DNA of 64,000 nucleotides. Source: Chloroflexota bacterium (lineage in GTDB: Bacteria; Chloroflexota; Dormibacteria; Aeolococcales; Aeolococcaceae). Each line of letters opens with the position of its first letter. Positions within the stretch are counted from its first letter, which is position 1. The stretch lies in contig VBIQ01000004.1 in NCBI GenBank assembly GCA_005880985.1, forward strand, positions 124,001-188,000, given 5' to 3'. Position numbers and translations under genes: made by a program. The notes beneath the pieces were generated by a model. The model was not told the DNA's origin and searched no databases. It was given only the letters and a program-made list of their open reading frames with translations. Shown here piece after piece: positions 1 through 64,000 of this stretch.

Positions 1-229
1 CGGCGTGCTCGGCGGCGACCGCCAGGAAGGTCACCCGCAGTGCGAGGATGAGCTCGGTGAAGCCGAGCAACAGGAGCACCGTCTGGACGGCGCGATAGGC
101 GGGATCGAATCCAGGGGCGAGGGCGGCGTCGGGGCGACGGGTGGTGGCCATCCGAGGACGGACGGCCCGTCCGGTCAGGGTGGTGGCGCCGTCGACGGTC
201 TCGGCGACGGTGGGTGGCGTCTCGGTCAT
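1..229 (-). CDS. YggT-like small membrane protein (partial, N-terminal part)
   Basis: The reading frame starts at an ATG at 229 and is open to the window edge, so only the first 76 residues are visible. A GGAGGT ribosome binding site lies about 9 bases upstream of the start. The first 45 or so residues are polar and rich in Thr and Arg. They are followed by a hydrophobic segment (VLLLLGFTELILALRVTF) that resembles the first membrane helix of YggT-type proteins. The gene is divergent from ligD, with an inverted repeat between them. The family assignment rests on one helix and is tentative. Confidence 0.55.
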   Translation of the reverse strand, partial: MTETPPTVAETVDGATTLTGRAVRPRMATTRRPDAALAPGFDPAYRAVQTVLLLLGFTELILALRVTFLAVAAEHA

Positions 230-277
230 GAGGATTGAGACCTCCGCTGGGGGTGAAAGCCGAGTGTACCGGCTATC

Positions 278-296
278 TTGATAGCGTGTCTATCAA
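278..296. promoter_or_regulatory. Inverted repeat TTGATAG-N5-CTATCAA between divergent genes
   Basis: Two perfect 7-base arms (278-284 and 290-296) surround a 5-base spacer. The site lies midway between the YggT-like gene and ligD, which are transcribed away from each other. Length, symmetry and AT-rich composition in GC-rich DNA suit a dimeric repressor operator, for example PadR or MarR type. The cognate regulator is not identifiable from the window. Confidence 0.5.
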
Positions 297-376
297 ATCT
301 GGCCCACCAATGAAAACGCTCCGGAGCCGGCCGTCTTGCGCTGTGACTGTCCGCCCGGTATGGGGGACGGCCGTCG

Positions 377-3130
377 ATGCCGCTTGACGAGTACCGGCGC
401 AAGCGCGATTTCACCCGCACCCCGGAACCGCGAGGCGGTGCTGGTGATGGGCCCGGGCCGCCGGCATCCGCCGGACCCACCGCCGCCTTCGCCGGCTGGG
501 ACGTTCTGCCCCAGGGACGGCGCTTCTGCGTGCAGATGCACCGGGCCACCCGGCTCCACTTCGACCTCCGCCTCGAGCACGCCGGGGTGCTGCTCTCCTG
601 GGCGGTGCCGCGAGGACCATCGCTGGACCCGGCTCGCAAGCGTCTCGCGGTGCACGTGGAGGACCACCCGATCGAGTACGGCGAATTCGAAGGGGTGATC
701 CCCGAGGGGTACGGAGCGGGCACGGTGATGCTCTGGGACGCCGGTGGCTTCCAGTGGACGGGGCAGGCCGCCGAGGACGTCGACGCGGCTCTCGCCAAGG
801 GTCACATCCGCTTCATCCTCGACGGCATCAAGCTGCACGGCGAGTTCGACCTCTTTCAGACCGGCCGCCCCGCAGGCGGCGCCGACGGCGGGGACCCGGC
901 GCGCAACTGGTTGCTGGTCAAGCGTGCCGATGCCGCGGTGGTGCCAGGCATGGAGGCGGTGGCCCTCGACGTTTCGGTCAAGACCGGCCGCAGCCTGGCG
1001 GCCATCGCCGCCGCGGTGGGAGGGGATCGCAAACATCCCGAGCTTGCCGTCGCTGCCGCGCGCGAGAGCGTGGAGCAGCTGGTCGCGGGCGCGCCACCGG
1101 CACCGTTTCCAGAGGATCCCGAGGTCATGCTGGCCACTCCGCTGGACCGGCCATTCAGTCGGCCCGGCTGGTTCTTCGAGCTCAAATACGACGGCGTGCG
1201 GATCCTCGCTTTGGTGCGGGACGGCAGGCTCGTGCTGCGAAGCCGCAAGCGGCGCGACGAGACCGTTCGCTATCCCGAGGCGCGCGCCCTGGTCGACACC
1301 CTGTCGGTGGGTGACGCCGTCGTCGACGGCGAGATCGTCGCGCTCGACACGGAGGGGCGGCCCTCCTTCGAACGCCTGCAGAGCCGCATCAATCTGGGCT
1401 CCGACGAGGTCGAACGGGTCCGACGGCGGGTGCCCGTCACCCTGGTCGCCTTCGACGTCCTCTATGCCATGGGGCGGGACCTGCGCGGGCTGCCGCTGGA
1501 GCGGCGGAAGCGGATCCTGCGAGCGATGATCCGTCCCTCGCCACTGGTGCTCGTCGCCGATCACGTCGAGGCCGACGGAGTTGCGCTGTTCGCGGTGCTG
1601 CGCACACGTGGTCTGGAGGGCATGGTCGGCAAGCGGGCCGACTCGCGCTACGAGTCGGGGCGGCGTTCTCCGGCGTGGGTCAAGGTCAAGGCATGGAACA
1701 CCCAGGATTGCGTCATCTGTGGCTACACCGCCGGTCGCAAGGGCCGCGGGCCGCTGGGAGCGCTGGTACTCGGCGTCTTCGATCAGGACGGTGTGCTCCG
1801 TCATGCCGGACAGGTCGGCTCGGGGTTTGACGAGCCCACCCTGCGCTGGCTGCGCGAGCAGCTCGACGCCGTCACCACCGCGAAGAGCCCATTGCATCCG
1901 GTGCCCGCCACCGACCAGAGGGTGACCTGGGTCCGGCCCGAGCTGGTCTGCGAGGTGCGATACAGCGAATGGACCGCGGCGGGAACGCTGCGTCAGTCGA
2001 GCTTTCGTGGCTTGCGTCCCGACGTGGCCCCCGAGGACTGCGTGCGCGAGCAGCCCGCCGCGGCGAACGAGACCGGTGCCGATGCGAGCGACGCGGCAGG
2101 CGACATCGGCGACCCAACGGGCGAGGTGAGCGAGGCGGCGACCGCGGCGGCGCGCGAGCCTGTGAAGCCGCCGTCTCCGTCCGCCGGCTCGACCGGCTAC
2201 CGGACTCCGCCGGAGCTCGAGGAGGCGCTGCGCCTGCTGCCGTCGGTGGGCGACGGCGGCTGGTGGGAGGTCGCTGGCCGCAGGGTCAAGCTCACCAATC
2301 CGGACAAGCTGCTGTGGCCCGACGACGGCATCAGCAAGCGCGACATGGTCGGCCACTACGTGCGACTCGCTCCGCTGATCCTTCCCTACCTGGGCCAGCG
2401 TCCGCTCAGCACCCAGGTCTTTCCCGATGGCATCGACGGCAAGTCCTTCTGGCGCAAGGACAAACCCTCGCACGCGCCGGCGTGGATCAACTCCTGGACC
2501 TATCACGGAGAGGAGGGCGTCAAGACCTACATCGTCGCCGAGGAGCCGGCCACCCTGGCGTGGCTCGCCAACGCGGGGGTGATCGACCTGCATCCCTGGC
2601 ACTCGCGCATCGACGAGCCCGATCAGCCCGACTGGGCGGTGTTCGATCTCGACCCGTTCGAGCCCGCGACCTTCGACGACGTGCGCGACGTCGCGCGGAT
2701 GGTCAAGACGGCGCTCGACCACTACCAGCTCGTCAGCGTGGTGAAGACCAGCGGCCAGACGGGATTGCAGATCTACGTGCCGCTGCGCCGGGGACCGGAC
2801 TACAGCGCCGTCCGCGGGTGGGTGGAGGAAGTGGCCCGCGCCATCGGCAGGCTGATGCCCGACCGCATCAGCTGGGAGTGGACGGTGTCACGCCGCAGCG
2901 GCCGCATCCGCATCGACTACACCCAGAACATCATCAACAAGACGTTGACCGCGCCCTACACGCTGCGGCCGGTGCCGCGCGCGCCGGTGTCGACGCCGAT
3001 CCACTGGGAGGAGCTCGACGACCCGCGGCTGCGGCCCGACGGCTGGACTATCGCCAGCATCGGCCAGCGGGTGGCCGAGGTGGGCGACCTCTTCGCTCCC
3101 CTGCTGACGGTCCAGCAGGACCTGCCGTGA
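377..3130 (+). CDS. ligD: Multifunctional NHEJ DNA ligase LigD (PE-LIG-POL order)
   Basis: This 917-residue protein is the end-processing and sealing enzyme of bacterial non-homologous end joining. Domains in order are: a 3'-phosphoesterase (about 40-170, motif HRATRLHFD with H55, H61 and D63); an ATP-dependent ligase (about 230-550, catalytic K270 in ELKYDG, motif IV EGMVGKR, motif V WVKVK); a linker rich in Ala, Gly and Asp; and a primase-polymerase (about 620-905, FDLD with D757/D759 as metal ligands). The order matches Pseudomonas LigD, not the mycobacterial POL-PE-LIG arrangement. The stop overlaps the next start by 4 bases, so it is coupled to the Zn-ribbon gene; ku follows about 1.2 kb downstream. 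Confidence 0.96.
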   Translation: MPLDEYRRKRDFTRTPEPRGGAGDGPGPPASAGPTAAFAGWDVLPQGRRFCVQMHRATRLHFDLRLEHAGVLLSWAVPRGPSLDPARKRLAVHVEDHPIEYGEFEGVIPEGYGAGTVMLWDAGGFQWTGQAAEDVDAALAKGHIRFILDGIKLHGEFDLFQTGRPAGGADGGDPARNWLLVKRADAAVVPGMEAVALDVSVKTGRSLAAIAAAVGGDRKHPELAVAAARESVEQLVAGAPPAPFPEDPEVMLATPLDRPFSRPGWFFELKYDGVRILALVRDGRLVLRSRKRRDETVRYPEARALVDTLSVGDAVVDGEIVALDTEGRPSFERLQSRINLGSDEVERVRRRVPVTLVAFDVLYAMGRDLRGLPLERRKRILRAMIRPSPLVLVADHVEADGVALFAVLRTRGLEGMVGKRADSRYESGRRSPAWVKVKAWNTQDCVICGYTAGRKGRGPLGALVLGVFDQDGVLRHAGQVGSGFDEPTLRWLREQLDAVTTAKSPLHPVPATDQRVTWVRPELVCEVRYSEWTAAGTLRQSSFRGLRPDVAPEDCVREQPAAANETGADASDAAGDIGDPTGEVSEAATAAAREPVKPPSPSAGSTGYRTPPELEEALRLLPSVGDGGWWEVAGRRVKLTNPDKLLWPDDGISKRDMVGHYVRLAPLILPYLGQRPLSTQVFPDGIDGKSFWRKDKPSHAPAWINSWTYHGEEGVKTYIVAEEPATLAWLANAGVIDLHPWHSRIDEPDQPDWAVFDLDPFEPATFDDVRDVARMVKTALDHYQLVSVVKTSGQTGLQIYVPLRRGPDYSAVRGWVEEVARAIGRLMPDRISWEWTVSRRSGRIRIDYTQNIINKTLTAPYTLRPVPRAPVSTPIHWEELDDPRLRPDGWTIASIGQRVAEVGDLFAPLLTVQQDLP

Positions 3131-3606
3131 CCAGCCTCGCCTGTCCCGTCTGCCGTGTCCACCTCCCCGCGGGCGGCACCCACTGTCCCCGGTGTGGCCT
3201 GCGGGTCGCGGCGCTGCCGCGACGCGGTCCGGTCGCCGCCGCGGACGGCGACGCGGATCCTGCCGCCGCCGGCGGGGCGGTCGACTGGCACTGGGTGGGG
3301 GCGCGTGGGGGCGCGGCGGGTGCCGCGATCGTCCTCGCCGCGGTGGTCGTCGGCCTTGCGGTGGGGGTGCCACGGCGACAGTTCCTGACCGTCGTCGACA
3401 ACGCGGCCACCGCGGCGGGCATGGCTGCGGTGGTGCTGGCGGTCATCCTCGGCGGGGTGCGCATCAGCCGCTGGGCCGGCGGTGTCCACCGGTTGCGCGG
3501 CGACCCCGGTGGCTGCGCCAGGGTCGAGATCCGGCTTGCTGCCGGACTGGCGGGGATCATCCCGCTGGCCCTGGCCGTCGCGCTGACGGTCGTCACAATC
3601 CGCTGA
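3127..3606 (+). CDS. Zinc-ribbon membrane protein in the NHEJ cluster
   Basis: Unrecognised 159-residue protein starting at a GTG that overlaps the ligD stop (GTGA), which indicates translational coupling. The N-terminus has a CPVC...CPRC zinc ribbon within the first 25 residues. Three hydrophobic segments follow (about residues 55-80, 95-112 and 137-157), so it is probably a membrane protein with a cytoplasmic zinc knuckle. No function is known. Its tight coupling to ligD suggests co-expression with the end-joining genes, although a role in repair is only inferred. Confidence 0.75.
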   Translation: MTSLACPVCRVHLPAGGTHCPRCGLRVAALPRRGPVAAADGDADPAAAGGAVDWHWVGARGGAAGAAIVLAAVVVGLAVGVPRRQFLTVVDNAATAAGMAAVVLAVILGGVRISRWAGGVHRLRGDPGGCARVEIRLAAGLAGIIPLALAVALTVVTIR

Positions 3607-3637
3607 TCGCGCGTGCCGCTCCGCCACCGCTGCCTCG

Positions 3638-3643
3638 TACAAT
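3638..3643 (+). promoter_or_regulatory. -10 box TACAAT of the HNH gene
   Basis: TACAAT ends 10 bases before the ATG at 3654. That predicts a leader of only about 3-4 bases. No well-spaced Shine-Dalgarno sequence precedes the start. Confidence 0.5.
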
Positions 3644-3653
3644 CCGTGAGGCC

Positions 3654-4172
3654 ATGTCGGTGCTGCTGCTGAGTGCCTCACTACAGCCGGTCAACGTGAT
3701 CAGCCGGCGCCGGCTGATCATCCTCCTCAGCAAGCAGCGCGTGGCCCTCATGGATACCGAGGCGGAGCTGGAGGCGCTGGCCGCTCTCGAGGGTCGACGC
3801 TTCACCGAAGGGGTGATGGTGGTCAGACTGCTGCGCAACATCCACGTGCCCCGGCGCATGCTCCGTCCCAACCGTCGCAACCTGCTGCTCCGCGACGACC
3901 ACACCTGCCAATACTGCGGCCACGTCGGTCCGGCCTCGGACCTGACCATCGACCACGTTGTCCCGGTGTCGCGGGGCGGTGAGGCGGACAGCTGGGAGAA
4001 CCAGGTGGTTGCCTGCCGCCATTGCAACTGGCGTAAGGCCAACCGGCGCCCCGAGGAGGTCGGGCTGCGATTGCGACGGCGACCCACGCCGCTGACCCAG
4101 GAATACGCGCACATCCTCTTTCTGCGGTACCCGGAGCTGAAGGCCGCCTACGACGCCCTGCTCGCCGCATAG
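3654..4172 (+). CDS. HNH endonuclease
   Basis: This 172-residue protein has a C-terminal HNH nuclease domain. Motifs visible are CQYCG, then IDHVVPVSRGG (the catalytic HV-type histidine), an Asn in ENQVVACRHCN, and a second CxxC pair that should bind structural zinc. The first 75 residues (LQPVNVISRRRLIILL...) match the N-terminal region of stand-alone bacterial HNH proteins. The ATG at 3654 was chosen over longer in-frame extensions because a -10 box abuts it and the upstream translation is Arg-rich shadow. It sits between ligD and ku on the same strand. A part in end joining is possible but not shown; such HNH genes also occur alone. Confidence 0.88.
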   Translation: MSVLLLSASLQPVNVISRRRLIILLSKQRVALMDTEAELEALAALEGRRFTEGVMVVRLLRNIHVPRRMLRPNRRNLLLRDDHTCQYCGHVGPASDLTIDHVVPVSRGGEADSWENQVVACRHCNWRKANRRPEEVGLRLRRRPTPLTQEYAHILFLRYPELKAAYDALLAA

Positions 4173-4288
4173 CCCGCTCGATCTTGCGCGGCGCCACCTC
4201 CCCCAAAGGGGTGTTCCGGCCGGATGTGGCAGGAGCTGACAGGCCCCGACCGGGACATCCGCAATCGCCTTTCTGAGCCGGACGCGCC

Positions 4289-4294
4289 TATACT
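4289..4294 (+). promoter_or_regulatory. -10 box TATACT of ku (leaderless)
   Basis: TATACT is followed by exactly 7 bases and then the ku ATG at 4302. This places the expected transcription start at or within a base of the initiation codon. No Shine-Dalgarno sequence is present. Confidence 0.6.
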
Positions 4295-4301
4295 CGGCCG
4301 T

Positions 4302-5168
4302 ATGCCACGCTCCATGTGGCGGGGCGCCATCAGCTTCGGAATGGTGGCGATTCCCGTGCGGATGTACTTGGCGACGGAGTCGAAGAGCGTCTCCTTTCGC
4401 CTGCTCTGCCCCAACGACGGCCATCCCATCAAGAACCGTCGCTGGTGCCCGGAGGAGGACAAGGAGGTCCCCTGGAGCGAGGTCAAACGCGGCTGGGAGG
4501 TGGCCAAGGACGAGTACGTGGTCATCGAGGACTCCGACCTCGACCGCCTGCCGCTGCCCTCAACCCAGACCATCGAGATCCTCGAGTTCGTCGCCGACAG
4601 CGACATCGAGTCGGGGGTGTACGTCAAGGGCGCCTACTACCTGGAACCGGAGTCGGTCGGGGTCAAGCCCTACTACCTGCTCAAGCAGGCGCTGGACCGG
4701 AGCGGCAAGGTGGCCATCGGCAAGATCGCCCTGCGCGATCGTGAGCACCTCTGCCGGCTCGCCCTCCACGACCACGGCCTGCTGCTGAACACCCTGCACT
4801 GGCCGGATGAGATCCGCGACACCGGTGAGCTCACGCTTCCCGAGGAGCGGGTCGAGATTCACGAGCGTGAGCTGGAGATGGCCCAGCTGCTGATCGACAA
4901 CCTCACCGCCAGCTTCGACCCGAGCCGCTACCACGACCACTACCGAGAGGCGCTCACGGCGCTGGTCGAGGAGAAGCTGGGAACCCGTCCCGCCCAGCCT
5001 CGCGAGGTTCCGCAGCCGCCCCAGGTGATGGACCTGATGGCGGCGCTGAAGGCGTCCCTCGAAGCGTCCAGGCCACGCGCCGAGGCGGGGGAGAAGACGG
5101 CGAGCAAATCGTCGCGCCGCAAGGACGAGGCGGTCGCCGCGCCCACACGTCGACGAAAGGCCTCGTAA
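4302..5168 (+). CDS. ku: Ku homodimeric DNA-end-binding protein
   Basis: This 288-residue bacterial Ku forms a ring on double-strand break ends and recruits LigD. The N-terminus MPRSMWRGAISFGMVAIPVRM is family-typical. The core Ku beta-barrel follows (about residues 5-240, including KGYEV-like and PYYLL segments). A Lys/Arg-rich tail (about 250-288, EKTASKSSRRKDE...RRRKAS) should bind DNA or LigD. The start at 4302 is preferred over an upstream ATG at 4224 because of the leaderless promoter and family alignment. It lies 7 bases upstream of the degenerate ligase gene, so the two are probably co-transcribed. Length is normal for the family. Confidence 0.96.
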   Translation: MPRSMWRGAISFGMVAIPVRMYLATESKSVSFRLLCPNDGHPIKNRRWCPEEDKEVPWSEVKRGWEVAKDEYVVIEDSDLDRLPLPSTQTIEILEFVADSDIESGVYVKGAYYLEPESVGVKPYYLLKQALDRSGKVAIGKIALRDREHLCRLALHDHGLLLNTLHWPDEIRDTGELTLPEERVEIHERELEMAQLLIDNLTASFDPSRYHDHYREALTALVEEKLGTRPAQPREVPQPPQVMDLMAALKASLEASRPRAEAGEKTASKSSRRKDEAVAAPTRRRKAS

Positions 5169-5175
5169 CGCCCTC

Positions 5176-6288
5176 ATGGGCGAGGCGCCCATCTCCGCCG
5201 CGCGCGTGCGCCGGCGTTCCCCCGGCGGTCCGCCACTTCCGCTGAGCCTGCCTCCCGCCCAGACCCTGCCGCAGGGGCTGCGGCCGGAGATCGCCGTCCC
5301 CTGCTCCGCCGCCTTCGACGCGCCCGGTTGGCGCTTCTCCATCGACTGGGACGGGATGCGGTGCCTGCTTCTCTCCGACGGCGCCGGTGGGCTGCGCATC
5401 CAGGACGAGCGGATGCGTGACGTCACCGCTCTCTTTCCCGACCTAGTCGAGCCGTGCGCCGCTGCGCTTGCCGGGCGGCGCGTTGTGCTCGACGGAGTGA
5501 TCGCCGTTCTCGATCGCGAGGGCCGGCCGGATCTGCCGACGCTCGCCGTCCGGGTGTGCCTGCCACTGCGGACGGGCCGGCGCGCCGCCGCCGTGTTCAT
5601 CGCCACCGATCTGCTCCATCTCGAGGGCACCGCGCTGCTCTCGCGTCCGCTGACCTTCCGCCGCCAGACGCTGAGCCAGCTGGCTGGGGCAGAGACGCGG
5701 TTGCAGGTGCCCGACGACATCGCCGAGGAGGGCACTGCCCTGGCCGAAGCGGCGGAGGAGCGCGGCCTGGTCGCGATCGTGGCCCGGCGGGCGGACGCAC
5801 CCTACCGGCCCGGGGTGGCTTCCACCGACCGGCTGCGCGTCTCCCTCGAGGAGCGGGTCGACGTGGTCGCCACCGCGGTGCTCGGACCGGTGGCGCAACC
5901 GGCGGGGATGCTGATCGCCGAGTACCTCGAGGGCCGGCTGGTCCCCGCGGGCCGCATCGAGGCGGCCTGGCCGGCCGAGCAGCAGGAGTGGCTCCGCGGC
6001 ATCGTCGCCGGGCTTCGCTGCAGCGAGTCGGCGATCGACGCACCGCCCCCGGCAGGTCCGGTGACCTGGTTGCGGCCGGGATTGACCGTCACCATCCGCC
6101 ATGGCGGGCGCGCGGCCGACGGCACCCTCCGCTTTCCCGTCGCCGTCGCCCTGCGCGAGGACCGCGACCCGGCGTGGTGCATCCGACGTGACCCGCTGCC
6201 TCCGCCCGGCGAGAGCCGCCCCCCACGCGGCTTCCGTCCCACCGTCCTGCAGAGCCTGCCACTCGAGGTGCCGCCGCCTCCGTCGTGA
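5176..6288 (+). CDS. Catalytically degenerate ATP-dependent DNA ligase homologue
   Basis: This 370-residue protein aligns with the ligase and OB-fold region of LigD/LigC, but the catalytic motifs are eroded. Motif I (normally KxDG) reads DWDG, with D57 replacing the lysine that carries AMP. Motif III (DGE) reads DGV (VLDGVIAVLD). Motif IV EGMVGKR becomes RGLVAIVARR, and the motif V lysines become RLRV. The OB-like region is recognisable (about 235-340, VATAVLGPVAQPAG, VTWLRPGLTVTI). It cannot use the standard mechanism and may be a structural or scaffold protein for Ku/LigD. It follows ku by 7 bases and overlaps the HAD gene by 4. The frame is intact and codon use is normal, so it is not an ordinary pseudogene. 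Confidence 0.75.
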   Translation: MGEAPISAARVRRRSPGGPPLPLSLPPAQTLPQGLRPEIAVPCSAAFDAPGWRFSIDWDGMRCLLLSDGAGGLRIQDERMRDVTALFPDLVEPCAAALAGRRVVLDGVIAVLDREGRPDLPTLAVRVCLPLRTGRRAAAVFIATDLLHLEGTALLSRPLTFRRQTLSQLAGAETRLQVPDDIAEEGTALAEAAEERGLVAIVARRADAPYRPGVASTDRLRVSLEERVDVVATAVLGPVAQPAGMLIAEYLEGRLVPAGRIEAAWPAEQQEWLRGIVAGLRCSESAIDAPPPAGPVTWLRPGLTVTIRHGGRAADGTLRFPVAVALREDRDPAWCIRRDPLPPPGESRPPRGFRPTVLQSLPLEVPPPPS

Positions 6289-7127
6289 GCGTCCGTCTCC
6301 TCGCCGTCGACCTCGACGGCACCCTGGTGAGAGGTGATCGCACCGTCTCCGACCGCACGCGGGCCGCGCTGACAGGGTGCGACGACGCCGGAATTCGCGT
6401 GGTGGTGGTGACCGCGCGACGCTGGCTGGCGGCGGCACCGGTGCTCCGCAATCTCGGGTTGCAGGGCATGGCGATCGTCGCCGGAGGCGGCGCCGTGCGT
6501 GACATCGCCAGCGGCCGCGTCACCATGAGCGGCGTGCTGCGCGGCGACGCGCTCGCCGGTGCCGTCGACGCCATTCTCGCCAGCGGTCTGCAGCCCATGG
6601 TCGCGGTCGATCACGGGGAGCACTATCTGGCCGGCCATCCCCGCCACGACAGCAGCGCCACCGCTCGTCAGTTCGCCCGGGGACGGGTGACCCGCACCAC
6701 CGTCGACGCGATGCGCCGCGCGGTGGCCGCGCGAGTACTGGCGATGGGTCCGGCGTCGCGCATCGCCGCCGCGGCTCGCCGCTGCGTGGGACTCCCCTGC
6801 CACCTGATCATCCAGGACTGCATCCACCGCGTCGGTGGCGGAGGCGAGCGCGTGCTCGAGCTGCACGCCGCGGCCGAGAACAAGGGGACCTCGCTGCGAC
6901 GCCTGTGCCGTCAGCTGCGCGTCCCGATGGGCGCGGTGGCCGCCGTCGGCGACGCGCCCAGCGACCTGCCGATGCTCGAGGCGGTGGGCACCGCCGTGCT
7001 GATGGGACAGGCGGAAGCCGGCCTGCGGCGCCGCGGCATGGCCATCGCCCCGGCGGTCGATGCCGACGGCGCGGCATGGGCGATCGAACGCCTGGTTCTG
7101 TGCGCTGCCGCGCCTCAGGCCGCCTAG
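6285..7127 (+). CDS. HAD-superfamily (Cof/SPP-type) phosphatase
   Basis: This 280-residue Cof-like HAD hydrolase starts at a GTG overlapping the previous stop (GTGA). Motif I is DLDGTL near residues 9-14. Motif II lies in VVVVTAR. The Cof-type C-terminus has ENKGTSLRRLC (Lys) and GDAPSDLPML (motif IV, the acidic metal ligands). A cap domain occupies about residues 85-185. Such enzymes dephosphorylate sugar phosphates or cofactors; the substrate cannot be told. It is the last gene of the ku transcript, where a DNA-end role would be unusual, so linkage may be simply positional. Confidence 0.88.
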   Translation: MSVRLLAVDLDGTLVRGDRTVSDRTRAALTGCDDAGIRVVVVTARRWLAAAPVLRNLGLQGMAIVAGGGAVRDIASGRVTMSGVLRGDALAGAVDAILASGLQPMVAVDHGEHYLAGHPRHDSSATARQFARGRVTRTTVDAMRRAVAARVLAMGPASRIAAAARRCVGLPCHLIIQDCIHRVGGGGERVLELHAAAENKGTSLRRLCRQLRVPMGAVAAVGDAPSDLPMLEAVGTAVLMGQAEAGLRRRGMAIAPAVDADGAAWAIERLVLCAAAPQAA

Positions 7128-7191
7128 ACCTGCCCTGATTCGCGGTTTGGCGACGGTCTGGAGAAGCGTCGTTTGCCCCGCCGCGGGTTGT

Positions 7192-7209
7192 GGCATCATC
7201 AGTGATGCC
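7192..7209. terminator. Hairpin GGCATCA-TCAG-TGATGCC
   Basis: Perfect 7-bp stem with a 4-base loop in the gap between the HAD gene and the dimethylargininase-like gene, without a T-tract. It could end the NHEJ transcript or act in the leader of the next gene. Confidence 0.4.
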
Positions 7210-7272
7210 GCGGCGCGGGAGTCCCCGTACCGGATGCGATCGGCCCGTCCCGGCAGCATGTGGAGGACGGCG

Positions 7273-8082
7273 ATGGCCATCCTCATGTGCCGGCCCGAGC
7301 ACTTCGGGATCGAGTACGAGATCAATCCGTGGATGCATGTCGAGGTCGCCGTCGACCGGCAGCGCGCCCTGCAGCAGTGGCGGGCGTTGGAGCGCACCTA
7401 TGCGGAGCTCGGTGTCACCGTCGACTTCGTCGAACCGGTCTCCGGGCAGCCCGACATGGTGTTCACCGCCAACGCGGCCGTGCTCTGGAACGGTCGCGCC
7501 GTGCTCAGCCACTTCCGCCATCCGGAGCGGCAGGGCGAGGAACCCCACTGGCGGGCAGCTCTCGAGCGGCGTGGCTTCGAGGTGCAGGTCACGCCGCCGG
7601 GCATCGCCTTCGAGGGCGCCGGTGACGCGCTCTTCGTCGGCGAGCGCCTCTTTGCCGGGTATGGCTTCCGCACCGACCGCGAGGCGCACCGCCATCTCGC
7701 TCGCGCGCTCGGCGTCGAGGTGGTGTCGCTGGAGCTGGTGGATCCGCGCTTCTACCACCTCGACACCTGTTTCTGTCCGCTGGACGAACGCACCGTGATG
7801 TTCGCTCCCGAGGCGTTTGCGCCGCGCTCGGCACGCTTGATCCGGCGCCTGGTTCCGCACGTGATCGAGGTCCCGGTCGACGTTGCTGCCGGCTTTGCCT
7901 GCAACGCCATCGCCGTCGGCCATCGCGTGGTCTCCTCGCTGGCGGCCGAGCGGCTCGAGGGGCCACTTCATGACGCCGGGTTCGACACGGTGGTGGCGCT
8001 CCCGATGAGCGAGTTCATGAAGTCCGGCGGCGGCGTGCGCTGTCTGTCGCTTCCCCTCGACACCGGACGCGCAGTGGCATAG
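7273..8082 (+). CDS. Dimethylargininase-type amidinohydrolase
   Basis: This 269-residue member of the guanidine-modifying superfamily (DDAH/arginine-deiminase fold) hydrolyses guanidino compounds, for instance N,N-dimethylarginine to citrulline and dimethylamine. Visible active-site elements are QPDMVFTANA (Asp substrate contact), FEGAGDAL, the FYHLDTCF histidine, and the C-terminal nucleophilic Cys in GGGVRCLSLPL. Length fits DDAH (about 255-285). The ATG at 7273 was chosen over 7258 because GGAGG at 7262 is well spaced for it. No arginine-pathway neighbours are present, so the exact substrate is open; ornithine or arginine deiminase-like alternatives exist. Confidence 0.85.
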   Translation: MAILMCRPEHFGIEYEINPWMHVEVAVDRQRALQQWRALERTYAELGVTVDFVEPVSGQPDMVFTANAAVLWNGRAVLSHFRHPERQGEEPHWRAALERRGFEVQVTPPGIAFEGAGDALFVGERLFAGYGFRTDREAHRHLARALGVEVVSLELVDPRFYHLDTCFCPLDERTVMFAPEAFAPRSARLIRRLVPHVIEVPVDVAAGFACNAIAVGHRVVSSLAAERLEGPLHDAGFDTVVALPMSEFMKSGGGVRCLSLPLDTGRAVA

Positions 8083-8104
8083 GTCGGCCGGCGACGGCCG
8101 AGCC
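8082..8104. terminator. Bidirectional stem-loop between convergent genes
   Basis: TCGGCC, a 6-base loop and GGCCGA, with flanking GG/CC pairs. It lies in the 35-base gap between the convergent dimethylargininase and TauE genes and can serve both transcripts. Confidence 0.45.
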
Positions 8105-8117
8105 CGGTGGGGTGGAG

Positions 8118-8882
8118 CTACACCAGCAGCCGGATCGCGACCGCCGTGCCGAAGAGGATCACCAGGACGCGGAGCAGGCGCTCACCCAGCCGGCGGGCCA
8201 CGCCCACTCCCAACGAGCCTCCGGCGAGGGCCGCCGGCGCCATGATGGCGACCGGTCGCCACGCCACCGGACCGAGGCCGATGAAGTACGCGGCGGCCAC
8301 CCCGTTGATCACCAGCGAGAGCAGCCCCTTGAGGGCGTTGAGCCGCTGCAGGGTGTCGCTGAGGAAGATGCCCAGCATCGCCAGCACCAGCACCCCCAGG
8401 CCGGCTCCGAAATAGGCGCCGTAGGCACCGCACACCAGGTCGGCCAGCAGCAGCGGCGGCGAGCGATGGTCGGGTCGGTCGCGGCGATGCCGTCCGCGAA
8501 CGGCGGCCTGCAGGGGTGACTGCAGCGCCATCAGGGCGCAGCCGAGCAGGATGAGCCAGGGAACGATGCGGCTGAACAGGGTCGCCGGGCCCGCCACCAG
8601 GCCGGCCGCGCCGGCCACCGCCCCGGCGGCGCCGACCAGCCCCAGGTAGCGCACCCGGATCGCCTGCCCGTTGAGCTCGGGACGGTACGCGAGCGAGCCT
8701 CCCAGATACCCGGGCAGCAGCGCCACCGTGTTGGTGACGTTGGCGGCGAGCGCTCCGTATCCCGCGAGCAGCAGCGCCGGAAACGAGATCAGCGAGCCAC
8801 CCCCGGCCACGGCGTTCACCGCTCCAGCGAGGAACGCCGCCACCAACAGAACAGCGACGTGCGGCGCTCCCAGGTCGGGCAC
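8118..8882 (-). CDS. TauE/SafE-family sulfite/anion exporter
   Basis: Integral membrane protein of about 254 residues with 7-8 hydrophobic segments. The TauE/SafE signature (GAVNAVAGGGSLISFPALLLAGY) is near the N-terminus and a second-half repeat (CGAYGAYFGAGLGVLVLAMLGI) follows. These permeases export sulfite, sulfoacetate or other organosulfur anions. The GTG at 8882 is the most likely start; the longer open frame adds about 72 residues with no family match. A sulfite-oxidase fusion lies 43 kb away in this window; a functional link is only conceivable. Confidence 0.85.
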   Translation of the reverse strand: MPDLGAPHVAVLLVAAFLAGAVNAVAGGGSLISFPALLLAGYGALAANVTNTVALLPGYLGGSLAYRPELNGQAIRVRYLGLVGAAGAVAGAAGLVAGPATLFSRIVPWLILLGCALMALQSPLQAAVRGRHRRDRPDHRSPPLLLADLVCGAYGAYFGAGLGVLVLAMLGIFLSDTLQRLNALKGLLSLVINGVAAAYFIGLGPVAWRPVAIMAPAALAGGSLGVGVARRLGERLLRVLVILFGTAVAIRLLV

Positions 8883-9036
8883 GGCGCCAATTGTGCGGAG
8901 CCGGATCCATCGATGGATCCGGGGCTGCCGCCCCCCAACCCCGTGTCCCGCCTCGGTCGCGCCCGTGCAACGGGTGGCCTGGCGGCCACGGGCGGGCCCT
9001 AGTCTCCGGGCTGGAACCAGGCACAGAGGAGTCGGT

Positions 9037-9636
9037 GTGGACGAGTTGCCGGGCACTCCCAAGCCGCCCCGCGGCTGGGGAACCCGCGAGCAGCGCAAGC
9101 CGGACTCCGCCGGGGTGGAAGTCCCTCCTCTGCAGCCGGCGCCGCCGCTCGAGCCGGTCGCGCTCGGCGCCGTGCCGCCGCCGTACCGCGCCGCCGGCGC
9201 CGGCGCCGGGTTCGTGCCCGCGGTGTACGCGCCGCCCTCGCCGGCGCCGGCGGCGTCGGGCGCGGGAATGCATGCGCCCGGGTGGCGGGTCTCATCGTCC
9301 GCGGCGCGCCGCAGGGGCCTGCGGCTGGCTCCGGTGCTCGGGGTGCTGGGCGGGCTCGGCTACCTGGTGGTGAAGGTGTTCCTGCTCCACTTCCTGACCG
9401 GCAGCGGTCTCGCGGACATCTCCCACCCGCGCACCCTGAACATCGACGACGCCGGGAAATGCGTGCTCCTCGACGGCAACCGGATGACCGGGATCGTGGA
9501 CTGCTCGCAGCCGCACCAGGGGCTGATCGTCAACGTCGTCGCCTCTGGCTCGGAGTGCCGGACCGGGCCCGGCGTTGTCGCCTTCGTCCGCTCCGACCTC
9601 TCCGGCGCCGCTGCCTGCGTCGACACCCGCCAGTAG
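9037..9636 (+). CDS. Proline-rich single-pass membrane protein with Cys-containing outer domain
   Basis: Unrecognised 199-residue protein. GAGGAG precedes the GTG start at 9037 by 6 bases. Residues 1-95 are Pro/Ala-rich and probably cytoplasmic and disordered. One membrane helix follows (about 98-120, LAPVLGVLGGLGYLVVKVFLLHFL). An outer domain of about 75 residues has four cysteines (GKCVLL, VDCSQP, SECRTG, AACVDT) that could form two disulfides. The domain plan resembles septum- or stress-associated actinobacterial membrane proteins, but no family name can be given. Confidence 0.7.
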   Translation: MDELPGTPKPPRGWGTREQRKPDSAGVEVPPLQPAPPLEPVALGAVPPPYRAAGAGAGFVPAVYAPPSPAPAASGAGMHAPGWRVSSSAARRRGLRLAPVLGVLGGLGYLVVKVFLLHFLTGSGLADISHPRTLNIDDAGKCVLLDGNRMTGIVDCSQPHQGLIVNVVASGSECRTGPGVVAFVRSDLSGAAACVDTRQ

Positions 9637-9639
9637 CGG

Positions 9640-10437
9640 TTACTCGCGTCGCATCAGGGCGCCGACCACGCGCTGGTACTGGTGCGTGTCCTCGAAGAGT
9701 CCATGGCGGGCGATGCTGGCGTCACCCTGGTAGTACGCCGCCAGCGCTGAATCGATGGCGCCCTCGTGAAGGCTGACCAGGTGATGCAGCAGCAGCGCGC
9801 CAGCAAGGACGTTGTCGCCGGCGACCCGCAGGTCCAGCGGGCGACCGGCGAGATAACGGCTGATCCAGTCACCGGTGTAGGGCTCGATCTGCATGATCCC
9901 CAACGCACCGGTGGGCGAGACCACCTCCTGCTGCCAGCCGCTCTCCATCCAGGCGACAGCACGTACCAGTCGGGGATTGACGCCGACCACCTGGGAGGTG
10001 TGGGTGAGCAGCGCATTGACTCGTGCCAGCCGGCCGGGGATCTGCAGCACGACGCCGCGCAGAAGCGGCGCATTGACCCCGAAGCCGTTGGCGCGGGCCA
10101 GCGCGGTGGGATCGACGCCGAACATGCGAGCCACCTTGAAGAGGCCTTCGCCGGGTTGCACGGTATATCGTTCGACATCGACGGCCCCGGTGGTGTAGCC
10201 GGGCAATCCCATCGATGAGTCGGGAATGCGCAACAGCTGGCCGACGCGGATGACGCTGGGATTGGCGATCCCGTTGGCCGCGGCGAGCGCCGCCACGGTG
10301 GTGCCGTGGCGCACGGCGATAGCCGAGAGGGTGTCGCCGGGGCGGACCACGTAGCTGGTCGCGGCGACGAGGGTGGGGGTGGCGGCGGCGGCGGTAGCGC
10401 CAACTGCGGCGGCGGCCAGGCGGCTGCGAGACGTCAT
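9640..10437 (-). CDS. LysM-repeat lytic transglycosylase
   Basis: This 265-residue secreted cell-wall enzyme has an Ala-rich signal peptide (about 1-25). Two LysM peptidoglycan-binding repeats follow (YVVRPGDTLSAIAVRHG near 28-70 and YTVQPGEGLFKVARMFG near 85-130). A soluble-lytic-transglycosylase domain occupies about 140-265. The catalytic Glu sits in AVAWMESGW, followed by PTGALGIMQIEP. It cleaves the MurNAc-GlcNAc bond to give anhydro-muropeptides. The ATG at 10437 starts a clean signal peptide; the open frame extends 31 residues further without one. It converges on the upstream gene with a 3-base gap. Confidence 0.9.
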   Translation of the reverse strand: MTSRSRLAAAAVGATAAAATPTLVAATSYVVRPGDTLSAIAVRHGTTVAALAAANGIANPSVIRVGQLLRIPDSSMGLPGYTTGAVDVERYTVQPGEGLFKVARMFGVDPTALARANGFGVNAPLLRGVVLQIPGRLARVNALLTHTSQVVGVNPRLVRAVAWMESGWQQEVVSPTGALGIMQIEPYTGDWISRYLAGRPLDLRVAGDNVLAGALLLHHLVSLHEGAIDSALAAYYQGDASIARHGLFEDTHQYQRVVGALMRRE

Positions 10438-10607
10438 GTGGGTGCTCTGGTGAGACGTGGAGTGAGACGAGTGGACCCCGAGCGGGGGAGCCGTGTGCCA
10501 GAGCGTAGGTGAGCGCACCGGGGCCGTCAAGTCGCGTCAAAGCTTCGTGACAAGTCAGACCTGAACAGCCGGAGAAGGCCGAGGCTTAACCGGCGCTTCA
10601 GAGGTGA

Positions 10608-10613
10608 TACGCT
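10608..10613 (+). promoter_or_regulatory. -10 box TACGCT just before a start codon
   Basis: TACGCT ends 9 bases before the ATG at 10623, so the predicted leader is only 2-3 bases long. Confidence 0.4.
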
Positions 10614-10622
10614 CAGCCTCCG

Positions 10623-10967
10623 ATGAGCCGTCACCACGTCACCGTCCCCGCCGCCGTCCTGGCACTCCTCTGCGGTGCCGTGCTTGGACTGCTCAGCTTC
10701 GCCGCCAGCGCCACCCTCTGGCGTGCCGGCGACCACGCCGCCGCCGGGCTGGCCGCTGACGCCATCCTGCTCGCCGCTCTCACCGGGGTGGCGGCGGTCA
10801 CCCTGCTGGCGCAGCCGGCCCGCCAGCGCCGGGCTCGTGTCCCGGTCGGCCGGGCCCTGCCGATCGCCTGGTGGCCCACCGCCGCCGACCCGCTGCCGGG
10901 GCTCGCCCTCGGCGTCGGAGCACCGCTCGCTGCCGGGGCGGCGGCCGCCGCCTACCTGTTCCGCTGA
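10623..10967 (+). CDS. Small three-helix membrane protein
   Basis: Unrecognised 114-residue hydrophobic protein. Three probable membrane helices lie at about residues 9-29, 42-64 and 90-112, with a basic loop (ARQRRARV) between the second and third. A TACGCT -10 box precedes the ATG closely. It abuts the following HAD phosphatase gene, so the two may share a transcript. No conserved motif suggests a function. Confidence 0.65.
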   Translation: MSRHHVTVPAAVLALLCGAVLGLLSFAASATLWRAGDHAAAGLAADAILLAALTGVAAVTLLAQPARQRRARVPVGRALPIAWWPTAADPLPGLALGVGAPLAAGAAAAAYLFR

Positions 10968-11653
10968 GCAGCACCCCCACCGTCCTTGCGGCCCGGCCAA
11001 CCAGCTTCGCGGGCCTGTCGGCCCGGGCGGTGGTCTGGGACTACGACGGCACGCTGGTCGAGACGCGTTTTGCCGATGAGGCGGCGGTGGCCGAGCTCGT
11101 CGCCCGCCACCCGGCCAGCCGCGCCGGGGCCGAGCTCTTCTGGGCGACCGACGGCCAGCCGCTGCTGCAACGCATCGAGCTCGCCTGGCCGGGTCGCACC
11201 GAGGAGATCCTGCCGCTCTTCTCTCAGCCGGTGCGGCCGCGGCGGCTGCGCGGGGTCACCCCGGTCCTGACCGAGCTGCATCACCGCGGCTATCGCATGG
11301 CCGTGGTCTCCTCGCGCCGCCATGCGGCCCTGGAGTGGGGACTGCGGGCCTGCGGCCTGCGGCGCTTCTTCCGGGCGGTGGTCGGACTCGAGGACGTCAC
11401 CCAGCCCAAGCCCGACCCGGAGGGCCTGCTGCTGGCGCTCCGGCTGCTCACCGTCGCTGCGAGCAACGCGGTGTACATCGGTGACAACGAGGTCGACGTC
11501 GACGCCGGCAGACGCGCCGGGGTGATCACCTGGCGAGCGCTCTGGGCCCACCCCGACGCGGCGGCAGCGATCCCCGGGCCGTTCGCTCTCCGCCGCCCGC
11601 GCGAGGTGTTGGAACGGCTCAGCGCCCCGCCACTCGCGGCCGTGGGGGGCTGA
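10964..11653 (+). CDS. HAD-superfamily phosphoglycolate-phosphatase-like hydrolase
   Basis: Hydrolase of about 229 residues with HAD motif I WDYDGTL, motif II MAVVSSR, a motif III region TQPKPDPEG (Lys) and motif IV YIGDNEVDVDAG. It resembles phosphoglycolate phosphatase or pyrophosphatase PpaX, with an alpha-helical cap between motifs I and II. The start is uncertain. A CTG at 10964 overlaps the preceding TGA and fits the 4-base overlaps seen nearby. A GTG at 11030 lies immediately before motif I. A GTG at 10871 would add a shadow-like Arg-rich extension. Confidence 0.82.
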   Translation: MSSTPTVLAARPTSFAGLSARAVVWDYDGTLVETRFADEAAVAELVARHPASRAGAELFWATDGQPLLQRIELAWPGRTEEILPLFSQPVRPRRLRGVTPVLTELHHRGYRMAVVSSRRHAALEWGLRACGLRRFFRAVVGLEDVTQPKPDPEGLLLALRLLTVAASNAVYIGDNEVDVDAGRRAGVITWRALWAHPDAAAAIPGPFALRRPREVLERLSAPPLAAVGG

Positions 11654-11675
11654 CGCTCACCGGCCGGCCCGCCGC

Positions 11676-11681
11676 TACCAT
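11676..11681 (+). promoter_or_regulatory. -10 box TACCAT just before a start codon
   Basis: TACCAT ends 8 bases before the ATG at 11690. The predicted transcript begins within about 2 bases of the start codon, and no Shine-Dalgarno sequence is seen. Confidence 0.45.
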
Positions 11682-11689
11682 CGCCTCCC

Positions 11690-12772
11690 ATGTCTGAGCG
11701 AAGCATCGCGGTGGTCGGTCCGACCGGGTTCACCGGAGGGCTGGTGGTCGACGCCCTGCTCCGTCGCGGGATGGCGGTGCGGCTGGTGGGCCGCAGCCTC
11801 GACCGGCTGACGTCGGTCGCGGCGCGCCACCGCAACGCCAACCCGGAACTGTGCCCGGTCCTCGAGTGGGAGCGCGAGCGGATCGCCGAGGTCCTCGTCG
11901 GCTGCGCCGCGGTGGTCTCCTGCGCCGGACCGTTCGTCGAGGCCGGGCGTCCGGTCGTCGAGGGAGCCATTGCCGCTCGCGTTCCCTACTGCGACTCGGC
12001 GGGAGAGCAACCCTTCATCCGCTGGGTGTACGAGCAGCAGAACGACGCTGCGCAGTCAGCGGGCGTCGCCGTGGTTCCCGCCTTCGGGTTCGACTACGTC
12101 CCCGGGGACCTCGGCGCGGCCATCGCCGTCGACGGTCTCGGGCCGCTGCGCCGTGTCGATGTTGTGTACGCGGTGCAGGCGGTCGGCACCAGCGTGGGAA
12201 CGCGTCGCTCCGCCCTGGGCATGCTGCGCGCACCGTGTCTGCAGCGCGTCGACGGACGCCTGGTGGTCGAGCGGCTCGGCGCCCGCCGGCGGCAGGTCGA
12301 CGCCGGTTTCGCCACCGTGATCGCGGGCAGCTTTCCCGGAGGTGAGTCACTGATGCTGCCGCGTCACCTGCAGGTGGACACGGTGATCACCCACGTCGGG
12401 TTGCCGGGAATGCTGAGCCCCGCCGGCCGCTGGGCCTCGGTGCTGCCACGAGTGCTGAGCCTGCCTGGGCTGGCCCCGACGCTCGACCGGCTCGTCGGAC
12501 GCGGCGCTGCCGGTCCAGGCGCGCGGGCGCGCGCCGGCCGTGTCGCCTGTCACGTGGAAGTAGAGGCAGAGGACGGGCGGCGGCGGGCGGTGCTGGTCGA
12601 GGGGACCGATCCGTACGGCTTCACCGCCGCCGCCCTCGCCGAGCTCGCCACCCGCATGGCCCGCGGCAACGTCGACGCCACTGGCAGCTGCGCTCCGGCC
12701 CAGGTGGTCGACGCGCGTGGCTTCCTGAGCGCCACCGGCTATACGGTGCGCGAGGTGACTCCCGCGGGCTGA
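11690..12772 (+). CDS. Saccharopine-dehydrogenase-like NAD(P)-binding oxidoreductase
   Basis: This 360-residue protein has an N-terminal Rossmann fold (SIAVVGPTGFTGGLVVDALLRRG, residues 5-27). The middle part is typical of the saccharopine dehydrogenase/trans-acting enoyl reductase group (VVSCAGPF, PYCDSAGEQPFI, PAFGFDYVPGDL). Relatives act in lipid or polyketide metabolism (the mycobacterial trans-acting enoyl reductase) or are uncharacterised; lysine metabolism is not implied. It appears monocistronic, ending just before the convergent uridine phosphorylase gene. Confidence 0.85.
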   Translation: MSERSIAVVGPTGFTGGLVVDALLRRGMAVRLVGRSLDRLTSVAARHRNANPELCPVLEWERERIAEVLVGCAAVVSCAGPFVEAGRPVVEGAIAARVPYCDSAGEQPFIRWVYEQQNDAAQSAGVAVVPAFGFDYVPGDLGAAIAVDGLGPLRRVDVVYAVQAVGTSVGTRRSALGMLRAPCLQRVDGRLVVERLGARRRQVDAGFATVIAGSFPGGESLMLPRHLQVDTVITHVGLPGMLSPAGRWASVLPRVLSLPGLAPTLDRLVGRGAAGPGARARAGRVACHVEVEAEDGRRRAVLVEGTDPYGFTAAALAELATRMARGNVDATGSCAPAQVVDARGFLSATGYTVREVTPAG

Positions 12773-12783
12773 GCCACTGTGCT

Positions 12784-13575
12784 CTAGCCGGCCACGGTGG
12801 GCGAAGTCGCGGGTTGCGCATCGGAGGCGATGAGGCGGCGCACCGCCCCCACCCCGGCGTCGATCAGCGGCTGCAGCGGCAGCGAGGTCGCCTCGGGCAT
12901 GCCGGCGGCGCGCACCGGTGTCTCGTTGACCACCAGCACCGCCGCGCCGGCGCGGATGCCGCGCACCGCCGCCACCGTGAACAGGGAGGCGCACTCCATC
13001 TCCGATGCGATCACCCCGGCGCGAATCCACGCCGCCCAGCGCGCCTCCAGTTCGGAGGACACCGGCATCCGTTCGGGCTCCATCTCTCCATAGAACGAGT
13101 CCTTGGACTGCACCACGCCGACGTGGTGGCGGAGTCCCCGTGCCCGCGCCTCCTCGCGGAGGGCCAGGACGATGTCGAGGTTGGCGGTGGCGGGGAACCC
13201 GGCGGGCACGTACTGCGCGGTGGTGCCCTCGTCACGGACCGCAGCCTGGACGATGACCAGGTCACCGAGCTGGGCTTGCGGCTGCATCCCGCCGCAGGTG
13301 CCCAGCCTCACCAGGGTGTGCGCACCGAGGTTGGCCAGCTCCTCGACGGCGATAGCGGTCGACGGTCCGCCGATCCCGGTCGAGGTGACACTCACCGTGG
13401 TGCCCGCAACCGTGCCGGTGTAGGTCGTGTACTCGCGGTTGCTCGCCACCAGCTGGGCACTGTCGAACGCGGACGCGATCAGCCCACTGCGGCCGGGGTC
13501 ACCGGGGAGCAGCACGTAGCCACCGATGTCGCCGGGCCGGCACTGCAGGTGGTACTGCAGCCTCGTGTCGTTCAT
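12784..13575 (-). CDS. Uridine phosphorylase (NP-I family)
   Basis: This 263-residue nucleoside phosphorylase should convert uridine and phosphate to uracil and ribose-1-phosphate in pyrimidine salvage. Visible NP-I signatures are VLLPGDPGRS (phosphate loop), TGIGGPSTAIAVEEL (the family pattern), RLGTCGGMQ, and VIASEMECASLFTVAA, whose Glu-Met-Glu contacts the ribose. Uridine is favoured over purines because of overall similarity to Udp; purine specificity cannot be excluded. Its ATG overlaps the stop of the upstream HAD gene by 4 bases, so the pair is co-translated. Confidence 0.88.
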   Translation of the reverse strand: MNDTRLQYHLQCRPGDIGGYVLLPGDPGRSGLIASAFDSAQLVASNREYTTYTGTVAGTTVSVTSTGIGGPSTAIAVEELANLGAHTLVRLGTCGGMQPQAQLGDLVIVQAAVRDEGTTAQYVPAGFPATANLDIVLALREEARARGLRHHVGVVQSKDSFYGEMEPERMPVSSELEARWAAWIRAGVIASEMECASLFTVAAVRGIRAGAAVLVVNETPVRAAGMPEATSLPLQPLIDAGVGAVRRLIASDAQPATSPTVAG

Positions 13576-14267
13576 CCGAGAACCAGGGGAAGCAGGTGGC
13601 GCATGTCGGGGACATCGATGACGGCATCGGCCGCGTCCTCCACCTCGAAGCTGAGCGGGCAGAAGGCCACGCCCAACCCGGCGAGGCGGAACATGTCGGC
13701 GTCACCGGTTCCGTCGCCGACCGCGACCACGGTCTCGAAGGGCACGTCCAGCGAGGTCACCGTCTCGCGGAAGGCCGGTCCCTTGTCGCCGACGGGGACG
13801 TGCAGCGTCGCCTCGCCGGTGAAGCGACCGCCGTCGACATGCAGCTCGTTGGCGCGATGGAGCTCGACGTCGAGATCGATGGCGACGCGCTCTGCCAGGG
13901 CCGACAGCCCGGAGCTGACGATCGCCAGCCTGACGCCCGCCGCCCGCAGCGCCGCGCAGGTCGCCGCCACGCCCTCGTGGTACTCGAGCTCGGCGACCAG
14001 CTCGTCGAGCACCGCGACCTCGCGCCCGCGAAATTCCGCCACCTGCTCGCGAAGGAAACGCTCCCGTGAGATCAGGCCGGCGCGAAAGCGGCGCCAGCGG
14101 TCGCGCGCGGTGCGATGGCCGTCCGGTCCCAGCTTGCGCTGCACCACCGCCCAGGAGTTGGCCTCGCGCACCAGGGTTCCGTCGAGGTCGAAGACGACCG
14201 CCCGATAGGTGCCGGGACGGGGTGGCCGCCGCCTCGGGCGATCGAGCTGGGTCGCCATCGCCGTCAT
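13572..14267 (-). CDS. HAD-family phosphoserine-phosphatase-like hydrolase
   Basis: Phosphatase of about 231 residues related to SerB. Motif I is FDLDGTL with the nucleophilic Asp near residue 25. Motif II is LAIVSSG. A motif III Lys lies in VGDKGPAF, and motif IV is AVGDGTGDADMF. The helical cap lies between motifs I and II. Phosphoserine is the family's best-known substrate, but coupling to uridine phosphorylase suggests a nucleotide or sugar-phosphate substrate is equally plausible. ATGs at 14267 and 14258 are both possible starts; the region upstream is shared with the divergent aldehyde dehydrogenase promoter. Confidence 0.85.
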   Translation of the reverse strand: MTAMATQLDRPRRRPPRPGTYRAVVFDLDGTLVREANSWAVVQRKLGPDGHRTARDRWRRFRAGLISRERFLREQVAEFRGREVAVLDELVAELEYHEGVAATCAALRAAGVRLAIVSSGLSALAERVAIDLDVELHRANELHVDGGRFTGEATLHVPVGDKGPAFRETVTSLDVPFETVVAVGDGTGDADMFRLAGLGVAFCPLSFEVEDAADAVIDVPDMRHLLPLVLG

Positions 14268-14359
14268 TATCGCCAGCGGCGGCCCGCACTCCGGCCACGT
14301 CGCCCGGGCCGCCATAATCGCTGCATCCGGGTACAACTGGCACCCTGGGAGGAGCAGGC

Positions 14360-15886
14360 GTGGCGACCGTCGTCGAACCACAGGTCACGACCTATCAGCA
14401 GTACATCGACGGCGCCTGGGTCGGCGCCGCGAGCGGCGACACCTATGAGGTGATCAACCCGTCGACCGAGGAGGTCATCGCCCGGGTGCCGAGTGGGGGC
14501 CGGGCCGACGCTGCCCGCGCCGTGGCGGCCGCGCGGAGATCGTTCGAAGCCGGCGACTGGCGGAACAAGACCCAGGCACAGCGAACCGAGATCATGTACC
14601 AGATCGCACGTCACCTCCAGGAGGTGTCGGGCGACTGGGCGATGGTCGAGTCACAGAACTCCGGCGGCACCATCCGCAAGACCTCGGTCGCCGACGTGCC
14701 GCTGGCGATCGAGCACTTCCGCAGCCTGGCGGAGCAGGCGCTGCAGATCCCCTGGTACGAACCGCTGCCGTGGATCGACATCCCCAACGTGTCGTGGAAC
14801 TTTGTGCAGCGCGAGCCGGTCGGGGTGTGCACCGGCATCGTCCCCTGGAACTTCCCGATCATGATGGCGGTCTGGAAGATCGCGCCCGCCATCGCGATGG
14901 GCAACAGCGCGGTGCTCAAGCCCTCGCCGCTCACCCCCTTGACGGCGTTGCTGCTGGCCCGCGCCATCGACGAGACCGGGCTGCTTCCCCGCGGCGTGGT
15001 CAACGTGATCACCGGTCCCGGCACCGACATCGGCGAGGAGCTGGTCGGCAATCCCGACGTCGACAAGGTGGCGTTCACCGGTTCGACCGCCACCGGTCGT
15101 CGCATCCTGGAGATGGCGGCGCAGACCATCAAGAAGGTCACCCTCGAGCTGGGCGGGAAGTCGGCCAACATCGTCTGCGCCGACGCCGACGTCGACCTCG
15201 CCGTCGACGGCTCGCTGTTCGCGACCTTCTTCCACCAGGGACAGGTGTGCGAGTCGGGGACGCGCGTCTATGTCCACGAGAGCATCTACGACGGGTTCCT
15301 CGCCAAGATGGTGGACAAGGCCAAGAGCCTGGTGGTCGGCGACCCCACCGACTTCTCCTCCCAGGTGGGGCCGGTGATCAGCCGGGCCCAGTACGACAAG
15401 ATCATGGCCGCCATCGAGCGGGCCCGGGGTGACGGCGGGGTCATCGAGTGCGGCGGAGGTCGTCCTGCCGGCGCCGGCGACAAGGGCTTCTACATCGCCC
15501 CCACCGTGATCACCGGACTGCCGGACGGCTCGGCCGCGTCCTGCGACGAGATCTTCGGGCCGGTGGTGGTGGTGCACCGCTTCAGCGATGAGGGTGAGGT
15601 GGTCGCGCGGGCCAACGGCAGCATGTACGGCCTCGCCGGCGGCGTCTGGTCGCGCGACACCCGGCGAGCCATCGGCATCGCCAAGCAGCTGCGCACCGGC
15701 ACGGTGTGGGTCAACGACTGGCACATGATCAACGTTCTGGCCCCCTTTGGCGGATACAAGCAGAGCGGGCTGGGCCGCGAGCTGGGTACCTACGGGCTCA
15801 AGGAGTACACCGAGGTCAAGCACATCCACGTGGACCAGGGCGTCCCCCGCGCCGAGCGCTTCTTCTACGACGTCGTGCTGAGCTAA
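14360..15886 (+). CDS. NAD(P)-dependent aldehyde dehydrogenase
   Basis: This 508-residue class-typical ALDH oxidises aldehydes to carboxylic acids. The general base is E263 in LELGGK and the catalytic nucleophile is C297 in GQVCESGT. The cofactor-binding PWNFPI motif and FTGSTATGR are present, and EIFGPV and the C-terminal PFGGYKQSGLGRE are canonical. GGAGGAG precedes the GTG start at a good distance. A CATAAT element near 14305 is a likely -10 box. Substrate preference (betaine aldehyde, medium-chain or aromatic) cannot be read from the sequence. Confidence 0.95.
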   Translation: MATVVEPQVTTYQQYIDGAWVGAASGDTYEVINPSTEEVIARVPSGGRADAARAVAAARRSFEAGDWRNKTQAQRTEIMYQIARHLQEVSGDWAMVESQNSGGTIRKTSVADVPLAIEHFRSLAEQALQIPWYEPLPWIDIPNVSWNFVQREPVGVCTGIVPWNFPIMMAVWKIAPAIAMGNSAVLKPSPLTPLTALLLARAIDETGLLPRGVVNVITGPGTDIGEELVGNPDVDKVAFTGSTATGRRILEMAAQTIKKVTLELGGKSANIVCADADVDLAVDGSLFATFFHQGQVCESGTRVYVHESIYDGFLAKMVDKAKSLVVGDPTDFSSQVGPVISRAQYDKIMAAIERARGDGGVIECGGGRPAGAGDKGFYIAPTVITGLPDGSAASCDEIFGPVVVVHRFSDEGEVVARANGSMYGLAGGVWSRDTRRAIGIAKQLRTGTVWVNDWHMINVLAPFGGYKQSGLGRELGTYGLKEYTEVKHIHVDQGVPRAERFFYDVVLS

Positions 15887-16764
15887 CCGGCTCGGTCGCC
15901 GGACGGTCCACGGCGGGCCGTCGCCGTCTCGATGAAGCCGGCGATCGCCGCCGCCACCTGGGCGGGCCGCTGCACCGGGAGGTCGTGGACGCCGTCGATC
16001 CAGCTCACCGTGCCGCGTCCGTCGAGCGAACCGAGCGCGGTCTCGGCGGCGGTCCGCTTGGCCGTCTCCCATCGCGGGTCTCCGCCGCTGGCGAAGACCA
16101 TCAGCACCGGCACGCGCACCGTGCGCAGCAGCGCGGTGGCGTCGAGCTCGTAGATGTGGCGAGCTATCTCCATGTGGCGGTGCCGCGCGAGGCGCGGCCG
16201 GTAGCGGCCCGGCTCGATCTCCTCGAAGTTGCCGAGCAGGATCTCCGCGGCGGTCTGCGGGTCCGACCCTTCCGCCAGCGGCGACCGCTCCGCCCAGCCA
16301 CGGATCGCTGCCAGCTCGACGCCGTCGAGACGGGGCGGGCTCATCGCCGCCTCCGCCTGCTCCCAGGTCGCGCCGAAGACCGACCTGGCATCGACGGGAC
16401 CGCCGTCGACGCAGACGACGCCGAGGGCCCCGGCCGGCTCCCCCGCGGCGGCGGCGAGCGCCACGCTGGCGCCCCAGCTGTGCCCGACCCACACCGCGGC
16501 GGGCAGGCGCAGCGCCGCCAGCAGGCCCCGGAGGTCACCCACCACCGCGTCGAAGGAGTATCCGGTGTCCGGCTTGTCGCTCTCTCCGTGGCCGCGAAGG
16601 TCGGGCGCCACCACCCGCCAGCGCGGGGCCAGCCGCGCGGCGACGAGGTCCCACCAGCGGGCGTTGCTGCTGAGCCCGTGCAGGCACACCAGTGGGGGAT
16701 CGCCGCCCGGGTGGTCGCGCGCCGCGAGGCGGAGCGCACCGACGTCGACCAGGGTCTGGTGCAC
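15883..16764 (-). CDS. Alpha/beta-hydrolase
   Basis: This 293-residue alpha/beta-hydrolase fold protein has an oxyanion region VCLHGLSSNARWW, a nucleophile elbow GHSWGAS (Ser), an acid region MVFASGGDPR and the catalytic His in GVHDLP. Esterase, lactonase or epoxide-hydrolase activity is possible. The GTG at 16764 is the only in-frame start near the conserved N-terminus. The stop overlaps that of the convergent aldehyde dehydrogenase by 4 bases. No operon partner is evident. Confidence 0.88.
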   Translation of the reverse strand: MHQTLVDVGALRLAARDHPGGDPPLVCLHGLSSNARWWDLVAARLAPRWRVVAPDLRGHGESDKPDTGYSFDAVVGDLRGLLAALRLPAAVWVGHSWGASVALAAAAGEPAGALGVVCVDGGPVDARSVFGATWEQAEAAMSPPRLDGVELAAIRGWAERSPLAEGSDPQTAAEILLGNFEEIEPGRYRPRLARHRHMEIARHIYELDATALLRTVRVPVLMVFASGGDPRWETAKRTAAETALGSLDGRGTVSWIDGVHDLPVQRPAQVAAAIAGFIETATARRGPSGDRAG

Positions 16765-16792
16765 CTGTGCATTGTGCTGCCCGAGCGGTAAC

Positions 16793-16821
16793 TTGACGCG
16801 TTATGACGCATCGCAATAAGG
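16793..16821 (+). promoter_or_regulatory. Sigma-70-like promoter TTGACG-N17-ATAAGG
   Basis: A -35 TTGACG at 16793 and a -10-like ATAAGG at 16816 are 17 bases apart, upstream of the 16891 gene. A leader of about 60 bases with AGGAGGAG follows. An imperfect direct repeat (GACGCGTTATGACGCA) lies in the spacer. Confidence 0.5.
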
Positions 16822-16890
16822 TGGAAACGGTCCCGGAAGGGCCGCCGGTGAGAGCAGCCGGCACCGTCCGTCCAGGAGGAGTTGTGACCT

Positions 16891-17397
16891 ATGGCCGACA
16901 CCATCATCGACACTGTCGGCGACGCCGGTGAGGATGCCCTCGACACCGTCGTCGGCGGCGGCGCCCTGGTTCTCGATGCCGCCCGCCGCCCCGGGCGCAC
17001 CGCCCGCCGCGTGCGCGGTCGTGGCGCTCGGGCGAGCGACGCCATCGCCGAGCAGATCCAGGAGCCCTTCGACGACGCGGTGGCGCTGCCCGAGCGTCTC
17101 CTGCATGCCTACCTGCGCGGGGTGAGGGCGCGGGCGCGACGGCACGATCGCATCGGCGCGGCGTCCCAGGCGCTGCTGCGGGCGGTGCATGCCCCCGCCC
17201 TCGAGGCAGCGCGCTTCTTCGCCCGGCTCGAGCGGGAGACCGCCGTGCCGGCTGGGGCACGCGGCGGACGCGGGCGCGCAACCGCCGCGCGGCGCAAGCG
17301 CGGCCGGACGGCGAGGCTGGTCGCCTCGCCGGCGGGGCGCGGCCGCCGTCGTGGCGCCGCGCGAGGCTCGAGCAGCAGGACCCGCCGCTCCGCCTGA
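16891..17397 (+). CDS. Hypothetical protein with basic, histone-like C-terminal tail
   Basis: Unrecognised 168-residue protein. Residues 1-30 are acidic (DTIIDTVGDAGEDALDTVV). The middle (40-115) is predicted helical with alternating Arg. The last 50 residues are Arg/Lys/Ala/Gly-rich (ARRKRGRTAR, GRGRRRGAARG), like the tails of histone-H1-like or nucleoid-associated proteins. A strong AGGAGGAG site and a clear promoter suggest good expression. DNA or RNA binding is inferred from charge only. Confidence 0.65.
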   Translation: MADTIIDTVGDAGEDALDTVVGGGALVLDAARRPGRTARRVRGRGARASDAIAEQIQEPFDDAVALPERLLHAYLRGVRARARRHDRIGAASQALLRAVHAPALEAARFFARLERETAVPAGARGGRGRATAARRKRGRTARLVASPAGRGRRRGAARGSSSRTRRSA

Positions 17398-17404
17398 CCC
17401 GGTC

Positions 17405-17430
17405 GGGCGCGTCCAGCGATGGGCGCGCCC
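17405..17430. terminator. Bidirectional GC-rich stem-loop
   Basis: GGGCGCG (17405-17411) pairs with CGCGCCC (17424-17430) around a 12-base loop, with an outer TGACCC/GGGTCA pair. It fills the gap between convergent genes ending at 17397 and 17444. Confidence 0.5.
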
Positions 17431-17443
17431 CAACCGCCGCGGG

Positions 17444-17986
17444 TCAGCCGGCCGAGTCGCTCCTGACCCGGACCGCGGACCGCCCCGACGGTCGTGGCGA
17501 GGCGCCGCTGCGATCCGCCGACGATCCGCGGCGCACGATGGTGCGAGCGCAGGCGGTGTCGGCCAGGGTGGCGACGGCGCGCTGCAGCTCGGCCTCGAGG
17601 TTGCGCAGCATCAGGCGGGGGAACAGCGGTCCCAGCAGTTGCAGCCGTCGCGACACGGTGACGTCGGCGACCAGGCGGGTCCGGCAGCCGTCACGCCGGG
17701 GGACGAAGAACTGGCCCACGGCGACGTGCAGTCCGCCCCCCGTCCAGACGTAGGTCAGCGATGAGCCGGCGCGGTTGGCGATCACCGCGCAGGTGGCGCT
17801 GATCACCAACCCTCCCGGCAAGCGGTAGCGAACCCGATAGAGCGCGTCGCGGCTGCGATGGGCGTGTTCGGTGACCTCGACGCTGAGGTGCTCGATCCAC
17901 CACGAGGGCAGGTTGCGCAGGTCCGCGGCGATCGCGTACAGCTCCGACGGCCGCACGTCGACGTCGGCACTGGCTTCAACGCGCAC
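17444..17986 (-). CDS. SRPBCC-family protein (polyketide cyclase/START-like)
   Basis: Protein of about 180 residues with the SRPBCC ligand-binding fold. ASADVDVRPSELYAIAADLRNLPSWW is the usual first strand and helix (with the W pair). Strands GLVISATCAVI and TRLVADVTVSRRL follow. The long C-terminal helix (LMLRNLEAELQRAVATLA) is typical of the family. The family binds hydrophobic ligands; no enzyme activity can be inferred. The GTG at 17986 is the likeliest start. It lies 12 bases downstream of the zinc-binding protein gene on the same strand. Confidence 0.78.
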   Translation of the reverse strand: MRVEASADVDVRPSELYAIAADLRNLPSWWIEHLSVEVTEHAHRSRDALYRVRYRLPGGLVISATCAVIANRAGSSLTYVWTGGGLHVAVGQFFVPRRDGCRTRLVADVTVSRRLQLLGPLFPRLMLRNLEAELQRAVATLADTACARTIVRRGSSADRSGASPRPSGRSAVRVRSDSAG

Positions 17987-17997
17987 GGGAGCCGATG

Positions 17998-18333
17998 CTA
18001 CGGGAGGACGAGGCCGCCGGGGGTGCGGCGGGCGGTCTTCGTTGGCGGCTCCAGCAGCTCGGCCACCGCGGGCTCGACCGGCTCCCCAGGAGGCAGGACC
18101 TCGCGCACGCGATCGACCAGACGCCGGCGGACCCGGTCCAGCTGGCGCTCGAGCGCCGGTGTCGGCACCGCGCGCCCGCTGTAGCGTCGCTGCTTGCCGA
18201 GAAGGCGCTCCAGCTCCGCTCGGTCGGCCTCGGTCGCGATCTCGATCCGGCAGCGGCGGCACCGCCCCTCACGCAGCTCGCTCGTCTCCGTCTGCCGGCC
18301 GCAGCGTGCGCAGGGAAGGACCAGGCTTGACAC
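17998..18333 (-). CDS. Small zinc-ribbon protein
   Basis: Unrecognised 111-residue protein with four N-terminal cysteines (PCARCGR...GRCRRCR) forming a likely zinc ribbon. A charged helical middle (EADRAELERLLGKQRR...ERQLDRVRRRLVDRVREVL) and a Pro-rich end follow. The GTG start at 18333 is set by a TATACT -10 box that ends 7 bases upstream, implying a leaderless mRNA. It may be a nucleic-acid-binding protein; no family name is offered. It is probably co-transcribed with the SRPBCC gene. Confidence 0.7.
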   Translation of the reverse strand: MSSLVLPCARCGRQTETSELREGRCRRCRIEIATEADRAELERLLGKQRRYSGRAVPTPALERQLDRVRRRLVDRVREVLPPGEPVEPAVAELLEPPTKTARRTPGGLVLP

Positions 18334-18340
18334 CTGGCCG

Positions 18341-18346
18341 AGTATA
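18341..18346 (-). promoter_or_regulatory. -10 box TATACT of the zinc-ribbon gene (leaderless)
   Basis: Read on the minus strand, TATACT is followed by 7 bases and the GTG at 18333. This is the same geometry as at ku. Confidence 0.6.
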
Positions 18347-18362
18347 GAAGCGGTCCGGACCG

Positions 18363-18749
18363 CTACCCGGCGAGGGCCTCCGCCGTGGCGGGGTGCGCGG
18401 GCGCCGGCTCGATCCGTTCCTGGATCCGCTCCTGGACGTCGAAGAGGACGTCGAGCACCCGGGTGGTGTCGCCCTCTCTCGCGCCCAGCCGAGCCTGCCG
18501 GGCCAGCCGGCGGCTGTAGGGGTGGACGAAACGGGCGATCTCGGTCACCAGCGACTCCGGCAGCGGCTGGGCGCGGTCCTCGAGCGTGTCCTCGACGCAC
18601 CAGAGGTACTCATCCGACCGCCGCAGGGCCTCCTTCTGGTGGAGCCGGCGGCGCCGTGCCGCCTCCTCCCGGCTGACCGCCTGCCTGATGTCGGCAACCG
18701 CGTCTCGAAGCACCGCGTCCTCCCGTCGCGCCCCGCGGGGTGGCACCCG
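18363..18749 (-). CDS. Hypothetical helical protein
   Basis: Unrecognised protein of about 128 residues, highly charged and Arg/Glu-rich, predicted almost entirely helical (REEAARRRRLHQKEALRR, DVQERIQERIEPA). The only notable residues are one Trp-Cys pair (EYLWCVEDTL) and an FVHPYSRRLARQ segment. A TTG at 18779 extends the frame by 10 residues. The GTG at 18749 is preferred because a TATAAG -10-like element lies just upstream, inside that extension. No function is apparent. Confidence 0.6.
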   Translation of the reverse strand, partial: RVPPRGARREDAVLRDAVADIRQAVSREEAARRRRLHQKEALRRSDEYLWCVEDTLEDRAQPLPESLVTEIARFVHPYSRRLARQARLGAREGDTTRVLDVLFDVQERIQERIEPAPAHPATAEALAG

Positions 18750-18949
18750 CTGACCCTGGGCCTTTTTCTTATAGCACAACTAGCCTATAACACCCGTACC
18801 CTGATGTGGCACAGGGGGAGGGGGCAGCCGGGCGGCCGGGGTCGCGCCTGCACCTGTTGGTGCGGTCCGCAGTTGCTAGCATGGTCATGGATACCTGTGT
18901 GGCCGCATAACCACTTATTCAGCGGCCATCCGGTCCGAGGAGTTGCGTC

Positions 18950-20455
18950 CTGCTCGCCATCGAGGCGTACACACGCCGCCTGCTGCACCAGGTCCAGCCG
19001 ATCATCGTCGCCAACCGGGCGCCGCTGACCCTGCAGCGCGCCGATCCCATCCGGGGCACACCCGAACGCCTGGTTCGCGGGACCGGCGGCCTGGTCACCG
19101 CGCTCAGCTCGCTGGCCGCCGCCACCGATGCCGTCTGGGTGGCGGCGACCCGGACCGACGACGACCGCGAGCTGGCCGCCCGCTCCGACCCCGCGCTGCC
19201 CGCCGTCCTCGAGACCGAGGACGGCACCCGCTATCGCGTCGCCTTCATCGAGCCCGACCCCGAGGCCTACGACCTCTACTACAACCAGATCAGCAACCCG
19301 CTGCTCTGGTTCATCCAGCACTATCTGTGGGACCTCGGTCGCGAGCCGGTGCTCGACGCCGGCACCGAACGCGCCTGGCGCGACGGCTATCAGCACGTCA
19401 ACCGACTCTTCGCGGAACGGGTTGCGATCGAGGCACAGCGAACCACGCGGCCGCCGCTGGTGCTGGTCCAGGACTACCAGCTGTACTGCGTTCCCGCGAT
19501 GGTGCGTGAGACCGTCTCCAACGCACGCCTGCAGCAGTTCGTCCATATCCCCTGGCCCACGGCGCAGTACTGGAAGATCCTTCCTCGCCGGATGCGCGAT
19601 GCCATCGTCCAGGGGATTCTCGGCAACGACATCATCGGCTTCCAGACCAGTCGCGACGTTCGCAACTTCCTGCTCACCTGCGACGAGAACATGGGGCTGT
19701 CCATCGATTTCCGTGAGCGCACCGTCTTCTACCAGGGCAGGGCGGTGTGGGTGCGCCACTATCCGATCGGGGTCGACCTCTCCGAGTTCCAGCACCTGAC
19801 CGAGCATCCCGAGACCCTCGCGCAGGAGCGGCTCATCGACTCATGGCGTCCCGAATTCCTCATCCTCCGCGTCGACCGCACCGATCTCTCGAAGAACATC
19901 GTGCGCGGGTTTCTCGCCTACGAGCGCCTGCTCGAGGCGCACATGGAGCTGCACGGGCGCGTCCAGTTCTGGGCCTATCTTCAGGAGTCGCGGCAGGACA
20001 TCGACGACTATCGCGCCTACCTCGGCAATATCGTCGGGGTCGCGGCCCGCGTCAACCGGCGCTTCGGCGCGCGCGGGTGGATGCCCATCCGTCTCGAGAT
20101 CGACGAGAACATCCACAAGGCGGTGGCTGCGTACAAGTGCTTCGATGTGCTCCTCGTCAACTCCATCTACGACGGCATGAACCTGGTGGCGAAGGAGGGG
20201 CCACTCTGCAACAAGCGCAACGGCGTGCTGGTGCTGAGCGAGAACGCCGGGTCCTACGAGGAGCTCGGCGATCTGGTGGTGTCGATCAATCCCTTCGACG
20301 TCGACCAGACGGCGGAGGCGCTCTACCTGGCCCTGATCATGGACGAGCGCGAGCGGGTGGCCCGGGCCGAGCGGGTGCGCGAGGCGATCCGGGCCAACGA
20401 CATCACCCGGTGGATCACCTCCCAGCTCCAGGATCTCCGCGAGCTGATCGGGTGA
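18950..20455 (+). CDS. otsA: Trehalose-6-phosphate synthase (GT20)
   Basis: GT20 glycosyltransferase of about 501 residues that joins UDP-glucose (or another NDP-glucose) and glucose-6-phosphate. Visible signatures are PIIVANRAP and RGTGGLVTAL near the N-terminus, LVLVQDYQLYCVP, FVHIPWPT, GFQTSRDVRNFL, ILRVDRTDLSKNIVRG and a nucleotide-binding end DGMNLVAKEG. No ATG, GTG or TTG in frame precedes the conserved N-terminus. A GAGGAG lies 7 bases before a CTG at 18950, so a CTG start is proposed; an ATG at 19139 would delete the N-terminal substrate loop. Glucosylglycerol-phosphate synthase is an alternative, but the overlapping otsB favours trehalose. Confidence 0.9.
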   Translation: MLAIEAYTRRLLHQVQPIIVANRAPLTLQRADPIRGTPERLVRGTGGLVTALSSLAAATDAVWVAATRTDDDRELAARSDPALPAVLETEDGTRYRVAFIEPDPEAYDLYYNQISNPLLWFIQHYLWDLGREPVLDAGTERAWRDGYQHVNRLFAERVAIEAQRTTRPPLVLVQDYQLYCVPAMVRETVSNARLQQFVHIPWPTAQYWKILPRRMRDAIVQGILGNDIIGFQTSRDVRNFLLTCDENMGLSIDFRERTVFYQGRAVWVRHYPIGVDLSEFQHLTEHPETLAQERLIDSWRPEFLILRVDRTDLSKNIVRGFLAYERLLEAHMELHGRVQFWAYLQESRQDIDDYRAYLGNIVGVAARVNRRFGARGWMPIRLEIDENIHKAVAAYKCFDVLLVNSIYDGMNLVAKEGPLCNKRNGVLVLSENAGSYEELGDLVVSINPFDVDQTAEALYLALIMDERERVARAERVREAIRANDITRWITSQLQDLRELIG

Positions 20456-21318
20456 CCGGGGGCGCCCCCGGGCGGCCGGAGACGATCGACCCGTCGCGGC
20501 TGGCCCGGCTGGTGGTGGAGGCGACGGCCGCGGCAGGCGCCCTGCTGCTCTGCTCCGACTTCGACGGGTCGCTGGCGCCGATCACCGATTGGCCGGCGGA
20601 GGCAATGGCACTCCCCGAGGCGGGGCGCGCCCTGGCCTGGCTCTCCCGAGCCGGTGCCGCCCAGGGCCGCGGGGCTCGCTGGCCGACCCGGGTGGCCGTC
20701 ATCACCGGTCGCAACAGCGACGACGTCCTCCACCGGGCGGCGCTCGGCCCGGAGGCGGTGGTGGTGGGCAACTACGGTCTCGAGTGCTCATCGGCCGGGC
20801 GGGTGCGGGTCGACCGGGTGGTCGCCCGCCTGTTGCCGCGGCTCGAGGGAGCCGCCTCCGAGCTGGCCGAGCGGCTCGCCGGCGGACGGTGCCCCGGCGT
20901 CCGGCTGGAACGCAAACGAGGTGGGGTGGTGCTCCACACCCGCGGCATCGATCGCCCCGGGGTCGACGCCGAGGCGCTGGCGCTCGGGGAGGAGGTGGCC
21001 GCGCGATGGCGCCTGGAGGTGGTCACCGCCAAGTGCGCGGTCGAGCTGCGGCCGCCGTTGCACCGGGACAAGGGGACCTCCCTGCGCTCGCTCCGCCGGG
21101 GGCGGTGGGCACCGGCGGCGGTGTGCGTTGCAGGTGACGACTACGGCGACATCCCGATGCTCCGCCTGGCCGGTGAACTGCCCGTGCCCACGGTCACCGT
21201 CGCCGTCGCCGACCCCGAGACCCCGGAGGCGGTGTTTCAGTGGGCGCGGTGGCGGCTGGGCGGTCCCGAGGCGTGGGCCACGACCCTCACCGCCCTTGTC
21301 GACCTGGTGAAGGGCTGA
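20452..21318 (+). CDS. otsB: Trehalose-6-phosphate phosphatase
   Basis: This 288-residue HAD phosphatase releases trehalose from trehalose-6-phosphate. Motif I is SDFDGSLAPI (nucleophilic Asp). Motif II is VAVITGRNSDD. The OtsB-type NYGLE and ELRPPLHRDKGTSL segments carry the catalytic Lys region, and motif IV is AGDDYGDIPML. Its GTG overlaps the otsA stop (GTGA), so the pair is translationally coupled and works in compatible-solute synthesis for desiccation or osmotic stress. Confidence 0.93.
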   Translation: MTGGAPGRPETIDPSRLARLVVEATAAAGALLLCSDFDGSLAPITDWPAEAMALPEAGRALAWLSRAGAAQGRGARWPTRVAVITGRNSDDVLHRAALGPEAVVVGNYGLECSSAGRVRVDRVVARLLPRLEGAASELAERLAGGRCPGVRLERKRGGVVLHTRGIDRPGVDAEALALGEEVAARWRLEVVTAKCAVELRPPLHRDKGTSLRSLRRGRWAPAAVCVAGDDYGDIPMLRLAGELPVPTVTVAVADPETPEAVFQWARWRLGGPEAWATTLTALVDLVKG

Positions 21319-21348
21319 GCGAAGTGCGGAGGCCGTCTACTCGACGGC

Positions 21349-21516
21349 TCAGTGGCCCAGGCCGGCGAAGCCGGCGATCGAGAGCCAGGCGGCGACCGTT
21401 CCGAGCCCGATCCAGAGGACGGCGGTTCCCCGATCGCCGAGGCGCGCCGCCCGCCGGCGGCGTCGGAGGTAGCGCTGGCGCACCGCCAGCGAATCCCGAC
21501 CGTCGGGATGGATCAT
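21349..21516 (-). CDS. 55-residue single-helix membrane protein
   Basis: A small open frame with a clear GGAGG 7 bases before its ATG. The product has a basic N-terminal half (RQRYLRRRRRAARLGDRG) and one membrane helix (TAVLWIGLGTVAAWLSIAGFAGL), so the basic side is probably cytoplasmic. It converges on otsB. No family is recognised; reading-frame quality and the ribosome binding site support that it is real. Confidence 0.6.
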   Translation of the reverse strand: MIHPDGRDSLAVRQRYLRRRRRAARLGDRGTAVLWIGLGTVAAWLSIAGFAGLGH

Positions 21517-21656
21517 CGTGGTCCTCCGGGCTCGACTGCCAACCCAGAAGCCCGAGCCGGTGGCCGGGCGAGGCGTGGAACGGCCCGAGTCGGAGGGGGG
21601 TTACGGCCGGCCGGCCACCGAATTCGCCGACGTGTGTCATGTCAGGAATCTCGACC

Positions 21657-21662
21657 TATACT
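21657..21662 (+). promoter_or_regulatory. -10 box TATACT upstream of the first MerR gene
   Basis: TATACT is about 78 bases upstream of the GTG at 21741. The leader is long enough to contain GGAGG at 21731. A weak -35-like TGTCAT lies 17 bases upstream of the box. Confidence 0.5.
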
Positions 21663-21740
21663 GTCGCCAATTCATGACTTGGCCACTGTTGGCGAAGCCA
21701 TCCGCCTCGGGGGGGTCCGGGGATGGGTGAGGAGGTTCGA

Positions 21741-22076
21741 GTGACCGTCGTGGCCCATGCCCCCGCCCCGGTGGGGCTGGACAAGCCCATCTACACCATC
21801 AGCGTGGCGGCGGAGATCCTGGAGACCCATCCACGGACGCTGATGATGTACGAGCACCTCCAGCTGGTGGTGCCCTACCGGACCGCCACCAACCGGCGGC
21901 GGTACTCGCAGCGGGACATCCTCACCCTGCAGGCGATCCAGCGCCTCACCCGGCACCACGGGCTCAACCTCAACGGGGCCAAGTACGTCATCCAGTGCCT
22001 TCGGTTGCTCGACCAGCACCGCGTCGACCGACCCGACTTTCTCCAGGACATCGACGTCAGCCACGTCCGGCTGTAG
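21741..22076 (+). CDS. MerR/HspR-type transcriptional regulator 1
   Basis: This 111-residue winged-helix regulator has a MerR DNA-binding domain close to HspR (PIYTISVAAEILETHPRTLMMYEHLQLV...TNRRRYSQRDI). A helix follows (LQAIQRLTRHHGLNLNGAKYVIQCLRLL). There is no long effector domain and no cysteine pair, so a metal sensor is unlikely. GGAGG 5 bases before the GTG at 21741 sets the start. It differs from the regulator at 22657 mainly in the last 30 residues. No dnaK or clpB genes, the usual HspR targets, lie nearby. Confidence 0.88.
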   Translation: MTVVAHAPAPVGLDKPIYTISVAAEILETHPRTLMMYEHLQLVVPYRTATNRRRYSQRDILTLQAIQRLTRHHGLNLNGAKYVIQCLRLLDQHRVDRPDFLQDIDVSHVRL

Positions 22077-22181
22077 ATCCGGCCGGCCGGCACGCCCGTC
22101 TCCGTGCGCGCCATCCCGGGTCGGCATGTGGTAGCTCGAGCGGGCCTTGCCTGCAGGTATCGCTAGAACATAAGCTGTAGG

Positions 22182-22195
22182 CGCTGCTAGCAGCG
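22182..22195. promoter_or_regulatory. 14-base perfect palindrome CGCTGCTAGCAGCG
   Basis: The palindrome lies between the first MerR gene and the -10 box of the receiver-protein gene, and is followed by a CCCCTTTTT run. It may be the terminator of the first gene, an operator for a MerR dimer, or both. Confidence 0.45.
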
Positions 22196-22237
22196 GTTCC
22201 CCTTTTTCGGCTGTGGCCTTCGGTGCGACCGCGCCGG

Positions 22238-22243
22238 TATACT
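22238..22243 (+). promoter_or_regulatory. -10 box TATACT of the receiver-protein gene
   Basis: TATACT lies 48 bases before the GTG at 22292. The predicted leader of about 40 bases contains GGAGG at 22283. Confidence 0.5.
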
Positions 22244-22291
22244 GCCGTGGCGCGCTCCCCCCAGCGCCGGCAGCCCCAAGCGGAGGTACCC

Positions 22292-22672
22292 GTGGACGAC
22301 GAAGTCATCGACGTTCTCCTCATCGAGGACGATCCCGCCGTTCTCGAGATGTACCGGATGAAGCTCGAACTGGACGGCTACCGCGTCAACGTCGCGGTCG
22401 ACGGCGAAGAGGGCCTCGACCGGGCCCTCGAGCTCAAGCCGGACATCATCTTCCTCGACATCCGGCTGCCCAAGAAAGATGGCTTCGAGGTTCTCCAGTC
22501 GCTCCGTCAGAACCAGGAGACGGCTGACATCCCGGTGATCATGCTCAGCAACTACGGAGAGAAGGAGCTGGTCGATCGCGGCCTCAAGCTGGGCGCGCAC
22601 GAGTTCCTGATCAAGGCGCACACCACCCCGAGCTCACTGTCCGAAGGGATCGGGGAGTGGCTGAAAGAGTAG
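22292..22672 (+). CDS. Stand-alone receiver-domain response regulator
   Basis: This 126-residue protein is only a CheY-like receiver: acidic pocket LLIEDDPA, phospho-acceptor Asp in IIFLDIRLPKKDG, the Ser/Thr position in VIMLSNYG, and the conserved Lys in FLIKAHTTP. It has no output domain, so it must act through partners. GGAGG 5 bases before the GTG sets the start. The following MerR gene begins inside its last codons, making that regulator a likely partner. No histidine kinase is nearby. Confidence 0.9.
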   Translation: MDDEVIDVLLIEDDPAVLEMYRMKLELDGYRVNVAVDGEEGLDRALELKPDIIFLDIRLPKKDGFEVLQSLRQNQETADIPVIMLSNYGEKELVDRGLKLGAHEFLIKAHTTPSSLSEGIGEWLKE

Positions 22673-23022
22673 GCGGGGGGAGCGACCGGACCGACCGGCA
22701 ACCACGCGAGTTGCAGCTCTCCCTCGACAAGCCGATCTACACCATCAGCGTCGCTTCGGAGATCCTGGAGACCCATCCGCGCACGCTGATGATGTACGAG
22801 AACATGGGGCTGGTCGTTCCCCAGCGGACGACCACCAACCGGCGCCGCTTCTCGCAGCGCGACATCCAGAAACTGCAGACGATTCAGAACCTGACCCGAA
22901 ATCACGGCGTCAATCTGAACGGCGTGCGCTATGTGCTGCAGCTGATGAAGCTGCTCCACGAGAACGGCATCGAGGCGCCCGCCGCCCTGCGGGAAATCGA
23001 CGTCTCCCAGCTCAACGTGTAG
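22657..23022 (+). CDS. MerR/HspR-type transcriptional regulator 2
   Basis: This 121-residue regulator is a paralogue of the one at 21741; by eye about two thirds of the DNA-binding region is identical (SEILETHPRTLMMYENMGLV, TNRRRFSQRDI). It keeps the helix after the wing (LTRNHGVNLNGVRYVLQLMKLL) and ends EIDVSQLNV, where its relative has DIDVSHVRL. The GTG start overlaps the receiver gene by 16 bases, so both are made from one mRNA. The arrangement suggests phosphorylation-dependent control of a MerR dimer, which is inference. Confidence 0.87.
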   Translation: MAERVGGGSDRTDRQPRELQLSLDKPIYTISVASEILETHPRTLMMYENMGLVVPQRTTTNRRRFSQRDIQKLQTIQNLTRNHGVNLNGVRYVLQLMKLLHENGIEAPAALREIDVSQLNV

Positions 23023-23042
23023 CAGCCTGGGAATCGGGCTCG

Positions 23043-23471
23043 ATGTCGTCGCAAACCTCGCCGGAGCAGGAGTCCTTTGGCAACCTGGGCCGCCAGCTGG
23101 CAGACGATGCCGCCCGGCTGCTGCGCAGCGAGTTGGAGCTGGTCAAGGCAGAGGCCAAGGCGAGCGTCACCCGCGCCGCCCTCGCCACCGGCCTCTTCGC
23201 CGGAGCCGGCCTGTTCCTTCTGCTGATGCTGATCTTCGCGCTGGCGATGATCACGGTGTATTACGGTCCCAGCCTCTTCGGCCCCGGCGGGGAGTGGAAG
23301 GGGTGGGGGATGTTCGCCGCGGTGCTGCTGGTGACCGCGCTGGCCCTCGGCGCTCTCGGTGGCCACTTTCTGCGCCGCGCCCTGCGGACCGGCAAGCAGG
23401 CGGCTGCGGGGATCAAGGAGGACGTTGAGTGGGCGAGGCAACTGCCGAAGCGAAACGACAGGTCGAGCTGA
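23043..23471 (+). CDS. Phage-holin-family (holin-X type) membrane protein
   Basis: This 142-residue protein resembles the putative actinobacterial holin-X family (DUF1469). A charged amphipathic N-terminal helix (LGRQLADDAARLLRSELELVKAEAKA) precedes two membrane segments (about 48-74 and 88-110) and a basic tail. Despite the name, these are chromosomal envelope proteins of unknown role, often beside DUF3618 genes as here. It overlaps the next gene by 43 bases. Confidence 0.8.
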   Translation: MSSQTSPEQESFGNLGRQLADDAARLLRSELELVKAEAKASVTRAALATGLFAGAGLFLLLMLIFALAMITVYYGPSLFGPGGEWKGWGMFAAVLLVTALALGALGGHFLRRALRTGKQAAAGIKEDVEWARQLPKRNDRSS

Positions 23472-23911
23472 CCCGGGTCGCCCTCGAGAGCGACATCGAC
23501 CGGATCGTCGCCAAGGCCCGGCACGAGCTCGACTGGAGGGCCCGGTTGCGTCGTGACGGCTTCCGCATCGTCCTCGTCGCCGGCGTGGTGGTGGTCGTCG
23601 TCGGCGGCAGCCTGGCCCTGCGCAGCGCCCTCGGCCGCCCCGCGGAGGGAGCGACCAGGCGCAACCGTGACCTCGATAGCAACGACCTCGCCAAGCAGAT
23701 CAAGGCGCTGCGCCACGAGGTGGCCGAGTTGCGGGACAGCGACAACGCCCAGCCCACCTGGATGAAGCTCGCCATCCGTGCCGCCACCGCCGCTGCCGCG
23801 GCCGCCGGAACCGCCGCCGCGCGGCAGATGCTGGAGCGCTCACCGGCGACCGCCGCGGACGGCGCCTACCCCATCCCCGCGGCCGGGTCCGAAGCCAAAC
23901 GGGGGCACTGA
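23429..23911 (+). CDS. DUF3618-like membrane protein
   Basis: This 160-residue protein begins with a charged helix (AKRQVELTRVALESDIDRIVAKARHELD), followed by one membrane helix (FRIVLVAGVVVVVVGGSLAL). A coiled-coil-like segment (LAKQIKALRHEVAELRDSD) and an Ala-rich second hydrophobic stretch follow. The pattern matches DUF3618 proteins that accompany holin-X genes in actinobacteria. The GTG start lies inside the upstream gene; together the two probably form an envelope complex of unknown function. Confidence 0.75.
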   Translation: MGEATAEAKRQVELTRVALESDIDRIVAKARHELDWRARLRRDGFRIVLVAGVVVVVVGGSLALRSALGRPAEGATRRNRDLDSNDLAKQIKALRHEVAELRDSDNAQPTWMKLAIRAATAAAAAAGTAAARQMLERSPATAADGAYPIPAAGSEAKRGH

Positions 23912-23966
23912 CCGTTTACCGCGGCGTCATGGTGTCTTCTGCCGTCCTCTCCTGCTCGGAGGGTGG

Positions 23967-26147
23967 GTGAACCGGTTGCGCCGCCGTCGCGCCGGGCTCG
24001 AGAGCGCGGAGCGGGGACCGCGGTTCTGGCGGCGTCTCCCACGGCGCTGGCGCAGGGTGATCGCCGTCGGGCTGGCCACCTTCGCCGCCGTCTGCCTGAT
24101 CCTCGGCGCCCTCGTCGCCTATGCGGCGGCGACGCTTCCCAACCTCGACGACATCGGCAAGGCGACCGGCACCATCACCGTGCTCGACGTCAAGGGACGG
24201 GTGATCGCCCAGGTGGGTCACAACAATCGCGCCCACAAGAACGTTCAGCTCACCGAGATCACCCCGGTGATGCAGAAGGCGCAGCTCGCCGCCGAGGATC
24301 GCAACTTCTACAACGAGGGCGCCTTCAACTTCGGCCGCATCGTCAAGGCACTCTTCGTCGACGTCATCGCCCGACGACCGCAGCAGGGCGCCAGCACCAT
24401 CACCCAGCAACTCGCCAAGCTCGCCTTCTTCACCCAGAACGGCACCGATGTCGCCTCCAAGAGTCCCTTGCGGAAGTTGCGCGAGGCGCTGGTCGCCAAC
24501 CAGCTCGACCAGCGCTATTCGAAGGACCAGATCCTCGACATGTATCTCAACCTGGTCTACTACGGGCACGGCGCCTACGGCATCGAGGACGCGGCTCAGA
24601 CGTTCTTCGGCAAGAACGCCTCGCAACTGAACCTGCCGGAGGCGAGCATGCTCGCCGGGCTGCCCCAGGCGCCGTCGTTCTACGACCCCTACCAGAATCC
24701 CCAGGCCGCCTTCGCTCGCCAGCACTACGTGCTCGCCGGCATGGTCGACATGGGCGCGATCAGCCGCAGCGAGGCTGACGCCGTCGACCCCCTGGCCGGG
24801 CCGGGCAATGCGGTCACGGCGGCAGATCAGCAGCAACATCAGCAGGCGCTGATCGCCGATCTCAACAACGGCAAGCAGTCGGCGGCGGTGGGCCCGGCGC
24901 CACACTTTGTCGAGTACGTGCGCGAGCAGCTGCAGCAGCGGTTCGCCGACGATCCCGCGGTGACCGCCGGCAACCTCACCGTCACCACCACCCTCAACCT
25001 CGATGACCAGAACCTCGCCAACACCAGCGTGAGCAAGGGGGTTGCGGCGATCGGGCACAAGGCCAACAACGGGGCCGTGGTGATGCTCGATTCCCACACC
25101 GGGGGCATCGTGGCAATGGTGGGCTCGGCCGACTTCAACAACGCCACCATCGGCGGTCAGTACAACATCGCCACCGCCGATCGCCAACCGGGATCCTCGT
25201 TCAAGCCCTACGTGTACACCGAGGCGTTTCGGGAGGGAAAGCTGCGGCCCAGCTCCATCCTCGACGACACCGCTGCCGAGTCGGCCAAGCTGGGCGGCGT
25301 CAAGGACTTCGACCACAACTTCGAAGGGCGGATCACCGCGGCCAGGGCCCTGCTCGACTCTCGCAACGTGCCGGCGGAGCAGGCCATGACGATCGCCGGC
25401 ATCCCCCAGGTGATCGACTTCGCCGGCTCGCTGGGGATCAACCCGAACAAGCTGCAGCCGGTGGTCGGCACCGCGATCGGGGTGTCCGGGGTCACCATGC
25501 TCGAGCATGCCGCCGGGTATGCCGCCTTCTCCAACGGCGGCCACAAGGTGACCCCGCGGAGCATCCTCAAGGTGGTCGACGGCCACGGCAGCGTGCTCGT
25601 CGACGACACCAACTCCTCCCCCCAGCTGGAACAGGTGGTGAACCGTTCCGACGTGGACACCACCACCAAGATCCTGCTCGGCTACGCGAACCGCTGGGGT
25701 CTGCGCTTCAATCGCCAGACGGCCGGCAAGTCGGGAACCACCGACAACTTCGTCGACGCCTGGTACATGACGTACACCCCGCAGTTCGTGATCGCCAGCT
25801 GGGCCGGGCACACGGAGAGCAACCATCCCGGCGAGCTGGGCATGGACGGCGTCTTCGGCACCACCGGCCCGGGAATGCACATCGCGGTGCCGTTCATCAA
25901 CGGCCTCCGCGATTCGAAGTACCCACCGGTCCAGTTCCAGCTCTCGCCGGGGCAGACCTGCGCCAGCGGCGGGTCCGACGCGGCGGCGAGCGGATGTCCC
26001 ACCACGACCCCGTCGCCCAGCCCGACGCCCTCGCCCTCGCCCAGCCCCTCCGAGTCCCCGACGCCGCTGCTGAGCCCGCCCCCGCCGCCGACGGTGCGCA
26101 TCATCCCGGGGACTCCGACGCCGAGCCCGAGCTCGGTGATCCCGTAG
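23967..26147 (+). CDS. Class A penicillin-binding protein (transglycosylase-transpeptidase)
   Basis: This 726-residue bifunctional peptidoglycan synthase has a basic cytoplasmic start and one membrane helix (about 30-55). A GT51 transglycosylase domain follows (about 65-250, catalytic E110 in AAEDRNFY, with QGASTITQQLAK). The transpeptidase domain runs from about 330 to 650, with S410-S-F-K413 (SxxK), SRN and KSGTT. The Pro/Ser/Thr-rich outer tail (about 665-726, TPSPSPTPSPSPSP) probably spans the wall. The GTG at 23967 with GGAGGG upstream is chosen; the open frame extends 63 codons further as shadow. Confidence 0.95.
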   Translation: MNRLRRRRAGLESAERGPRFWRRLPRRWRRVIAVGLATFAAVCLILGALVAYAAATLPNLDDIGKATGTITVLDVKGRVIAQVGHNNRAHKNVQLTEITPVMQKAQLAAEDRNFYNEGAFNFGRIVKALFVDVIARRPQQGASTITQQLAKLAFFTQNGTDVASKSPLRKLREALVANQLDQRYSKDQILDMYLNLVYYGHGAYGIEDAAQTFFGKNASQLNLPEASMLAGLPQAPSFYDPYQNPQAAFARQHYVLAGMVDMGAISRSEADAVDPLAGPGNAVTAADQQQHQQALIADLNNGKQSAAVGPAPHFVEYVREQLQQRFADDPAVTAGNLTVTTTLNLDDQNLANTSVSKGVAAIGHKANNGAVVMLDSHTGGIVAMVGSADFNNATIGGQYNIATADRQPGSSFKPYVYTEAFREGKLRPSSILDDTAAESAKLGGVKDFDHNFEGRITAARALLDSRNVPAEQAMTIAGIPQVIDFAGSLGINPNKLQPVVGTAIGVSGVTMLEHAAGYAAFSNGGHKVTPRSILKVVDGHGSVLVDDTNSSPQLEQVVNRSDVDTTTKILLGYANRWGLRFNRQTAGKSGTTDNFVDAWYMTYTPQFVIASWAGHTESNHPGELGMDGVFGTTGPGMHIAVPFINGLRDSKYPPVQFQLSPGQTCASGGSDAAASGCPTTTPSPSPTPSPSPSPSESPTPLLSPPPPPTVRIIPGTPTPSPSSVIP

Positions 26148-26156
26148 TCGGCGGCG

Positions 26157-26175
26157 AGCCCAGTCCTCCTGGGCT
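26157..26175. terminator. Stem-loop after the penicillin-binding protein gene
   Basis: AGCCCAG and CTGGGCT form a 7-bp stem around TCCTC, with imperfect extension on both sides (GGCGGCG / TGCCGGCC). It lies 10 bases past the stop, in the gap before the convergent zinc-binding gene. Confidence 0.6.
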
Positions 26176-26238
26176 GCCGGCCCTGCCGGTGACCACCCGC
26201 GGGCCCCACGAGGTGTCCGCCCGGGTTTGAACCAGGGG

Positions 26239-26574
26239 TCAGGCCCGGCGAAGAAGCTCCCGGAAGCCGCCCTCGTGGCCGTCCAGCATCAGGTGGAGAT
26301 CGAGCAGCTCGTCGGCGCTGATCGGCTCCGGCGCCTCAGGGACGCCCTCGTCGACTCCGGCGGGGCGGCGGGCCGCCTTGGCGCCGGCCTCTCCTTCCGT
26401 CTGGAAGACGATCTGGAGCAGGTTTTCGTCGTTGCAACTGGTGCAGGTCACCCGCACCAGGGCGCGGTTGCCCTGCTGGGCAAGAATGGTGATTCCACAG
26501 TCGGCCATGCTCTTGCCGCACACCGGGCAGCGATATCGCTTGGCTTGCGATCGGAGCAGTTCCAGGAGGTCCAT
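26239..26574 (-). CDS. Small zinc-ribbon protein
   Basis: Unrecognised 111-residue protein. An N-terminal CPVC and a later CTSC pair, about 30 residues apart, should bind one zinc. A beta-rich stretch lies between them (CGITILAQQGNRALVRVTC). The C-terminal half is acidic and ends in a helix (SADELLDLHLMLDGHEGGFRELL). A TATACT box lies 10 bases before the ATG. The layout resembles small transcription- or translation-associated zinc proteins, but no name is justified. Confidence 0.75.
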   Translation of the reverse strand: MDLLELLRSQAKRYRCPVCGKSMADCGITILAQQGNRALVRVTCTSCNDENLLQIVFQTEGEAGAKAARRPAGVDEGVPEAPEPISADELLDLHLMLDGHEGGFRELLRRA

Positions 26575-26584
26575 ACCGCCACCC

Positions 26585-26590
26585 AGTATA
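26585..26590 (-). promoter_or_regulatory. -10 box TATACT close to a start codon
   Basis: On the minus strand TATACT is followed by 10 bases and the ATG at 26574, so a leader of about 3 bases is predicted. A Shine-Dalgarno sequence is absent. Confidence 0.5.
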
Positions 26591-26700
26591 GGCGTGGGGG
26601 AGTGTGGTCAAACCTCGCCCCGACGCGGGGCCAGCGTGCGGCGATCGCACACGCGTTGGGGGGTCGCGAAGCCTTGGGATAGACTCGTCAACCGCACCGC

Positions 26701-26775
26701 TGGGGAGTGGCCAAGTGGTAAGGCAGCTGACTCTGGATCAGCCAATCAGAGGTTCGAATCCTCTCTCCCCAGCCA
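26701..26775 (+). tRNA. tRNA-Gln (anticodon CTG)
   Basis: The cloverleaf folds cleanly: acceptor TGGGGAG/CTCCCCA, D stem GCC/GGC, anticodon stem GCTGA/TCAGC with loop CTCTGGA (anticodon CTG reads CAG), T stem AGAGG/CCTCT with loop TTCGAAT, discriminator G and an encoded CCA. A TAGACT -10-like box lies about 17 bases upstream. Its anticodon-arm sequence recurs five times within the next 10 kb, and an integrase remnant follows, so this gene is the apparent attachment site of an island. Confidence 0.95.
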
Positions 26776-26929
26776 TCCCATAGTTCGAGTTCCTGCGTCG
26801 TTTTTCGGCCGTCTCCGAGCTGTGGATAAGCACACCACCTATCACCCGCTCAGTCGATGCTGAGCATGGTTTTGGGGAGTCAGATGATCACACTGGCCGC
26901 TGTCCGCCTGCCATCGCAGACACCCTCTC

Positions 26930-27075
26930 ATGGCCCTCCGCCTCCTCGAGTCTCACGCCTCGTCGCCCCTGGAGCGACTAGTTGACGACTACCTCGCCAA
27001 CTGCCGTGCCCGCGGCCTCTCACCGCGCACCGACAGGCAGTACACCTACGCGCTGCGAGCGGTCTTCTTACAGTG
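26930..27075 (+). pseudogene. Tyrosine-recombinase (phage integrase) N-terminal fragment
   Basis: The frame from the ATG at 26930 gives about 49 residues (SPLERLVDDYLANCRARG, then LSPRTDRQYTYALRAVFLQWC) that match the SAM-like core-binding domain found at the N-terminus of tyrosine recombinases. After WC the homology stops and the frame becomes low-complexity. The catalytic domain (R..HxxR..Y) is absent from the window. Its place 155 bases after tRNA-Gln is typical for an island integrase, so this is read as a decayed remnant. Confidence 0.7.
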
Positions 27076-27084
27076 GTGTGCTGC

Positions 27085-27246
27085 GCGCAGATCACCGAGT
27101 GCCTCATCGCGATCTTCCTCGACGCGCGCCAGCGCGTCATCGGCTACGCTGAGATCGCCCGTGGCACCCGGGTTGGCGGATCCGGGTTTCGTCTGGCGAC
27201 GGACCAGCGTCGCGTCAGCCGATTCGCTCGGCCAGGGCGACGATGA
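27085..27246 (+). pseudogene. RadC/JAB-domain-like fragment fused to the integrase remnant
   Basis: In a different frame from the integrase piece, about 28 residues (AQITECLIAIFLDARQRV, then IGYAEIARGTRV) resemble the central strand region of RadC-family JAB proteins (FLD.R.RVIGY.E..RGT). The frame stops at 27246 and the JAMM metal motif is missing. RadC-like genes are frequent cargo of plasmids and islands. The abrupt join to the integrase fragment suggests a deletion; the assignment rests on one short match. Confidence 0.45.
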
Positions 27247-27655
27247 TTCCCTCCGGCCCCCGCACGTAAGCCATGCTCCAGGTGTGCTCGTACTCGCCGA
27301 CGCCGCCGATCAGGCCGTAGCCGTCCGCGACCAGTCGATCGAGGACCGCCTGAAGGTCATTCACTTCGAACATCACGTTGCGCAACCCGAGCTCGTTGGC
27401 CATGGCGGCGGGCGATCCCGGCTCGTGGTTTGGTCGGATGAAGCTCGACAACTCCAGCCCGGTACCACCGTCGGGCGGGCGCAGCATGACGATCTCGGTA
27501 CGGGACTCGGGTATGCCACACACGGTGTCCAGGAACTCACCTTCCATGACCATCCTGCCCTCAACCTCGAAACCCAGCCCGACGAAGAACGCCGACACTG
27601 TGTCGAGGTCGTCAACCGTGATGCCGACGTGGTCGAAACGTCGAACGCTCGACAT
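27215..27655 (-). CDS. VOC-family (glyoxalase/dioxygenase-like) protein
   Basis: This 146-residue vicinal-oxygen-chelate protein has two beta-alpha-beta-beta-beta modules. FDHVGITVDDLD supplies the first metal His, and the second module starts near LRNVMFEVNDLQ. ELSSF and the C-terminal GPEGIIVALAE fit the Glu ligands. Activity could be glyoxalase, dioxygenase or antibiotic-resistance type. The ATG at 27655 is favoured over 27664 because GGAGG is then about 10 bases upstream. Its end overlaps the RadC-like remnant, so the gene post-dates or bounds that junction. Confidence 0.85.
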   Translation of the reverse strand: MSSVRRFDHVGITVDDLDTVSAFFVGLGFEVEGRMVMEGEFLDTVCGIPESRTEIVMLRPPDGGTGLELSSFIRPNHEPGSPAAMANELGLRNVMFEVNDLQAVLDRLVADGYGLIGGVGEYEHTWSMAYVRGPEGIIVALAERIG

Positions 27656-28010
27656 TTGGTGCATCCCTCCGTGCTCGGTCTGGCTCTCCGCGCATTCTTT
27701 CCGATACACCAGGTCTCGCGACCTTGTGTAGGTGCGACCGCACGCCCCACTCGTCCCAATCGCACCGCCCTCTACCCTTGGCACACATTCCTGAAGGGCG
27801 CCTCCGCGTCAAGTCCCGCCCGTCCGCCCTCCTCGTTCGTCCCCCACTCCCTGGCGCCGCGCGTCGTGCGACGCCGAGCTCTCTGAGACGGTTGACGATC
27901 AAGTGCTGCTCACCGTCGATAATGTCCTCGATCCAGGCGCGCGCGGGCTGGCCGAGCGGGCCGGCCGCCGGTCGCGACGGTCACGATGCGGCGAAGTCAG
28001 GAGGCGTGAC
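27656..28010. other. Gene-poor stretch with a possible coding remnant
   Basis: No convincing gene. On the minus strand around 27870-27960, one frame reads RAWIEDIIDGEQHLIVNRL and then RELGV, a plausible amphipathic helix with no start or stop consistent with a gene; it may be the tail of a lost protein. The last 12 bases hold the AGGAGG site of the next gene. Confidence 0.3.
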
Positions 28011-28439
28011 ATGCCCGCGGCGAACGACTGGAACGAGAAGATCATCGCTGAGTTTCGTGCCAACGAGGGCCGAGTCGGGGGTCGTTTCGAGGGTGCTCCG
28101 ATCGTCCTGGTGCATCACCGAGGCCGCAACAGCGGGCGCGAATACGTCAATCCGATTATGTACCTGCCCGACGACAGCGACGGGGACACCATCTATGTAT
28201 TTGCGACCAAGGCTGGCGCCCCGTCAAATCCGGACTGGTACCACAACCTGATCGCTGCAGGCGCAGGCACCGTCGAAAGAGGAGCCGAGACCTACCATGT
28301 AATAGTGCGCGAGGTGACCGGCGATTCGCGCGACCGTGTCTACGACGAGCAGGCCCGACGTTACCCTGGCTTCGCCGATTACGCCCAGCGTACGGCGGGC
28401 ATACGAACGATCCCTGTCCTAGAGATGAGACGATCCTAG
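28011..28439 (+). CDS. Deazaflavin-dependent nitroreductase family protein
   Basis: This 142-residue member of the Ddn/DUF385 split-barrel family uses F420 (or a flavin) to reduce quinones or nitro compounds. Family marks are APIVLVHHRGRNSGREYVNP (phosphate-binding region), YVFATKAGAPSNPDWYHNL and the central VIVREVTG. AGGAGG 6 bases upstream sets the ATG. It sits alone among island genes; the exact substrate is unknown. F420 use would be expected for actinobacteria-like hosts. Confidence 0.88.
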   Translation: MPAANDWNEKIIAEFRANEGRVGGRFEGAPIVLVHHRGRNSGREYVNPIMYLPDDSDGDTIYVFATKAGAPSNPDWYHNLIAAGAGTVERGAETYHVIVREVTGDSRDRVYDEQARRYPGFADYAQRTAGIRTIPVLEMRRS

Positions 28440-28595
28440 CCATCTCGAGGTCGCAGTCTCCGAACGCGCAAGGTGTGTGTTCGTTCGCTGCTTGCTTGCG
28501 CGAGAGCCTTCGAGTATCGTCGAGAGGCTGATCAGCCGCTCTGGGCTTTCCAGACGGCACCGAATCAACTCATGCAAAACGCTACAGGCTCAGGG

Positions 28596-29744
28596 TTAGC
28601 TCGCCGCAGCGGGCAACGCCTTCACGCGTTCTCCTGATGCCGCGGACCTCTCGATGGCGGCGATGACTTCGTGGCGCCGGACCGCGTCCGCGAAGTCCGG
28701 CACAGTGCGAGTTCCGTTGCCGATGTCTGCGGCGAACGCGGCGTAGGCACGCCCGACGTTATAGGCGGGCGCTCCTTCCAGGCTTGTGAGCGCGGGCCAT
28801 GTCTGGGTCAGCGCGGCCGGGACAGCAAGCTCGGCGGGCTCGTTCCGCCCGGGTGCTCCCCAGACGGTCAGGGGATAGATCTCGGGGTATGCGGCGTCAG
28901 CGGTGATCCGGAGCGTTCCGTCGGTTCCGTTGATCTCCCACAGGAACCCGGTACCGCCCGCCACCGCCTCACGGACGTGAACGCTGGCGATGGCTCCGCA
29001 CGCGAGGGTGCCGATCAGTGCGATCTGGTCGGCCGCCGTTTTCACGATCCTCTCCCCGGTCTCCTCGATGGTGATCAGCGGCCTCCGAAGATCGGACACG
29101 GCCGACAGGTCGGCGAACTCGCCCAGTACGTAATTGAGGACGTCCAGGCTGTGGCCGACGGCGATCGTGAGCACATTGGCCCCGTTTGTCCTGTCGAGCA
29201 TGTAGGCGTTGGGCTGGACTACGACGTCGCCCGGGATCGACAGACCGACCATGGTCGTTGACAGGACCTCGCCGACGTACCCGTCGCTGAGCAGCGCCCG
29301 GACAAGCTCGATCGCCGGGGCCTGGCGGGCCTGCAATCCGACGACGGTGTGGACCCCCTGCTCGGCGGCGAGCGCGGCCATCACTCGCGCGTCGCCGAGG
29401 TCGCGGCCAAGTGGCCACTCGCAGTAGACGGCCTTGCCGGCGGCAAGCGCGGCGGAGACGAGCTCTCGATGGTGCGGGACCTTGACCGTGACAGCGACCA
29501 CGTCGACGTCCGGTTGGGTCACCAGCTGCTCGTGGTCTGAGAACACCGCGCTGACCTCGAACACCTCGCCTGCTGCCCGCGCCGATTCAGCGCTGTTCGC
29601 GCTCAGTGCTCGGATCTCGTAGTTCGGCAACGCGCGCAGTGCGGGGATGTGGGCGGTGGCGGCCCAGCCTCGGACGGGGCTGACCCCGATGATCCCGACA
29701 CCCAGCGTCGACCGAAGCCGTGCTGTGTCGACCTGCGTGGCCAT
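28596..29744 (-). CDS. Gfo/Idh/MocA-family oxidoreductase
   Basis: This 382-residue NAD(P)-dependent oxidoreductase has a Rossmann fold at the N-terminus (VGIIGVSPVRGWAATAHIPAL), the family motif EWPLGRDL (in place of EKP) near residue 112, and a substrate domain of the C-terminal beta-sheet type. The EKP lysine is replaced by Trp, as in fungal galactose-dehydrogenase-like relatives. It lies 24 bases downstream of the LUD gene in the same direction, so the two are probably one operon under the divergent MarR. The substrate is unknown. Confidence 0.85.
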   Translation of the reverse strand: MATQVDTARLRSTLGVGIIGVSPVRGWAATAHIPALRALPNYEIRALSANSAESARAAGEVFEVSAVFSDHEQLVTQPDVDVVAVTVKVPHHRELVSAALAAGKAVYCEWPLGRDLGDARVMAALAAEQGVHTVVGLQARQAPAIELVRALLSDGYVGEVLSTTMVGLSIPGDVVVQPNAYMLDRTNGANVLTIAVGHSLDVLNYVLGEFADLSAVSDLRRPLITIEETGERIVKTAADQIALIGTLACGAIASVHVREAVAGGTGFLWEINGTDGTLRITADAAYPEIYPLTVWGAPGRNEPAELAVPAALTQTWPALTSLEGAPAYNVGRAYAAFAADIGNGTRTVPDFADAVRRHEVIAAIERSAASGERVKALPAAAS

Positions 29745-29768
29745 GGCGCGTTGCTCCCGTTCCCTGTA

Positions 29769-30419
29769 CTAGAAACCAAGCGCCTCGTCGACGAGGACGA
29801 CGGTGGTGCGGCCGGGCATCCATTCCCGGTTGATGATGAGAACCTTGTTCACGCCGCTGTGCATGCCATACGCCGCCTGGGCACGCGCGTCCTCGAGCGG
29901 GAAGGCGTATTCGTCGATGCGGAGGAGCGCCTCCTCGAGGTCGGACACGATCTTCTGCGTCCCCACCACAAGGATGACCTTTCCGGCACCGGCGACGTAC
30001 GGGCCGAGCTGGCTGCCACTCGCCGAGGCGGTGACCAGCGATCCCGTCTCGGTGACCGCGTGCACGCTACCAAGCATCACGTCCGGTGACGATGTCAGGC
30101 GGCGAATCTCGTCGGCCTGCGTCTCGCGGTCCATGCTCGAGATCCGCGGGCGGAGGGCCTGGTACCGACCGGGCCTCTCGAGCTCCTCGGCAATGCGCGA
30201 CACCTCAAGCGTCTGCGAGGCGCCATGATGGACCTGCGATCCGGCGGGGATGAGACCCAGGACGATCCGCTTCGCCTCCGCGGCATTCGCGGCGCGGAGC
30301 ACGCTGATTCCGTTCGCCTCGAGAGCGGCAGCGGTCCGCGTCACACGGGCATCGCCCGCCACGGCCGCGAACCGACTGGTGAGTGACCGATCGACGTCCG
30401 GGTGGAGTTGGCTGCTCAT
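29769..30419 (-). CDS. LUD-domain protein (LutC/YkgG-like)
   Basis: This 216-residue protein has the LUD fold (VHHGASQTLEVSRIAEEL, MLGSVHAVTETGSLV, VILVVGTQKIVSDLEEAL). In lactate-utilisation systems LutC pairs with LutA and LutB; those are absent here, and stand-alone LUD proteins occur in other catabolic clusters. AGGAAAGG precedes the ATG. Transcription starts opposite marR, with a palindromic operator between them, suggesting repression by that MarR protein. Confidence 0.85.
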   Translation of the reverse strand: MSSQLHPDVDRSLTSRFAAVAGDARVTRTAAALEANGISVLRAANAAEAKRIVLGLIPAGSQVHHGASQTLEVSRIAEELERPGRYQALRPRISSMDRETQADEIRRLTSSPDVMLGSVHAVTETGSLVTASASGSQLGPYVAGAGKVILVVGTQKIVSDLEEALLRIDEYAFPLEDARAQAAYGMHSGVNKVLIINREWMPGRTTVVLVDEALGF

Positions 30420-30452
30420 CGATTTCCTTTCCTGACGGGACCTGGTATATAT

Positions 30453-30464
30453 TTGCGCGCGCAA
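30453..30464. promoter_or_regulatory. Perfect palindrome TTGCGCGCGCAA (candidate MarR operator)
   Basis: A 12-base perfect palindrome lies in the 70-base divergent gap between the LUD operon and the MarR gene, next to the AT-rich element TATATA. The TTGC-N4-GCAA spacing is of a kind bound by MarR-family dimers, so autoregulation and control of the LUD operon are likely. Confidence 0.6.
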
Positions 30465-30489
30465 GCAGCTTACACCCGGGTGGTTGCAC

Positions 30490-30990
30490 ATGCAAGTAGA
30501 TTCGGAGCGCGACCTCCCCGGCCTCCTGGACCCGCCCGTGGCGAACGGGCTGCCGGGAAGCCGCGGGATGGAGGCCTGGCGCTCCCTGCTCCGGGCCCAC
30601 GCCACGCTCCTGCGCCGGCTCGAGGTGGATCTCGAGAGGGAGACCGGTATGGCGCTGGCCGACTTCGACGTGCTCGCTCAGCTGGCACTGGCGGGCGGCG
30701 AGCTGCGCATGACGGAGCTTGCGGCGCGGGCGCTGATCTCACGCTCGGGCATGACCCGCCGTGTGTCCCGGTTGGTTGATGAGGGTCTCGTCCGTCGAGC
30801 CACCGCCAATGCCGACGGGCGTGGCGTCGTGGTCGCGCTGACCGACGTCGGCGTGGTCCGCCTCACCGAGACCGCTCCGGCCCATGTGCGTGGCGTCTCG
30901 GAACTGTTCGTCGCGCAGCTCGATGATCAGGAGCTCGCCGCTCTCAAGAGCGCTCTGGACAAGGTCAGCGTCGACTGTGCGTTTGGCTGA
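30490..30990 (+). CDS. MarR-family transcriptional regulator
   Basis: This 166-residue winged-helix repressor has an N-terminal dimerisation helix (MEAWRSLLRAHATLLRRLEVDL). The DNA-binding domain (ELRMTELAARALISRSGMTRRVSRLVDEGLV, then the wing RRATANADGRGVVVALTD) and a C-terminal helix pair follow. The ATG at 30490 is chosen; a TTG two codons upstream is possible. It is divergent from the LUD/oxidoreductase operon and most likely senses a small phenolic or metabolite ligand of that pathway. Confidence 0.9.
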   Translation: MQVDSERDLPGLLDPPVANGLPGSRGMEAWRSLLRAHATLLRRLEVDLERETGMALADFDVLAQLALAGGELRMTELAARALISRSGMTRRVSRLVDEGLVRRATANADGRGVVVALTDVGVVRLTETAPAHVRGVSELFVAQLDDQELAALKSALDKVSVDCAFG

Positions 30991-31143
30991 GACCCTGTTG
31001 CATCACGCCGCGGCCGTGTTCCACAGCGCACCGTCGTACCGCGCACCCAACCGTCTTGCGGCCGGCGTCAAGCGTCGATTGGCCGCACGAAGGTGGACGG
31101 TCTCGGACCCACCGTCGGCGGGAGGGCGGCTCGTAGGAAAATA

Positions 31144-31156
31144 TGTAGCCAAATAG
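31144..31156 (+). repeat. 13-base repeat TGTAGCCAAATAG, copy 1
   Basis: Identical to 36455-36467. The later copy is followed by a variant GTAGTCAAATAG at 36468-36479, which has an inverted partner (TATTTGACTAC) at 36371-36381. The two copies bracket the 31.1-36.5 kb segment. Confidence 0.55.
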
Positions 31157-31250
31157 CGCTGACCCAGACCGGTTGGCGCCGCGTATCGCCGGGACTCAGC
31201 CGAATACAGGAGGGCCGCCCCGGGTCGCCCTGGGTCGGTCAGCGTCTAAC

Positions 31251-31290
31251 CCTGGATCAGCCAATCCGAGGCTCGAGTCCCCTCGACCTG
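31251..31290 (+). repeat. Diverged copy of the tRNA-Gln 3' half (att-like)
   Basis: CTGGATCAGCCAATC is identical to the tRNA anticodon arm, and the next 18 bases (GAGG, TCGA, TCC, CTC blocks) match the T arm with four or five substitutions. The T stem no longer pairs well, and there is no acceptor stem, so it is not a functional tRNA. It is best read as the distal attachment site left by integration at tRNA-Gln. Confidence 0.6.
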
Positions 31291-31302
31291 GAGGTGTTCC
31301 TA

Positions 31303-31319
31303 GACGTCTCGGAGACGTC
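31303..31319. promoter_or_regulatory. Palindrome GACGTCTC-G-GAGACGTC
   Basis: Perfect 8-base arms around a single base, directly after the att-like copy. It is too tight for an RNA hairpin; a protein-binding site is more likely. Confidence 0.4.
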
Positions 31320-31387
31320 CGATACGCACATGGTCACGTCCACCGGACGTCCACCAGTTCCATGCCGGAGCAGCGCCCGAATGGACG

Positions 31388-31858
31388 TCAGCGCTGTGCT
31401 TGCACCACCGCTTTGATGCGCTCCAGGGTGGCGCGCATCCCCTGCTCGCGCTGCCTGTCGCGGCCGCGCATCACGATGTCTTCGAAGAACCTCACGTCGA
31501 GCGGCCACCAGACCGCCTCGAACGACTCGGTGACGTCGGTTCCGCCGTTCGACGGCTGGAGCATGTAGCGCCAGCGCGTGACCTCGCGTCCCTTTCTCAC
31601 GGTCGCGAAGGTGTACTCGCGTCCCGGGTCGGCTGCCTTGACTTCACACTGCATCGACCATCTGAGCAGGCCCGACTTGTTCCACCCCTTGAAACGGGCA
31701 CCGACCGAGGCTGGTGAACTGGCGCCGCCGAGCATTTGGACTCGGTAGCACTCTGGACTCCATTCACCCATCCTCTCGATGTCCGCCAGAACAGACCAGA
31801 CCCGCTCCGGCGGCGCGTCGAAGTGGACCTTGACCTCACCTGTGCGCGAGCTCGCCAT
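31388..31858 (-). CDS. SRPBCC-family protein
   Basis: This 156-residue START/polyketide-cyclase-like protein has the usual first strand and helix (VKVHFDAPPERVWSVLADIERMGEWSPEC), a beta-sheet core with FKGWNKSGLLRWSMQCEV, and a C-terminal helix (RGRDRQREQGMRATLERIKAVVQ). Relatives bind lipids or aromatic compounds, and many are uncharacterised. AGGAGGAGG before the ATG supports the start. It stands alone within the island. Confidence 0.82.
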   Translation of the reverse strand: MASSRTGEVKVHFDAPPERVWSVLADIERMGEWSPECYRVQMLGGASSPASVGARFKGWNKSGLLRWSMQCEVKAADPGREYTFATVRKGREVTRWRYMLQPSNGGTDVTESFEAVWWPLDVRFFEDIVMRGRDRQREQGMRATLERIKAVVQAQR

Positions 31859-31986
31859 GGCCGTCCTCCTCCTGCCCCGGTCGGTCAATTCGGCATTCTG
31901 CCACCGATACATGCGGCTGCTCGGCCCCGAAATGGGTCCGGAGGTGTCGGCCATGACCTTGAGCGCCCGCCGTCGTCCCGCCGGTG

Positions 31987-32009
31987 TCAGCCAATCCATT
32001 CAGCCAATC
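31987..32009 (+). repeat. Tandem att-core repeats (two TCAGCCAATC)
   Basis: Two exact copies of the 10-base core from the tRNA-Gln anticodon arm (31987-31996 and 32000-32009), 3 bases apart. Confidence 0.5.
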
Positions 32010-32208
32010 GATCTCATCGGGCGGCACGTCGCCTGGCCGTCCGGCAGTACCCACCACGGTCCGTGCCCATCGAGCACCACGCCGAGGTCGTCTTCGTGAT
32101 GGGCGACCCGCCTCGGGCCGGCGCATTCGCGCTCTTCGATCTAGTCCCGTGACCTACCTGGACGCGTCGCGTCCGCGGCATCCCGCTCATCGCCGTGGCC
32201 GGCGCCGC

Positions 32209-32214
32209 TAGGCT
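32209..32214 (+). promoter_or_regulatory. -10 box TAGGCT of the phd-like gene (leaderless)
   Basis: TAGGCT is followed by 6 bases and the ATG at 32221, so transcription should begin at the start codon. Confidence 0.45.
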
Positions 32215-32220
32215 GGTGGC

Positions 32221-32598
32221 ATGCCAGCCGTCACCGTCCGCGACCTGGCCAGGAATACCGCCGCCGTCATCCAGGACGTCGAGTTCTCCGGCCGCCTGGC
32301 GCCCGTCACGCGCAATGGCAAGCCGGTCGCCGCGCTTATCCCGGTCGACAAGGCGGCGCTGGAGGACTGGCTCCTCACCCATGCGGCCGAGTTCGCCCGC
32401 GCCGCGGCCGCGGCTGACGCTGACCTGGCCGCAGGGCGAGCCCGGAGCGCCGAGTGGCAGCGGGCTCGCAGGCCGGCCGAGGACGCCACGGGTGATGGCG
32501 CGGGGGCAGGATCGGAGTCGTCGCCGAAGCATCCGCGCGGACCCATCGCATCGACTGATCCCGCGACGTTGCCCGCACCCCGCACGGCCATCCGATGA
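32221..32598 (+). CDS. Phd/YefM-type antitoxin-like protein (no adjacent toxin)
   Basis: This 125-residue protein has an N-terminal Phd/YefM domain (VTVRDLARNTAAVIQDVEFSG...PVTRNGKPVAALIPVD), which normally binds operator DNA and neutralises a Doc, RelE or PIN toxin. The C-terminal half is Ala/Arg/Pro-rich and lacks the usual short toxin-binding helix. No toxin gene follows in the next 196 bases. It may be an orphan regulator. The gene appears leaderless. Confidence 0.75.
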   Translation: MPAVTVRDLARNTAAVIQDVEFSGRLAPVTRNGKPVAALIPVDKAALEDWLLTHAAEFARAAAAADADLAAGRARSAEWQRARRPAEDATGDGAGAGSESSPKHPRGPIASTDPATLPAPRTAIR

Positions 32599-32794
32599 GC
32601 CTGTTCCCAGCGATTCGCGATGCCATGACGCGCTCACGGCGGAGCATTCAGGGACGCCCGTCCTCAGGCGCTCCGCTGACACTCGAGGCTGACCCAACGG
32701 TTCCTGGGGAGGGCAGCAAGCACAGCACCCTCTGTCGATCCTGCGCTGAGAGACGAGTCGCAGAGGTGGACGGTGGGTCGCCGCTCGCGGCACC

Positions 32795-35212
32795 ATGAGC
32801 CCCAGCCGCATCGCGTTCGTCTCCTCGGCGATCCCTCGCCGCTGTGGGATCGCGACGTTTACCGGGGACCTCATCGCGGCGGTGCGCGCCATCGATCCGG
32901 CATCGACGTGCCGCCTGGCTGCCATCGACGAGCCCACGGTGCTCCGACCGTACGGATCCGAGGTGCGGTGGCGCATCCGTCAGCGCGACGTGGAGAGTTA
33001 TCGCGCCGCGGCTCGTTCGATCAATGCCTCGAACGCCGATGCCGTCAGCGTGCAGCATGAGTTCGGGTTGTACGGCACCTGGACCGAGCCGACGTTCGCC
33101 GCTGGCCGATGGACGGAGAGCGTGTACACCGACCATCTCCGCCCGTTCCTCGAGGAGTTGCGCAAACCGGTGGTGACGACCATGCACACCGTGCTCCCCC
33201 GGCCGTCACCGTCGATGCGGGAGACGGTGCGCGCCATCAGCGAACTCAGCAGCGAGGTCATCGTGATGGCCTCGACGGCGGTCGACATCCTCGCCGCGGA
33301 GTACGGCGCCACCGGAGTGCCGCGGGTCATCCCCCACGGAATGCCGGCCATCGAGCCGCACGGCCGCCAACGTCTCAAGGAGAAGCTCGGCGTCGAAGGG
33401 CGGACGATCATCTCGACCTTTGGCCTGGTCGACCCGCGCAAGGGGCTCCAGTACATGATCGAGGCGATGCCCGGTGTCGTTTCGCGGCATCCGGACGCCC
33501 TCTACCTCATCGCGGGTCAGACGCATCCCGACCTGCTGCGAGCACAGGGCGAGGACTATCGCAAGAGCCTGGTAGCGCAGATGCACTCGCTGGGGATGGA
33601 CGACCACGTCGCATTCATCGATCACTACATGTCACAGCGCGACATCATCGAACTCCTCCTCGCGACCGATGTCTACGTGACTCCGTATCTCGATCCCAAC
33701 CAGATCACCAGCGGCACGCTCTCGTACGCACTCGGAGCCGGCAAGGCCGTGGTGTCCACCAAGTACCTCCATGCCTCAGAGGCACTCAGCGATGGTCGCG
33801 GCGTGCTCGTCGAGTTTCGCGACCCCGGTCAGCTCTCGCGCGCGGTCGTCGCCATCCTCGATGACCCCACGGCGAAACGGTCACTGGAGCAGGCCGCCTT
33901 CGCCTACGCGCGTGACGCGACGTGGCCTCGATCGGCACAAGCCTTTCTCGACGTCGTGAGCGCGATGACCACGAAGGCGGCGACAAAGCGGAACCACCGG
34001 CGCCCGTCCGCGTCGGCACCCACAGTGGACCTGGGGCGCCGGTTGGCGGAGAACCCAATCATCACCGCGGCGGACGTGACGCCGTCGCTCCCAGGGCTCG
34101 AGGTCGTCTCAGTCTTCAACGCCGCTGCGGCGAAGGTGGATGGCGAGGTGATCCTCCTGCTGCGCGTCGGTGAGAGACCTCGCCTCGGTGCGATTCCACC
34201 GCCGGACGCGCTCACGCTCGACCTCACCGGGCCAGAGCCGCAGCTGCAGCGGCTGGCCCCTGGCTATCGCGGCGAAGACCTCATCAGCCTGGCATTCCTC
34301 GACACGGCGCGCACGCCAGCCCGCGTCGTCGAGGTCTTCCTCCCCCGCAACCTCATCGGCTTGGACCTCAGCGACCCTCGCACCATCCGCTACCACAATC
34401 CCACCGGCGGCTTCAGCGCGGCTGCAGACGACTTCAGCGACTTCCTCACCCAGATGTCGCACCTGCGCGTTGCACGCAGCCGCGACGGCATCCACTTCGA
34501 CGTCGACGATGTGCCATCCGTTGTCCCGGCAAACCGCTTCGAGGAATACGGTTGCGAGGATCCCAGAGCAACGCTCATCGAGGGCGTCTGGCATATCACC
34601 TATGTCTCAGTCAGCCGCATCGGTGTCACCACCAGCCGTCTGACCAGCACGGATTTTCGCCGCTTCGAGCGCCAGGGCATCATGTTCCTGCCCGACCACA
34701 AGGACGTCGTCCTCTTCCCGCAGCGCTTGGGCGGTCGCTACGTGGCGCTGACCCGTCCCATGCCCCAGTCCTTCGGCCGCGTGCTCGGAATCTGGATCGC
34801 ATTCTCGGACGACCTCGTCCACTGGGGCGATCACCGGCCGCTCGCCCTGCCCCGCTCCGGTATGTGGGACGAGCTCCGGACCGGCGCCAGCGCCGTTCCC
34901 TTCCGCGTTGCCGACGGATGGCTGGAGATCTATCACGGCGTGGACCACAACACGCGCTACGCGATGGGCGGCCTCCTCCTGGACGCCGAAGACCCCAGCC
35001 GCGTCATCGCGCGGTCTCCGGAGCCGATCCTCGTCCCGTCCGCGCCATACGAGCGCGTGGGGTTGTTCAACGACGCCGTCTTCTCCTGCGGCCACGTTGC
35101 CCTCGACCCGGGGGGCGAGGCAATTCGCCTCTACTACGGCGCCGCAGACACCTGCTTGGCTGCTGCCGACCTTCGCGTTCGAGACATCCTTGACCAGATG
35201 CACCCGTGCTGA
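32795..35212 (+). CDS. GT4 glycosyltransferase fused to GH130-type glycoside phosphorylase
   Basis: This 805-residue fusion joins two carbohydrate-active modules. Residues 1-395 are a GT-B glycosyltransferase of family 4 (RCGIATFTGDL, VSVQHEFGLYG, IPHGMP, GLVDPRKGLQYMIEAM, DPNQITSGTLSYALGAGKAVV). After a basic linker (about 390-415), residues 425-800 resemble GH130 beta-mannoside phosphorylases (EYGCEDPRATLIEGVWHITY, GMWDELRTGA, GLFNDAVFSCGHV). Together they could build and phosphorolyse mannosides. The gene overlaps the next by 7 bases. Fusion of a synthetic and a phosphorolytic enzyme is unusual. Confidence 0.88.
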   Translation: MSPSRIAFVSSAIPRRCGIATFTGDLIAAVRAIDPASTCRLAAIDEPTVLRPYGSEVRWRIRQRDVESYRAAARSINASNADAVSVQHEFGLYGTWTEPTFAAGRWTESVYTDHLRPFLEELRKPVVTTMHTVLPRPSPSMRETVRAISELSSEVIVMASTAVDILAAEYGATGVPRVIPHGMPAIEPHGRQRLKEKLGVEGRTIISTFGLVDPRKGLQYMIEAMPGVVSRHPDALYLIAGQTHPDLLRAQGEDYRKSLVAQMHSLGMDDHVAFIDHYMSQRDIIELLLATDVYVTPYLDPNQITSGTLSYALGAGKAVVSTKYLHASEALSDGRGVLVEFRDPGQLSRAVVAILDDPTAKRSLEQAAFAYARDATWPRSAQAFLDVVSAMTTKAATKRNHRRPSASAPTVDLGRRLAENPIITAADVTPSLPGLEVVSVFNAAAAKVDGEVILLLRVGERPRLGAIPPPDALTLDLTGPEPQLQRLAPGYRGEDLISLAFLDTARTPARVVEVFLPRNLIGLDLSDPRTIRYHNPTGGFSAAADDFSDFLTQMSHLRVARSRDGIHFDVDDVPSVVPANRFEEYGCEDPRATLIEGVWHITYVSVSRIGVTTSRLTSTDFRRFERQGIMFLPDHKDVVLFPQRLGGRYVALTRPMPQSFGRVLGIWIAFSDDLVHWGDHRPLALPRSGMWDELRTGASAVPFRVADGWLEIYHGVDHNTRYAMGGLLLDAEDPSRVIARSPEPILVPSAPYERVGLFNDAVFSCGHVALDPGGEAIRLYYGAADTCLAAADLRVRDILDQMHPC

Positions 35213-36267
35213 GGCAGATCGCGCGTCTCGGCCGGGCCGTGCCCTCAGCGGGAAACCGGGCGCTCGCCATCGCCGTCTATGCTGATGCGGCAGGCGACCC
35301 CGTGCCTGCCCGGGAAGCCGGCTACGAGGGTGTCGCCTGCGTCGATGATGCCGCCCGCGCGCTCGAGCTGTACTGCGATCTGTGGCAGGTGACACGGCTC
35401 CCGTGGGCGCTGCGTTGGTGTCAGGGCCTTCTCGAGTTCGTCCTCGCGATGCAGGACGACGACGGGCGCTGGGTCAACTTCATCCTCGACTGGGAGGGCA
35501 CACAAAATCGCGAGGGTCGGACCTCGGTCCCAGGCGGCGACTTTTGGCAGGCGCGCGCTCTTCAGGCCCTCGCCCACTCATCAGACATTCTTGGGGACAA
35601 GCGCATCGACGCCGCGATTCGACGCGGTCTGCGTCACATCGTCGGAGCAACCGATGTCCCGGCTGACGTACGCGCGCTGCACGTCATGACCGCGCTGGCG
35701 CTGCTCGACGACACCGAGGATCACGAGTTGCGGGGAGTGGTGGCGACGTGGTGCGACGAGATCGTCGGCTGTCGCGACGGAGACATGCTGATGAACTCCC
35801 CCTTCGAACGCGGGCGACCGCACCTGTGGGGGCACATCCAGGAGGCCGTCCTCGCCGACGCCGGTGTCCGGCTCGGCCGCGCCGACCTCGTTGTCGTAGC
35901 CCGGAAGAGTGCCGACATCTTGTTCGCCGAGGTCGTGCGGGGATGCTTCAATCTGCCGCGAACTCAACCCTATGACGTGGCGTCCGCTGTGTATGTGCTT
36001 GCCCGACTCGCAGACGTCACCGGCGCATCAGAGTACGGCGCGCTCGCTACTGCAGCCCGCGCCTGGTTCGATGGTCGGAACGCGGCCGGCCAACCAGTCT
36101 ACAGTCGAAGCGAGGGACGTGTCGGCGATGGGGTCGACGGCCATCGCGTGAGCACGGAGTCGGGCGCAGAGGCGAACATCGTCAGCGCCCAAGCGCTCTT
36201 CGATGACGTCGTGACGCTCGCTCGGGAGCTCAGCAGTTCGGAGGCCCTGCCCGTGTCCGTCGGCTGA
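35206..36267 (+). CDS. Alpha/alpha-toroid glycosidase-like protein
   Basis: This 353-residue protein is built of paired helices typical of (alpha/alpha)6 toroids, with conserved stretches CVDDAARALELY, QDDDGRWVNFILDWEG, GGDFWQARALQAL and FNLPRTQPYDVASAVYVLARL. Similar proteins accompany GT4-GH130 clusters and are annotated as glycosidase-like. Acidic residues in VDDA and QDDDGRW could be catalytic. The GTG start overlaps the upstream fusion gene, so it is a co-translated partner, possibly releasing or trimming a mannoside. Confidence 0.75.
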   Translation: MLRQIARLGRAVPSAGNRALAIAVYADAAGDPVPAREAGYEGVACVDDAARALELYCDLWQVTRLPWALRWCQGLLEFVLAMQDDDGRWVNFILDWEGTQNREGRTSVPGGDFWQARALQALAHSSDILGDKRIDAAIRRGLRHIVGATDVPADVRALHVMTALALLDDTEDHELRGVVATWCDEIVGCRDGDMLMNSPFERGRPHLWGHIQEAVLADAGVRLGRADLVVVARKSADILFAEVVRGCFNLPRTQPYDVASAVYVLARLADVTGASEYGALATAARAWFDGRNAAGQPVYSRSEGRVGDGVDGHRVSTESGAEANIVSAQALFDDVVTLARELSSSEALPVSVG

Positions 36268-36454
36268 CCCCTATTTCAGCCAGCCGGCGATTCACCCGCT
36301 GGGCTGTTCACCGGCGTGAACAGCTCGCAGGTGACGGATGTGGGCCTCTCAGCCCGTTGTCGATCCGCAGTATTTGACTACATGAATACGAGAATTCAGC
36401 TGCCGCTGTGCCGAATGGGCTCACGACGTGGCGGCGGTCGGTCGCGGACGAAGC

Positions 36455-36479
36455 TGTAGCCAAATAGGTAGTCAAATAG
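36455..36479 (+). repeat. TGTAGCCAAATAG copy 2 with adjoining variant
   Basis: The exact 13-base copy of 31144-31156 is followed at once by GTAGTCAAATAG, which is inverted at 36371-36381. The cluster could be recombinase or transposase end sites. Confidence 0.5.
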
Positions 36480-36553
36480 TCTCCCGGTGCCGATGAACGC
36501 CGGGTCCGACAGAAACGTCTAGGAACGCGCTGAGACTCTCCATGTCGACGCAA

Positions 36554-36576
36554 TCAGCCAATCAGATCAGCCAATC
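36554..36576 (+). repeat. Tandem att-core repeats matching both tRNA and att-like copy
   Basis: The first copy shares 14 bases (ATCAGCCAATCAGA) with tRNA-Gln. The second shares 14 bases (GATCAGCCAATCCG) with the diverged copy at 31257. They are 13 bases apart. Confidence 0.6.
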
Positions 36577-36878
36577 CGCCCCGAGCATCGCTGGACAGCC
36601 TCTCGCCCCCTGGTGTCGTCCGACGCGGCGTGGCCGAACGTCGCAGTTGTCGTACGTTTCTTGCGTCGTTTCCCACGGTAAGCCAAAGCGGTGTCACCGT
36701 GTCGGGCGACGCCGGCAAGCGACAGTTGATATGTGCCGCTGCGTGGCGGCGGGCGCGCCTGACCCTCAGTCGTGGCAGCTCGTGGCCGGGACGAGGCTTG
36801 GCGTTGGAGGCCTTCGGCTGATGACCGGGCGTATATCGGAGCCGTCGCTAACGACGGCGCGGCAATCGCGTCGATGAG

Positions 36879-37121
36879 CTATGCATGATGCGCACGTTCG
36901 TTCGGGCGCAGTATCGCGTTGGCGGCGGTGGCGGTGCCGACAGTGGAGCGTGGGTCGGCACCCATCCGCTGCTCGTCGACGATGATCGCGGTCGTCAGCC
37001 CTTCGAGGACGTCGAACTCGGGCCGCGCCAGCGTCGGCATGAAGCTCACAAAGGCGCTGTACGTCTCGTTGATCAGCCGCTGCCACTCCGCGGCACATCG
37101 ACGGTCTGATCTCCCGGCCAT
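36879..37121 (-). pseudogene. UvrA-like (drug-resistance type) internal fragment
   Basis: About 57 residues (QRLINETYSAFVSFMPTLAR, EFDVLEGLTTAIIVDEQRMG, ADPRSTVGTATAANAILR) match the segment after the Walker A loop of excinuclease-A-like ABC proteins (UvrA2/DrrC type). The Walker motif upstream and everything downstream are missing; the flanking residues (MAGRSDRRCAAEW, PNERAHHA) are unrelated. A 5' and 3' truncated fragment without function is the best reading. Confidence 0.65.
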
Positions 37122-37766
37122 CTATGGGCGGGTGAACGTGAGATGAGTGACGCCGCTGGGGGACCCGGCCGACTCGACATTGAAGCGCTGCTCGAGATCC
37201 TCCAACCCGTCCCACAGGCGTTCCCCGCGTCCGAGAACGATGGGCACGATCGCTACGTGCATGTCGTCGATTAGGTCGGCGGCGAGAAACTGGCGGATTG
37301 TTGCTGGTCCTCCGCCGATGCGGACATCCAAGCCGCCGGTGGCCTCCCGGGCGACCTTCAGGGCCTCGGCGGGGCTGGCGTCGATGAAATGGAACGTCGT
37401 CCCGCCCGTCATCTCGATCGAGGGCCTGGAGTGATGCGTGAGGACGAACACCGGGGTGTGAAACGGTGGGTTATCGCCCCACCAGCCCTTCCAGTTCTCG
37501 TCCGCCCACGGGCCGCGCTGAGGTCCGAACTTGTTGCGTCCCATGATCTCGGCACCGATGCCCGGACCCCAGTTGCTGGCGAAGGCGTCGTCGATGCCGG
37601 TGCTTCCCCCTGGCTCACCCTGCATCTCGTGGAAGCTGCGGGTCGGGAAGAACCATTCATGGAGCCTGCTACCGGCGTGTCCGAAGGGTGCTTCGAGACT
37701 TTGGCCCTCGCCGGTGCCGAAACCGTCGAGCGAAACCGAGAAGTTGTGGACCCGAACGCGTGACAT
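37122..37766 (-). CDS. RibD-C/dihydrofolate-reductase-family protein
   Basis: This 214-residue protein has the DHFR-like fold of the RibD C-terminal family (VHNFSVSLDGFGTGEGQ, EIMGRNKFGPQRGPW, PVFVLTHH, VRIGGGPATIRQFLAADLIDDMHVAIVPIVLGRGERLW). Members are NADPH-dependent reductases of unknown substrate, common in soil bacteria. AAGGAG precedes the ATG. Immediately upstream on the same strand lies the N-terminal half of a related gene, suggesting unequal recombination between paralogues. Confidence 0.87.
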   Translation of the reverse strand: MSRVRVHNFSVSLDGFGTGEGQSLEAPFGHAGSRLHEWFFPTRSFHEMQGEPGGSTGIDDAFASNWGPGIGAEIMGRNKFGPQRGPWADENWKGWWGDNPPFHTPVFVLTHHSRPSIEMTGGTTFHFIDASPAEALKVAREATGGLDVRIGGGPATIRQFLAADLIDDMHVAIVPIVLGRGERLWDGLEDLEQRFNVESAGSPSGVTHLTFTRP

Positions 37767-37799
37767 GGCGAGTCTCCTTACCAGATGGGCCGGCCGAAC

Positions 37800-37997
37800 G
37801 CCAGCTCCGATGTTCTCGCGCGATTCCTCGACGATCCGTGCACTCTCGTTCACCTCGCCGCCCTGCTCGCCGTGGACTTGGCGCCAGGCGGCCAGTGAAA
37901 CCACCCACTCATGGAGCCGCTCGCCGCCCTCGCCGAGCGGGTTCTCCGCGCTCTGGTTCGGGCCGGCGACGAACCCGTCCAGCGAGATCGAGAGCCC
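37800..37997 (-). pseudogene. Truncated paralogue of the DHFR-family gene
   Basis: One frame encodes GLSISLDGFVAGPNQSAENP followed by LGEGGERLHEWVVSLAAWRQ and ends near VEESRENIGAG. This is the N-terminal third of a RibD-C family protein (normally followed by IMGRNMF). It has no start codon in a suitable place and runs on in frame into the leader of the intact paralogue. It lies just after the sigma-factor stop. Confidence 0.65.
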
Positions 37998-38024
37998 ATC
38001 CGCCTGGCTGCCCCGGCTGGCACG

Positions 38025-38906
38025 CTAATCGCCGAGGATGGTGACCTTGAGCCGGCGTAGGCGTTCGGGGTCGGCGAGGATGTCCATCTCGACGATCCTC
38101 CCGCCTCTGACCGTGAGGCCCATGACCGAGAACAGCTCTCCGTCGCGCGTGGCGACCAGTCCGGCGGCGCCGTTGATCAGCGCATGGTGCATGGTCAGAT
38201 TGACTCGCGACCATTTCGTCGCCTGGCCGGCGACGGTCTCGGCACCCTGGACGCGGCGCGAGCGGCCGGTCGTTCCGCCGTCGGCTCTGAGCACCACGTC
38301 GGGGTCGAGCACGGCTACCAGCGCGTCGAAGTCGCCGTCGCGCGCGGCGGCGAGGAACGCATCGACTACCTCCCGTTGTGCACTGAGGTCGGCGTCCGAG
38401 ACTGCGGCAGTTCCGCGTACACGGCGGCGGGCGCGGCTGGCGAGCTGGCGTGCGGCCTCCGGGCTGCGCTCCAGGATCGTTGCGATCTCCTCGAACGGCA
38501 GCGCGAACATGTCGTGCAGCACGAAGGCGAGCCGCTCGGGCGGGGTGAGCGTCTCCAACACGACAAACAGCGCCAGCCCGACCGACTCGGCAAGCAGGGC
38601 TTCGTGCTCTGGGTCGGTCCCGTCAGGGGGGTCGATGATCGGGTCAGGGACGTACACGTCGAGCGGCTGCTCGCGGCGCGTCTTCCGCGAGCGCAGCATG
38701 TTCAGCGCCACGCGCGCGACGACGGTCGTCAGCCATCCGCCAAGGTTCTGGACCTCGCTGGTGTCGGTACGGCTGAGGCGCAGCCAGGCGTCTTGGACGG
38801 CGTCGTCGGCCTCGCTGAGCGAGCCGAGCATCCGGTAGGCCACCGCCCGCAGATGCGGCCGCTGCTCCTCGAATTGCCGGGCGAGCCATTCCTGATTCAA
38901 TGTCAC
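38025..38906 (-). CDS. ECF sigma factor with SnoaL-like C-terminal domain (SigJ/ECF41-like)
   Basis: This 293-residue extracytoplasmic-function sigma factor has region 2 (LRAVAYRMLGSLSEADDAVQDAWLRL), region 4 (LTPPERLAFVLHDMFALPFEEIATIL) and a C-terminal SnoaL-like NTF2 domain (about 180-293, DAFLAAARDGDFDALVAVLDPDVVLRADGG). The last domain modulates activity in place of an anti-sigma factor. AAGGAGG before the GTG sets the start. Such sigma factors usually control a neighbouring small oxidoreductase; the divergent VOC gene 70 bases away is the candidate target. Confidence 0.9.
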   Translation of the reverse strand: MTLNQEWLARQFEEQRPHLRAVAYRMLGSLSEADDAVQDAWLRLSRTDTSEVQNLGGWLTTVVARVALNMLRSRKTRREQPLDVYVPDPIIDPPDGTDPEHEALLAESVGLALFVVLETLTPPERLAFVLHDMFALPFEEIATILERSPEAARQLASRARRRVRGTAAVSDADLSAQREVVDAFLAAARDGDFDALVAVLDPDVVLRADGGTTGRSRRVQGAETVAGQATKWSRVNLTMHHALINGAAGLVATRDGELFSVMGLTVRGGRIVEMDILADPERLRRLKVTILGD

Positions 38907-38975
38907 GTTCCTCCTTCGGGTCGTGTCATGGGGGTAGACCCGACAGATCCGACGGATGTGACTTGAGGAGTGACC

Positions 38976-39332
38976 ATGACCGACTCTTCCACCCAGGGAT
39001 TCAAGACCGTGCTGCATCCCGTGTCCGACCTGGCGAAGGCCAAGGCGGTGTACGCCGCCCTGCTCGGCGTCCCGCCGCAGACCGACGGGCCCTACTACGT
39101 CGGCTTCGAGGCCGAGGGCCAGCATATCGGGCTGGTGCCGGGCGGTGGACCGCAGGGCATGACCTCGCCGGTGGCCTACTGGCACGTGCCGGACATCGAG
39201 GCGAAGCTGGCCGAGGTGACCGCTGCCGGTGCCACCGTGAAGGAGCCGGTGCGCGACGTCGGTGGCGGCCGCCTGGTGGCCACCGTCACCGACCCCGATG
39301 GCAACGTCCTCGGGCTGCTTCAGGACCGATGA
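38976..39332 (+). CDS. VOC-family protein divergent from the sigma factor
   Basis: This 118-residue glyoxalase/bleomycin-resistance-fold protein has the first module at KTVLHPVSDLAKAKAVYAALLG and the second at VAYWHVPDIEAKLAEVTAAGA, with a PDGNVLGLLQ end that supplies the Glu ligand. GAGGAG lies 5 bases before the ATG at 38976; a GTG two codons upstream overlaps that site. Pairing with a SigJ/ECF41-type sigma gene suggests control by it. The substrate is unknown. Confidence 0.87.
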   Translation: MTDSSTQGFKTVLHPVSDLAKAKAVYAALLGVPPQTDGPYYVGFEAEGQHIGLVPGGGPQGMTSPVAYWHVPDIEAKLAEVTAAGATVKEPVRDVGGGRLVATVTDPDGNVLGLLQDR

Positions 39333-39496
39333 GTGCCGACCCCTCGCTCCCGCTCCCAGCGTCGTCGCGACACCGAGCATCGGCTTGTCCGGCCCTGCAG
39401 CGGGCGCGATCCTCTGCCAGACGCAGAGGTGCTGCGCTTCGTGTGCGCCATCCGCCGCGCGTTCGATGTCCCGCGGCGTGGGGCCTGACGCAGCCG

Positions 39497-39840
39497 TTAT
39501 CGCTTGCGAAGGTCGGTGAGGGTTTGTCGAATCCAGCGGAGATAGGCACGTTCGACTTCGATACCGAGTTGAACGGCGTAAAGCTGGCCGGGGATGACGC
39601 CAGCGAAGTCGACCGCACTGAGCACGGTCTGGATGCGTTCGAATTCAGTGAGCAGCTCTGCGTGGTGGTGCTGTTGGTCCTGCAAGAGCTCGGCGGTAGC
39701 GGCGTGCCCCGCGAGGTTGGCGAAGTAGAGCTTTGCGAGCGATTCGTCGTAGATGCGGTATGGCGCCCCCGGCTCTTCAAGCCATCGATCCACTGCCCGC
39801 GAGCCCTCCTCGGTGAGGCCGAGCAGCTGACGGTTCCTGG
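39497..39840 (-). pseudogene. PadR-family regulator lacking its N-terminal DNA-binding part
   Basis: About 114 residues match the PadR wing end and C-terminal dimerisation domain (RQLLGLTEEGSRAVDRWLEE, YDESLAKLYFANLAG, VERAYLRWIRQTLTDLRKR). The N-terminal winged helix is missing: upstream of about 39840 the sequence turns into the opposite-strand DHFR-like fragment. A recombination junction is therefore near 39845. Confidence 0.65.
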
Positions 39841-39865
39841 CTGACGCAGGCCCCCGGGGCTCGAT

Positions 39866-40075
39866 GTGGCGGTCGCGGCGGAGACGGTTCGGCCAGCTGA
39901 TCCGCTCGCTGCTGCCCACCGGCTCATCGACGAGTACCTCCTGATGATCCACCCGCTCGTGCTCGGCTCCGGCCAGCGGCTGTTCGAGCCCGACGACCAC
40001 GTCACTGAGCTGCGGCTCGTCGACAGCACCGCAACCACCAAGGGCGTGATCCTGGCGACCTACCAGCCGGCCTAG
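39866..40075 (+). pseudogene. C-terminal fragment of a DHFR-family protein
   Basis: The last 50 residues (RLIDEYLLMIHPLVLGSGQR, LFEPDDHVTELRLVDSTATT, KGVILATYQPA) match the C-terminus of RibD-C family reductases. The N-terminal three quarters are absent, and the first 18 residues of the frame are unrelated. It is the second relic of this family in 3 kb. Confidence 0.65.
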
Positions 40076-40232
40076 GCACCCCGTGAGGCCCCACGGAGTG
40101 CTGCCGGGCTGGGAAAGGCCGATGCGGCCTCCTGGTCCGGCGCGCCCGGGCCGCTTGGGGTGGCGGTTGACGGGCCCAGCCCGCCAACGCGAGAATCGCG
40201 GCCGAATCCCTCTTTCCTTTTGAGGAGTTGCC

Positions 40233-40835
40233 ATGTCGTGGAAGCTCGCGGGGTCGTATTTTGAGACGTGCTCGTGTGATGTGGTGTGCCCTTGCACCGC
40301 ATCTCTGGCGCTTGGCGCCACGCATGACCGATGCAAGGTCGTGTTGGTGTTTCGGGTCCGCAGCGGTGAGGTGGAGGGGACCGACGTGAGTGGCCTGACG
40401 GTCGCTGCGATCGTGGATTCGCCCAAGGTGATGAGTAAGGGCAACTGGCGCATTGGCGTGTTCATCGACTCGGCGGCCTCCACCGAACAGGCGGACAAGC
40501 TCGGCGCGGTGTTCTCGGGTTCGCTGGGCGGCCCGATGGAAGCCCTTGGGCCGCTGGTGTCGGAGAACCTGGGTGTCGAGCGCGCGCCGATCAAGGTGCA
40601 GGAGGACGGCCTGCGCCACTCGATCCGAATCGGCGACGCGGTGGACTTCGAGATCGAGGATGTGGTGCCCTTCGGGGTGGAGACGGGAAAGCCTGCGAAG
40701 CTCACCGGCATCTTCCATCCCGCCGGCTCCGAGCTGACCGTGGCGCGCGCGACACGGTCCAAGATCAACGCCTTTGGCATCCAATACGAGGGCAAGGCCG
40801 CGTTCTCGACATCGCAGTTCTCGTGGGCGGCGTGA
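40233..40835 (+). CDS. DUF1326-domain protein
   Basis: This 200-residue protein begins with the DUF1326 signature (WKLAGSYFETCSCDVVCPCTAS), whose three cysteines suggest metal binding. A beta-rich body follows. GAGGAG 5 bases upstream sets the ATG. DUF1326 genes are regularly followed by DUF2182 membrane proteins, as here with a 4-base overlap; the pair is thought to handle a metal, but the function is unproven. Confidence 0.9.
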   Translation: MSWKLAGSYFETCSCDVVCPCTASLALGATHDRCKVVLVFRVRSGEVEGTDVSGLTVAAIVDSPKVMSKGNWRIGVFIDSAASTEQADKLGAVFSGSLGGPMEALGPLVSENLGVERAPIKVQEDGLRHSIRIGDAVDFEIEDVVPFGVETGKPAKLTGIFHPAGSELTVARATRSKINAFGIQYEGKAAFSTSQFSWAA

Positions 40836-41665
40836 GCGCGGCCGGATCCGCTGCGCTCGACAGCGATGGCCGGGTCTGGGGCGAGCTCACCGATGCTTTA
40901 CCCGCTGCGCGCTCGCGGCTCGGAGTCGTCGCACTTCTGGTCGCCTTGGCCGGTCTCGCGTGGTGGTTGACGGCCGAGCGGATGGCCGGGATGGACACCG
41001 GGCCCGGCACCGATCTCGGGGCGCTTGCCTGGTTCGTCGGGGTGTGGGTGGTGATGATGGCGGCGATGATGTTCCCGTCGGTCTCACCGACGGTTGCGCT
41101 GTATGCACGGATGACGAGCCGACGCGGGCTGAGTCACCCGCTGCTCTTCACCGGCGCCTACCTGCTGGTATGGGCTGCGGCGGGAGTGGCAGCCTACGGC
41201 CTGTTCCAATTGGGCCGGAGCGCTTTCGGCCGCGAACTGGCCTGGGACGCCGCCGGCCGCTGGTTCGCGGGAGGTGTGCTGGCCGCCGCTGCGATTTATG
41301 AGCTCACGCCGCTCAAGGACGTCTGCCTGGCGAAGTGCCGAAGCCCGCTGGGATTTCTTCTTGGCGTCTGGCACAAGGGAAGGCGCGGTGCACTGGAGAT
41401 GGGGGCCCGGCACGCCGCTTGGTGCGTGGGCTGCTGCTGGGCGCTGATGGCTGCCCTCTTCGCCCTGGGCGTGATGAGCCTGGTGTGGATGGCGCTGGTC
41501 GCTGCATTGATCACGATCGAGAAGACCCTTCCGTGGCGAAGGGTCTTGACCTGGACCACCGCAGCAGTCTTGGTGGCCCTCGCGGTTGCACTCATGGCCG
41601 CGCCCCGCGCCGTTCCCGGACTGGTGGTCCCTGCCGGCGCTCACGACATGACCATGAAGCAGTAA
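40832..41665 (+). CDS. DUF2182 integral membrane protein
   Basis: This 277-residue membrane protein has about seven hydrophobic segments. The family's motifs are visible: WWLTAERMAGMD, WVVMMAAMMFPSV, YELTPLKDVCLAKCRSPLGF and HAAWCVGCCWALM, with Met and Cys residues placed as for metal binding. The GTG at 40832 overlaps the DUF1326 stop (GTGA); a GTG three codons earlier is possible. It probably forms a metal-binding membrane complex with the upstream protein. Confidence 0.9.
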   Translation: MSAAGSAALDSDGRVWGELTDALPAARSRLGVVALLVALAGLAWWLTAERMAGMDTGPGTDLGALAWFVGVWVVMMAAMMFPSVSPTVALYARMTSRRGLSHPLLFTGAYLLVWAAAGVAAYGLFQLGRSAFGRELAWDAAGRWFAGGVLAAAAIYELTPLKDVCLAKCRSPLGFLLGVWHKGRRGALEMGARHAAWCVGCCWALMAALFALGVMSLVWMALVAALITIEKTLPWRRVLTWTTAAVLVALAVALMAAPRAVPGLVVPAGAHDMTMKQ

Positions 41666-41761
41666 GCGGCGCGAACTCGACAGCCGGCCTCATCTCCAAG
41701 CAGCACCGCCGCGATCGGCTCGCAAGGCCACGGCCTGGGGTCCAGGCGCGTGCGCCGGTGA

Positions 41762-42169
41762 CTATCCGAAATCGATAGGAGCCAGCCTGGATGCAACGAG
41801 GAGAACGAGGTCGCCCACAACCGCGGCTCCGAAGGCGACCTGGTAGGCGAAGGCTGCAAGCGAGGCAGGTGAGTCTGGCGGCAATTCCGAGAACCCGAGG
41901 GCGAAACCTGACCAGGCGCCTCCAATGAAGATGAACGGCAGCCCGATTGCGGAGGCATAAGGCAGCCTGACGACAGCCCTCCGGTTGTTGTCCCGCTTCA
42001 GGGTGGCGATGCCGATGACACTGGCGGTTGCAAGGCCGGGGATCGCCCCGACCAGGACAACGAACCAGAACCTTCCAATATCCGTCCCTGCATGGAGCAC
42101 ATACGCCAGTGTCTCGCTGACAGCCGCAGCCACCATGAGCAGGGCCGCAAGTAGCGCAAGCACCATCAA
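41762..42169 (-). CDS. Four-helix membrane protein
   Basis: Unrecognised 135-residue protein with four hydrophobic segments (about 3-22, 33-55, 70-92, 103-128) and short polar loops (KRDNNRRAV, SELPPDSP). There is no signal peptide or conserved motif. The two Met codons at the N-terminus leave the exact start open. It converges with the DUF2182 gene and stands alone. Confidence 0.6.
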   Translation of the reverse strand: MMVLALLAALLMVAAAVSETLAYVLHAGTDIGRFWFVVLVGAIPGLATASVIGIATLKRDNNRRAVVRLPYASAIGLPFIFIGGAWSGFALGFSELPPDSPASLAAFAYQVAFGAAVVGDLVLLVASRLAPIDFG

Positions 42170-42234
42170 CCATTTCGTGCGCTACTTCGTGCTCAATCCG
42201 GGAGGCAAAGGCGCCTGGGTCCGTCGGATACCAG

Positions 42235-42744
42235 TCACCGGCCACCAGAGTCGTTGAGCGGCGGTTTGGCGAGCACCACCGAGGCGTCGATCTGGCGGTC
42301 TGGAATGGTCCAGTAGGTCTTGAGGAGCATCGTCTTGCGCTCCTCCGAGACCAACTCGAAGCCGTTCTGGCGATAGAAGCGGATCGCCCAGTCGGCAGCG
42401 GCCCACGTGCCGACGAGCGTGCGTCGCCTGCTCATGCTCTCCAGATGCCCGAGCAAGGCGGCACCGATGCCGCGGCGCTGACTTCCTGGCAAGACGTACG
42501 CGTGGCGGATTAGGTCAACATCGAGGACGGGTTGGATGCCCATGACGCCGACCAGCGCGCCGTCGGTCTCATAGCCCCAGAACGCGACGCCGGCGTCGAT
42601 TTCGGTCTCGAGTTCGCGCCGGGGCATGTAGGGCTCGTGCCAGCGATCGGCCGGAATCACGCTTCGGTAGGCCTCGGCGGCGGCATTGACGATCGCGTGG
42701 ATCGCCGCCCTATCTTCGTCAAGGCAAGGTCGGACGGTGCTCAC
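42235..42744 (-). CDS. GNAT-family N-acetyltransferase
   Basis: This 169-residue GNAT enzyme transfers an acetyl group from acetyl-CoA. The motif A pyrophosphate loop is visible (LPGSQRRGIGAALLGHLE), with the preceding strand DVDLIRHAYVL and motif B WAIRFYRQNGFELVSEE. The substrate could be an amine, a protein terminus or an antibiotic. The GTG at 42744 is leaderless, being 6 bases after a TAGAGT box. Confidence 0.9.
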   Translation of the reverse strand: MSTVRPCLDEDRAAIHAIVNAAAEAYRSVIPADRWHEPYMPRRELETEIDAGVAFWGYETDGALVGVMGIQPVLDVDLIRHAYVLPGSQRRGIGAALLGHLESMSRRRTLVGTWAAADWAIRFYRQNGFELVSEERKTMLLKTYWTIPDRQIDASVVLAKPPLNDSGGR

Positions 42745-42750
42745 GAGCGC

Positions 42751-42756
42751 ACTCTA
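42751..42756 (-). promoter_or_regulatory. -10 box TAGAGT of the GNAT gene (leaderless)
   Basis: On the minus strand TAGAGT is followed by 6 bases and the GTG at 42744. Confidence 0.45.
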
Positions 42757-42782
42757 GGGCGCGTCGGCTCCGTGCTGGCGTG

Positions 42783-43946
42783 TCAGGCCAGCGCCGCGTA
42801 CGCTGTAGCTTGAAGGTCGCGGTGCACCTGGGGTGGCTCTGGCGTCTCGAACATCCGCTGTGTCAGCACGATCACGGTCAGGTCGTAGTTCGGGTCGACC
42901 AGCCACGACGAGCCGAAGCCTCCATCCCACCCGTACGCGCCGCTGTCCAGCACCGCCTGACAGAACCCCCATGACCGCCCGACGAAGAAGTCGGGGCCGA
43001 GCCCGCCGTGCGCCTTCTGCGCCGGCGTCAGCTGATCGCTGGTCATGGCGCGCGCGGCGTCGGTCGAAAGGACCGGGGTGCCGCCCCGCAACAGCATCCT
43101 CGCGAAGGCAAGCAGATCGTCGACGGTGGAAACCAGACCGCCGGCGCCGTCGCCGAAGGCCGGGGGACGGCTCCACGTCCCGCCGGGCTCGTCCCACGCG
43201 ACCAGCCCGTCTGGCGTGGGCCGGTAGGCGGTGGCGAGGCGATCGCTGTGGCTCGTCCAAAAGCCGGTGTCACGCATGCCGAGCGGCTCGAAGATCCGCG
43301 TGCGCAGGACGTCGGCGAACGGCTCGCGTGTCGCCCGGGCAAGCAGTACCCCCAACACCGAGGCGCCGGTGTTGTACAGCCAGCGCTCCCCCGGCTGGGC
43401 CAGCAGGGGGAGCGTGCCGAGGTTGGTGATCCAGGTGTCCGGATCGGGCTGCACCTCGGGGTTCGGCGGCCCGATGGTCGACAGGTGCAGCGCTTCGGCG
43501 GCCTCGACCACCGGCCACGGCGTGGGCGAGGTGAACATCTCCATCACCATGCCGAAGCCGAAGGTGAAGGTCAGCAGGTCGCGAGTTGTCACTGCCCGCA
43601 TCGCCGGCACGGTGTCGTCCAGCGGCCCGTCCATCCGGCGCAACACCCGACGCGCGGCTAACTCCGGCAACAGGCGGTCAACGGGCTCGTCGAGGCCGAT
43701 CAGCCCCTCGGCGACCAGGGCGAGGGTCGCCGCCGCGGTGATCGGCTTGGTGGTCGAGGCGATCCGGAAGATCGAGTCTCGGGTCACCGGCCGACCCCTC
43801 ACGGCCAGGGTCCCGAGCGCCTCCGCATGCACCTCGTCGCCCCGCGCGACGAGAACCACGAGGCCCGGAACGCGGACCTCGCCGACGTGCTGCTCAGCCA
43901 CCGCGCGCAGCCGCTCAAGCCCCGAAGCCGTCAGTCCACCAGTCAT
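42783..43946 (-). CDS. Serine beta-lactamase-fold hydrolase (esterase/carboxypeptidase-like)
   Basis: This 387-residue protein of the class C beta-lactamase/DD-peptidase family has the SxxK motif STTK (FRIASTTKPITA), YNTG as the YxN element (ERWLYNTGASVLG), and a C-terminal DGGFGSSW that may stand for the KTG box. No signal peptide is visible, so it is probably a cytoplasmic esterase-type member and not a resistance enzyme. GGTGGGGGTG precedes the ATG. It ends 38 bases before the GNAT gene start, in the same direction. Confidence 0.87.
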   Translation of the reverse strand: MTGGLTASGLERLRAVAEQHVGEVRVPGLVVLVARGDEVHAEALGTLAVRGRPVTRDSIFRIASTTKPITAAATLALVAEGLIGLDEPVDRLLPELAARRVLRRMDGPLDDTVPAMRAVTTRDLLTFTFGFGMVMEMFTSPTPWPVVEAAEALHLSTIGPPNPEVQPDPDTWITNLGTLPLLAQPGERWLYNTGASVLGVLLARATREPFADVLRTRIFEPLGMRDTGFWTSHSDRLATAYRPTPDGLVAWDEPGGTWSRPPAFGDGAGGLVSTVDDLLAFARMLLRGGTPVLSTDAARAMTSDQLTPAQKAHGGLGPDFFVGRSWGFCQAVLDSGAYGWDGGFGSSWLVDPNYDLTVIVLTQRMFETPEPPQVHRDLQATAYAALA

Positions 43947-44151
43947 GGCACACCCCCACCGTCGACACCCCGTCGGGACGCACTCCCGGAGGCGGATAGT
44001 GCCCGGCCGACCTGCTCATCCGCCCGGGACTCCTCCCGGTCACCCGCGATCGAGCGGTGGGAGGTGCTGCTCGGCCAGCCTCGCTGACCCGAGACTCAGG
44101 CTGTCAACCTGTCACCGCCGGCGGCGGCGAGCACTCCCGATTCGTCGATGG

Positions 44152-44391
44152 TCACGAGGACTCGCCTTTGAATGCCGCGCCGAGCTCCTGGGCGAGCTCA
44201 TCAAAATCGTGAGCGATGCGGACTCGACTCCGTCGAGCGCCGCGGCGTCGCGTGGCGCGGTCGCTGCGAAACGTGACGAGGCGCGCAATCGGACGGCCGG
44301 CACGGGAGATGACGATCTCCTGACCGGCTTCCACACGATCAAGAAGTTGCTCGAGGTCGGTGGCAGCGTCGGCAGCGGTGACGTGACTCAT
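44152..44391 (-). CDS. Phd/YefM-type antitoxin-like protein (no intact toxin)
   Basis: This 79-residue protein has the Phd/YefM fold (MSHVTAADAATDLEQLLDRVEAGQEIVISRAGRPIARLV), then a basic loop and an acidic C-terminal helix (DFDELAQELGAAF) that would bind a toxin. A GTG overlapping its stop opens a 19-codon frame (VTIDESGVLAAAGGDRLTA) that faintly resembles the start of a PIN toxin but stops at once, so the toxin seems deleted. A TAGACT box lies 9 bases before the ATG. Confidence 0.8.
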   Translation of the reverse strand: MSHVTAADAATDLEQLLDRVEAGQEIVISRAGRPIARLVTFRSDRATRRRGARRSRVRIAHDFDELAQELGAAFKGESS

Positions 44392-44400
44392 GGACGAGGA

Positions 44401-44406
44401 AGTCTA
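44401..44406 (-). promoter_or_regulatory. -10 box TAGACT close to a start codon
   Basis: On the minus strand TAGACT ends 9 bases before the ATG at 44391, so a leader of 2-3 bases is predicted. Confidence 0.4.
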
Positions 44407-44570
44407 GCCGACCGCGAGGCGTACCGCGACGAGCGCGGTGTACAAAACGATGAGCAGGGTTGCTGTACGCCTGGTCAGTCAGGGGCAACGAGCGCGGCGC
44501 CACGCAATCGCCGGTCGCGCTGTGGGCCGCCGGTTACATGCCGTGGCAAGTCCCACCTCGGTCGACCGGA

Positions 44571-44855
44571 TCACCGCAGCAGCCCGGTGATGAAGGGCTG
44601 CACCTCCGGTGAGCCGGTGACCTCGAGGATCACCTCACCGGCCACCTCGATGCGGAAGTCGAGGAAGGGGCAGCAGACCTGCTCCCGAGCGACGAGGTCA
44701 CGGACACGGTTCTCGGCATCGGGCCGGAAGCGGAAGCGTAGTCCATTCTTGACCTGTTGTCGCTCGACGAGGGCGTCGCCGACGAGGCCCGCGATCTCCT
44801 GTCGGCGGACGGCGAGAGCGGCGCCATCGAGAGAGCACGCAGGGCCCTGCTCCAT
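44571..44855 (-). CDS. Small Cys-pair protein
   Basis: Unrecognised 94-residue protein. The central segment EQVCCPFLDFRIEVAGEVILEVTG resembles small proteins found near mercury/arsenic or redox genes, where a CCPFL motif follows a helix. The ATG at 44855 is preferred; the frame extends 29 codons further with shadow-like sequence. No metal-resistance gene is adjacent, so the role is open. Confidence 0.6.
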   Translation of the reverse strand: MEQGPACSLDGAALAVRRQEIAGLVGDALVERQQVKNGLRFRFRPDAENRVRDLVAREQVCCPFLDFRIEVAGEVILEVTGSPEVQPFITGLLR

Positions 44856-44890
44856 GTTGTCCACCGTCTGCTGTGACTGCCGCCGGGCGC

Positions 44891-45313
44891 TCACGCGCGC
44901 GCGAGCTGCCGGCCCGTCTCCTCGGGATGCGCCGCCTCCCACTCTGCGACACGCTCGGTGTCGAGGAAGACCCGCTGGGAGGAGATCCTTCCCCAGCGCC
45001 CGGTGGCGTAGACCATGGCCTCGTTGGTGTAGTGCGCGCCGATCCGGTCTGACAGGCGCCAGGCGACGCGCATGTTCCAGGGTGGACCGGACACCAGGAC
45101 ATCGTGGATGTTGTATTCGGGGTTGAGCGAGACGAAGCGCTCAAGCCAGGCCTCGATCTCGGGCCGCGTCCGGAAGCGGCCGGCGAAGGAGGTTCGCCCG
45201 GGGAAGACGAACTCGGCGTCCGCGGTCATCCGTCGCACCGCGCCCCGCACGTCCCCGGCGAGCATCCTCGCGATCTGCCGGCGGATGAACCGCCCGACCA
45301 GCCAGCTGTACAT
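44891..45313 (-). CDS. SnoaL/NTF2-like protein
   Basis: This 140-residue protein has an NTF2-like fold of the SnoaL_2 type: N-terminal helix (VGRFIRRQIARMLAGDVRGAVRRMTADAEFVFPG), a GRFRTRPEIEAWLERF helix and a beta-sheet ending in FLDTERVAEWEA. AGGAGG precedes the ATG. Such proteins bind small hydrophobic ligands or act as isomerases and cyclases; the activity cannot be assigned. Confidence 0.8.
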   Translation of the reverse strand: MYSWLVGRFIRRQIARMLAGDVRGAVRRMTADAEFVFPGRTSFAGRFRTRPEIEAWLERFVSLNPEYNIHDVLVSGPPWNMRVAWRLSDRIGAHYTNEAMVYATGRWGRISSQRVFLDTERVAEWEAAHPEETGRQLARA

Positions 45314-45323
45314 CGGTGGCCTC

Positions 45324-45590
45324 CTATGATGCGCGTCCGGCAAGGTCGCCCGCCGGCTCGCCCGATCCGACCCGGCAGGAGGCGGCAAACCCCTGGGGGG
45401 CGATGCCGAGGGCGGCGTTGAACCGGGCGCGATGATTCTCCCAGGCGATCGCCGCGGTCAGCTCGACGATCTGCTCGTCGTCGAGGTGGCTGCGAAGCGC
45501 GTCGACCAGGTCGTCGTCGACCGCGACCGGCGTGCTGGTCATCGCCTCCGCGTATCGGAGGACGAGGTGCTCGACGCCGGTGAGCGCTGT
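45324..45590 (-). pseudogene. Carboxymuconolactone-decarboxylase-like C-terminal fragment
   Basis: The frame encodes HLVLRYAEAMTSTPVAVDDD, LVDALRSHLDDEQIVELTAA and ENHRARFNAALGIAPQGF, the C-terminal half of AhpD/CMD-like proteins. The N-terminal half with the catalytic CxxxH is missing: homology is lost upstream of about 45590, where the opposite-strand SRPBCC gene begins. An ATG at 45542 could start a 72-residue product, but it would lack the active site. Confidence 0.6.
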
Positions 45591-45631
45591 CGCGGCGGCT
45601 GCGCGTCCTGGCTGCGTCAGTCCCCGGCGCG

Positions 45632-46036
45632 GTGCTGCGCGAGCGGCTCATGGATGCGCCTGCCGACGCGGTCTGGGCGCTGGCCTCCGACCTGGAGCAC
45701 GGGGTGCCGCGGTTCGAGCCGCTGGTCGCCTCGGCCCGCATCCTGCGCCGCGACGGCGACAGGCTGCTGCTCGAGACGCGATCGCCGCTGCGTTGGCGGA
45801 CGATCTTCGACGTGGTCCTGCGCGAGCGCTTCTGCTGGATGCAGGCGCGTGGTCGTCTCTACGTCGTCGGGATGGCGACCGAGGAGGCGCCCGATGGCAG
45901 GACCCTGTTCGCCCACGTCGAGGGCGTGCCCCGCCTGGGCGGCGGGCTGCTCCGGCCCCTCATCGGACTGGCCGTCGCGCACGATCTGCGTTCGATCGAG
46001 CGTCTGGCGCGCGCCGACCTGGCTGGCGGGCGATGA
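45632..46036 (+). CDS. SRPBCC-family protein, possibly N-terminally truncated
   Basis: This 134-residue protein has the SRPBCC start (LRERLMDAPADAVWALASDLEHGVPRFEPLV), beta-strands DRLLLETRSPLRWRTIFDVVLRE and a C-terminal helix. It is a little short for the family. The open frame continues about 10 codons upstream into the junction with the CMD-like fragment, and the GTG at 45632 has no good ribosome binding site, so the gene may have lost its original start. Confidence 0.65.
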   Translation: MLRERLMDAPADAVWALASDLEHGVPRFEPLVASARILRRDGDRLLLETRSPLRWRTIFDVVLRERFCWMQARGRLYVVGMATEEAPDGRTLFAHVEGVPRLGGGLLRPLIGLAVAHDLRSIERLARADLAGGR

Positions 46037-46042
46037 CGCGCC

Positions 46043-46555
46043 TCAGGCCGCGTTCATGGCGAAGCTGAACATCTTCTCCGCATCGATCCGCGCGTATGCC
46101 GGCCCGGCGTCGAGAAACGACGATTCCCACTCGGGGCCGTAGCGCGGGACATACACGTCCAGCAGCGCCGCTCGGAAGCCGGCCTGCTCGGGAGCGGCGA
46201 GATCGATCGGCACGGCGCGCCCGTGCACGGTGACCGCGAACTCCTCTCCGGGCAGATGGGTCGCGCTGACCGCAGGTCGCCTACGAATGTGCCGAAAGCG
46301 CACCGAGTCCGGAGACGAGCCGAAGTGGAAGGCGCCCCGGTAGAAGATGCCATCGACCGGCCCCACCATCGGGCGGCCATCCTCGGTGGCGGTGGCGAGC
46401 ACGAGCAGGCACATCCCCTGCAGCCGCGCCGCCAGCTCGCCGGCGGCGACCCGCCGCTCGGGCGTGATGATGCTCCGCAGATGATCACCCGCAACCAGAT
46501 AGCTCCGGTCGAGCAGGGCTTGCAGCGCCTGCAGGTCCTCGGCGGTCTCGTGCAC
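46043..46555 (-). CDS. Pyridoxamine-5'-phosphate-oxidase-family protein
   Basis: This 170-residue split-barrel flavin-binding protein has a PPOX-type first strand (CLLVLATATEDGRPMVGPVDGIFYRGAFHFGS) with RHIRRRPAVSATHLPGEEFAVTVHGRA behind it and a C-terminal EKMFSF. FMN- or F420-dependent oxidoreductase activity is expected; the substrate is unknown. The start is a GTG at 46555. It converges on the SRPBCC gene with a 6-base gap. Confidence 0.85.
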   Translation of the reverse strand: MHETAEDLQALQALLDRSYLVAGDHLRSIITPERRVAAGELAARLQGMCLLVLATATEDGRPMVGPVDGIFYRGAFHFGSSPDSVRFRHIRRRPAVSATHLPGEEFAVTVHGRAVPIDLAAPEQAGFRAALLDVYVPRYGPEWESSFLDAGPAYARIDAEKMFSFAMNAA

Positions 46556-46710
46556 TGCGCTACCCCCGCTGCTGGGTCCGCTCGATGGGCGCCGATGGCG
46601 TCCTCTCCGTCCATCCTGCCGGGTCTGGGTGAGGCGCGCCTCACCCTTCCAGCTAGGCTACCCGCCGCACCAACACAGGCTCCACGGAGCAGGCAACCCG
46701 GAGTGTCACG

Positions 46711-47565
46711 ATGACGACCGCGGCGCGGCGAGGCTCCGCCGTCACCATTTCGTTCGAGGTCCTCAGCGAGGCCGGCGGCCTTCCCGCCTACGACCTGCCG
46801 GCCACGCTCGCGACGATCTACGGGGGGACGCTCGGCTTCACCACGCCGTGCCTCTACGCGAACTTCGTCTCGTCGGTGGACGGGGTGGTGTCACTCGGCC
46901 ACGAGCATCCCTCGTCGGGCGGCGTGATCAGCGGGGGATCGCTGGCGGATCGATTCGTCATGGGTCTGCTCCGCGTCTGCGCCGATGCGGTGCTCATCGG
47001 CGCTGGGACACTTCGCGGGAGCCCCGGTCATGTCTGGACCCCGGGACACGTGTACCCGCCCGGTGCCGACGACTTCACCGAAGTCCGCCGCCATCTCGGG
47101 CGATCGCTTGATCCGGTGCTCTTCGTGGTGACGGCAAGCGGCGACCTGGACGTCACCCATCCCGGCCTGCGAGCCGGCTCGGTCATCCTCACCGGTGACG
47201 CCGGCGCGAAACGGATGCGTGGCCGCCTTCCGGACGGCGTGGTGGTCCGCTCGCTGGGAGACCTCTCGCACCTGCCGATCGAGCTGGTCGTGGATGCCGT
47301 GCACGAGCAGGCCGGCGAGGTCGTGCTGACCGAGGGAGGGCCGCGTCTGATCGGTGCGCTGCTCGGGGCCAACCTGCTGGACGAGATCTTCCTCACCCTG
47401 TCACCAGTGGTCTTCGGCAGGTCCGCCGGCGACCTGCGTCAAGGGTTGGTGGATGGGGTTGGATTCGCCGGTGGTGCGGCGCCCCAGCTCGAGGTCCAGA
47501 GCGTGCGCCGGCATGGGTCACACCTGTTTCTCCGGTACCGAGTGAGGAGTCAGGCAGAGCGGTGA
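46711..47565 (+). CDS. RibD C-terminal-domain reductase
   Basis: This 284-residue protein has the RibD reductase fold: [15 protein letters not shown] at the N-terminus, [19 protein letters not shown] (the NADPH-binding loop), [32 protein letters not shown] near the end. It lacks the deaminase domain of full RibD, so it may act in riboflavin or F420 synthesis or be a related reductase. A TAGGCT box lies near 46653. It overlaps the following SDR gene by 4 bases. Confidence 0.87.
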
Positions 47566-48257
47566 ACAGCGGCCGGCTGACGGTGGTCTGCGGAGCCAGC
47601 GGTGGGCTGGGCCCGGCGGTGCTGGCGGCCTTCGCCACCGCGGGCGATCGCGTGGTGGCGGTGGCCGGACCGGACCATGACCCCGGCCAGCTCGCGGCGA
47701 TTCATCCCGACGTCCTCTGGGAGCGGGCCGATCTCGGCGATCCCGCCGCGGTGGATGCACTCTGGACCCGCATCGACGACCGCGGCGGAGAGGTCGAGCG
47801 GCTGATCAACGTGGTCGGCGGCTTTCGCGGCGGGACGGTCCTGGCGTCGGCTCCCGGCGAGCTCTCCGCCATGCTGCGCCTCAACCTGGAGACAGTTTGG
47901 TGGTCGTGCCGCGCCGCGGGGTCGCGTATGACGCGGTCGGGTCGCGGGTCGATCGTCAACGTCGGCTCGCGGGCGGCGCTGGTCATCGCCGGAGGATCGG
48001 CGGCGTACACCGTGGCCAAGGCCGGCGTGCTCGCCTTGACCCAGGTGCTGGCGACCGAGCTCAAGGGATCCGGCGTGCGCGTCAACGCCGTGGTCCCGGC
48101 GGTAATCGACACACCGGCCAATCGCGAATGGATGAGCGAGAAGGACCTGGCCAGCGCGGTTGCCCCCGAGCTGATTGCCAGCGTGATCGCGTTCCTCTGC
48201 AGCGAAGCGGCCGGCGCCGTGACCGGCGCCATCGTGCCGGTCTACGGATCGTTCTGA
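47562..48257 (+). CDS. Short-chain dehydrogenase/reductase
   Basis: This 231-residue SDR has the cofactor loop [13 protein letters not shown] (TGxxxGxG variant), the NAG-like segment NVVGGF, catalytic Ser in VNVGSRAAL, and YTVAK (YxxxK). The GTG overlaps the RibD-like stop (GTGA), so the two are co-translated and probably act in one pathway. Which alcohol or ketone it handles cannot be read from the sequence. Confidence 0.92.
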
Positions 48258-48497
48258 CCGGCCATCGAGTTCGCGCGCGACCTCGGGCCGGCGCTCTCCG
48301 GTACGATCCTGCACCGGGTGGGATGTGCCGGCCACGCCGTGCCGTCATCTCTCACCGAAGATGTGCTGCCGGGAGGGGCAAGCGCGGGAAGGGTCTCTGC
48401 GGATGTGCGACAACTCGGCCGGTGCATGGGGGACGATGTCTGGCGCCGTCACCCGCCGTCATGAAGCCGAAGGGCCTTCGCCCGCAGCTTCACTGCG

Positions 48498-49847
48498 GTG
48501 ACCGATTCCGATGGTGTGGCGCCGCTGAGCCGCGGATCGGCGGCCGAGACGCCACCTCGCGTCTGGGAGGTCGCCGCCCCGCCTGCGGCCGATCGCTGGT
48601 GGCGCCGCTACGAGTATCTCGGCGCCGGCGTCTTCGCCATCCTGTTGCTGGCTCTCGGTGCGCTGACCATCAACGGCCACTATCGCTTCGACGATGTCAA
48701 CCTCTACCACCGCTACGCGCTGAGCTTCTGGAACGGCGCCCCAAGGTTCCATCAGCTGCCGCTCGAGTATCCACCGCTGGCGATCGTGCCCATGACCCTG
48801 GTGTTCCTGCCGCCACTCAACTACGTCTGGGTCTACGGGTTGTGGATGAGTGTCGCGGCCCTGGCCGGCTTCCTCCTGGTCGCGCGGCTCACCTCATGGC
48901 GCAACGCGGCGGTGTACGGCGCCTACCTGCTGGTGGGAGCGACCGGCACCCTGCTGGGACGGTATGACATCGTGCCCGCGGTGGCCACGGTGGCCGCGCT
49001 GTGGGCGGTCAGGCGCGGACGCTTCCGCTGGGCATACTCGGCGCTCGCTGCGGGCGTGCTGCTCAAGCTCTATCCGCTCCTCCTGCTCCCGGTGATCCTG
49101 ATCGAGCACCGACGGCAGCTCGCCCAGTGGTCCACCTCCGGCGACGAGTCGCGCCGTCCGCCATGGAGCGGCATGGCAAGGCCGGTCCGTCTCGCGGCCA
49201 CCAGCTTCGGGGCGGTCATCGCCTCTGGCCTGCTTGTGCCAGCCCTCCTCGCCCCCGGCGGTTGGACGTCACCGTACGCTTTCGCGCTGCAACGGCCCAT
49301 CCAGGTGGAGTCGGTGCCCGCGTCGGTGCTCTGGCTGGTGTCCTTCCTCGGGTTCCCGGTCCATCCCGACCACTCGTTCCACTCCTTCAACCTGGTCGGC
49401 GGGCTGGACACGGAGTTGAAGGTGCTGTCGCTGGTGGCGCTGGCCGCCGGCTGCGTGTGGGTGTACTTCCGGCAGGCGAGTGGTCGGCTGAGTGTTGGGC
49501 GGGCGGCATTCGCCTGCGTCTGCGTCGTCATCGCCACCAGCAAGGTGTTCAGTCCCCAGTACATCATGTGGGTGCTGCCCCTGGCGGCGATGGAGGAGGG
49601 CCCCGACCTGCAATGGCTGGCGATCGCCGCCCTCACCACCGCGGTGTTCCCCGTCACCTATCTCCACGACAATCTGCGGGGACCGGCTCCCGCCGCCTAC
49701 AGCGCGCTGCTGCTCGCCCTGGTGACGGCGCGCAACGCCCTCTTCGTCCAAGCGACCTGGCGGGCCATCGTGCGCAGCGCGCCGGCGCCACCGATCGCGA
49801 TCACGGTGGCGGGGCGCGCCCTCAGGCAGCGGCGGATGCCAGCGTGA
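48498..49847 (+). CDS. GT87-type polyprenol-phosphate mannosyltransferase-like membrane protein
   Basis: This 449-residue GT-C glycosyltransferase has about ten membrane segments. The early loop FDDVNLYHRYALSFWNGAPRF carries the acidic pair typical of the DUF2029/GT87 fold; PLEYPPLAIVPM, LLKLYPLLLLP and SPQYIMWVLPLAAM are also family-typical. These enzymes add mannose from polyprenyl-phosphate-mannose to lipids or glycans on the outer face. The GTG at 48498 is used. Its end overlaps the convergent htrA-like gene by 26 bases. Confidence 0.87.
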   Translation: MTDSDGVAPLSRGSAAETPPRVWEVAAPPAADRWWRRYEYLGAGVFAILLLALGALTINGHYRFDDVNLYHRYALSFWNGAPRFHQLPLEYPPLAIVPMTLVFLPPLNYVWVYGLWMSVAALAGFLLVARLTSWRNAAVYGAYLLVGATGTLLGRYDIVPAVATVAALWAVRRGRFRWAYSALAAGVLLKLYPLLLLPVILIEHRRQLAQWSTSGDESRRPPWSGMARPVRLAATSFGAVIASGLLVPALLAPGGWTSPYAFALQRPIQVESVPASVLWLVSFLGFPVHPDHSFHSFNLVGGLDTELKVLSLVALAAGCVWVYFRQASGRLSVGRAAFACVCVVIATSKVFSPQYIMWVLPLAAMEEGPDLQWLAIAALTTAVFPVTYLHDNLRGPAPAAYSALLLALVTARNALFVQATWRAIVRSAPAPPIAITVAGRALRQRRMPA

Positions 49848-51057
49848 CCGACGCCGTTCGCTGCTGACCCGCCTGGTTGATCCAGCCGAGGCTGGTGTGG
49901 TCGCCGGGATGGTGAGCGCGGATGGCTGCGGTCAGCGCCGAGGCGGAGTCGACGCTCTGCCCCCCGAGGCTGACGATGAGGTCGCCGGCGGTCAGACCCG
50001 CGGAGGCGGCGGGACTGCCGGACTGCACGCCGACGACGTAGGCCCCGGATGTGCCCTGAGCGCTGGCGTCCTGGACCTCCACGCCGAGCAACGCCCGCTG
50101 CGCGGTCGAAGCGTTGGATCCCGCGCCGGACCGGAGATGCGTGGCGATCGACATCGCCGAGTTGATCGGGATCGCGAACCCGGTCGACGCCCCGGTGCGG
50201 AAGCGGAATCGCCGCGTCGAGGCGGCCGTGTCCATGCCGATCACCTTTGCAGACGAGTCGACCAGCGGGCCGCCGGAGTCACCCGGAAGGACGTTGGCGT
50301 TGACCTGGATCAGGCCGCTGAGGGTCTCGGCGTTGCCGCCACTCTGATCGGTGGCGGTGATGGTGCGGTTGAGCGCGGTCACCTGGCCCTGGGCGGCGCT
50401 CGGCGGACCCTGTCTGCCCAGCGCGTTGCCGATGGCGATCACGGTGTCACCGACGGACAGCTTGGAGGAGTCGCCGACGCTGACCGTCTTCAATCCCGAC
50501 GCGCCCTCGATCTGCACCAGGGCCACGTCGTCCGCCGCGTCGGTTCCGATCACGTGCGCGCTGTGGCTCGGCCCGGTGCCCGCGACCCGCACCGCGATGC
50601 TGCTGGCGCCGTCGATGACGTGGTTGTTGGTGAGCACCTGCCCCGACGCGGTGATCACCATCCCGCTGCCGGCGGCCACGCCGTCGGGAAAGGTCGAGGT
50701 GATGTCGACCACCGCCGGATCGACCTGCGCCTCGATCGACGGCACATCCGCTGAGCCACCGCTCGGCAGGGCGCCGGCCGACCCCGGCGCGGCGGCGGGC
50801 GGGGGCAGGACCGCGGTCGAGGGGGTGGGCTGCGAGGAGCCGGTGATCTTGGCGCCGATGACGGCGCCGCCGACACCGCTGACCAGGAGGAGCCCCATCG
50901 CGATCGCGGCTGTGCGCAGCCGGCGGCGCCGTCGCGGGGGTGGGGCGGGCTCCCACGGGGTCGGATCCCATTGGCCCGGGGGCGGAGGCGACGACCATGG
51001 GTCGACCTCGGGGCCGGGCTGCGGAGTCCACGGATCGTGCGTGGTCGGGCCGCTCAT
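49822..51057 (-). CDS. HtrA/DegP-like S1C serine protease
   Basis: This 411-residue membrane-anchored protease has a Pro-rich cytoplasmic start (about 1-45), one membrane helix (about 48-70), a trypsin-like domain (105-300) and a C-terminal PDZ domain (about 315-405). The catalytic triad is visible: His in TNNHVIDG, Asp in DDVALVQ, Ser in GDSGGPLV. It should degrade or chaperone damaged envelope proteins. The ATG follows a weak ribosome site; 120 bases separate it from the divergent DUF202 gene. Confidence 0.93.
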   Translation of the reverse strand: MSGPTTHDPWTPQPGPEVDPWSSPPPPGQWDPTPWEPAPPPRRRRRLRTAAIAMGLLLVSGVGGAVIGAKITGSSQPTPSTAVLPPPAAAPGSAGALPSGGSADVPSIEAQVDPAVVDITSTFPDGVAAGSGMVITASGQVLTNNHVIDGASSIAVRVAGTGPSHSAHVIGTDAADDVALVQIEGASGLKTVSVGDSSKLSVGDTVIAIGNALGRQGPPSAAQGQVTALNRTITATDQSGGNAETLSGLIQVNANVLPGDSGGPLVDSSAKVIGMDTAASTRRFRFRTGASTGFAIPINSAMSIATHLRSGAGSNASTAQRALLGVEVQDASAQGTSGAYVVGVQSGSPAASAGLTAGDLIVSLGGQSVDSASALTAAIRAHHPGDHTSLGWINQAGQQRTASVTLASAAA

Positions 51058-51176
51058 CGCCGAGGAGGATGACAGCTGCGGTCTTGCGGATCGGTTACAG
51101 AGGGGCGGCAGCCCCGGCCTTGCGATGCCTTTGCGCCCTTCGGTGCAGCCGCCCCGGCTGCCTCACAATCTGCTCG

Positions 51177-51581
51177 ATGCCGTCATCGACCTCGGCCCGC
51201 AGCATTCGTGTCCTGCTCGGTCTGGCACCATCCTCGGGAGTCGCCGGCGGGACCGGCGACGGAGTGCGGATCCGCGACCACCTGGCGGCGGTGCGCACGC
51301 TGCTCGCCTGGCAGCGAGCCGCGGTCACCCTCTGCGGCGTCGCCGCGATCGTGAGCCGGCTCCGCCAGCACCGCCTCCTGATCGAGCGGATCTCCGCCAC
51401 CGGCCTGGTCCTCGTGGCGGTGGTGCTGGTGCTGCTCGCAGGACTGCGGTTGCTGACCACCGGCGACGAGCTGGTTCCCGGCGCGGTGGAACGGCGTCCG
51501 CTGGTCGCCGCCCTGCCGCTCGTGCTGGTCGCCGTGGCGGCGGCGTTGCTCACCATCCTCGCTGCCCAGCCCTGGAGTTGA
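51177..51581 (+). CDS. DUF202 (YidH-like) membrane protein, first of two
   Basis: This 134-residue protein has DUF202 marks: RIRDHLAAVRTLLAWQRAAVTLCGVAAIV (a variant of the LAxERTxLAW motif) followed by two more membrane helices (about 72-92 and 110-130). The function of the family is unknown. The ATG at 51177 has no obvious ribosome site. The second DUF202 gene begins 3 bases after its stop, so they are co-transcribed and may form a heteromer. Confidence 0.82.
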   Translation: MPSSTSARSIRVLLGLAPSSGVAGGTGDGVRIRDHLAAVRTLLAWQRAAVTLCGVAAIVSRLRQHRLLIERISATGLVLVAVVLVLLAGLRLLTTGDELVPGAVERRPLVAALPLVLVAVAAALLTILAAQPWS

Positions 51582-51583
51582 AC

Positions 51584-51982
51584 GTGGACTCCACGAGTAC
51601 CCGCGACGCCGGCGATCCAACCTCGGCAGCGGCCCGCGATCGCCGCGCCCGCGAGCACCTCGCCAACGAGCGCACCCTGCTGGCGTGGACGCGAACCTCG
51701 CTCACCCTGGTGGCGCTCGGGTTTGTGGTCGCGCGCTTCGGTCTGTTCGTTCGCGAGCTGAATGGCCAGGGTCTCGGTCATGACGCCGCCACCGCTCTCG
51801 GCATCGTCCTCATCGCCGGCGGGCTGGTCGCCGGAGCCGCCGGGCTGGTGCGCTTCCTTCGGGTCCGCCAGCAGATCGACCGCGACGACTTCCGCGCCGA
51901 GGTGTGGGCCGAGATGCTCCTGGTGGGCATGACCGGCGCCATGGCGGTCGGGCTGGCGATCTACCTCGCGGTGACCGGCTGA
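51584..51982 (+). CDS. DUF202 (YidH-like) membrane protein, second of two
   Basis: This 132-residue protein carries the canonical DUF202 motif (HLANERTLLAWTRTSLTLVALGFVVARF) and two further membrane helices (about 65-88 and 110-130). The GTG lies 3 bases after the upstream stop with GGAG nearby. The C-terminus overlaps that of the convergent sulfite-oxidase gene by 22 bases. It differs from its neighbour mostly in keeping the consensus acidic Glu of the motif. Confidence 0.88.
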   Translation: MDSTSTRDAGDPTSAAARDRRAREHLANERTLLAWTRTSLTLVALGFVVARFGLFVRELNGQGLGHDAATALGIVLIAGGLVAGAAGLVRFLRVRQQIDRDDFRAEVWAEMLLVGMTGAMAVGLAIYLAVTG

Positions 51983-53379
51983 CCGATCCTCAGGGTCAGC
52001 TCCTGGATGGCGTTGTTGCCGTACCCCAGGCGGTTCCACGGCGGCTCGTCGGGCTGGGTGCGACCGGCCAGGTCGGTCGCTCTCGCGCGCACCGTGGTGG
52101 TGCCGGCCCGCTCGATGCGGGTGATCAGCTCCCACCACTGCCAGCTGTGCCGGTTGCGGTCGCCGACCAGCCGGCTCTCCTGCCAGGGCCCGCCGTCGAC
52201 GCTCACCTCGACCCGAGCGATCGGAGACGCGCCCGACCAGGCCACCCCGCGAATGGCCAGGTCGCCCGGCTCGAGGCTGTCGGCCGCCCTCGGCTCGGTG
52301 ATCAGGGCACGGACCCGCTGCAGCGTCGCCGGCTCGCGCACCACCTGCCCGTCGCGTTCGTACTCGAAGAAGTACGCGTCGCTCTGATAGTGGCCCGCGA
52401 AGCTCTCGCCGATCACCTCGATGCCGGAGAGCCATTTTACCGAGCTGACCGCATACCAGCGGGGAACGATGACCCGCAGCGGATAGCCGTGCTGGACGGG
52501 CAGTGGCTCACCGTTCATCGCGTAGGCGAGCAGCACCTCCGAGTCCTGGGCGTCGGCGAGGCCGAGGCTTCGCTCGAAATGGATGGTGCCGCTGCGCTCG
52601 CCGACCGACCCGCTGTCGGCGCCGCGGAAGACGACCTCGCGCCCGCCCGGCTTGACGCCGGCCCGGTCCAGCACCTCGACCAGGGGAACGCCGGTCCACT
52701 CCGCGGTGCTGACCGCTCCCAGGTCCCACTTCTCGCCCTCGACGGGCGGGCTGAGGCGGGCGCGGCCGTTGCCGGCGCATTCGAGGGTGACGACCAGGGT
52801 CTGGGAGCGCATGGTGTGGAGGTCGCGCAGACCGAGGCTCAGCGGACGTTCAACCAGCCCGCCCACCTCCAGCCGCCAGGTCGCCGGGTCGAGCCGCGGG
52901 ATCTGGAAATGGTTGCGCACGTAGAAGTGCGCGTTCGGCATCACCACGCCACCGATGAGGGCCGGAATCGACGTTTCGCAGTTGAGCGGATGTGCGCGAT
53001 GCACCACCAACCCCGACTCGATGGCGCGCTGGCACGCCTCCTCGGGATCGACGGCGTCGACGCCGGACTCGATCACCGGCATCGGCGCTCCGCAGCCGCC
53101 GCTGGCCACCACTCGGGCGCAGGTCGATGCGGGATACACGTCGAGGCTTCCCGCCATCGCGAACGGTTGCATGAACTCGCGCACCTGGCCCTCGTCCCCG
53201 GCCTCGACGATCAGGAAGAGCGTGTGCTCGTCCCGGACCACGGCCTCGCCCTGGATCAGCACGCCGTGGCGGCTGACGTTGGGGCGGCTGAGGTGGTTCA
53301 GCAGCATCGCCCCCGTCTCCGGGTTGCCGGCCGGACATCGCTCGGCGTCGTGCTGGTGGCGGACGACGAAGAGAGCCAT
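51961..53379 (-). CDS. Molybdopterin sulfite-oxidase-family protein with N-terminal extra domain
   Basis: This 472-residue fusion starts with about 110 residues (MALFVVRHQHDAERCPAGNP, then a beta-alpha ferredoxin-like pattern ending ARVVASGGC) similar to DUF3303-type small proteins. A sulfite-oxidase molybdopterin domain (about 160-350, HFYVRNHFQIPRLDP, catalytic Cys in VTLECAGNGR, YPLRVIVPRWYAVSSVKWL) and a dimerisation domain (about 370-465, GVAWSGASPIARVEVSVDGG) follow. It lacks a Tat signal and a heme domain, so it is probably cytoplasmic and uses a partner electron acceptor. The ATG at 53379 follows GGGGGAAT. Confidence 0.87.
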   Translation of the reverse strand: MALFVVRHQHDAERCPAGNPETGAMLLNHLSRPNVSRHGVLIQGEAVVRDEHTLFLIVEAGDEGQVREFMQPFAMAGSLDVYPASTCARVVASGGCGAPMPVIESGVDAVDPEEACQRAIESGLVVHRAHPLNCETSIPALIGGVVMPNAHFYVRNHFQIPRLDPATWRLEVGGLVERPLSLGLRDLHTMRSQTLVVTLECAGNGRARLSPPVEGEKWDLGAVSTAEWTGVPLVEVLDRAGVKPGGREVVFRGADSGSVGERSGTIHFERSLGLADAQDSEVLLAYAMNGEPLPVQHGYPLRVIVPRWYAVSSVKWLSGIEVIGESFAGHYQSDAYFFEYERDGQVVREPATLQRVRALITEPRAADSLEPGDLAIRGVAWSGASPIARVEVSVDGGPWQESRLVGDRNRHSWQWWELITRIERAGTTTVRARATDLAGRTQPDEPPWNRLGYGNNAIQELTLRIGQPVTAR

Positions 53380-53549
53380 CGATTCCCCCAAAAGTCGCGG
53401 CGACGGAATCATCGCTCCCTTCCGGCGGGCCGCCAACCCTTGAGCGGGCCGCCACCGCGTCCGAGATGGTCGGCTGGCAGAGCCCTGCCCCCGCATCGGA
53501 CGATAACCGGCAGGCGGCTGCCACGCCGCCCGGCAGGGAGGTAGACACC

Positions 53550-54443
53550 GTGGCCGAATCGTGGGTCGATCGACTGGTTCGCCGGCAGGGCTGGCTCGAA
53601 CCCGTTGCCGATGCCGCCCAGGGTGCGGTCGGCGGCTTCTACCGCGCCCTCGGCCGGCCGGGGCAGTCCCTCAAGAACGTCATGCACGGGACCGTCCCGC
53701 TCGGCCATCCGCTCCATCCCGCCGTCACCGACGTCCCCGTCGGGGCCTGGACCGTGGGCGTGGTCGCCGACTACGTCGCCCACTTCACCGACCGCCTGCC
53801 CACCGAGGCCGGCGACGTCGCGCTGGCGGTCGGTCTGGCGGCCGCCCTGCTCGCCGTCCTCACCGGGCTCACCGACTACCACGACACCTTCGCCCACGAG
53901 CGCCGCATGGCCACCGCCCACGGTCTGACGATGACGGTGGTCATCGCCGTCGACGCGCTGTCGCTGGCGCTGCGCTGGTGGTCGGGCGACGGGTTGCATC
54001 CGCTCGCGGTCGGCCTCTCGACCGCCGGGTACGCGGTGCTGATCGGCGGGGCGTACCTCGGCGGCCACCTCGTCTTCGGCATCGGCACCATGGTCAACCG
54101 CAACGCCTTCGCCGAGGGGCCGGAGGACTACGTGGTCGTCGGCACCGATGCGGACTTTCCTGAGGGCCAGCTGCGTCGCGTCGACGCCAGCGGCATGGCC
54201 GCCCTGGTGGTGCGACTGAGTGGACGGCTGCATGCCATCGCCGCCGTCTGTTCCCATGCCGGCGGCCCGCTGGACGAGGGAACGCTCGACGGCACGGTGG
54301 TGACCTGCCCCTGGCACGGCTCGACGTTCTGCGTCCTCGACGGTCGGGTGCGCGGCGGACCTGCGAGCTTCGGCCAGCCGCTGTTCAACGTGCGCGTCGA
54401 GGACGGACGCGTCCAGGTCAAGCTGGCCCAGCCGCTCCACTGA
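53550..54443 (+). CDS. DUF2231 membrane domain fused to a Rieske [2Fe-2S] domain
   Basis: This 297-residue protein has an N-terminal DUF2231 part with about four membrane helices (residues 45-190, GHPLHPAVTDVPVGAWTVGVV as signature) and a C-terminal Rieske domain (about 195-295). The cluster ligands are visible as CSHAGGPLDEG and CPWHGSTFC (CxH and CxxH). It can carry electrons at the membrane. GGAGG 8 bases before the GTG sets the start. It is divergent from the sulfite-oxidase fusion, for which it could be the acceptor. Confidence 0.9.
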   Translation: MAESWVDRLVRRQGWLEPVADAAQGAVGGFYRALGRPGQSLKNVMHGTVPLGHPLHPAVTDVPVGAWTVGVVADYVAHFTDRLPTEAGDVALAVGLAAALLAVLTGLTDYHDTFAHERRMATAHGLTMTVVIAVDALSLALRWWSGDGLHPLAVGLSTAGYAVLIGGAYLGGHLVFGIGTMVNRNAFAEGPEDYVVVGTDADFPEGQLRRVDASGMAALVVRLSGRLHAIAAVCSHAGGPLDEGTLDGTVVTCPWHGSTFCVLDGRVRGGPASFGQPLFNVRVEDGRVQVKLAQPLH

Positions 54444-54459
54444 GCCGGAGGTCGCCGGC

Positions 54460-55254
54460 TCAGTCGCGCCGGAGAGAGCTCTCGTACACGCGCCGCAGTC
54501 CGAGCCGGAAGAGCGGCGGGGTGACGTGGCGAACCAGGCTGGTGACGCCGAGGGTGCGCGGAATGCTGGCGCCGGGTCGCTCGTGCTCGATCACGTCGAG
54601 GATGCCGGCAGCCAGCCGTTCCGGCGTCAGCCACGAGCGGCGCGCGATCGCCGGTAGGTGGCGCAGCGACTCCTCGGTGAAGATCTCGGTGCGCACCAGG
54701 CCCGGGTTCACCCAGGCGACGTGGATGCCCTTGCGAGCCAGCTCGGGCGCGGTTGCCTCGCTGAGCGCGATCAGCGCCGCCTTGGACGCCGAGTAGACGG
54801 CCTCCCAGGTGTAGGGCATGGCCCCCGCCGCCGAGGCGACGTTGACGATGCTGCCGCTGCCCGTGCGGGTCATCGCCGGCAGCACCGCTTTCATCCAGTA
54901 CACCGCGCCCATGAAGTTCACCTGCATGCACCGCTCGATCTCGTCGAGGCTGCAGTCGGCGAAGGCGCGATGCAGGCCGATGCCCGCGTTGTTGACCAGC
55001 ACGTCGACGCGGCCATGCTCGGCCAGCACCTTGGCGCTGGCGGACGCGACCGCCTCGCGGTCGGCGACGTCGGCGACGATGTACTCGGCCGCCAGGGAGC
55101 GGCCGTGGAGCTCCTCGACCAGCGCCTGCAGCTGGGGCTCGCGGCGCGCCACCGCGACCACCGTCGCGCCCTCGGCGGCGAGGCGCGCCGCCGTGGCCCG
55201 GCCGATCCCCGATGACGCGCCGGTGACCACCGCGATCCGGCCTGCGACTCTCAT
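54460..55254 (-). CDS. Short-chain dehydrogenase/reductase
   Basis: This 264-residue classical SDR has TGASSGIGRATAARL (cofactor loop), NNAGIG, Ser in VNVASAAG, and YSASK (YxxxK), and it has the C-terminal extension common in lipid- or retinol-type SDRs (LFRLGLRRVYESSL). GAGGAGG lies 5 bases before the ATG at 55254. The stop is 16 bases from the convergent Rieske gene. The substrate is unknown. Confidence 0.93.
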   Translation of the reverse strand: MRVAGRIAVVTGASSGIGRATAARLAAEGATVVAVARREPQLQALVEELHGRSLAAEYIVADVADREAVASASAKVLAEHGRVDVLVNNAGIGLHRAFADCSLDEIERCMQVNFMGAVYWMKAVLPAMTRTGSGSIVNVASAAGAMPYTWEAVYSASKAALIALSEATAPELARKGIHVAWVNPGLVRTEIFTEESLRHLPAIARRSWLTPERLAAGILDVIEHERPGASIPRTLGVTSLVRHVTPPLFRLGLRRVYESSLRRD

Positions 55255-55414
55255 CGTCACCTCCTCGAGCCCGCCGCTTCCGGCCGCGTCCCGAGCGGCG
55301 GCCGGGCAGGCCCGTCATTGTGGCGATCGGACCGCATGGAGTGGCGGGGATCGTCGACAAGATCGCCAATCGGTACCTTGGCCTGACCCGCAACCGACCG
55401 CGCGCGAGCCGAGC

Positions 55415-55999
55415 TCAGGCGGTGAAGGCGCGCTCCCCGCGGACCCAGTAGGGCATCGCACCGAGCAGGGCATCAGGCCGCGTGTTCGACTTGACCAGGT
55501 ATTCGAGCGCACCCAGCTCCAGGGCCGCCCTGAGCAGGTCGGGCTCCTTGAAGTTCGAGAGCACGATCACCGGGATATCGCGCCCGGACTCGGCCCGGCG
55601 CAGATGCTGGAGGAAGGTCAGTCCGTCCATGCGCGGCATCATCATGTCGAGCAGGATCAGGTCGGGACGCTGGTCCGCGACCTGCTCGAGCGCGATGATG
55701 CCGTCCGCGGCGGTGCGCACCGTGTAGCCGCGGCCTCGAAGCAGCAGCCGGTAGAGCCGGCAGATCTTCTCCTCATCCTCGACCAGCAGGACGTCGCAGG
55801 TGGCGACGGCGTTCTCGTCCGGCCAGAGGCTCGTGGTCCGCGGCCGGTTGGCGGTGCCGGTGAGGTCGCCGCCGTGCGCGGGCGCCGCGACGGCCGGCGG
55901 AGCCGTGACCGGCGCTGCCGCCGGTCCGATACTCGCCGCCGGGGCGGTGATGGCCGCGACATCACTCGCACTGTTGGCACCGTTCGACGCAGCGAGCAT
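55415..55999 (-). CDS. Receiver-domain response regulator with Ala/Pro-rich N-terminal extension
   Basis: This 194-residue protein has a low-complexity N-terminal region (about 1-68, Ala/Pro-rich) and a CheY-like receiver (about 70-190): VLLVEDEEK, phospho-acceptor Asp in LILLDMMMPRMDG, VIVLSNFKEPDL and conserved Lys in EYLVKSNTRPD. There is no output domain. The receiver resembles the one at 22292, including the LSN and K-(S/A)-N/H-T stretches. No kinase is nearby; it stands alone before the SDR gene. Confidence 0.85.
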   Translation of the reverse strand: MLAASNGANSASDVAAITAPAASIGPAAAPVTAPPAVAAPAHGGDLTGTANRPRTTSLWPDENAVATCDVLLVEDEEKICRLYRLLLRGRGYTVRTAADGIIALEQVADQRPDLILLDMMMPRMDGLTFLQHLRRAESGRDIPVIVLSNFKEPDLLRAALELGALEYLVKSNTRPDALLGAMPYWVRGERAFTA

Positions 56000-56156
56000 G
56001 GCAGCTTCCCAAACAAAGGTGACGCGGAGGGCCGCGAGCGGCCTGGGGGACCGCGCCAAAGACCGTATCACCGCCACGCCCGGTCGGCCGCACGTCGGGA
56101 AGCTGTGACACCCATGTCCGGTGCACCGTGACAGCAGAGCGCCGCCTGCGCTTCGA

Positions 56157-56555
56157 TCAGTCCGAGGCGACGCCCGCCACGAGCTCCTCGGCGTCGTCCG
56201 CTCCGGCTGACTCCATCGCCTCCGTGGCAGCGTCCCGGCGGCTGAGCAGGCGCATGGAATCGACCACCACCTCGGTCGTGACCCGGTGTACTCCATCAGC
56301 GCCGTCGTACTCACGAGTACGCAGGTGACCCTCGACGTACAGACGCTTGCCGCGGGTCCCGTAGAGGGCGCACACCTCCGCCAACCGGCCGAACGCCACC
56401 AGAGTGTGATACTCAGTGCTCTCCTGGCGTTCACCTGACGCATCGCGCCACACACGGTTCGTGGCGAGTCGCATGCGCGTGATCGGGCCGCGCGTTGAGG
56501 TCAGTGGTTCCGAGTCGCGAGTCAAGTTACCAATCAGCAGGGTCTTGTTGATCAA
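56157..56555 (-). CDS. ssb: Single-stranded DNA-binding protein
   Basis: This 132-residue SSB has one OB-fold (INKTLLIGNLTRDSEPLTSTRGPITRMRLATNR, WRDASGERQESTEYHTLVAFGRLAEVC, RLYVEGHLRTREYDGADGVHRVTTEVV). The usual acidic DDDIPF-type tip is absent; the protein ends EELVAGVASD. This suggests an accessory SSB of a mobile or DNA-transfer element and not the main replication SSB. It is the last gene of the minus-strand transfer-like operon, 33 bases after the M23 gene. Confidence 0.93.
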   Translation of the reverse strand: MINKTLLIGNLTRDSEPLTSTRGPITRMRLATNRVWRDASGERQESTEYHTLVAFGRLAEVCALYGTRGKRLYVEGHLRTREYDGADGVHRVTTEVVVDSMRLLSRRDAATEAMESAGADDAEELVAGVASD

Positions 56556-56588
56556 CGCCAGGCACTCCTTGCAAGGTTGGTCGTTGGT

Positions 56589-57113
56589 TCAGGGAAGCGA
56601 GACATCGAGAAGCGGGTCCTCTGGTAGGCCGTCGCGGCGAACCTCGAAGTGCAGATGCGGGCCACTCGAATTGCCGCTGGACCCGACGGCGCCGATGACG
56701 TCGCCCGCTGAAACGCCAGCATCGTTGGCGACGGTGACTGCCGAGAGGTGGGCGTAGAGGGTGCTCAGCCCCTGGCCATCGTCCAAGATGACGTGAAGCC
56801 CGTACCCGTTGGTGCTGGCGAGCACGTGGGCGACGCCGTCGCTAACCGAGCGGACCGGGGTGCCCATCGGGGCGGCGAGATCGATGCCGCTGTGGCGGTG
56901 TCCCCCGGGACAGGCCCGATCCACCGGCTCCGCCTGGTAGGCCGTGCAGCCAAAGCCCTGGGTGATTACGGCGCCCAGCACGGGACGTTCCAGCGCGTGC
57001 GAGCTTGCGGTGGCCGTATCACTACCGCCATTGACGACGGCTGTTCCCGCGGCCACCGGCAGCAACGTCACAGCACCGGCACCCAAGGTACTCGCCACAA
57101 CGGCTCGGATCAT
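56589..57113 (-). CDS. M23-family peptidoglycan endopeptidase
   Basis: This 174-residue secreted protein has an N-terminal hydrophobic signal (AVVASTLGAGAVTLLPVAAGTAV) and an M23/LytM domain. Zinc ligands are visible as HSGIDLAAP (HxxxD) and HLHFEV (HxH), with GYGLHVILDDGQGLSTLYAHL between. It should cut peptide cross-bridges, opening the wall for a transfer apparatus. Its ATG overlaps the VirB6-like stop by 4 bases, so the two are co-translated. Confidence 0.92.
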   Translation of the reverse strand: MIRAVVASTLGAGAVTLLPVAAGTAVVNGGSDTATASSHALERPVLGAVITQGFGCTAYQAEPVDRACPGGHRHSGIDLAAPMGTPVRSVSDGVAHVLASTNGYGLHVILDDGQGLSTLYAHLSAVTVANDAGVSAGDVIGAVGSSGNSSGPHLHFEVRRDGLPEDPLLDVSLP

Positions 57114-58045
57114 GCCGTCGACCGCGAGACTCGCCGATGAGTCGGATGAACCGCTTTGATGACAGCGCGTTCGAGGTGATGGCCCATCGTTTTCGCCTTG
57201 GTTTCGAGGTGGGAAGCGGTATTGAGAGCACCCGGCACCTTGAGCAGGAGAAACAGCGTCGCGAGCCCGTACAGTGTCTGCACCAGGCCGCCGCCGTTAT
57301 CGATCGACATCACGGATGCGACGCGCAGCACTGTGAGTTGGACGAACTGCATGAAGACGGTCACCATGAACAATCGAAGCCAGCTTCGTGCGTAGTTGCG
57401 CGTCTCCGGCAAGACGGTGCACAGTCCCGCGACTGGAGCCATCACGACCAACACGCCAAGCAAGGCATAGCGGATCACGTAGGCCAGGATCAGGATGACG
57501 ACCGCGACCACCGTCGCCACCGCGAAGACGGCGTGAAACAGGTCCTGCGAAACACCCAGGCGTTGCACTGCTTCGGGCCCCATCGCGGCCGACCACGGAA
57601 GGCCGTCCACTCGCAAGTCGGCACCCAGGGTCAGGGCGGCGTTGCTCAGCGCGTTGTTGAGGTCGATCCCCATCTGCATCAATGGCAGAGAGAAGTGCAC
57701 CAGCACCAGCGCCAGGAGGACTCGTGGCAGGGCGACCTTCAGGGTGTACCTGGCTCTGAAGGAGCGCTCGAACATGCTGCGAAGGCATGTGAAGAGCACC
57801 ACAGCGCCGAGGAGAATGTCCATCGCCACCGCCATGCCGAGGTTCATTCGTCGCAGTGAGGGGTTGCCGGTAAAGGCGCGCTGACCCGCGCTCGAGGTAT
57901 CGACCGTGGTGAACAGGTAGCGAGTCAGCGCGCGCTCGATCTCGCTACGTGCTCCATCGACGAAGTGAGCGAGAGCGCTGACCAGGAGATGGAGAAAGGT
58001 GCCAGCGGGGTCACGCACCGCGTCCAGGAATGCCAGCGTATGCAC
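57110..58045 (-). CDS. VirB6/TrbL-like polytopic membrane protein
   Basis: This 311-residue protein has about six membrane helices (first near 70-90, later LFHAVFAVATVVAVVILILAYVIRYALLGVLVVMAPVAGL and LRLFMVTVFMQFVQLTVLRVASV) and a basic C-terminal tail (HRRVSRSTA). The layout, with a long central amphipathic loop and a PETRNYARSWLRLF segment between helices, resembles VirB6/TrbL channel components of type IV secretion. Similarity is structural, not motif-based. The gene lies in an operon with small membrane proteins and a wall hydrolase. Confidence 0.65.
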   Translation of the reverse strand: MHTLAFLDAVRDPAGTFLHLLVSALAHFVDGARSEIERALTRYLFTTVDTSSAGQRAFTGNPSLRRMNLGMAVAMDILLGAVVLFTCLRSMFERSFRARYTLKVALPRVLLALVLVHFSLPLMQMGIDLNNALSNAALTLGADLRVDGLPWSAAMGPEAVQRLGVSQDLFHAVFAVATVVAVVILILAYVIRYALLGVLVVMAPVAGLCTVLPETRNYARSWLRLFMVTVFMQFVQLTVLRVASVMSIDNGGGLVQTLYGLATLFLLLKVPGALNTASHLETKAKTMGHHLERAVIKAVHPTHRRVSRSTA

Positions 58046-58055
58046 CGCGATCGGC

Positions 58056-58301
58056 TCAGTGCAGACCTGAGGGAATGGTCGAGATCAGTGCATGAGTCAG
58101 CGTTCCGGCAACCTCGACACCGATGGTGCCGAAGACGATGCGGCCAATCCACCGCTTGGCCTCCATCACGCTGCGGGGCTCGATCGCAATGATCTTGTAC
58201 ATGAACGCGACAAGGAACGCGAGGGCGCCGACGCTGCCGATCAACCCCTGTGCGACGAGGATCCAGTTGTCGATGAGGGTCTTCAGCGCCTGCACGATCA
58301 A
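58056..58301 (-). CDS. Small two-helix membrane protein (VirB2/pilin-like)
   Basis: This 81-residue protein has two membrane helices (about 13-36, ILVAQGLIGSVGALAFLVAFMYKI, and 50-75, WIGRIVFGTIGVEVAGTLTHALI), separated by a short basic loop. Size and layout suit VirB2/TrbC-type pilins or TcpD-like conjugation proteins, although no cleavable leader is obvious. Its ATG overlaps the stop of the upstream gene by 4 bases, and the VirB6-like gene starts 10 bases downstream. Confidence 0.65.
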   Translation of the reverse strand: MIVQALKTLIDNWILVAQGLIGSVGALAFLVAFMYKIIAIEPRSVMEAKRWIGRIVFGTIGVEVAGTLTHALISTIPSGLH

Positions 58302-58660
58302 CCTCCCGAGTGACGCGTCGCCAGTATCTGCGCAATCTGATCAGCAACGGCGACTTCCATCTGTCGAAGAAGTGCGTATTCACCTACCGCCGTGGCGGCG
58401 GTGTCCTGGTTGAGGCGTCGAAAGAGAAAGGGTGTGATGCGCACCGCCTGGCCGAGTGGAAGTGCCACGCGAGGTGGTGCGGTCGGGACCGGAACGCTGA
58501 CTGAGGGGCGTGCCGCGGGCGGGTGCAACCCTCGGGCCCAGCCGGCGACGTCACCGACGGTGTGAGCCCCGTCGGCCGTGAGGTGAACGGCCATAACGAC
58601 AAGAACGCCGAGACCGGCGATTTGCGCGGCCAACAGGGCGCGGAACCAGCGGGGCAGCAT
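58298..58660 (-). CDS. Small single-pass membrane protein heading the transfer-like operon
   Basis: Unrecognised 120-residue protein with one N-terminal membrane helix (about 6-26, FRALLAAQIAGLGVLVVMAVHL), a Pro/Val-rich middle (RPSVSVPVPTAPPRVALP) and a helical C-terminus (YALLRQMEVAVADQIAQIL). AGGGAG is about 8 bases before the ATG. A TTGACG-N17-TAGGCT promoter lies about 65 bases upstream, so it is the first gene of the five-gene operon ending at ssb. Confidence 0.65.
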   Translation of the reverse strand: MLPRWFRALLAAQIAGLGVLVVMAVHLTADGAHTVGDVAGWARGLHPPAARPSVSVPVPTAPPRVALPLGQAVRITPFLFRRLNQDTAATAVGEYALLRQMEVAVADQIAQILATRHSGG

Positions 58661-58728
58661 CGGGCGGACTCCCTTGGTGGATGTCCGGCCGCCCCTCCGG
58701 CCGTCGGCAGTGTCGTGCTCCGGCGAGG

Positions 58729-58757
58729 AGCCTATACTGATTTGTGTAGGTCGTCAA
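58729..58757 (-). promoter_or_regulatory. Promoter TTGACG-N17-TAGGCT of the transfer-like operon
   Basis: On the minus strand, -35 TTGACG (58752-58757) and -10 TAGGCT (58729-58734) are 17 bases apart. The predicted start is about 60 bases before the ATG at 58660. It overlaps the stop codon of the small upstream frame at 58732-58923. Confidence 0.6.
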
Positions 58758-58923
58758 GGTCCAGCAGGAGGCCCTCGGCGAGAGCGAACGGCCTGCCAGC
58801 ATCCGCCGCGCCCGGCCAGTACGTGGGCCACTCGCCGAGATGCGCCAGACGCCCCACAGGTGAGGCGCCCGAGCTGGCCCTCCCCGGCGCCTCGAACCCT
58901 GGAAGCGGCTTCAGAGTTTCCAT
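58732..58923 (-). CDS. Possible 63-residue hypothetical protein
   Basis: A minus-strand frame from an ATG at 58923 gives METLKPLPGFEAPGRASSGA...LGEWPTYWPGAADAGRPF, ending LLLDLDDLHKSV. Composition is protein-like (Trp, Tyr and Phe present, few Arg runs), unlike the shadow frames around it. GAGGG lies about 11 bases upstream. No family is recognised, and it could be the tail of a longer broken gene. Confidence 0.4.
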   Translation of the reverse strand: METLKPLPGFEAPGRASSGASPVGRLAHLGEWPTYWPGAADAGRPFALAEGLLLDLDDLHKSV

Positions 58924-59288
58924 CGGGTGGCCCTCGACGGTGCCAGACGGATCGACAGCGGTATGGCGGCGGACGTCCCTCCTCCTCTCGGGGGTCCCGG
59001 GTGCTGGCACCGAGCATGGCACCGCGCCGATCAACCTCGGGCAATGCGCCGCTTAAGGTCTGGGCGACAGCGTCCGAATGAAGCGGTGATGGGCCGGCGG
59101 CGAAGATCCGGTTAAGGGATTGAGAGCCCGGCCGCAGCCCAGGCGAGATCGTTTCGGCGCCACGCGCAGCGGCACCAACACCAGCGACGAGGGCCGGCTT
59201 TATCAGCTGATAACCGGCCGCTAAAGCGCCGACAAGAGATCCGCGGGCAGCATGTGTGACCGTGGATTGGCGTATCCGGGGGTACCTC
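58924..59288. other. Unassigned region upstream of pstS
   Basis: No gene can be assigned with confidence. A minus-strand frame (about 59255 down to 58960) reads protein-like in part (SLVGALAAGYQLIKPALVAG) but has no standard start codon. The palindrome at 59200 and the pstS leader lie at the right end. Confidence 0.35.
59200..59213. promoter_or_regulatory. Palindrome TTATCAGCTGATAA upstream of pstS
   Basis: A perfect 14-base palindrome sits about 75 bases before the pstS ATG. Allowing a 2-base bulge, the flanks GGCCGG and CCGGCC extend the symmetry. It does not resemble a PhoB/PhoP box of direct repeats; another dimeric regulator is likelier. Confidence 0.45.
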
Positions 59289-60197
59289 ATGCGTCTGCAT
59301 CGCCTTGCCGTTCCCATCGCCACGTGCGGTCTGCTCCTGGCCGCCTGCGGCAGCAGCAACGACTCCGCCGGCTCGTCCGGAACGTGGAGCTCGTCATCGA
59401 GCAGCTCCGGCGCGGCAGCCTGTGCCACCGGCAGCATCACCGCCAGCGGTTCGACGGCGCTCCAGCCGCTCGTCCAGCAGGCATCCACGGCCTACCAGGC
59501 GAAGTGTCCCGGCGCCACCATCACCGTCAGTGGCGGCGGGTCGTCGACCGGCCTCTCCAATGTGTCCACCGGGGCTTCGGACATCGGCGATTCAGACGTC
59601 CCCGTCAGCAATGCCCCCTCCATCGACGCCAGCGCTCTGGCCGATCACCGGGTCGCGATCGTCGTCTTCGCGGTCGCGGTCAATCCTCGAACCGGGGTCA
59701 CCGGGCTGACAACCCCGCAGGTGCGCGACGTCTTCAGCGGCAAGGTGAGCAACTGGAGCCAGGTGGGGGGCAAGAGCGTGCCGATCTCGCTGATCGAGCG
59801 CAAGCCCGGATCCGGGACCCGCCTGTCCTTCGACAAGGACATCATGCAGGGCACCACCGAGTCGGCCACCCCGGCCTCCACCCAGGACTCCACCCAGCTG
59901 GTGCTGCAGGGGGTCGCCGCGAGCCAGGGCGGGGTCTCCTACCTGAACGTCGCGTCGATCAAGGACAGCAGCGTTCTCGCCGTCACCATTGACGGAACCT
60001 CGGCCAACGCCAGTGGCGTGCAGAGCGGTTCCTACAAGTTCTTCGCCCACGAGCACATGTACACCAAGGCAGCGGCGCCCCCGCTGGCCACCGCGTTCAT
60101 CAAGTACATCGCCTCCAGCGAGTTCCAGGCCACGGTGAGCGGCCTCGGCTTCCTGCCGCCGAACGCGACGACTCTGCAGTCAGCGGCCGACAAGTAG
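59289..60197 (+). CDS. pstS: Phosphate-binding lipoprotein PstS
   Basis: This 302-residue substrate-binding protein of the high-affinity phosphate ABC transporter has a lipoprotein signal (HRLAVPIATCGLLLAACGSS, lipobox LAAC). PstS signatures follow: ITASGSTALQPL, VSGGGSSTGLSNVSTGASDIGDSD (phosphate contacts), VRDVFSGKVSNWSQVGG and ERKPGSGTR. A Ser-rich linker follows the lipid anchor. The ATG at 59289 is favoured over 59256 because the signal peptide then starts with MRLHR. It is followed by pstC after 17 bases. Confidence 0.95.
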   Translation: MRLHRLAVPIATCGLLLAACGSSNDSAGSSGTWSSSSSSSGAAACATGSITASGSTALQPLVQQASTAYQAKCPGATITVSGGGSSTGLSNVSTGASDIGDSDVPVSNAPSIDASALADHRVAIVVFAVAVNPRTGVTGLTTPQVRDVFSGKVSNWSQVGGKSVPISLIERKPGSGTRLSFDKDIMQGTTESATPASTQDSTQLVLQGVAASQGGVSYLNVASIKDSSVLAVTIDGTSANASGVQSGSYKFFAHEHMYTKAAAPPLATAFIKYIASSEFQATVSGLGFLPPNATTLQSAADK

Positions 60198-60214
60198 GCG
60201 GCTCTCCGAATCAG

Positions 60215-61210
60215 GTGCAGGGGGAGATGAGCGGGGACGTGGCCGGGAGCGGCGGAAGCAGCAGCGCCCTCCTGGTCCGCCGCGCGGTCCCCGGAAGGGC
60301 GCGGACGATCGATCGCGCCTCGCGGGCGCTGCTGCTCGGTGCCGCCGGGGTGAGCATCGTCATCGTCCTGCTGGTGGTGATCTTCATCACCGTCCGGGCA
60401 TGGCCGGTGGTGTCGCAGATCGGCCTCGGTTCGTTCTTCCTCTCGACGGTGTGGGAGCCCGACTCCGGCATCGCGTTCGGCGGCACGGTCGCCCACTTCG
60501 GCGCTCTCACTCCCATCCTGGGATCGGTCGTCGCCGTGGGCCTGGCGTTGCTGCTCGCGGTTCCCATCGCCGTCGCGGTGGCGGTGGTGCTGGCCGAAAC
60601 CGATCGCAACCTCGGTGAACGCATCCTCCGGCCGGCCATCGAGGTCTTCGTCGGGATCCCCTCGGTGGTCTACGGATATGTCGGCTTCGTGGTGCTGCTG
60701 CCGATCCTGGCGCGCATCGCACCCGCCGGTGACAACGGCTCCGGCTACCTCGCCGCCGGTGTGGTGCTGGCGATCATGATCATCCCCACCATCGCCACCC
60801 TCTCCGCCGACGCGCTGATCACGCAACCAGCGGCGCTGCGCGAGGGGTCCTACGCGCTGGGCGCGACCGAGTGGCAGACCATCAACCGCGTGGTCCTGCC
60901 GGCGGCGCGTGGCGGGATCATCAGCGGGGTGGTGCTGGGTCTGGCGCGGGCGATGGGCGAGGCGCTCGCGGTGGCCCTGGTGATCGGCGACGTGCAGCGG
61001 CTGCCCGACTTCCTCCACCAGGGGTTCCAGGCCTTCGTCCAGCCGGGCACCACCATGACCGTGACCATCACCGACGGGGTCAACAACCTGGCCATCAATC
61101 CCCAGGGGACCGCGGCCCGCTACATGCTCGCTCTGGTGCTGCTGGTGGTTGTCTTCATCAGCATCAGCGTGGTCCGTCTGGTCAACCGCCGCGGTCGGGT
61201 GGTGGTGTGA
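60215..61210 (+). CDS. pstC: Phosphate ABC transporter permease PstC
   Basis: This 331-residue permease has about six to seven membrane helices. PstC marks are the N-terminal helix after RASRALLLG, WEPDSGIAFGG, EVFVGIPSVVYGYVGF, and the ABC-coupling EAA-type loop EGSYALGATEWQTINRVVLPAARGGI. A GTG at 60215 and an ATG at 60227 are both possible starts; GGGGGAG directly abuts the latter. The stop overlaps pstA by 4 bases. Confidence 0.95.
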   Translation: MQGEMSGDVAGSGGSSSALLVRRAVPGRARTIDRASRALLLGAAGVSIVIVLLVVIFITVRAWPVVSQIGLGSFFLSTVWEPDSGIAFGGTVAHFGALTPILGSVVAVGLALLLAVPIAVAVAVVLAETDRNLGERILRPAIEVFVGIPSVVYGYVGFVVLLPILARIAPAGDNGSGYLAAGVVLAIMIIPTIATLSADALITQPAALREGSYALGATEWQTINRVVLPAARGGIISGVVLGLARAMGEALAVALVIGDVQRLPDFLHQGFQAFVQPGTTMTVTITDGVNNLAINPQGTAARYMLALVLLVVVFISISVVRLVNRRGRVVV

Positions 61211-62091
61211 ACCCGCGCGCCCGCGCCACCAGCACCGTCGCCATCAGCGCGATGCGCGCCACCGCGGTGCTGCTGCTGGCGCTGCTGGTCTGGGCAATCG
61301 TCTACCTGGTCGTCAACGGCTGGGGCGAGCTCACCAGACCAGGCTTCTACACCAAGGCACCCAACATCGGCGGCCCCGGCAGCGGCGCCGGTCCGCAGCT
61401 GTTCAACACCGCCTACATCCTGGTGCTGTCGATGGCGATGACCATCCCCGTCGGCTTGGGCGCCGGCATCTACTTCGCCGAGTACGCTGGCACCGGAAGG
61501 ATCACCAACCTGGCGCGGCGGGCCACCGAAACGCTCGCGACCCTGCCGTCGATCGTGGTGGGACTCTTCGGCTTCTCTCTCTTCATCGACGCGACTCACA
61601 GCCATCCCAGCCGCCTGGCCGCGTCGCTCTCACTGGTGGTGATCAACCTGCCCTACGCGGTGCGCGTCTCCGAGGATGCGATTCGCGGGCTGCCCTCCTC
61701 GCTCCGAGAGGGAAGCCTGGCACTGGGTGCGACGCGTTGGCAGACGGTGGTGCGAACGCTGTTGCCCGCAGCGCTTCCCAGTCTGATCACCGGGATCATC
61801 CTGGTGGCGGGACGGACCTTCGGCGAGGCGGCGGCGATCCTCTTCACCGGATCAGCGGGAGCGATCACCGAGAACTCCAACTTCAGCCTCGACCCGTTTC
61901 AGAAGGGGGACACCCTGGCGGTGGATCTCTACGTCTTCCGCACCCAGGCCGAGCCCAGCGCCGTTCCCGATGCGCGTCAGTACGCCGACGGCGTCGCGGC
62001 GCTGCTGGTGGTCCTGGTGCTCGGATTCAACCTGGGGGCGCGCTTCCTCGGGCGCTCGCTGGTGCGCCGGCTGCAGGCCCTTCCATCATGA
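61207..62091 (+). CDS. pstA: Phosphate ABC transporter permease PstA
   Basis: This 294-residue permease has six membrane helices and the PstA signatures IYFAEYAGTGR, LATLPSIVVGLFGF, EDAIRGLPSSLREGSLALGATRWQTVVRTLLPAALPSL (the coupling loop) and NFSLDPFQKGDTLAVDLYV. The GTG start overlaps the pstC stop (GTGA). Its own stop overlaps an ATG at 62088 that begins the damaged pstB. Confidence 0.95.
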   Translation: MNPRARATSTVAISAMRATAVLLLALLVWAIVYLVVNGWGELTRPGFYTKAPNIGGPGSGAGPQLFNTAYILVLSMAMTIPVGLGAGIYFAEYAGTGRITNLARRATETLATLPSIVVGLFGFSLFIDATHSHPSRLAASLSLVVINLPYAVRVSEDAIRGLPSSLREGSLALGATRWQTVVRTLLPAALPSLITGIILVAGRTFGEAAAILFTGSAGAITENSNFSLDPFQKGDTLAVDLYVFRTQAEPSAVPDARQYADGVAALLVVLVLGFNLGARFLGRSLVRRLQALPS

Positions 62092-62315
62092 CAGCCGGGC
62101 CGATCCGGTCCGCTTCCTCGCTCTGGCCGATGCCCCCGCGTCGGCCACCGAGCCGGTGCCGGCCGCCAAGCTGTCGACTCGCGGACTGCGCGCCTGGTAT
62201 GGCGATTCCTGGCTCTCCGCGACGTGAATATCGCCGCGCCGCGGGGCAGGATCACCGCCATCGTCGGACCCAGTGGCTGCGGGAAGAGCACGCTGCGACT
62301 CTGCCCCAGCCGTCG
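62088..62315 (+). pseudogene. pstB: Frameshifted, truncated PstB ATPase gene
   Basis: PstB homology is split over frames. PAAKLSTRGLRAWYGD occurs in one frame, which then hits a TGA at 62225. FLALRDVNIAAPRGRITAIV and the Walker A GPSGCGKST continue one frame over, as if a T was lost from GATTTCCTG (now GATTCCTG). The ATG overlapping pstA is in the third frame. After GKST, homology ends within a few codons, so the Q-loop, signature and Walker B are absent. A working transporter would need another PstB, unless this is an assembly error. Confidence 0.75.
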
Positions 62316-62321
62316 ATGGAA

Positions 62322-62356
62322 GAAGGGCCCGGCCACACGACGCGACCGAGCCCTTC
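62322..62356. terminator. Stem-loop between pstB remnant and nrdJ
   Basis: GAAGGGCCCGG (62322-62332) and CCGAGCCCTTC (62346-62356) pair at 10 of 11 positions around a 13-base loop. It can serve both the pst transcript and the convergent nrdJ. Confidence 0.55.
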
Positions 62357-62393
62357 CGACCAGAGGGGGGTGAGAATTTCGGATGGGGTGGGT

Positions 62394-64000
62394 TTAGCTA
62401 CATCCGCTGGTTGCACCGCAGTTGAGGCACTTGTAGCAGGCACCGCTGCGGACCATCAGGCTGCCGCAGTCGGAGCACGAGGGCGCGTCCTCCTGGTTGA
62501 GGAATGCCGCCGGTGCAGAGCGGCTGACCACGGGAAGCTCGGTTGTCGTCGGCAGCGCTGGGGGCGCCGACGCGCTCAGACGGGTGTCACGTTGGGGCTC
62601 TTCACCCGCCTCGGTGCCGTCGCGGCGGATGATCCCGAGCGCGTCGCGATCCTCCCAGGGAAGGAAGCGCGACGCCAGCCAGCGGAAGATGTAGTCCATG
62701 ATCGACTTGGCGATCGGAACCTCCGGGTTGCCGGTGAAACCCGAGGGCTCGAAGCGGGCGTGCGAGAACTTGTCGACCAGCGCCTTCAGGGGAACGCCGT
62801 ACTGCAGCGCCAGGGAGATCGCGGTGGCGAAGGAGTCCATCAGGCCGCTGATGGTCGATCCCTCCTTGGCCATCTTGAGGAAGATCTCCCCGGGTGTCCC
62901 GTCCTGGTAGAGCCCGACGGTGATGTACCCCTCATGCCCCGAGATCTCGAACTTGTGGGTGACCGCCTGCCGCTCCGCCGGCAGCCGCTTGCGCAGCGGG
63001 CGTTCGACCAGCTGCGTCCTGGCGACCACGCCGGTCGTCTTGTCCATGGTGGTGGCCATCGGCTGGCTGCGCTTGCTGCCGTCGCGGTAGATGGCGAGCG
63101 CCTTGAGTCCCAGCTTCCAGCCGTCGATGTAGGCCTGCTCGACCTCGTCGACGCTGGCGTCGGGCGGCATGTTCACCGTCTTCGAGATGGCGCCGCTGAG
63201 GAACGGCTGCACCGCGCTCATCATCCGGATGTGCCCCTGCCAGGCGATGCTGCGCATACCGCTGGCGGGCTTGAAGGCGCAGTCGAAGACCGCCAGGTCG
63301 TCCTCCCGAAGATGGGGGGCGCCTTCGATGGTGTCGTTCGCGTCGATGTAGGCGACGATGTCGTTGACCGCCGCCTCGCCATATCCCAGCCGGTGTAGCG
63401 CCTGTGGCACGGTCTGGTTGACGATCTTGAGCATGCCACCGCCGACCAGCTTCTTGTACTTCACCAGGGCGATGTCGGGCTCGACCCCGGTGGTGTCGCA
63501 GTCGAGCATGAAGCCGATGGTCCCGGTGGGCGCGAGCACGGTCGCCTGGCCGTTGCGGTAGCCGTGGACCGCGCCGAGCTCGTGCGCCTCGTCCCACGCC
63601 CGCCGCGCCGCGGTGATCAGGTCGGCCTCGACGTTGTCGGTGCCGATCCGGTAGGCGGCCTCGCGGTGCTTGCCGATCACTCGAAGCATCGGCTGGCGGT
63701 TGACGGCGTATCCGTTGAAGGGTCCGATCTCTCGGGCCATCCGGGCTGACTGCGCGTAGGCCTCACCGGTCATGATCGCGGTGAGGCAGCTGGCCACGTC
63801 TCGCCCCTGTGGCGAGTCGTAGGGGACGCCCCGCGCCATCAGCAGGGCGCCGAGATTGGCGTAGCCCAGCCCCAGCGGCCGGAAGTCCTCGCTGTTCTTG
63901 GCGATCTTGGGCGTCGGGTAGGAGGCGTTGCTGACCAGGATCTCCTGGGCGGTGATGGTGATCTGCACCGCGTGCCGGAAGCCTTCGACGTCGACGCTGC
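62394..64000 (-). CDS. nrdJ: Vitamin-B12-dependent ribonucleotide reductase, C-terminal part
   Basis: The C-terminal 535 or so residues of a class II (adenosylcobalamin) ribonucleotide reductase; the frame continues past the window edge. Family marks are PLGLGYANLGALLMARGVPYDS, ATVLAPTGTIGFMLDCDTTGVEPD (substrate/radical region), EQAYIDGWKLGLKALAIYRDGSKRSQP and GSTISGLMDSFATAISLALQYGVPL. The zinc-finger tail is CSDCG...CYKCLNCG followed by GCS. It makes deoxynucleotides without oxygen dependence. Its stop converges on the pst stem-loop. Confidence 0.96.
   Translation of the reverse strand, partial: SVDVEGFRHAVQITITAQEILVSNASYPTPKIAKNSEDFRPLGLGYANLGALLMARGVPYDSPQGRDVASCLTAIMTGEAYAQSARMAREIGPFNGYAVNRQPMLRVIGKHREAAYRIGTDNVEADLITAARRAWDEAHELGAVHGYRNGQATVLAPTGTIGFMLDCDTTGVEPDIALVKYKKLVGGGMLKIVNQTVPQALHRLGYGEAAVNDIVAYIDANDTIEGAPHLREDDLAVFDCAFKPASGMRSIAWQGHIRMMSAVQPFLSGAISKTVNMPPDASVDEVEQAYIDGWKLGLKALAIYRDGSKRSQPMATTMDKTTGVVARTQLVERPLRKRLPAERQAVTHKFEISGHEGYITVGLYQDGTPGEIFLKMAKEGSTISGLMDSFATAISLALQYGVPLKALVDKFSHARFEPSGFTGNPEVPIAKSIMDYIFRWLASRFLPWEDRDALGIIRRDGTEAGEEPQRDTRLSASAPPALPTTTELPVVSRSAPAAFLNQEDAPSCSDCGSLMVRSGACYKCLNCGATSGCS

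Follow-up and report, generated by a model that had tools for sequence, protein, structure and literature searches.

The window, the whole stretch of 64,000 nucleotides analysed here, carries a ligD gene of phosphoesterase-ligase-polymerase order (377..3130, + strand), an HNH-domain gene between ligD and ku (3681..4172, +; these are the coordinates of the stretch tested, and the start is not fixed) and ku itself (4224..5168, +; Pfam Ku 140 bits, TIGR02772 281 bits). The encoded LigD has an intact motif I lysine and is the likely active partner of the protein studied here. After the ku stop at 5168 and a gap of 7 bases, a further gene starts at 5176. This gene (5176..6288, +) encodes the pseudo-ligase, a ligase-fold protein of 370 amino acids without catalytic residues, with an ATG start and no internal stop, in keeping with a preliminary description that had reported an intact frame tightly packed after ku. 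A HAD frame begins at 6285. The position between ku and a HAD gene, given in the same description, is correct; as a part of the system the HAD gene falls away, since a search of the 6 kb downstream at 17 related loci gives no match to it. Among the loci examined it is therefore local to this genome, and a role as conserved partner is ruled out. A DDAH/arginine-deiminase-like gene (window 7060-8082) has matches in 15 of the 17 related loci, at most 100 nt from the pseudo-ligase in 14 of those. The HNH gene is also found between ligD and ku wherever related loci show ligD on the upstream side of ku (11 of 11); its PADLOC matches are weak and look generic. A PADLOC search gave no match for the pseudo-ligase.

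The fold of the protein is that of a ligase. The NTase (adenylation) domain covers about residues 38-226 (5287..5853, +), as placed by PF01068, the alignment to Mycobacterium tuberculosis LigD (MtLigD) and the model, and the OB domain (PF04679) covers about residues 227-338 (5854..6189, +) and retains R327 and D329 of motif VI. Both Pfam domains score over their cut-offs (DNA_ligase_A_M 40.6 bits against 26.2, DNA_ligase_A_C 38.1 against 27.5), the AlphaFold2 model has a pLDDT of 88.8, and its top PDB matches by Foldseek are DNA ligases, which bears out the adenylation and OB outline proposed earlier. For TIGR02779, the NHEJ ligase family of LigD LIG and LigC, the pseudo-ligase scores 135.2 bits, below the cut-off of 227.75, and LigD of the same window scores 291.2; the identity of the pseudo-ligase to the ligase domain of this LigD is 31%. 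Pfam finds ligase domains only in the pseudo-ligase and no phosphoesterase or polymerase, so that it is not a trifunctional LigD. Because the control model of the window's own LigD ligase domain is poor (pLDDT 71.1, 11 sequences), the open or closed pose of the pseudo-ligase model is not interpreted.

Replacement of the catalytic residues

According to the available part of PMC8656161, the side chains of MtLigD that touch ATP are E479, K481, R486, R501, E530, E613, K618, R629, K635, K637 and H465. Ten of them were mapped through an alignment counted from K481, and H465, which is not reliably placed, is excluded. The family alignment consists of the query and the best 120 of 130 homologues (121 rows, with 118 or 120 rows in some columns). 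Nine of the ten mapped side chains are replaced in every aligned member among the matches listed, seven of them by one near-fixed residue each. At the motif I position of the query (residues 55-62, SIDWDGMR; 5338..5361, +) the alignment to LigD places D57 where the lysine would be, as the preliminary description had it, and among the matches listed K481 is replaced by Asp in 116/118 and by Glu in 2/118, with lysine in none. Among the same matches, E479 is retained in 0/118 (Ser in 115/118), R501 in 0/118 (Glu in 113/118), E530 of motif III in 0/120 (Val in 117/120), E613 in 0/121 (Pro, Ser, Ala, Val or others), K618 in 0/121 (Arg in 121/121), R629 in 0/121 (Ala in 113/121), K635 in 0/121 (Arg in 116/121) and K637 in 0/121 (mostly Ala or Pro). 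The sole contact retained is R486, present as R62 in 118/118 of the matches listed. Compared with LigD, the query motifs read SIDWDG at motif I (D57 for Lys), DGV for DGE at motif III, VxxxxR for ExxxxK at motif IV and RVS for KxK at motif V. None of the features of an NHEJ ligase, the motif I lysine, the motif III Glu, the motif IV Glu and Lys and the motif V KxK, is kept. As controls, 42/42 LigD or PE-ligase rows from the class retain the lysine, KxK and the Glu of motif III; at least one gene among them was read twice.

In MtLigD, E613A or K637A singly abolishes nick sealing, as stated in the available text of PMC8656161. Given these single substitutions, we strongly infer that the pseudo-ligase has no ligase activity; probably it can neither bind nor transfer AMP. 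A lysine relocated elsewhere in the protein is ruled out: the query has no lysine at all, 64 of the 118 members of at least 320 aa are lysine-free, no member of this set has more than 3 lysines, and the most frequent lysine column is filled in just 11 of 121 rows, all among the matches listed. Close homologues with KxDG were likewise looked for and not found (0/118 with lysine among the matches listed), which confirms the loss as conserved and rules out an isolated decaying copy. Motifs III, IV and V had also been described as eroded. Their replacement is confirmed, and mere erosion is not, because the Lys of motif IV and the first of the two motif V lysines have become Arg and the pocket looks rebuilt. 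In addition, at 14 positions at least 95% of the pseudo-ligase family among the matches listed has one residue and at least 90% of LigD/PE-ligases another.

The gene beside ku in three families

The genome of the window belongs to the GTDB family f1, and f3 and f4 are two related families of the same class, in which a comparison finds Ku in 84 of 110 genomes. Among the 32 genomes of f1, 25 have Ku and all 25 of these carry the pseudo-ligase, which ties the loss to ku, a link that the preliminary description had proposed to check. In a 26th carrier, G410 (71% complete), the gene lies near a contig end, with no Ku and no second LigD-type match; such a second match is present in the other 25 carriers. 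Four f1 genomes lack Ku and also any ligase match at 1e-40, and LigD alone is found in two (G411, 79% complete; G419, 75% complete). The gene of G401 is split across two contigs, and locus L025, by coordinates on the same contig, has its start after ku. Motif I of 25 distinct f1 loci has Asp in 20 and Glu in 5, Glu being commoner here than among the homologues listed. In 32 of 38 loci, a set in which some were fetched twice, the distance from the ku stop to the nearest possible pseudo-ligase start is -3 to +27 nt; in the other six, contig ends or long ku frames block a reading of this distance by script. At L010, L022 and L066 ku stays open past the start of the pseudo-ligase and reads over it in another frame; the cause is an extended Ku tail or else a faulty assembly.

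Twenty loci come from named genomes: 12 Candidatus Dormiibacterota/Dormibacteraeota, 5 Chloroflexi, and one each of Changshengia, Aeolococcus (class Candidatus Dormibacteria) and 'bacterium'. One homologue among the matches listed is named Candidatus Angelobacter. In a 400-genome sample of the phylum at E 1e-60, the matches, live ligases included, are confined to this class (40 genomes). The f4 genome G439 (9% contamination) also has an f1-type ligD-ku-pseudo-ligase cluster (L106, contig C176), possibly on a stray contig. Taken on sequence evidence, the ku-linked pseudo-ligases are a real and conserved family, and the protein would qualify as a pseudoenzyme, in which catalytic residues are missing and the gene is still conserved.

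Of the 18 genomes listed for f3, the ku-adjacent ligase was read in 16 (G159 and G427 are outside the count). Like f1, these loci have lost the lysine beside ku, keep the C-terminal tail described below and, in the six genomes whose LigD was read, have a LigD with intact lysine. The lysine of the standalone ligase directly after ku is kept in 0/16 loci. Unlike in f1, it is replaced by Ala (12) or Ser (4), and the best 120 of 396 f3 homologues have A 106, S 9, T 3, V 1 and D 1 at this position. Among these 120, K635 and K637 are lost in all, whereas R486, R501 and the motif IV Lys K618 are kept in 120/120, R629 in 119 and the motif III Glu E530 in 118. The lysine loss in f3 is possibly separate from that in f1.

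This difference bears on two explanations in which the pocket still works. The protein might be a nucleotide sensor, binding ATP or another nucleotide without reaction and switching a partner. MtLigD K481M still binds ATP in crystals, according to the part of PMC8656161 at hand, and R501, K618 and E530 persist in f3 as counted above; in the f1 type, however, all but one of the ten mapped ATP contacts have disappeared, two of them with a reversal of charge, and we consider a sensor very unlikely. A new enzyme, in which a rebuilt pocket (D57, D59, D106, R204, R219, R221) would catalyse a different reaction, is similarly improbable. The new pocket residues are near-invariant, but the f1 and f3 pockets differ, which speaks against a common new chemistry, and the only clear matches in family and fold searches are ligases.

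For f4, the standalone ligase was read in 32 of 42 genomes. These ligases resemble those of f1 in their place after ku, their tail and a common clade (100/99), and differ in that 26 of the 27 ku-linked copies keep all six scored catalytic residues. None of the five copies without ku close upstream does so, and two of them have Arg for the lysine. These five unlinked copies with eroded motifs are L110, L111, L109, L101 and L112 (genomes G247, G167, G391, G454 and G036). By coordinates, ku is closely followed by a gene for a LigD-type polymerase, and not by one for a ligase, on contigs G167:C82, G247:C77 and G391:C107, which belong to three of these genomes. K481 is kept in all of the best 120 of 1121 f4 homologues; these all lie close to a single sequence, and the eroded copies are not represented among them. 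The f4 genomes searched also carry a PE-ligase, with a polymerase gene beside it in 7/11. Since f4 has a PE-ligase plus a live ku-linked ligase, a second ligase alone does not force the loss.

When 67 ligase domains are placed in a maximum-likelihood tree without their motif columns, the ligases found beside ku in f1, f3 and f4 form one group (100/99) that excludes LigD and PE-ligases, and within it f3 and f4 are sister groups (97/86). The long row of L004 keeps the outgroup from falling on a single side of one branch. The lysine state changes three times on the best tree. The AU test rejects one clade for all lysine-less copies (p = 3.3e-07), and with it a single loss, barring a regain of lysine; f1 and f3 forced together, as for one shared loss, are not rejected (p = 0.377). 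The tests thus support at least two separate lysine losses unless lysine was regained, and the best tree has three. On a plain reading, an ancestral, active, standalone ligase linked to ku would have lost catalysis more than once.

The gene might also be a relic, under relaxed selection since LigD took over and carried along beside ku. The unlinked f4 copies look so (0/5 with all six residues), and over distant pairs its dN/dS exceeds that of ku. The dN/dS set holds 18 of the 36 loci, those with a pseudo-ligase match of at least 250 bits to the query, and the median over 141 pairs with usable dS, which are non-independent (many repeats or distant) and in many cases near saturation in dS, is 0.50 for the pseudo-ligase and 0.35 for ku. 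The medians of the other neighbours are 0.29 for ligD (21 pairs) and 0.15 for the HNH gene (80 pairs), the lowest of the four genes, so the pseudo-ligase evolves faster than its neighbours. Within one genus, however, dN/dS is low (L012-L015 and L017, 10 pairs; 0.10-0.14 for the pseudo-ligase and 0.07-0.14 for ku), and the near-fixed substitutions span 121 proteins with identity down to about 41% among the matches listed. A relic is disfavoured and, in our view, most improbable.

The ku-adjacent proteins have about 25-30 extra residues after the OB domain. In f1 a linker of variable sequence (mean top-residue fraction 0.47) precedes the motif F-x-P-T-[VL]-L-x-x-L-P (0.76), which in the query is FRPTVLQSLP (residues 353-362; 6232..6261, +). 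The motif is found in 120 of 121 family members among the matches listed and has related tails in the ku-adjacent ligases of f3 and f4. The tail is present in 15 of 16 f3 loci, ending in LPI (6), LLI (5), LPL (3) or LPF (1), so that LLI replaces LPx in 5 of the 16. In f4, 30 of 31 complete copies end in FPF, as do 119 of the best 120 of 1121 homologues. The motif lies at the very C-terminus in f3 and f4 and about 8 residues before it in f1. Read by eye, the tail is absent from 15 rows of PE-ligases from 14 genes, in which the ligase domain likewise comes last, and from the LigC-like copies L003, of the window's own genome, and L166. The short motif persists where separate lineages lose catalysis, as a docking peptide would be expected to, and the tail probably is one. 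The unlinked, eroded f4 copies have it in all four cases with a visible end, one with three more residues, the fifth copy being cut by a contig end; the partner of the tail need therefore not be Ku.

A possible structural role in end joining

Bacterial end joining is usually pictured as the work of two proteins, Ku and LigD. The conserved, ku-linked dead ligase suggests that in some bacteria this pair has gained a structural subunit. The explanation we favour, with slightly less than even confidence, is that the pseudo-ligase serves as a non-catalytic subunit, docking on the Ku complex where DNA is broken and helping LigD of the same cell to join the ends. Ku would bind the broken DNA ends, the pseudo-ligase would dock through its tail and ligase-fold body and stabilise or position the Ku complex, and the intact LigD would seal. 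The reading draws on the fixed loss, the near-fixed new residues, the ku linkage, the co-occurring LigD-type ligase and the shared tail. We infer that selection would keep docking and not catalysis. The docking partner is probably Ku, with LigD the alternative, and the effect on joining is probably positive. In the available part of PMC9638933, the M. tuberculosis Ku core directly binds the LigD ligase domain, and the accessible text of PMC3694833, PMC9638927 and PMC11754673 describes inactive LIG4/Dnl4 as supporting joining by another ligase.

Against this explanation stand the charge of the protein, the median dN/dS above that of ku over the 141 pairs, the variation of the tail in place and sequence together with its persistence in unlinked f4 copies, and the single shared loss for f1 and f3 that the tree test does not reject. 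The mean net charge of the NTase domain is -6.0 in f1, -2.6 in f3, +0.1 in f4 and +2.4 to +5.0 in the LigD/PE-ligase groups, and the f1 OB domain is mildly positive (+2.2). The acidic NTase domain argues against strong DNA contact there and suits protein contacts better. It would also suit a brake or decoy, a dead ligase that occupies the ligase docking site on Ku, or the DNA ends, and so limits or delays joining by LigD. The docking evidence and the coupling with ku in all Ku-bearing f1 genomes serve this explanation equally; however, no regulatory input is visible, and the inactive-ligase precedents are, in the available text of PMC9638927 and PMC11754673, supportive and not inhibitory. We regard a brake as unlikely. 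The charge bears as well on an end-binding protection factor, whose OB domain with R62 and R327 would, with no partner involved, keep hold of DNA ends at nicks or breaks to shield or align them. D59, R62, R327 and D329 are conserved and the OB charge would suit it, but the changes of K481 to Asp and R501 to Glu reverse the charge at phosphate-contact positions, the NTase domain is acidic and the tail is left unexplained, which makes such a factor quite unlikely. A scaffold-like role, with the pseudo-ligase as a docked subunit helping LigD, appears to fit best.

More broadly, in NHEJ of the Dormibacteria a Ku-docked dead ligase might be a third core protein, taking the structural part of LIG4 and its partners in eukaryotes. 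Parallel evolution in at least two lineages might have led to it, a ku-linked ligase losing its catalysis and keeping its docking tail. We put this forward tentatively, as possible and short of probable. With one ku-linked gene present in live form in f4, partly changed in f3 and fully rebuilt in f1, the role is directly testable. The automatic name 'bifunctional non-homologous end joining protein LigD', carried by many of these proteins in one source, is misleading for the lysine-less copies.

The preliminary description knew of no pseudo-ligase in bacterial NHEJ, and none was found described in the open-access literature searched. One close known relative is the ligase domain of MtLigD (Rv0938; PDB 1vs0, 6nhx, 6nhz), the best sequence match of the pseudo-ligase and the first by Foldseek. 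The two share the NTase and OB fold and the equivalent of Arg486, but in the pseudo-ligase the catalytic Lys and eight more ATP contacts are replaced, the polymerase and phosphoesterase domains are absent and a C-terminal tail is added. LigC and LigC-like proteins are, in the available parts of PMC7719229 and PMC5124664, also single ligase domains, whereas the LigC-like L003 and L166 keep the motif I lysine and have no tail. In the proposed role, the pseudo-ligase resembles inactive LIG4/Dnl4, which aids Ku-dependent joining without catalysis, as far as the accessible portions of PMC3694833, PMC9638927 and PMC11754673 report. Those proteins are laboratory mutants of an active enzyme, whereas the pseudo-ligases are a natural dead family. 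A non-catalytic role of an NHEJ ligase, known in eukaryotes from such mutants, may thus exist in bacteria as a natural, dedicated protein.
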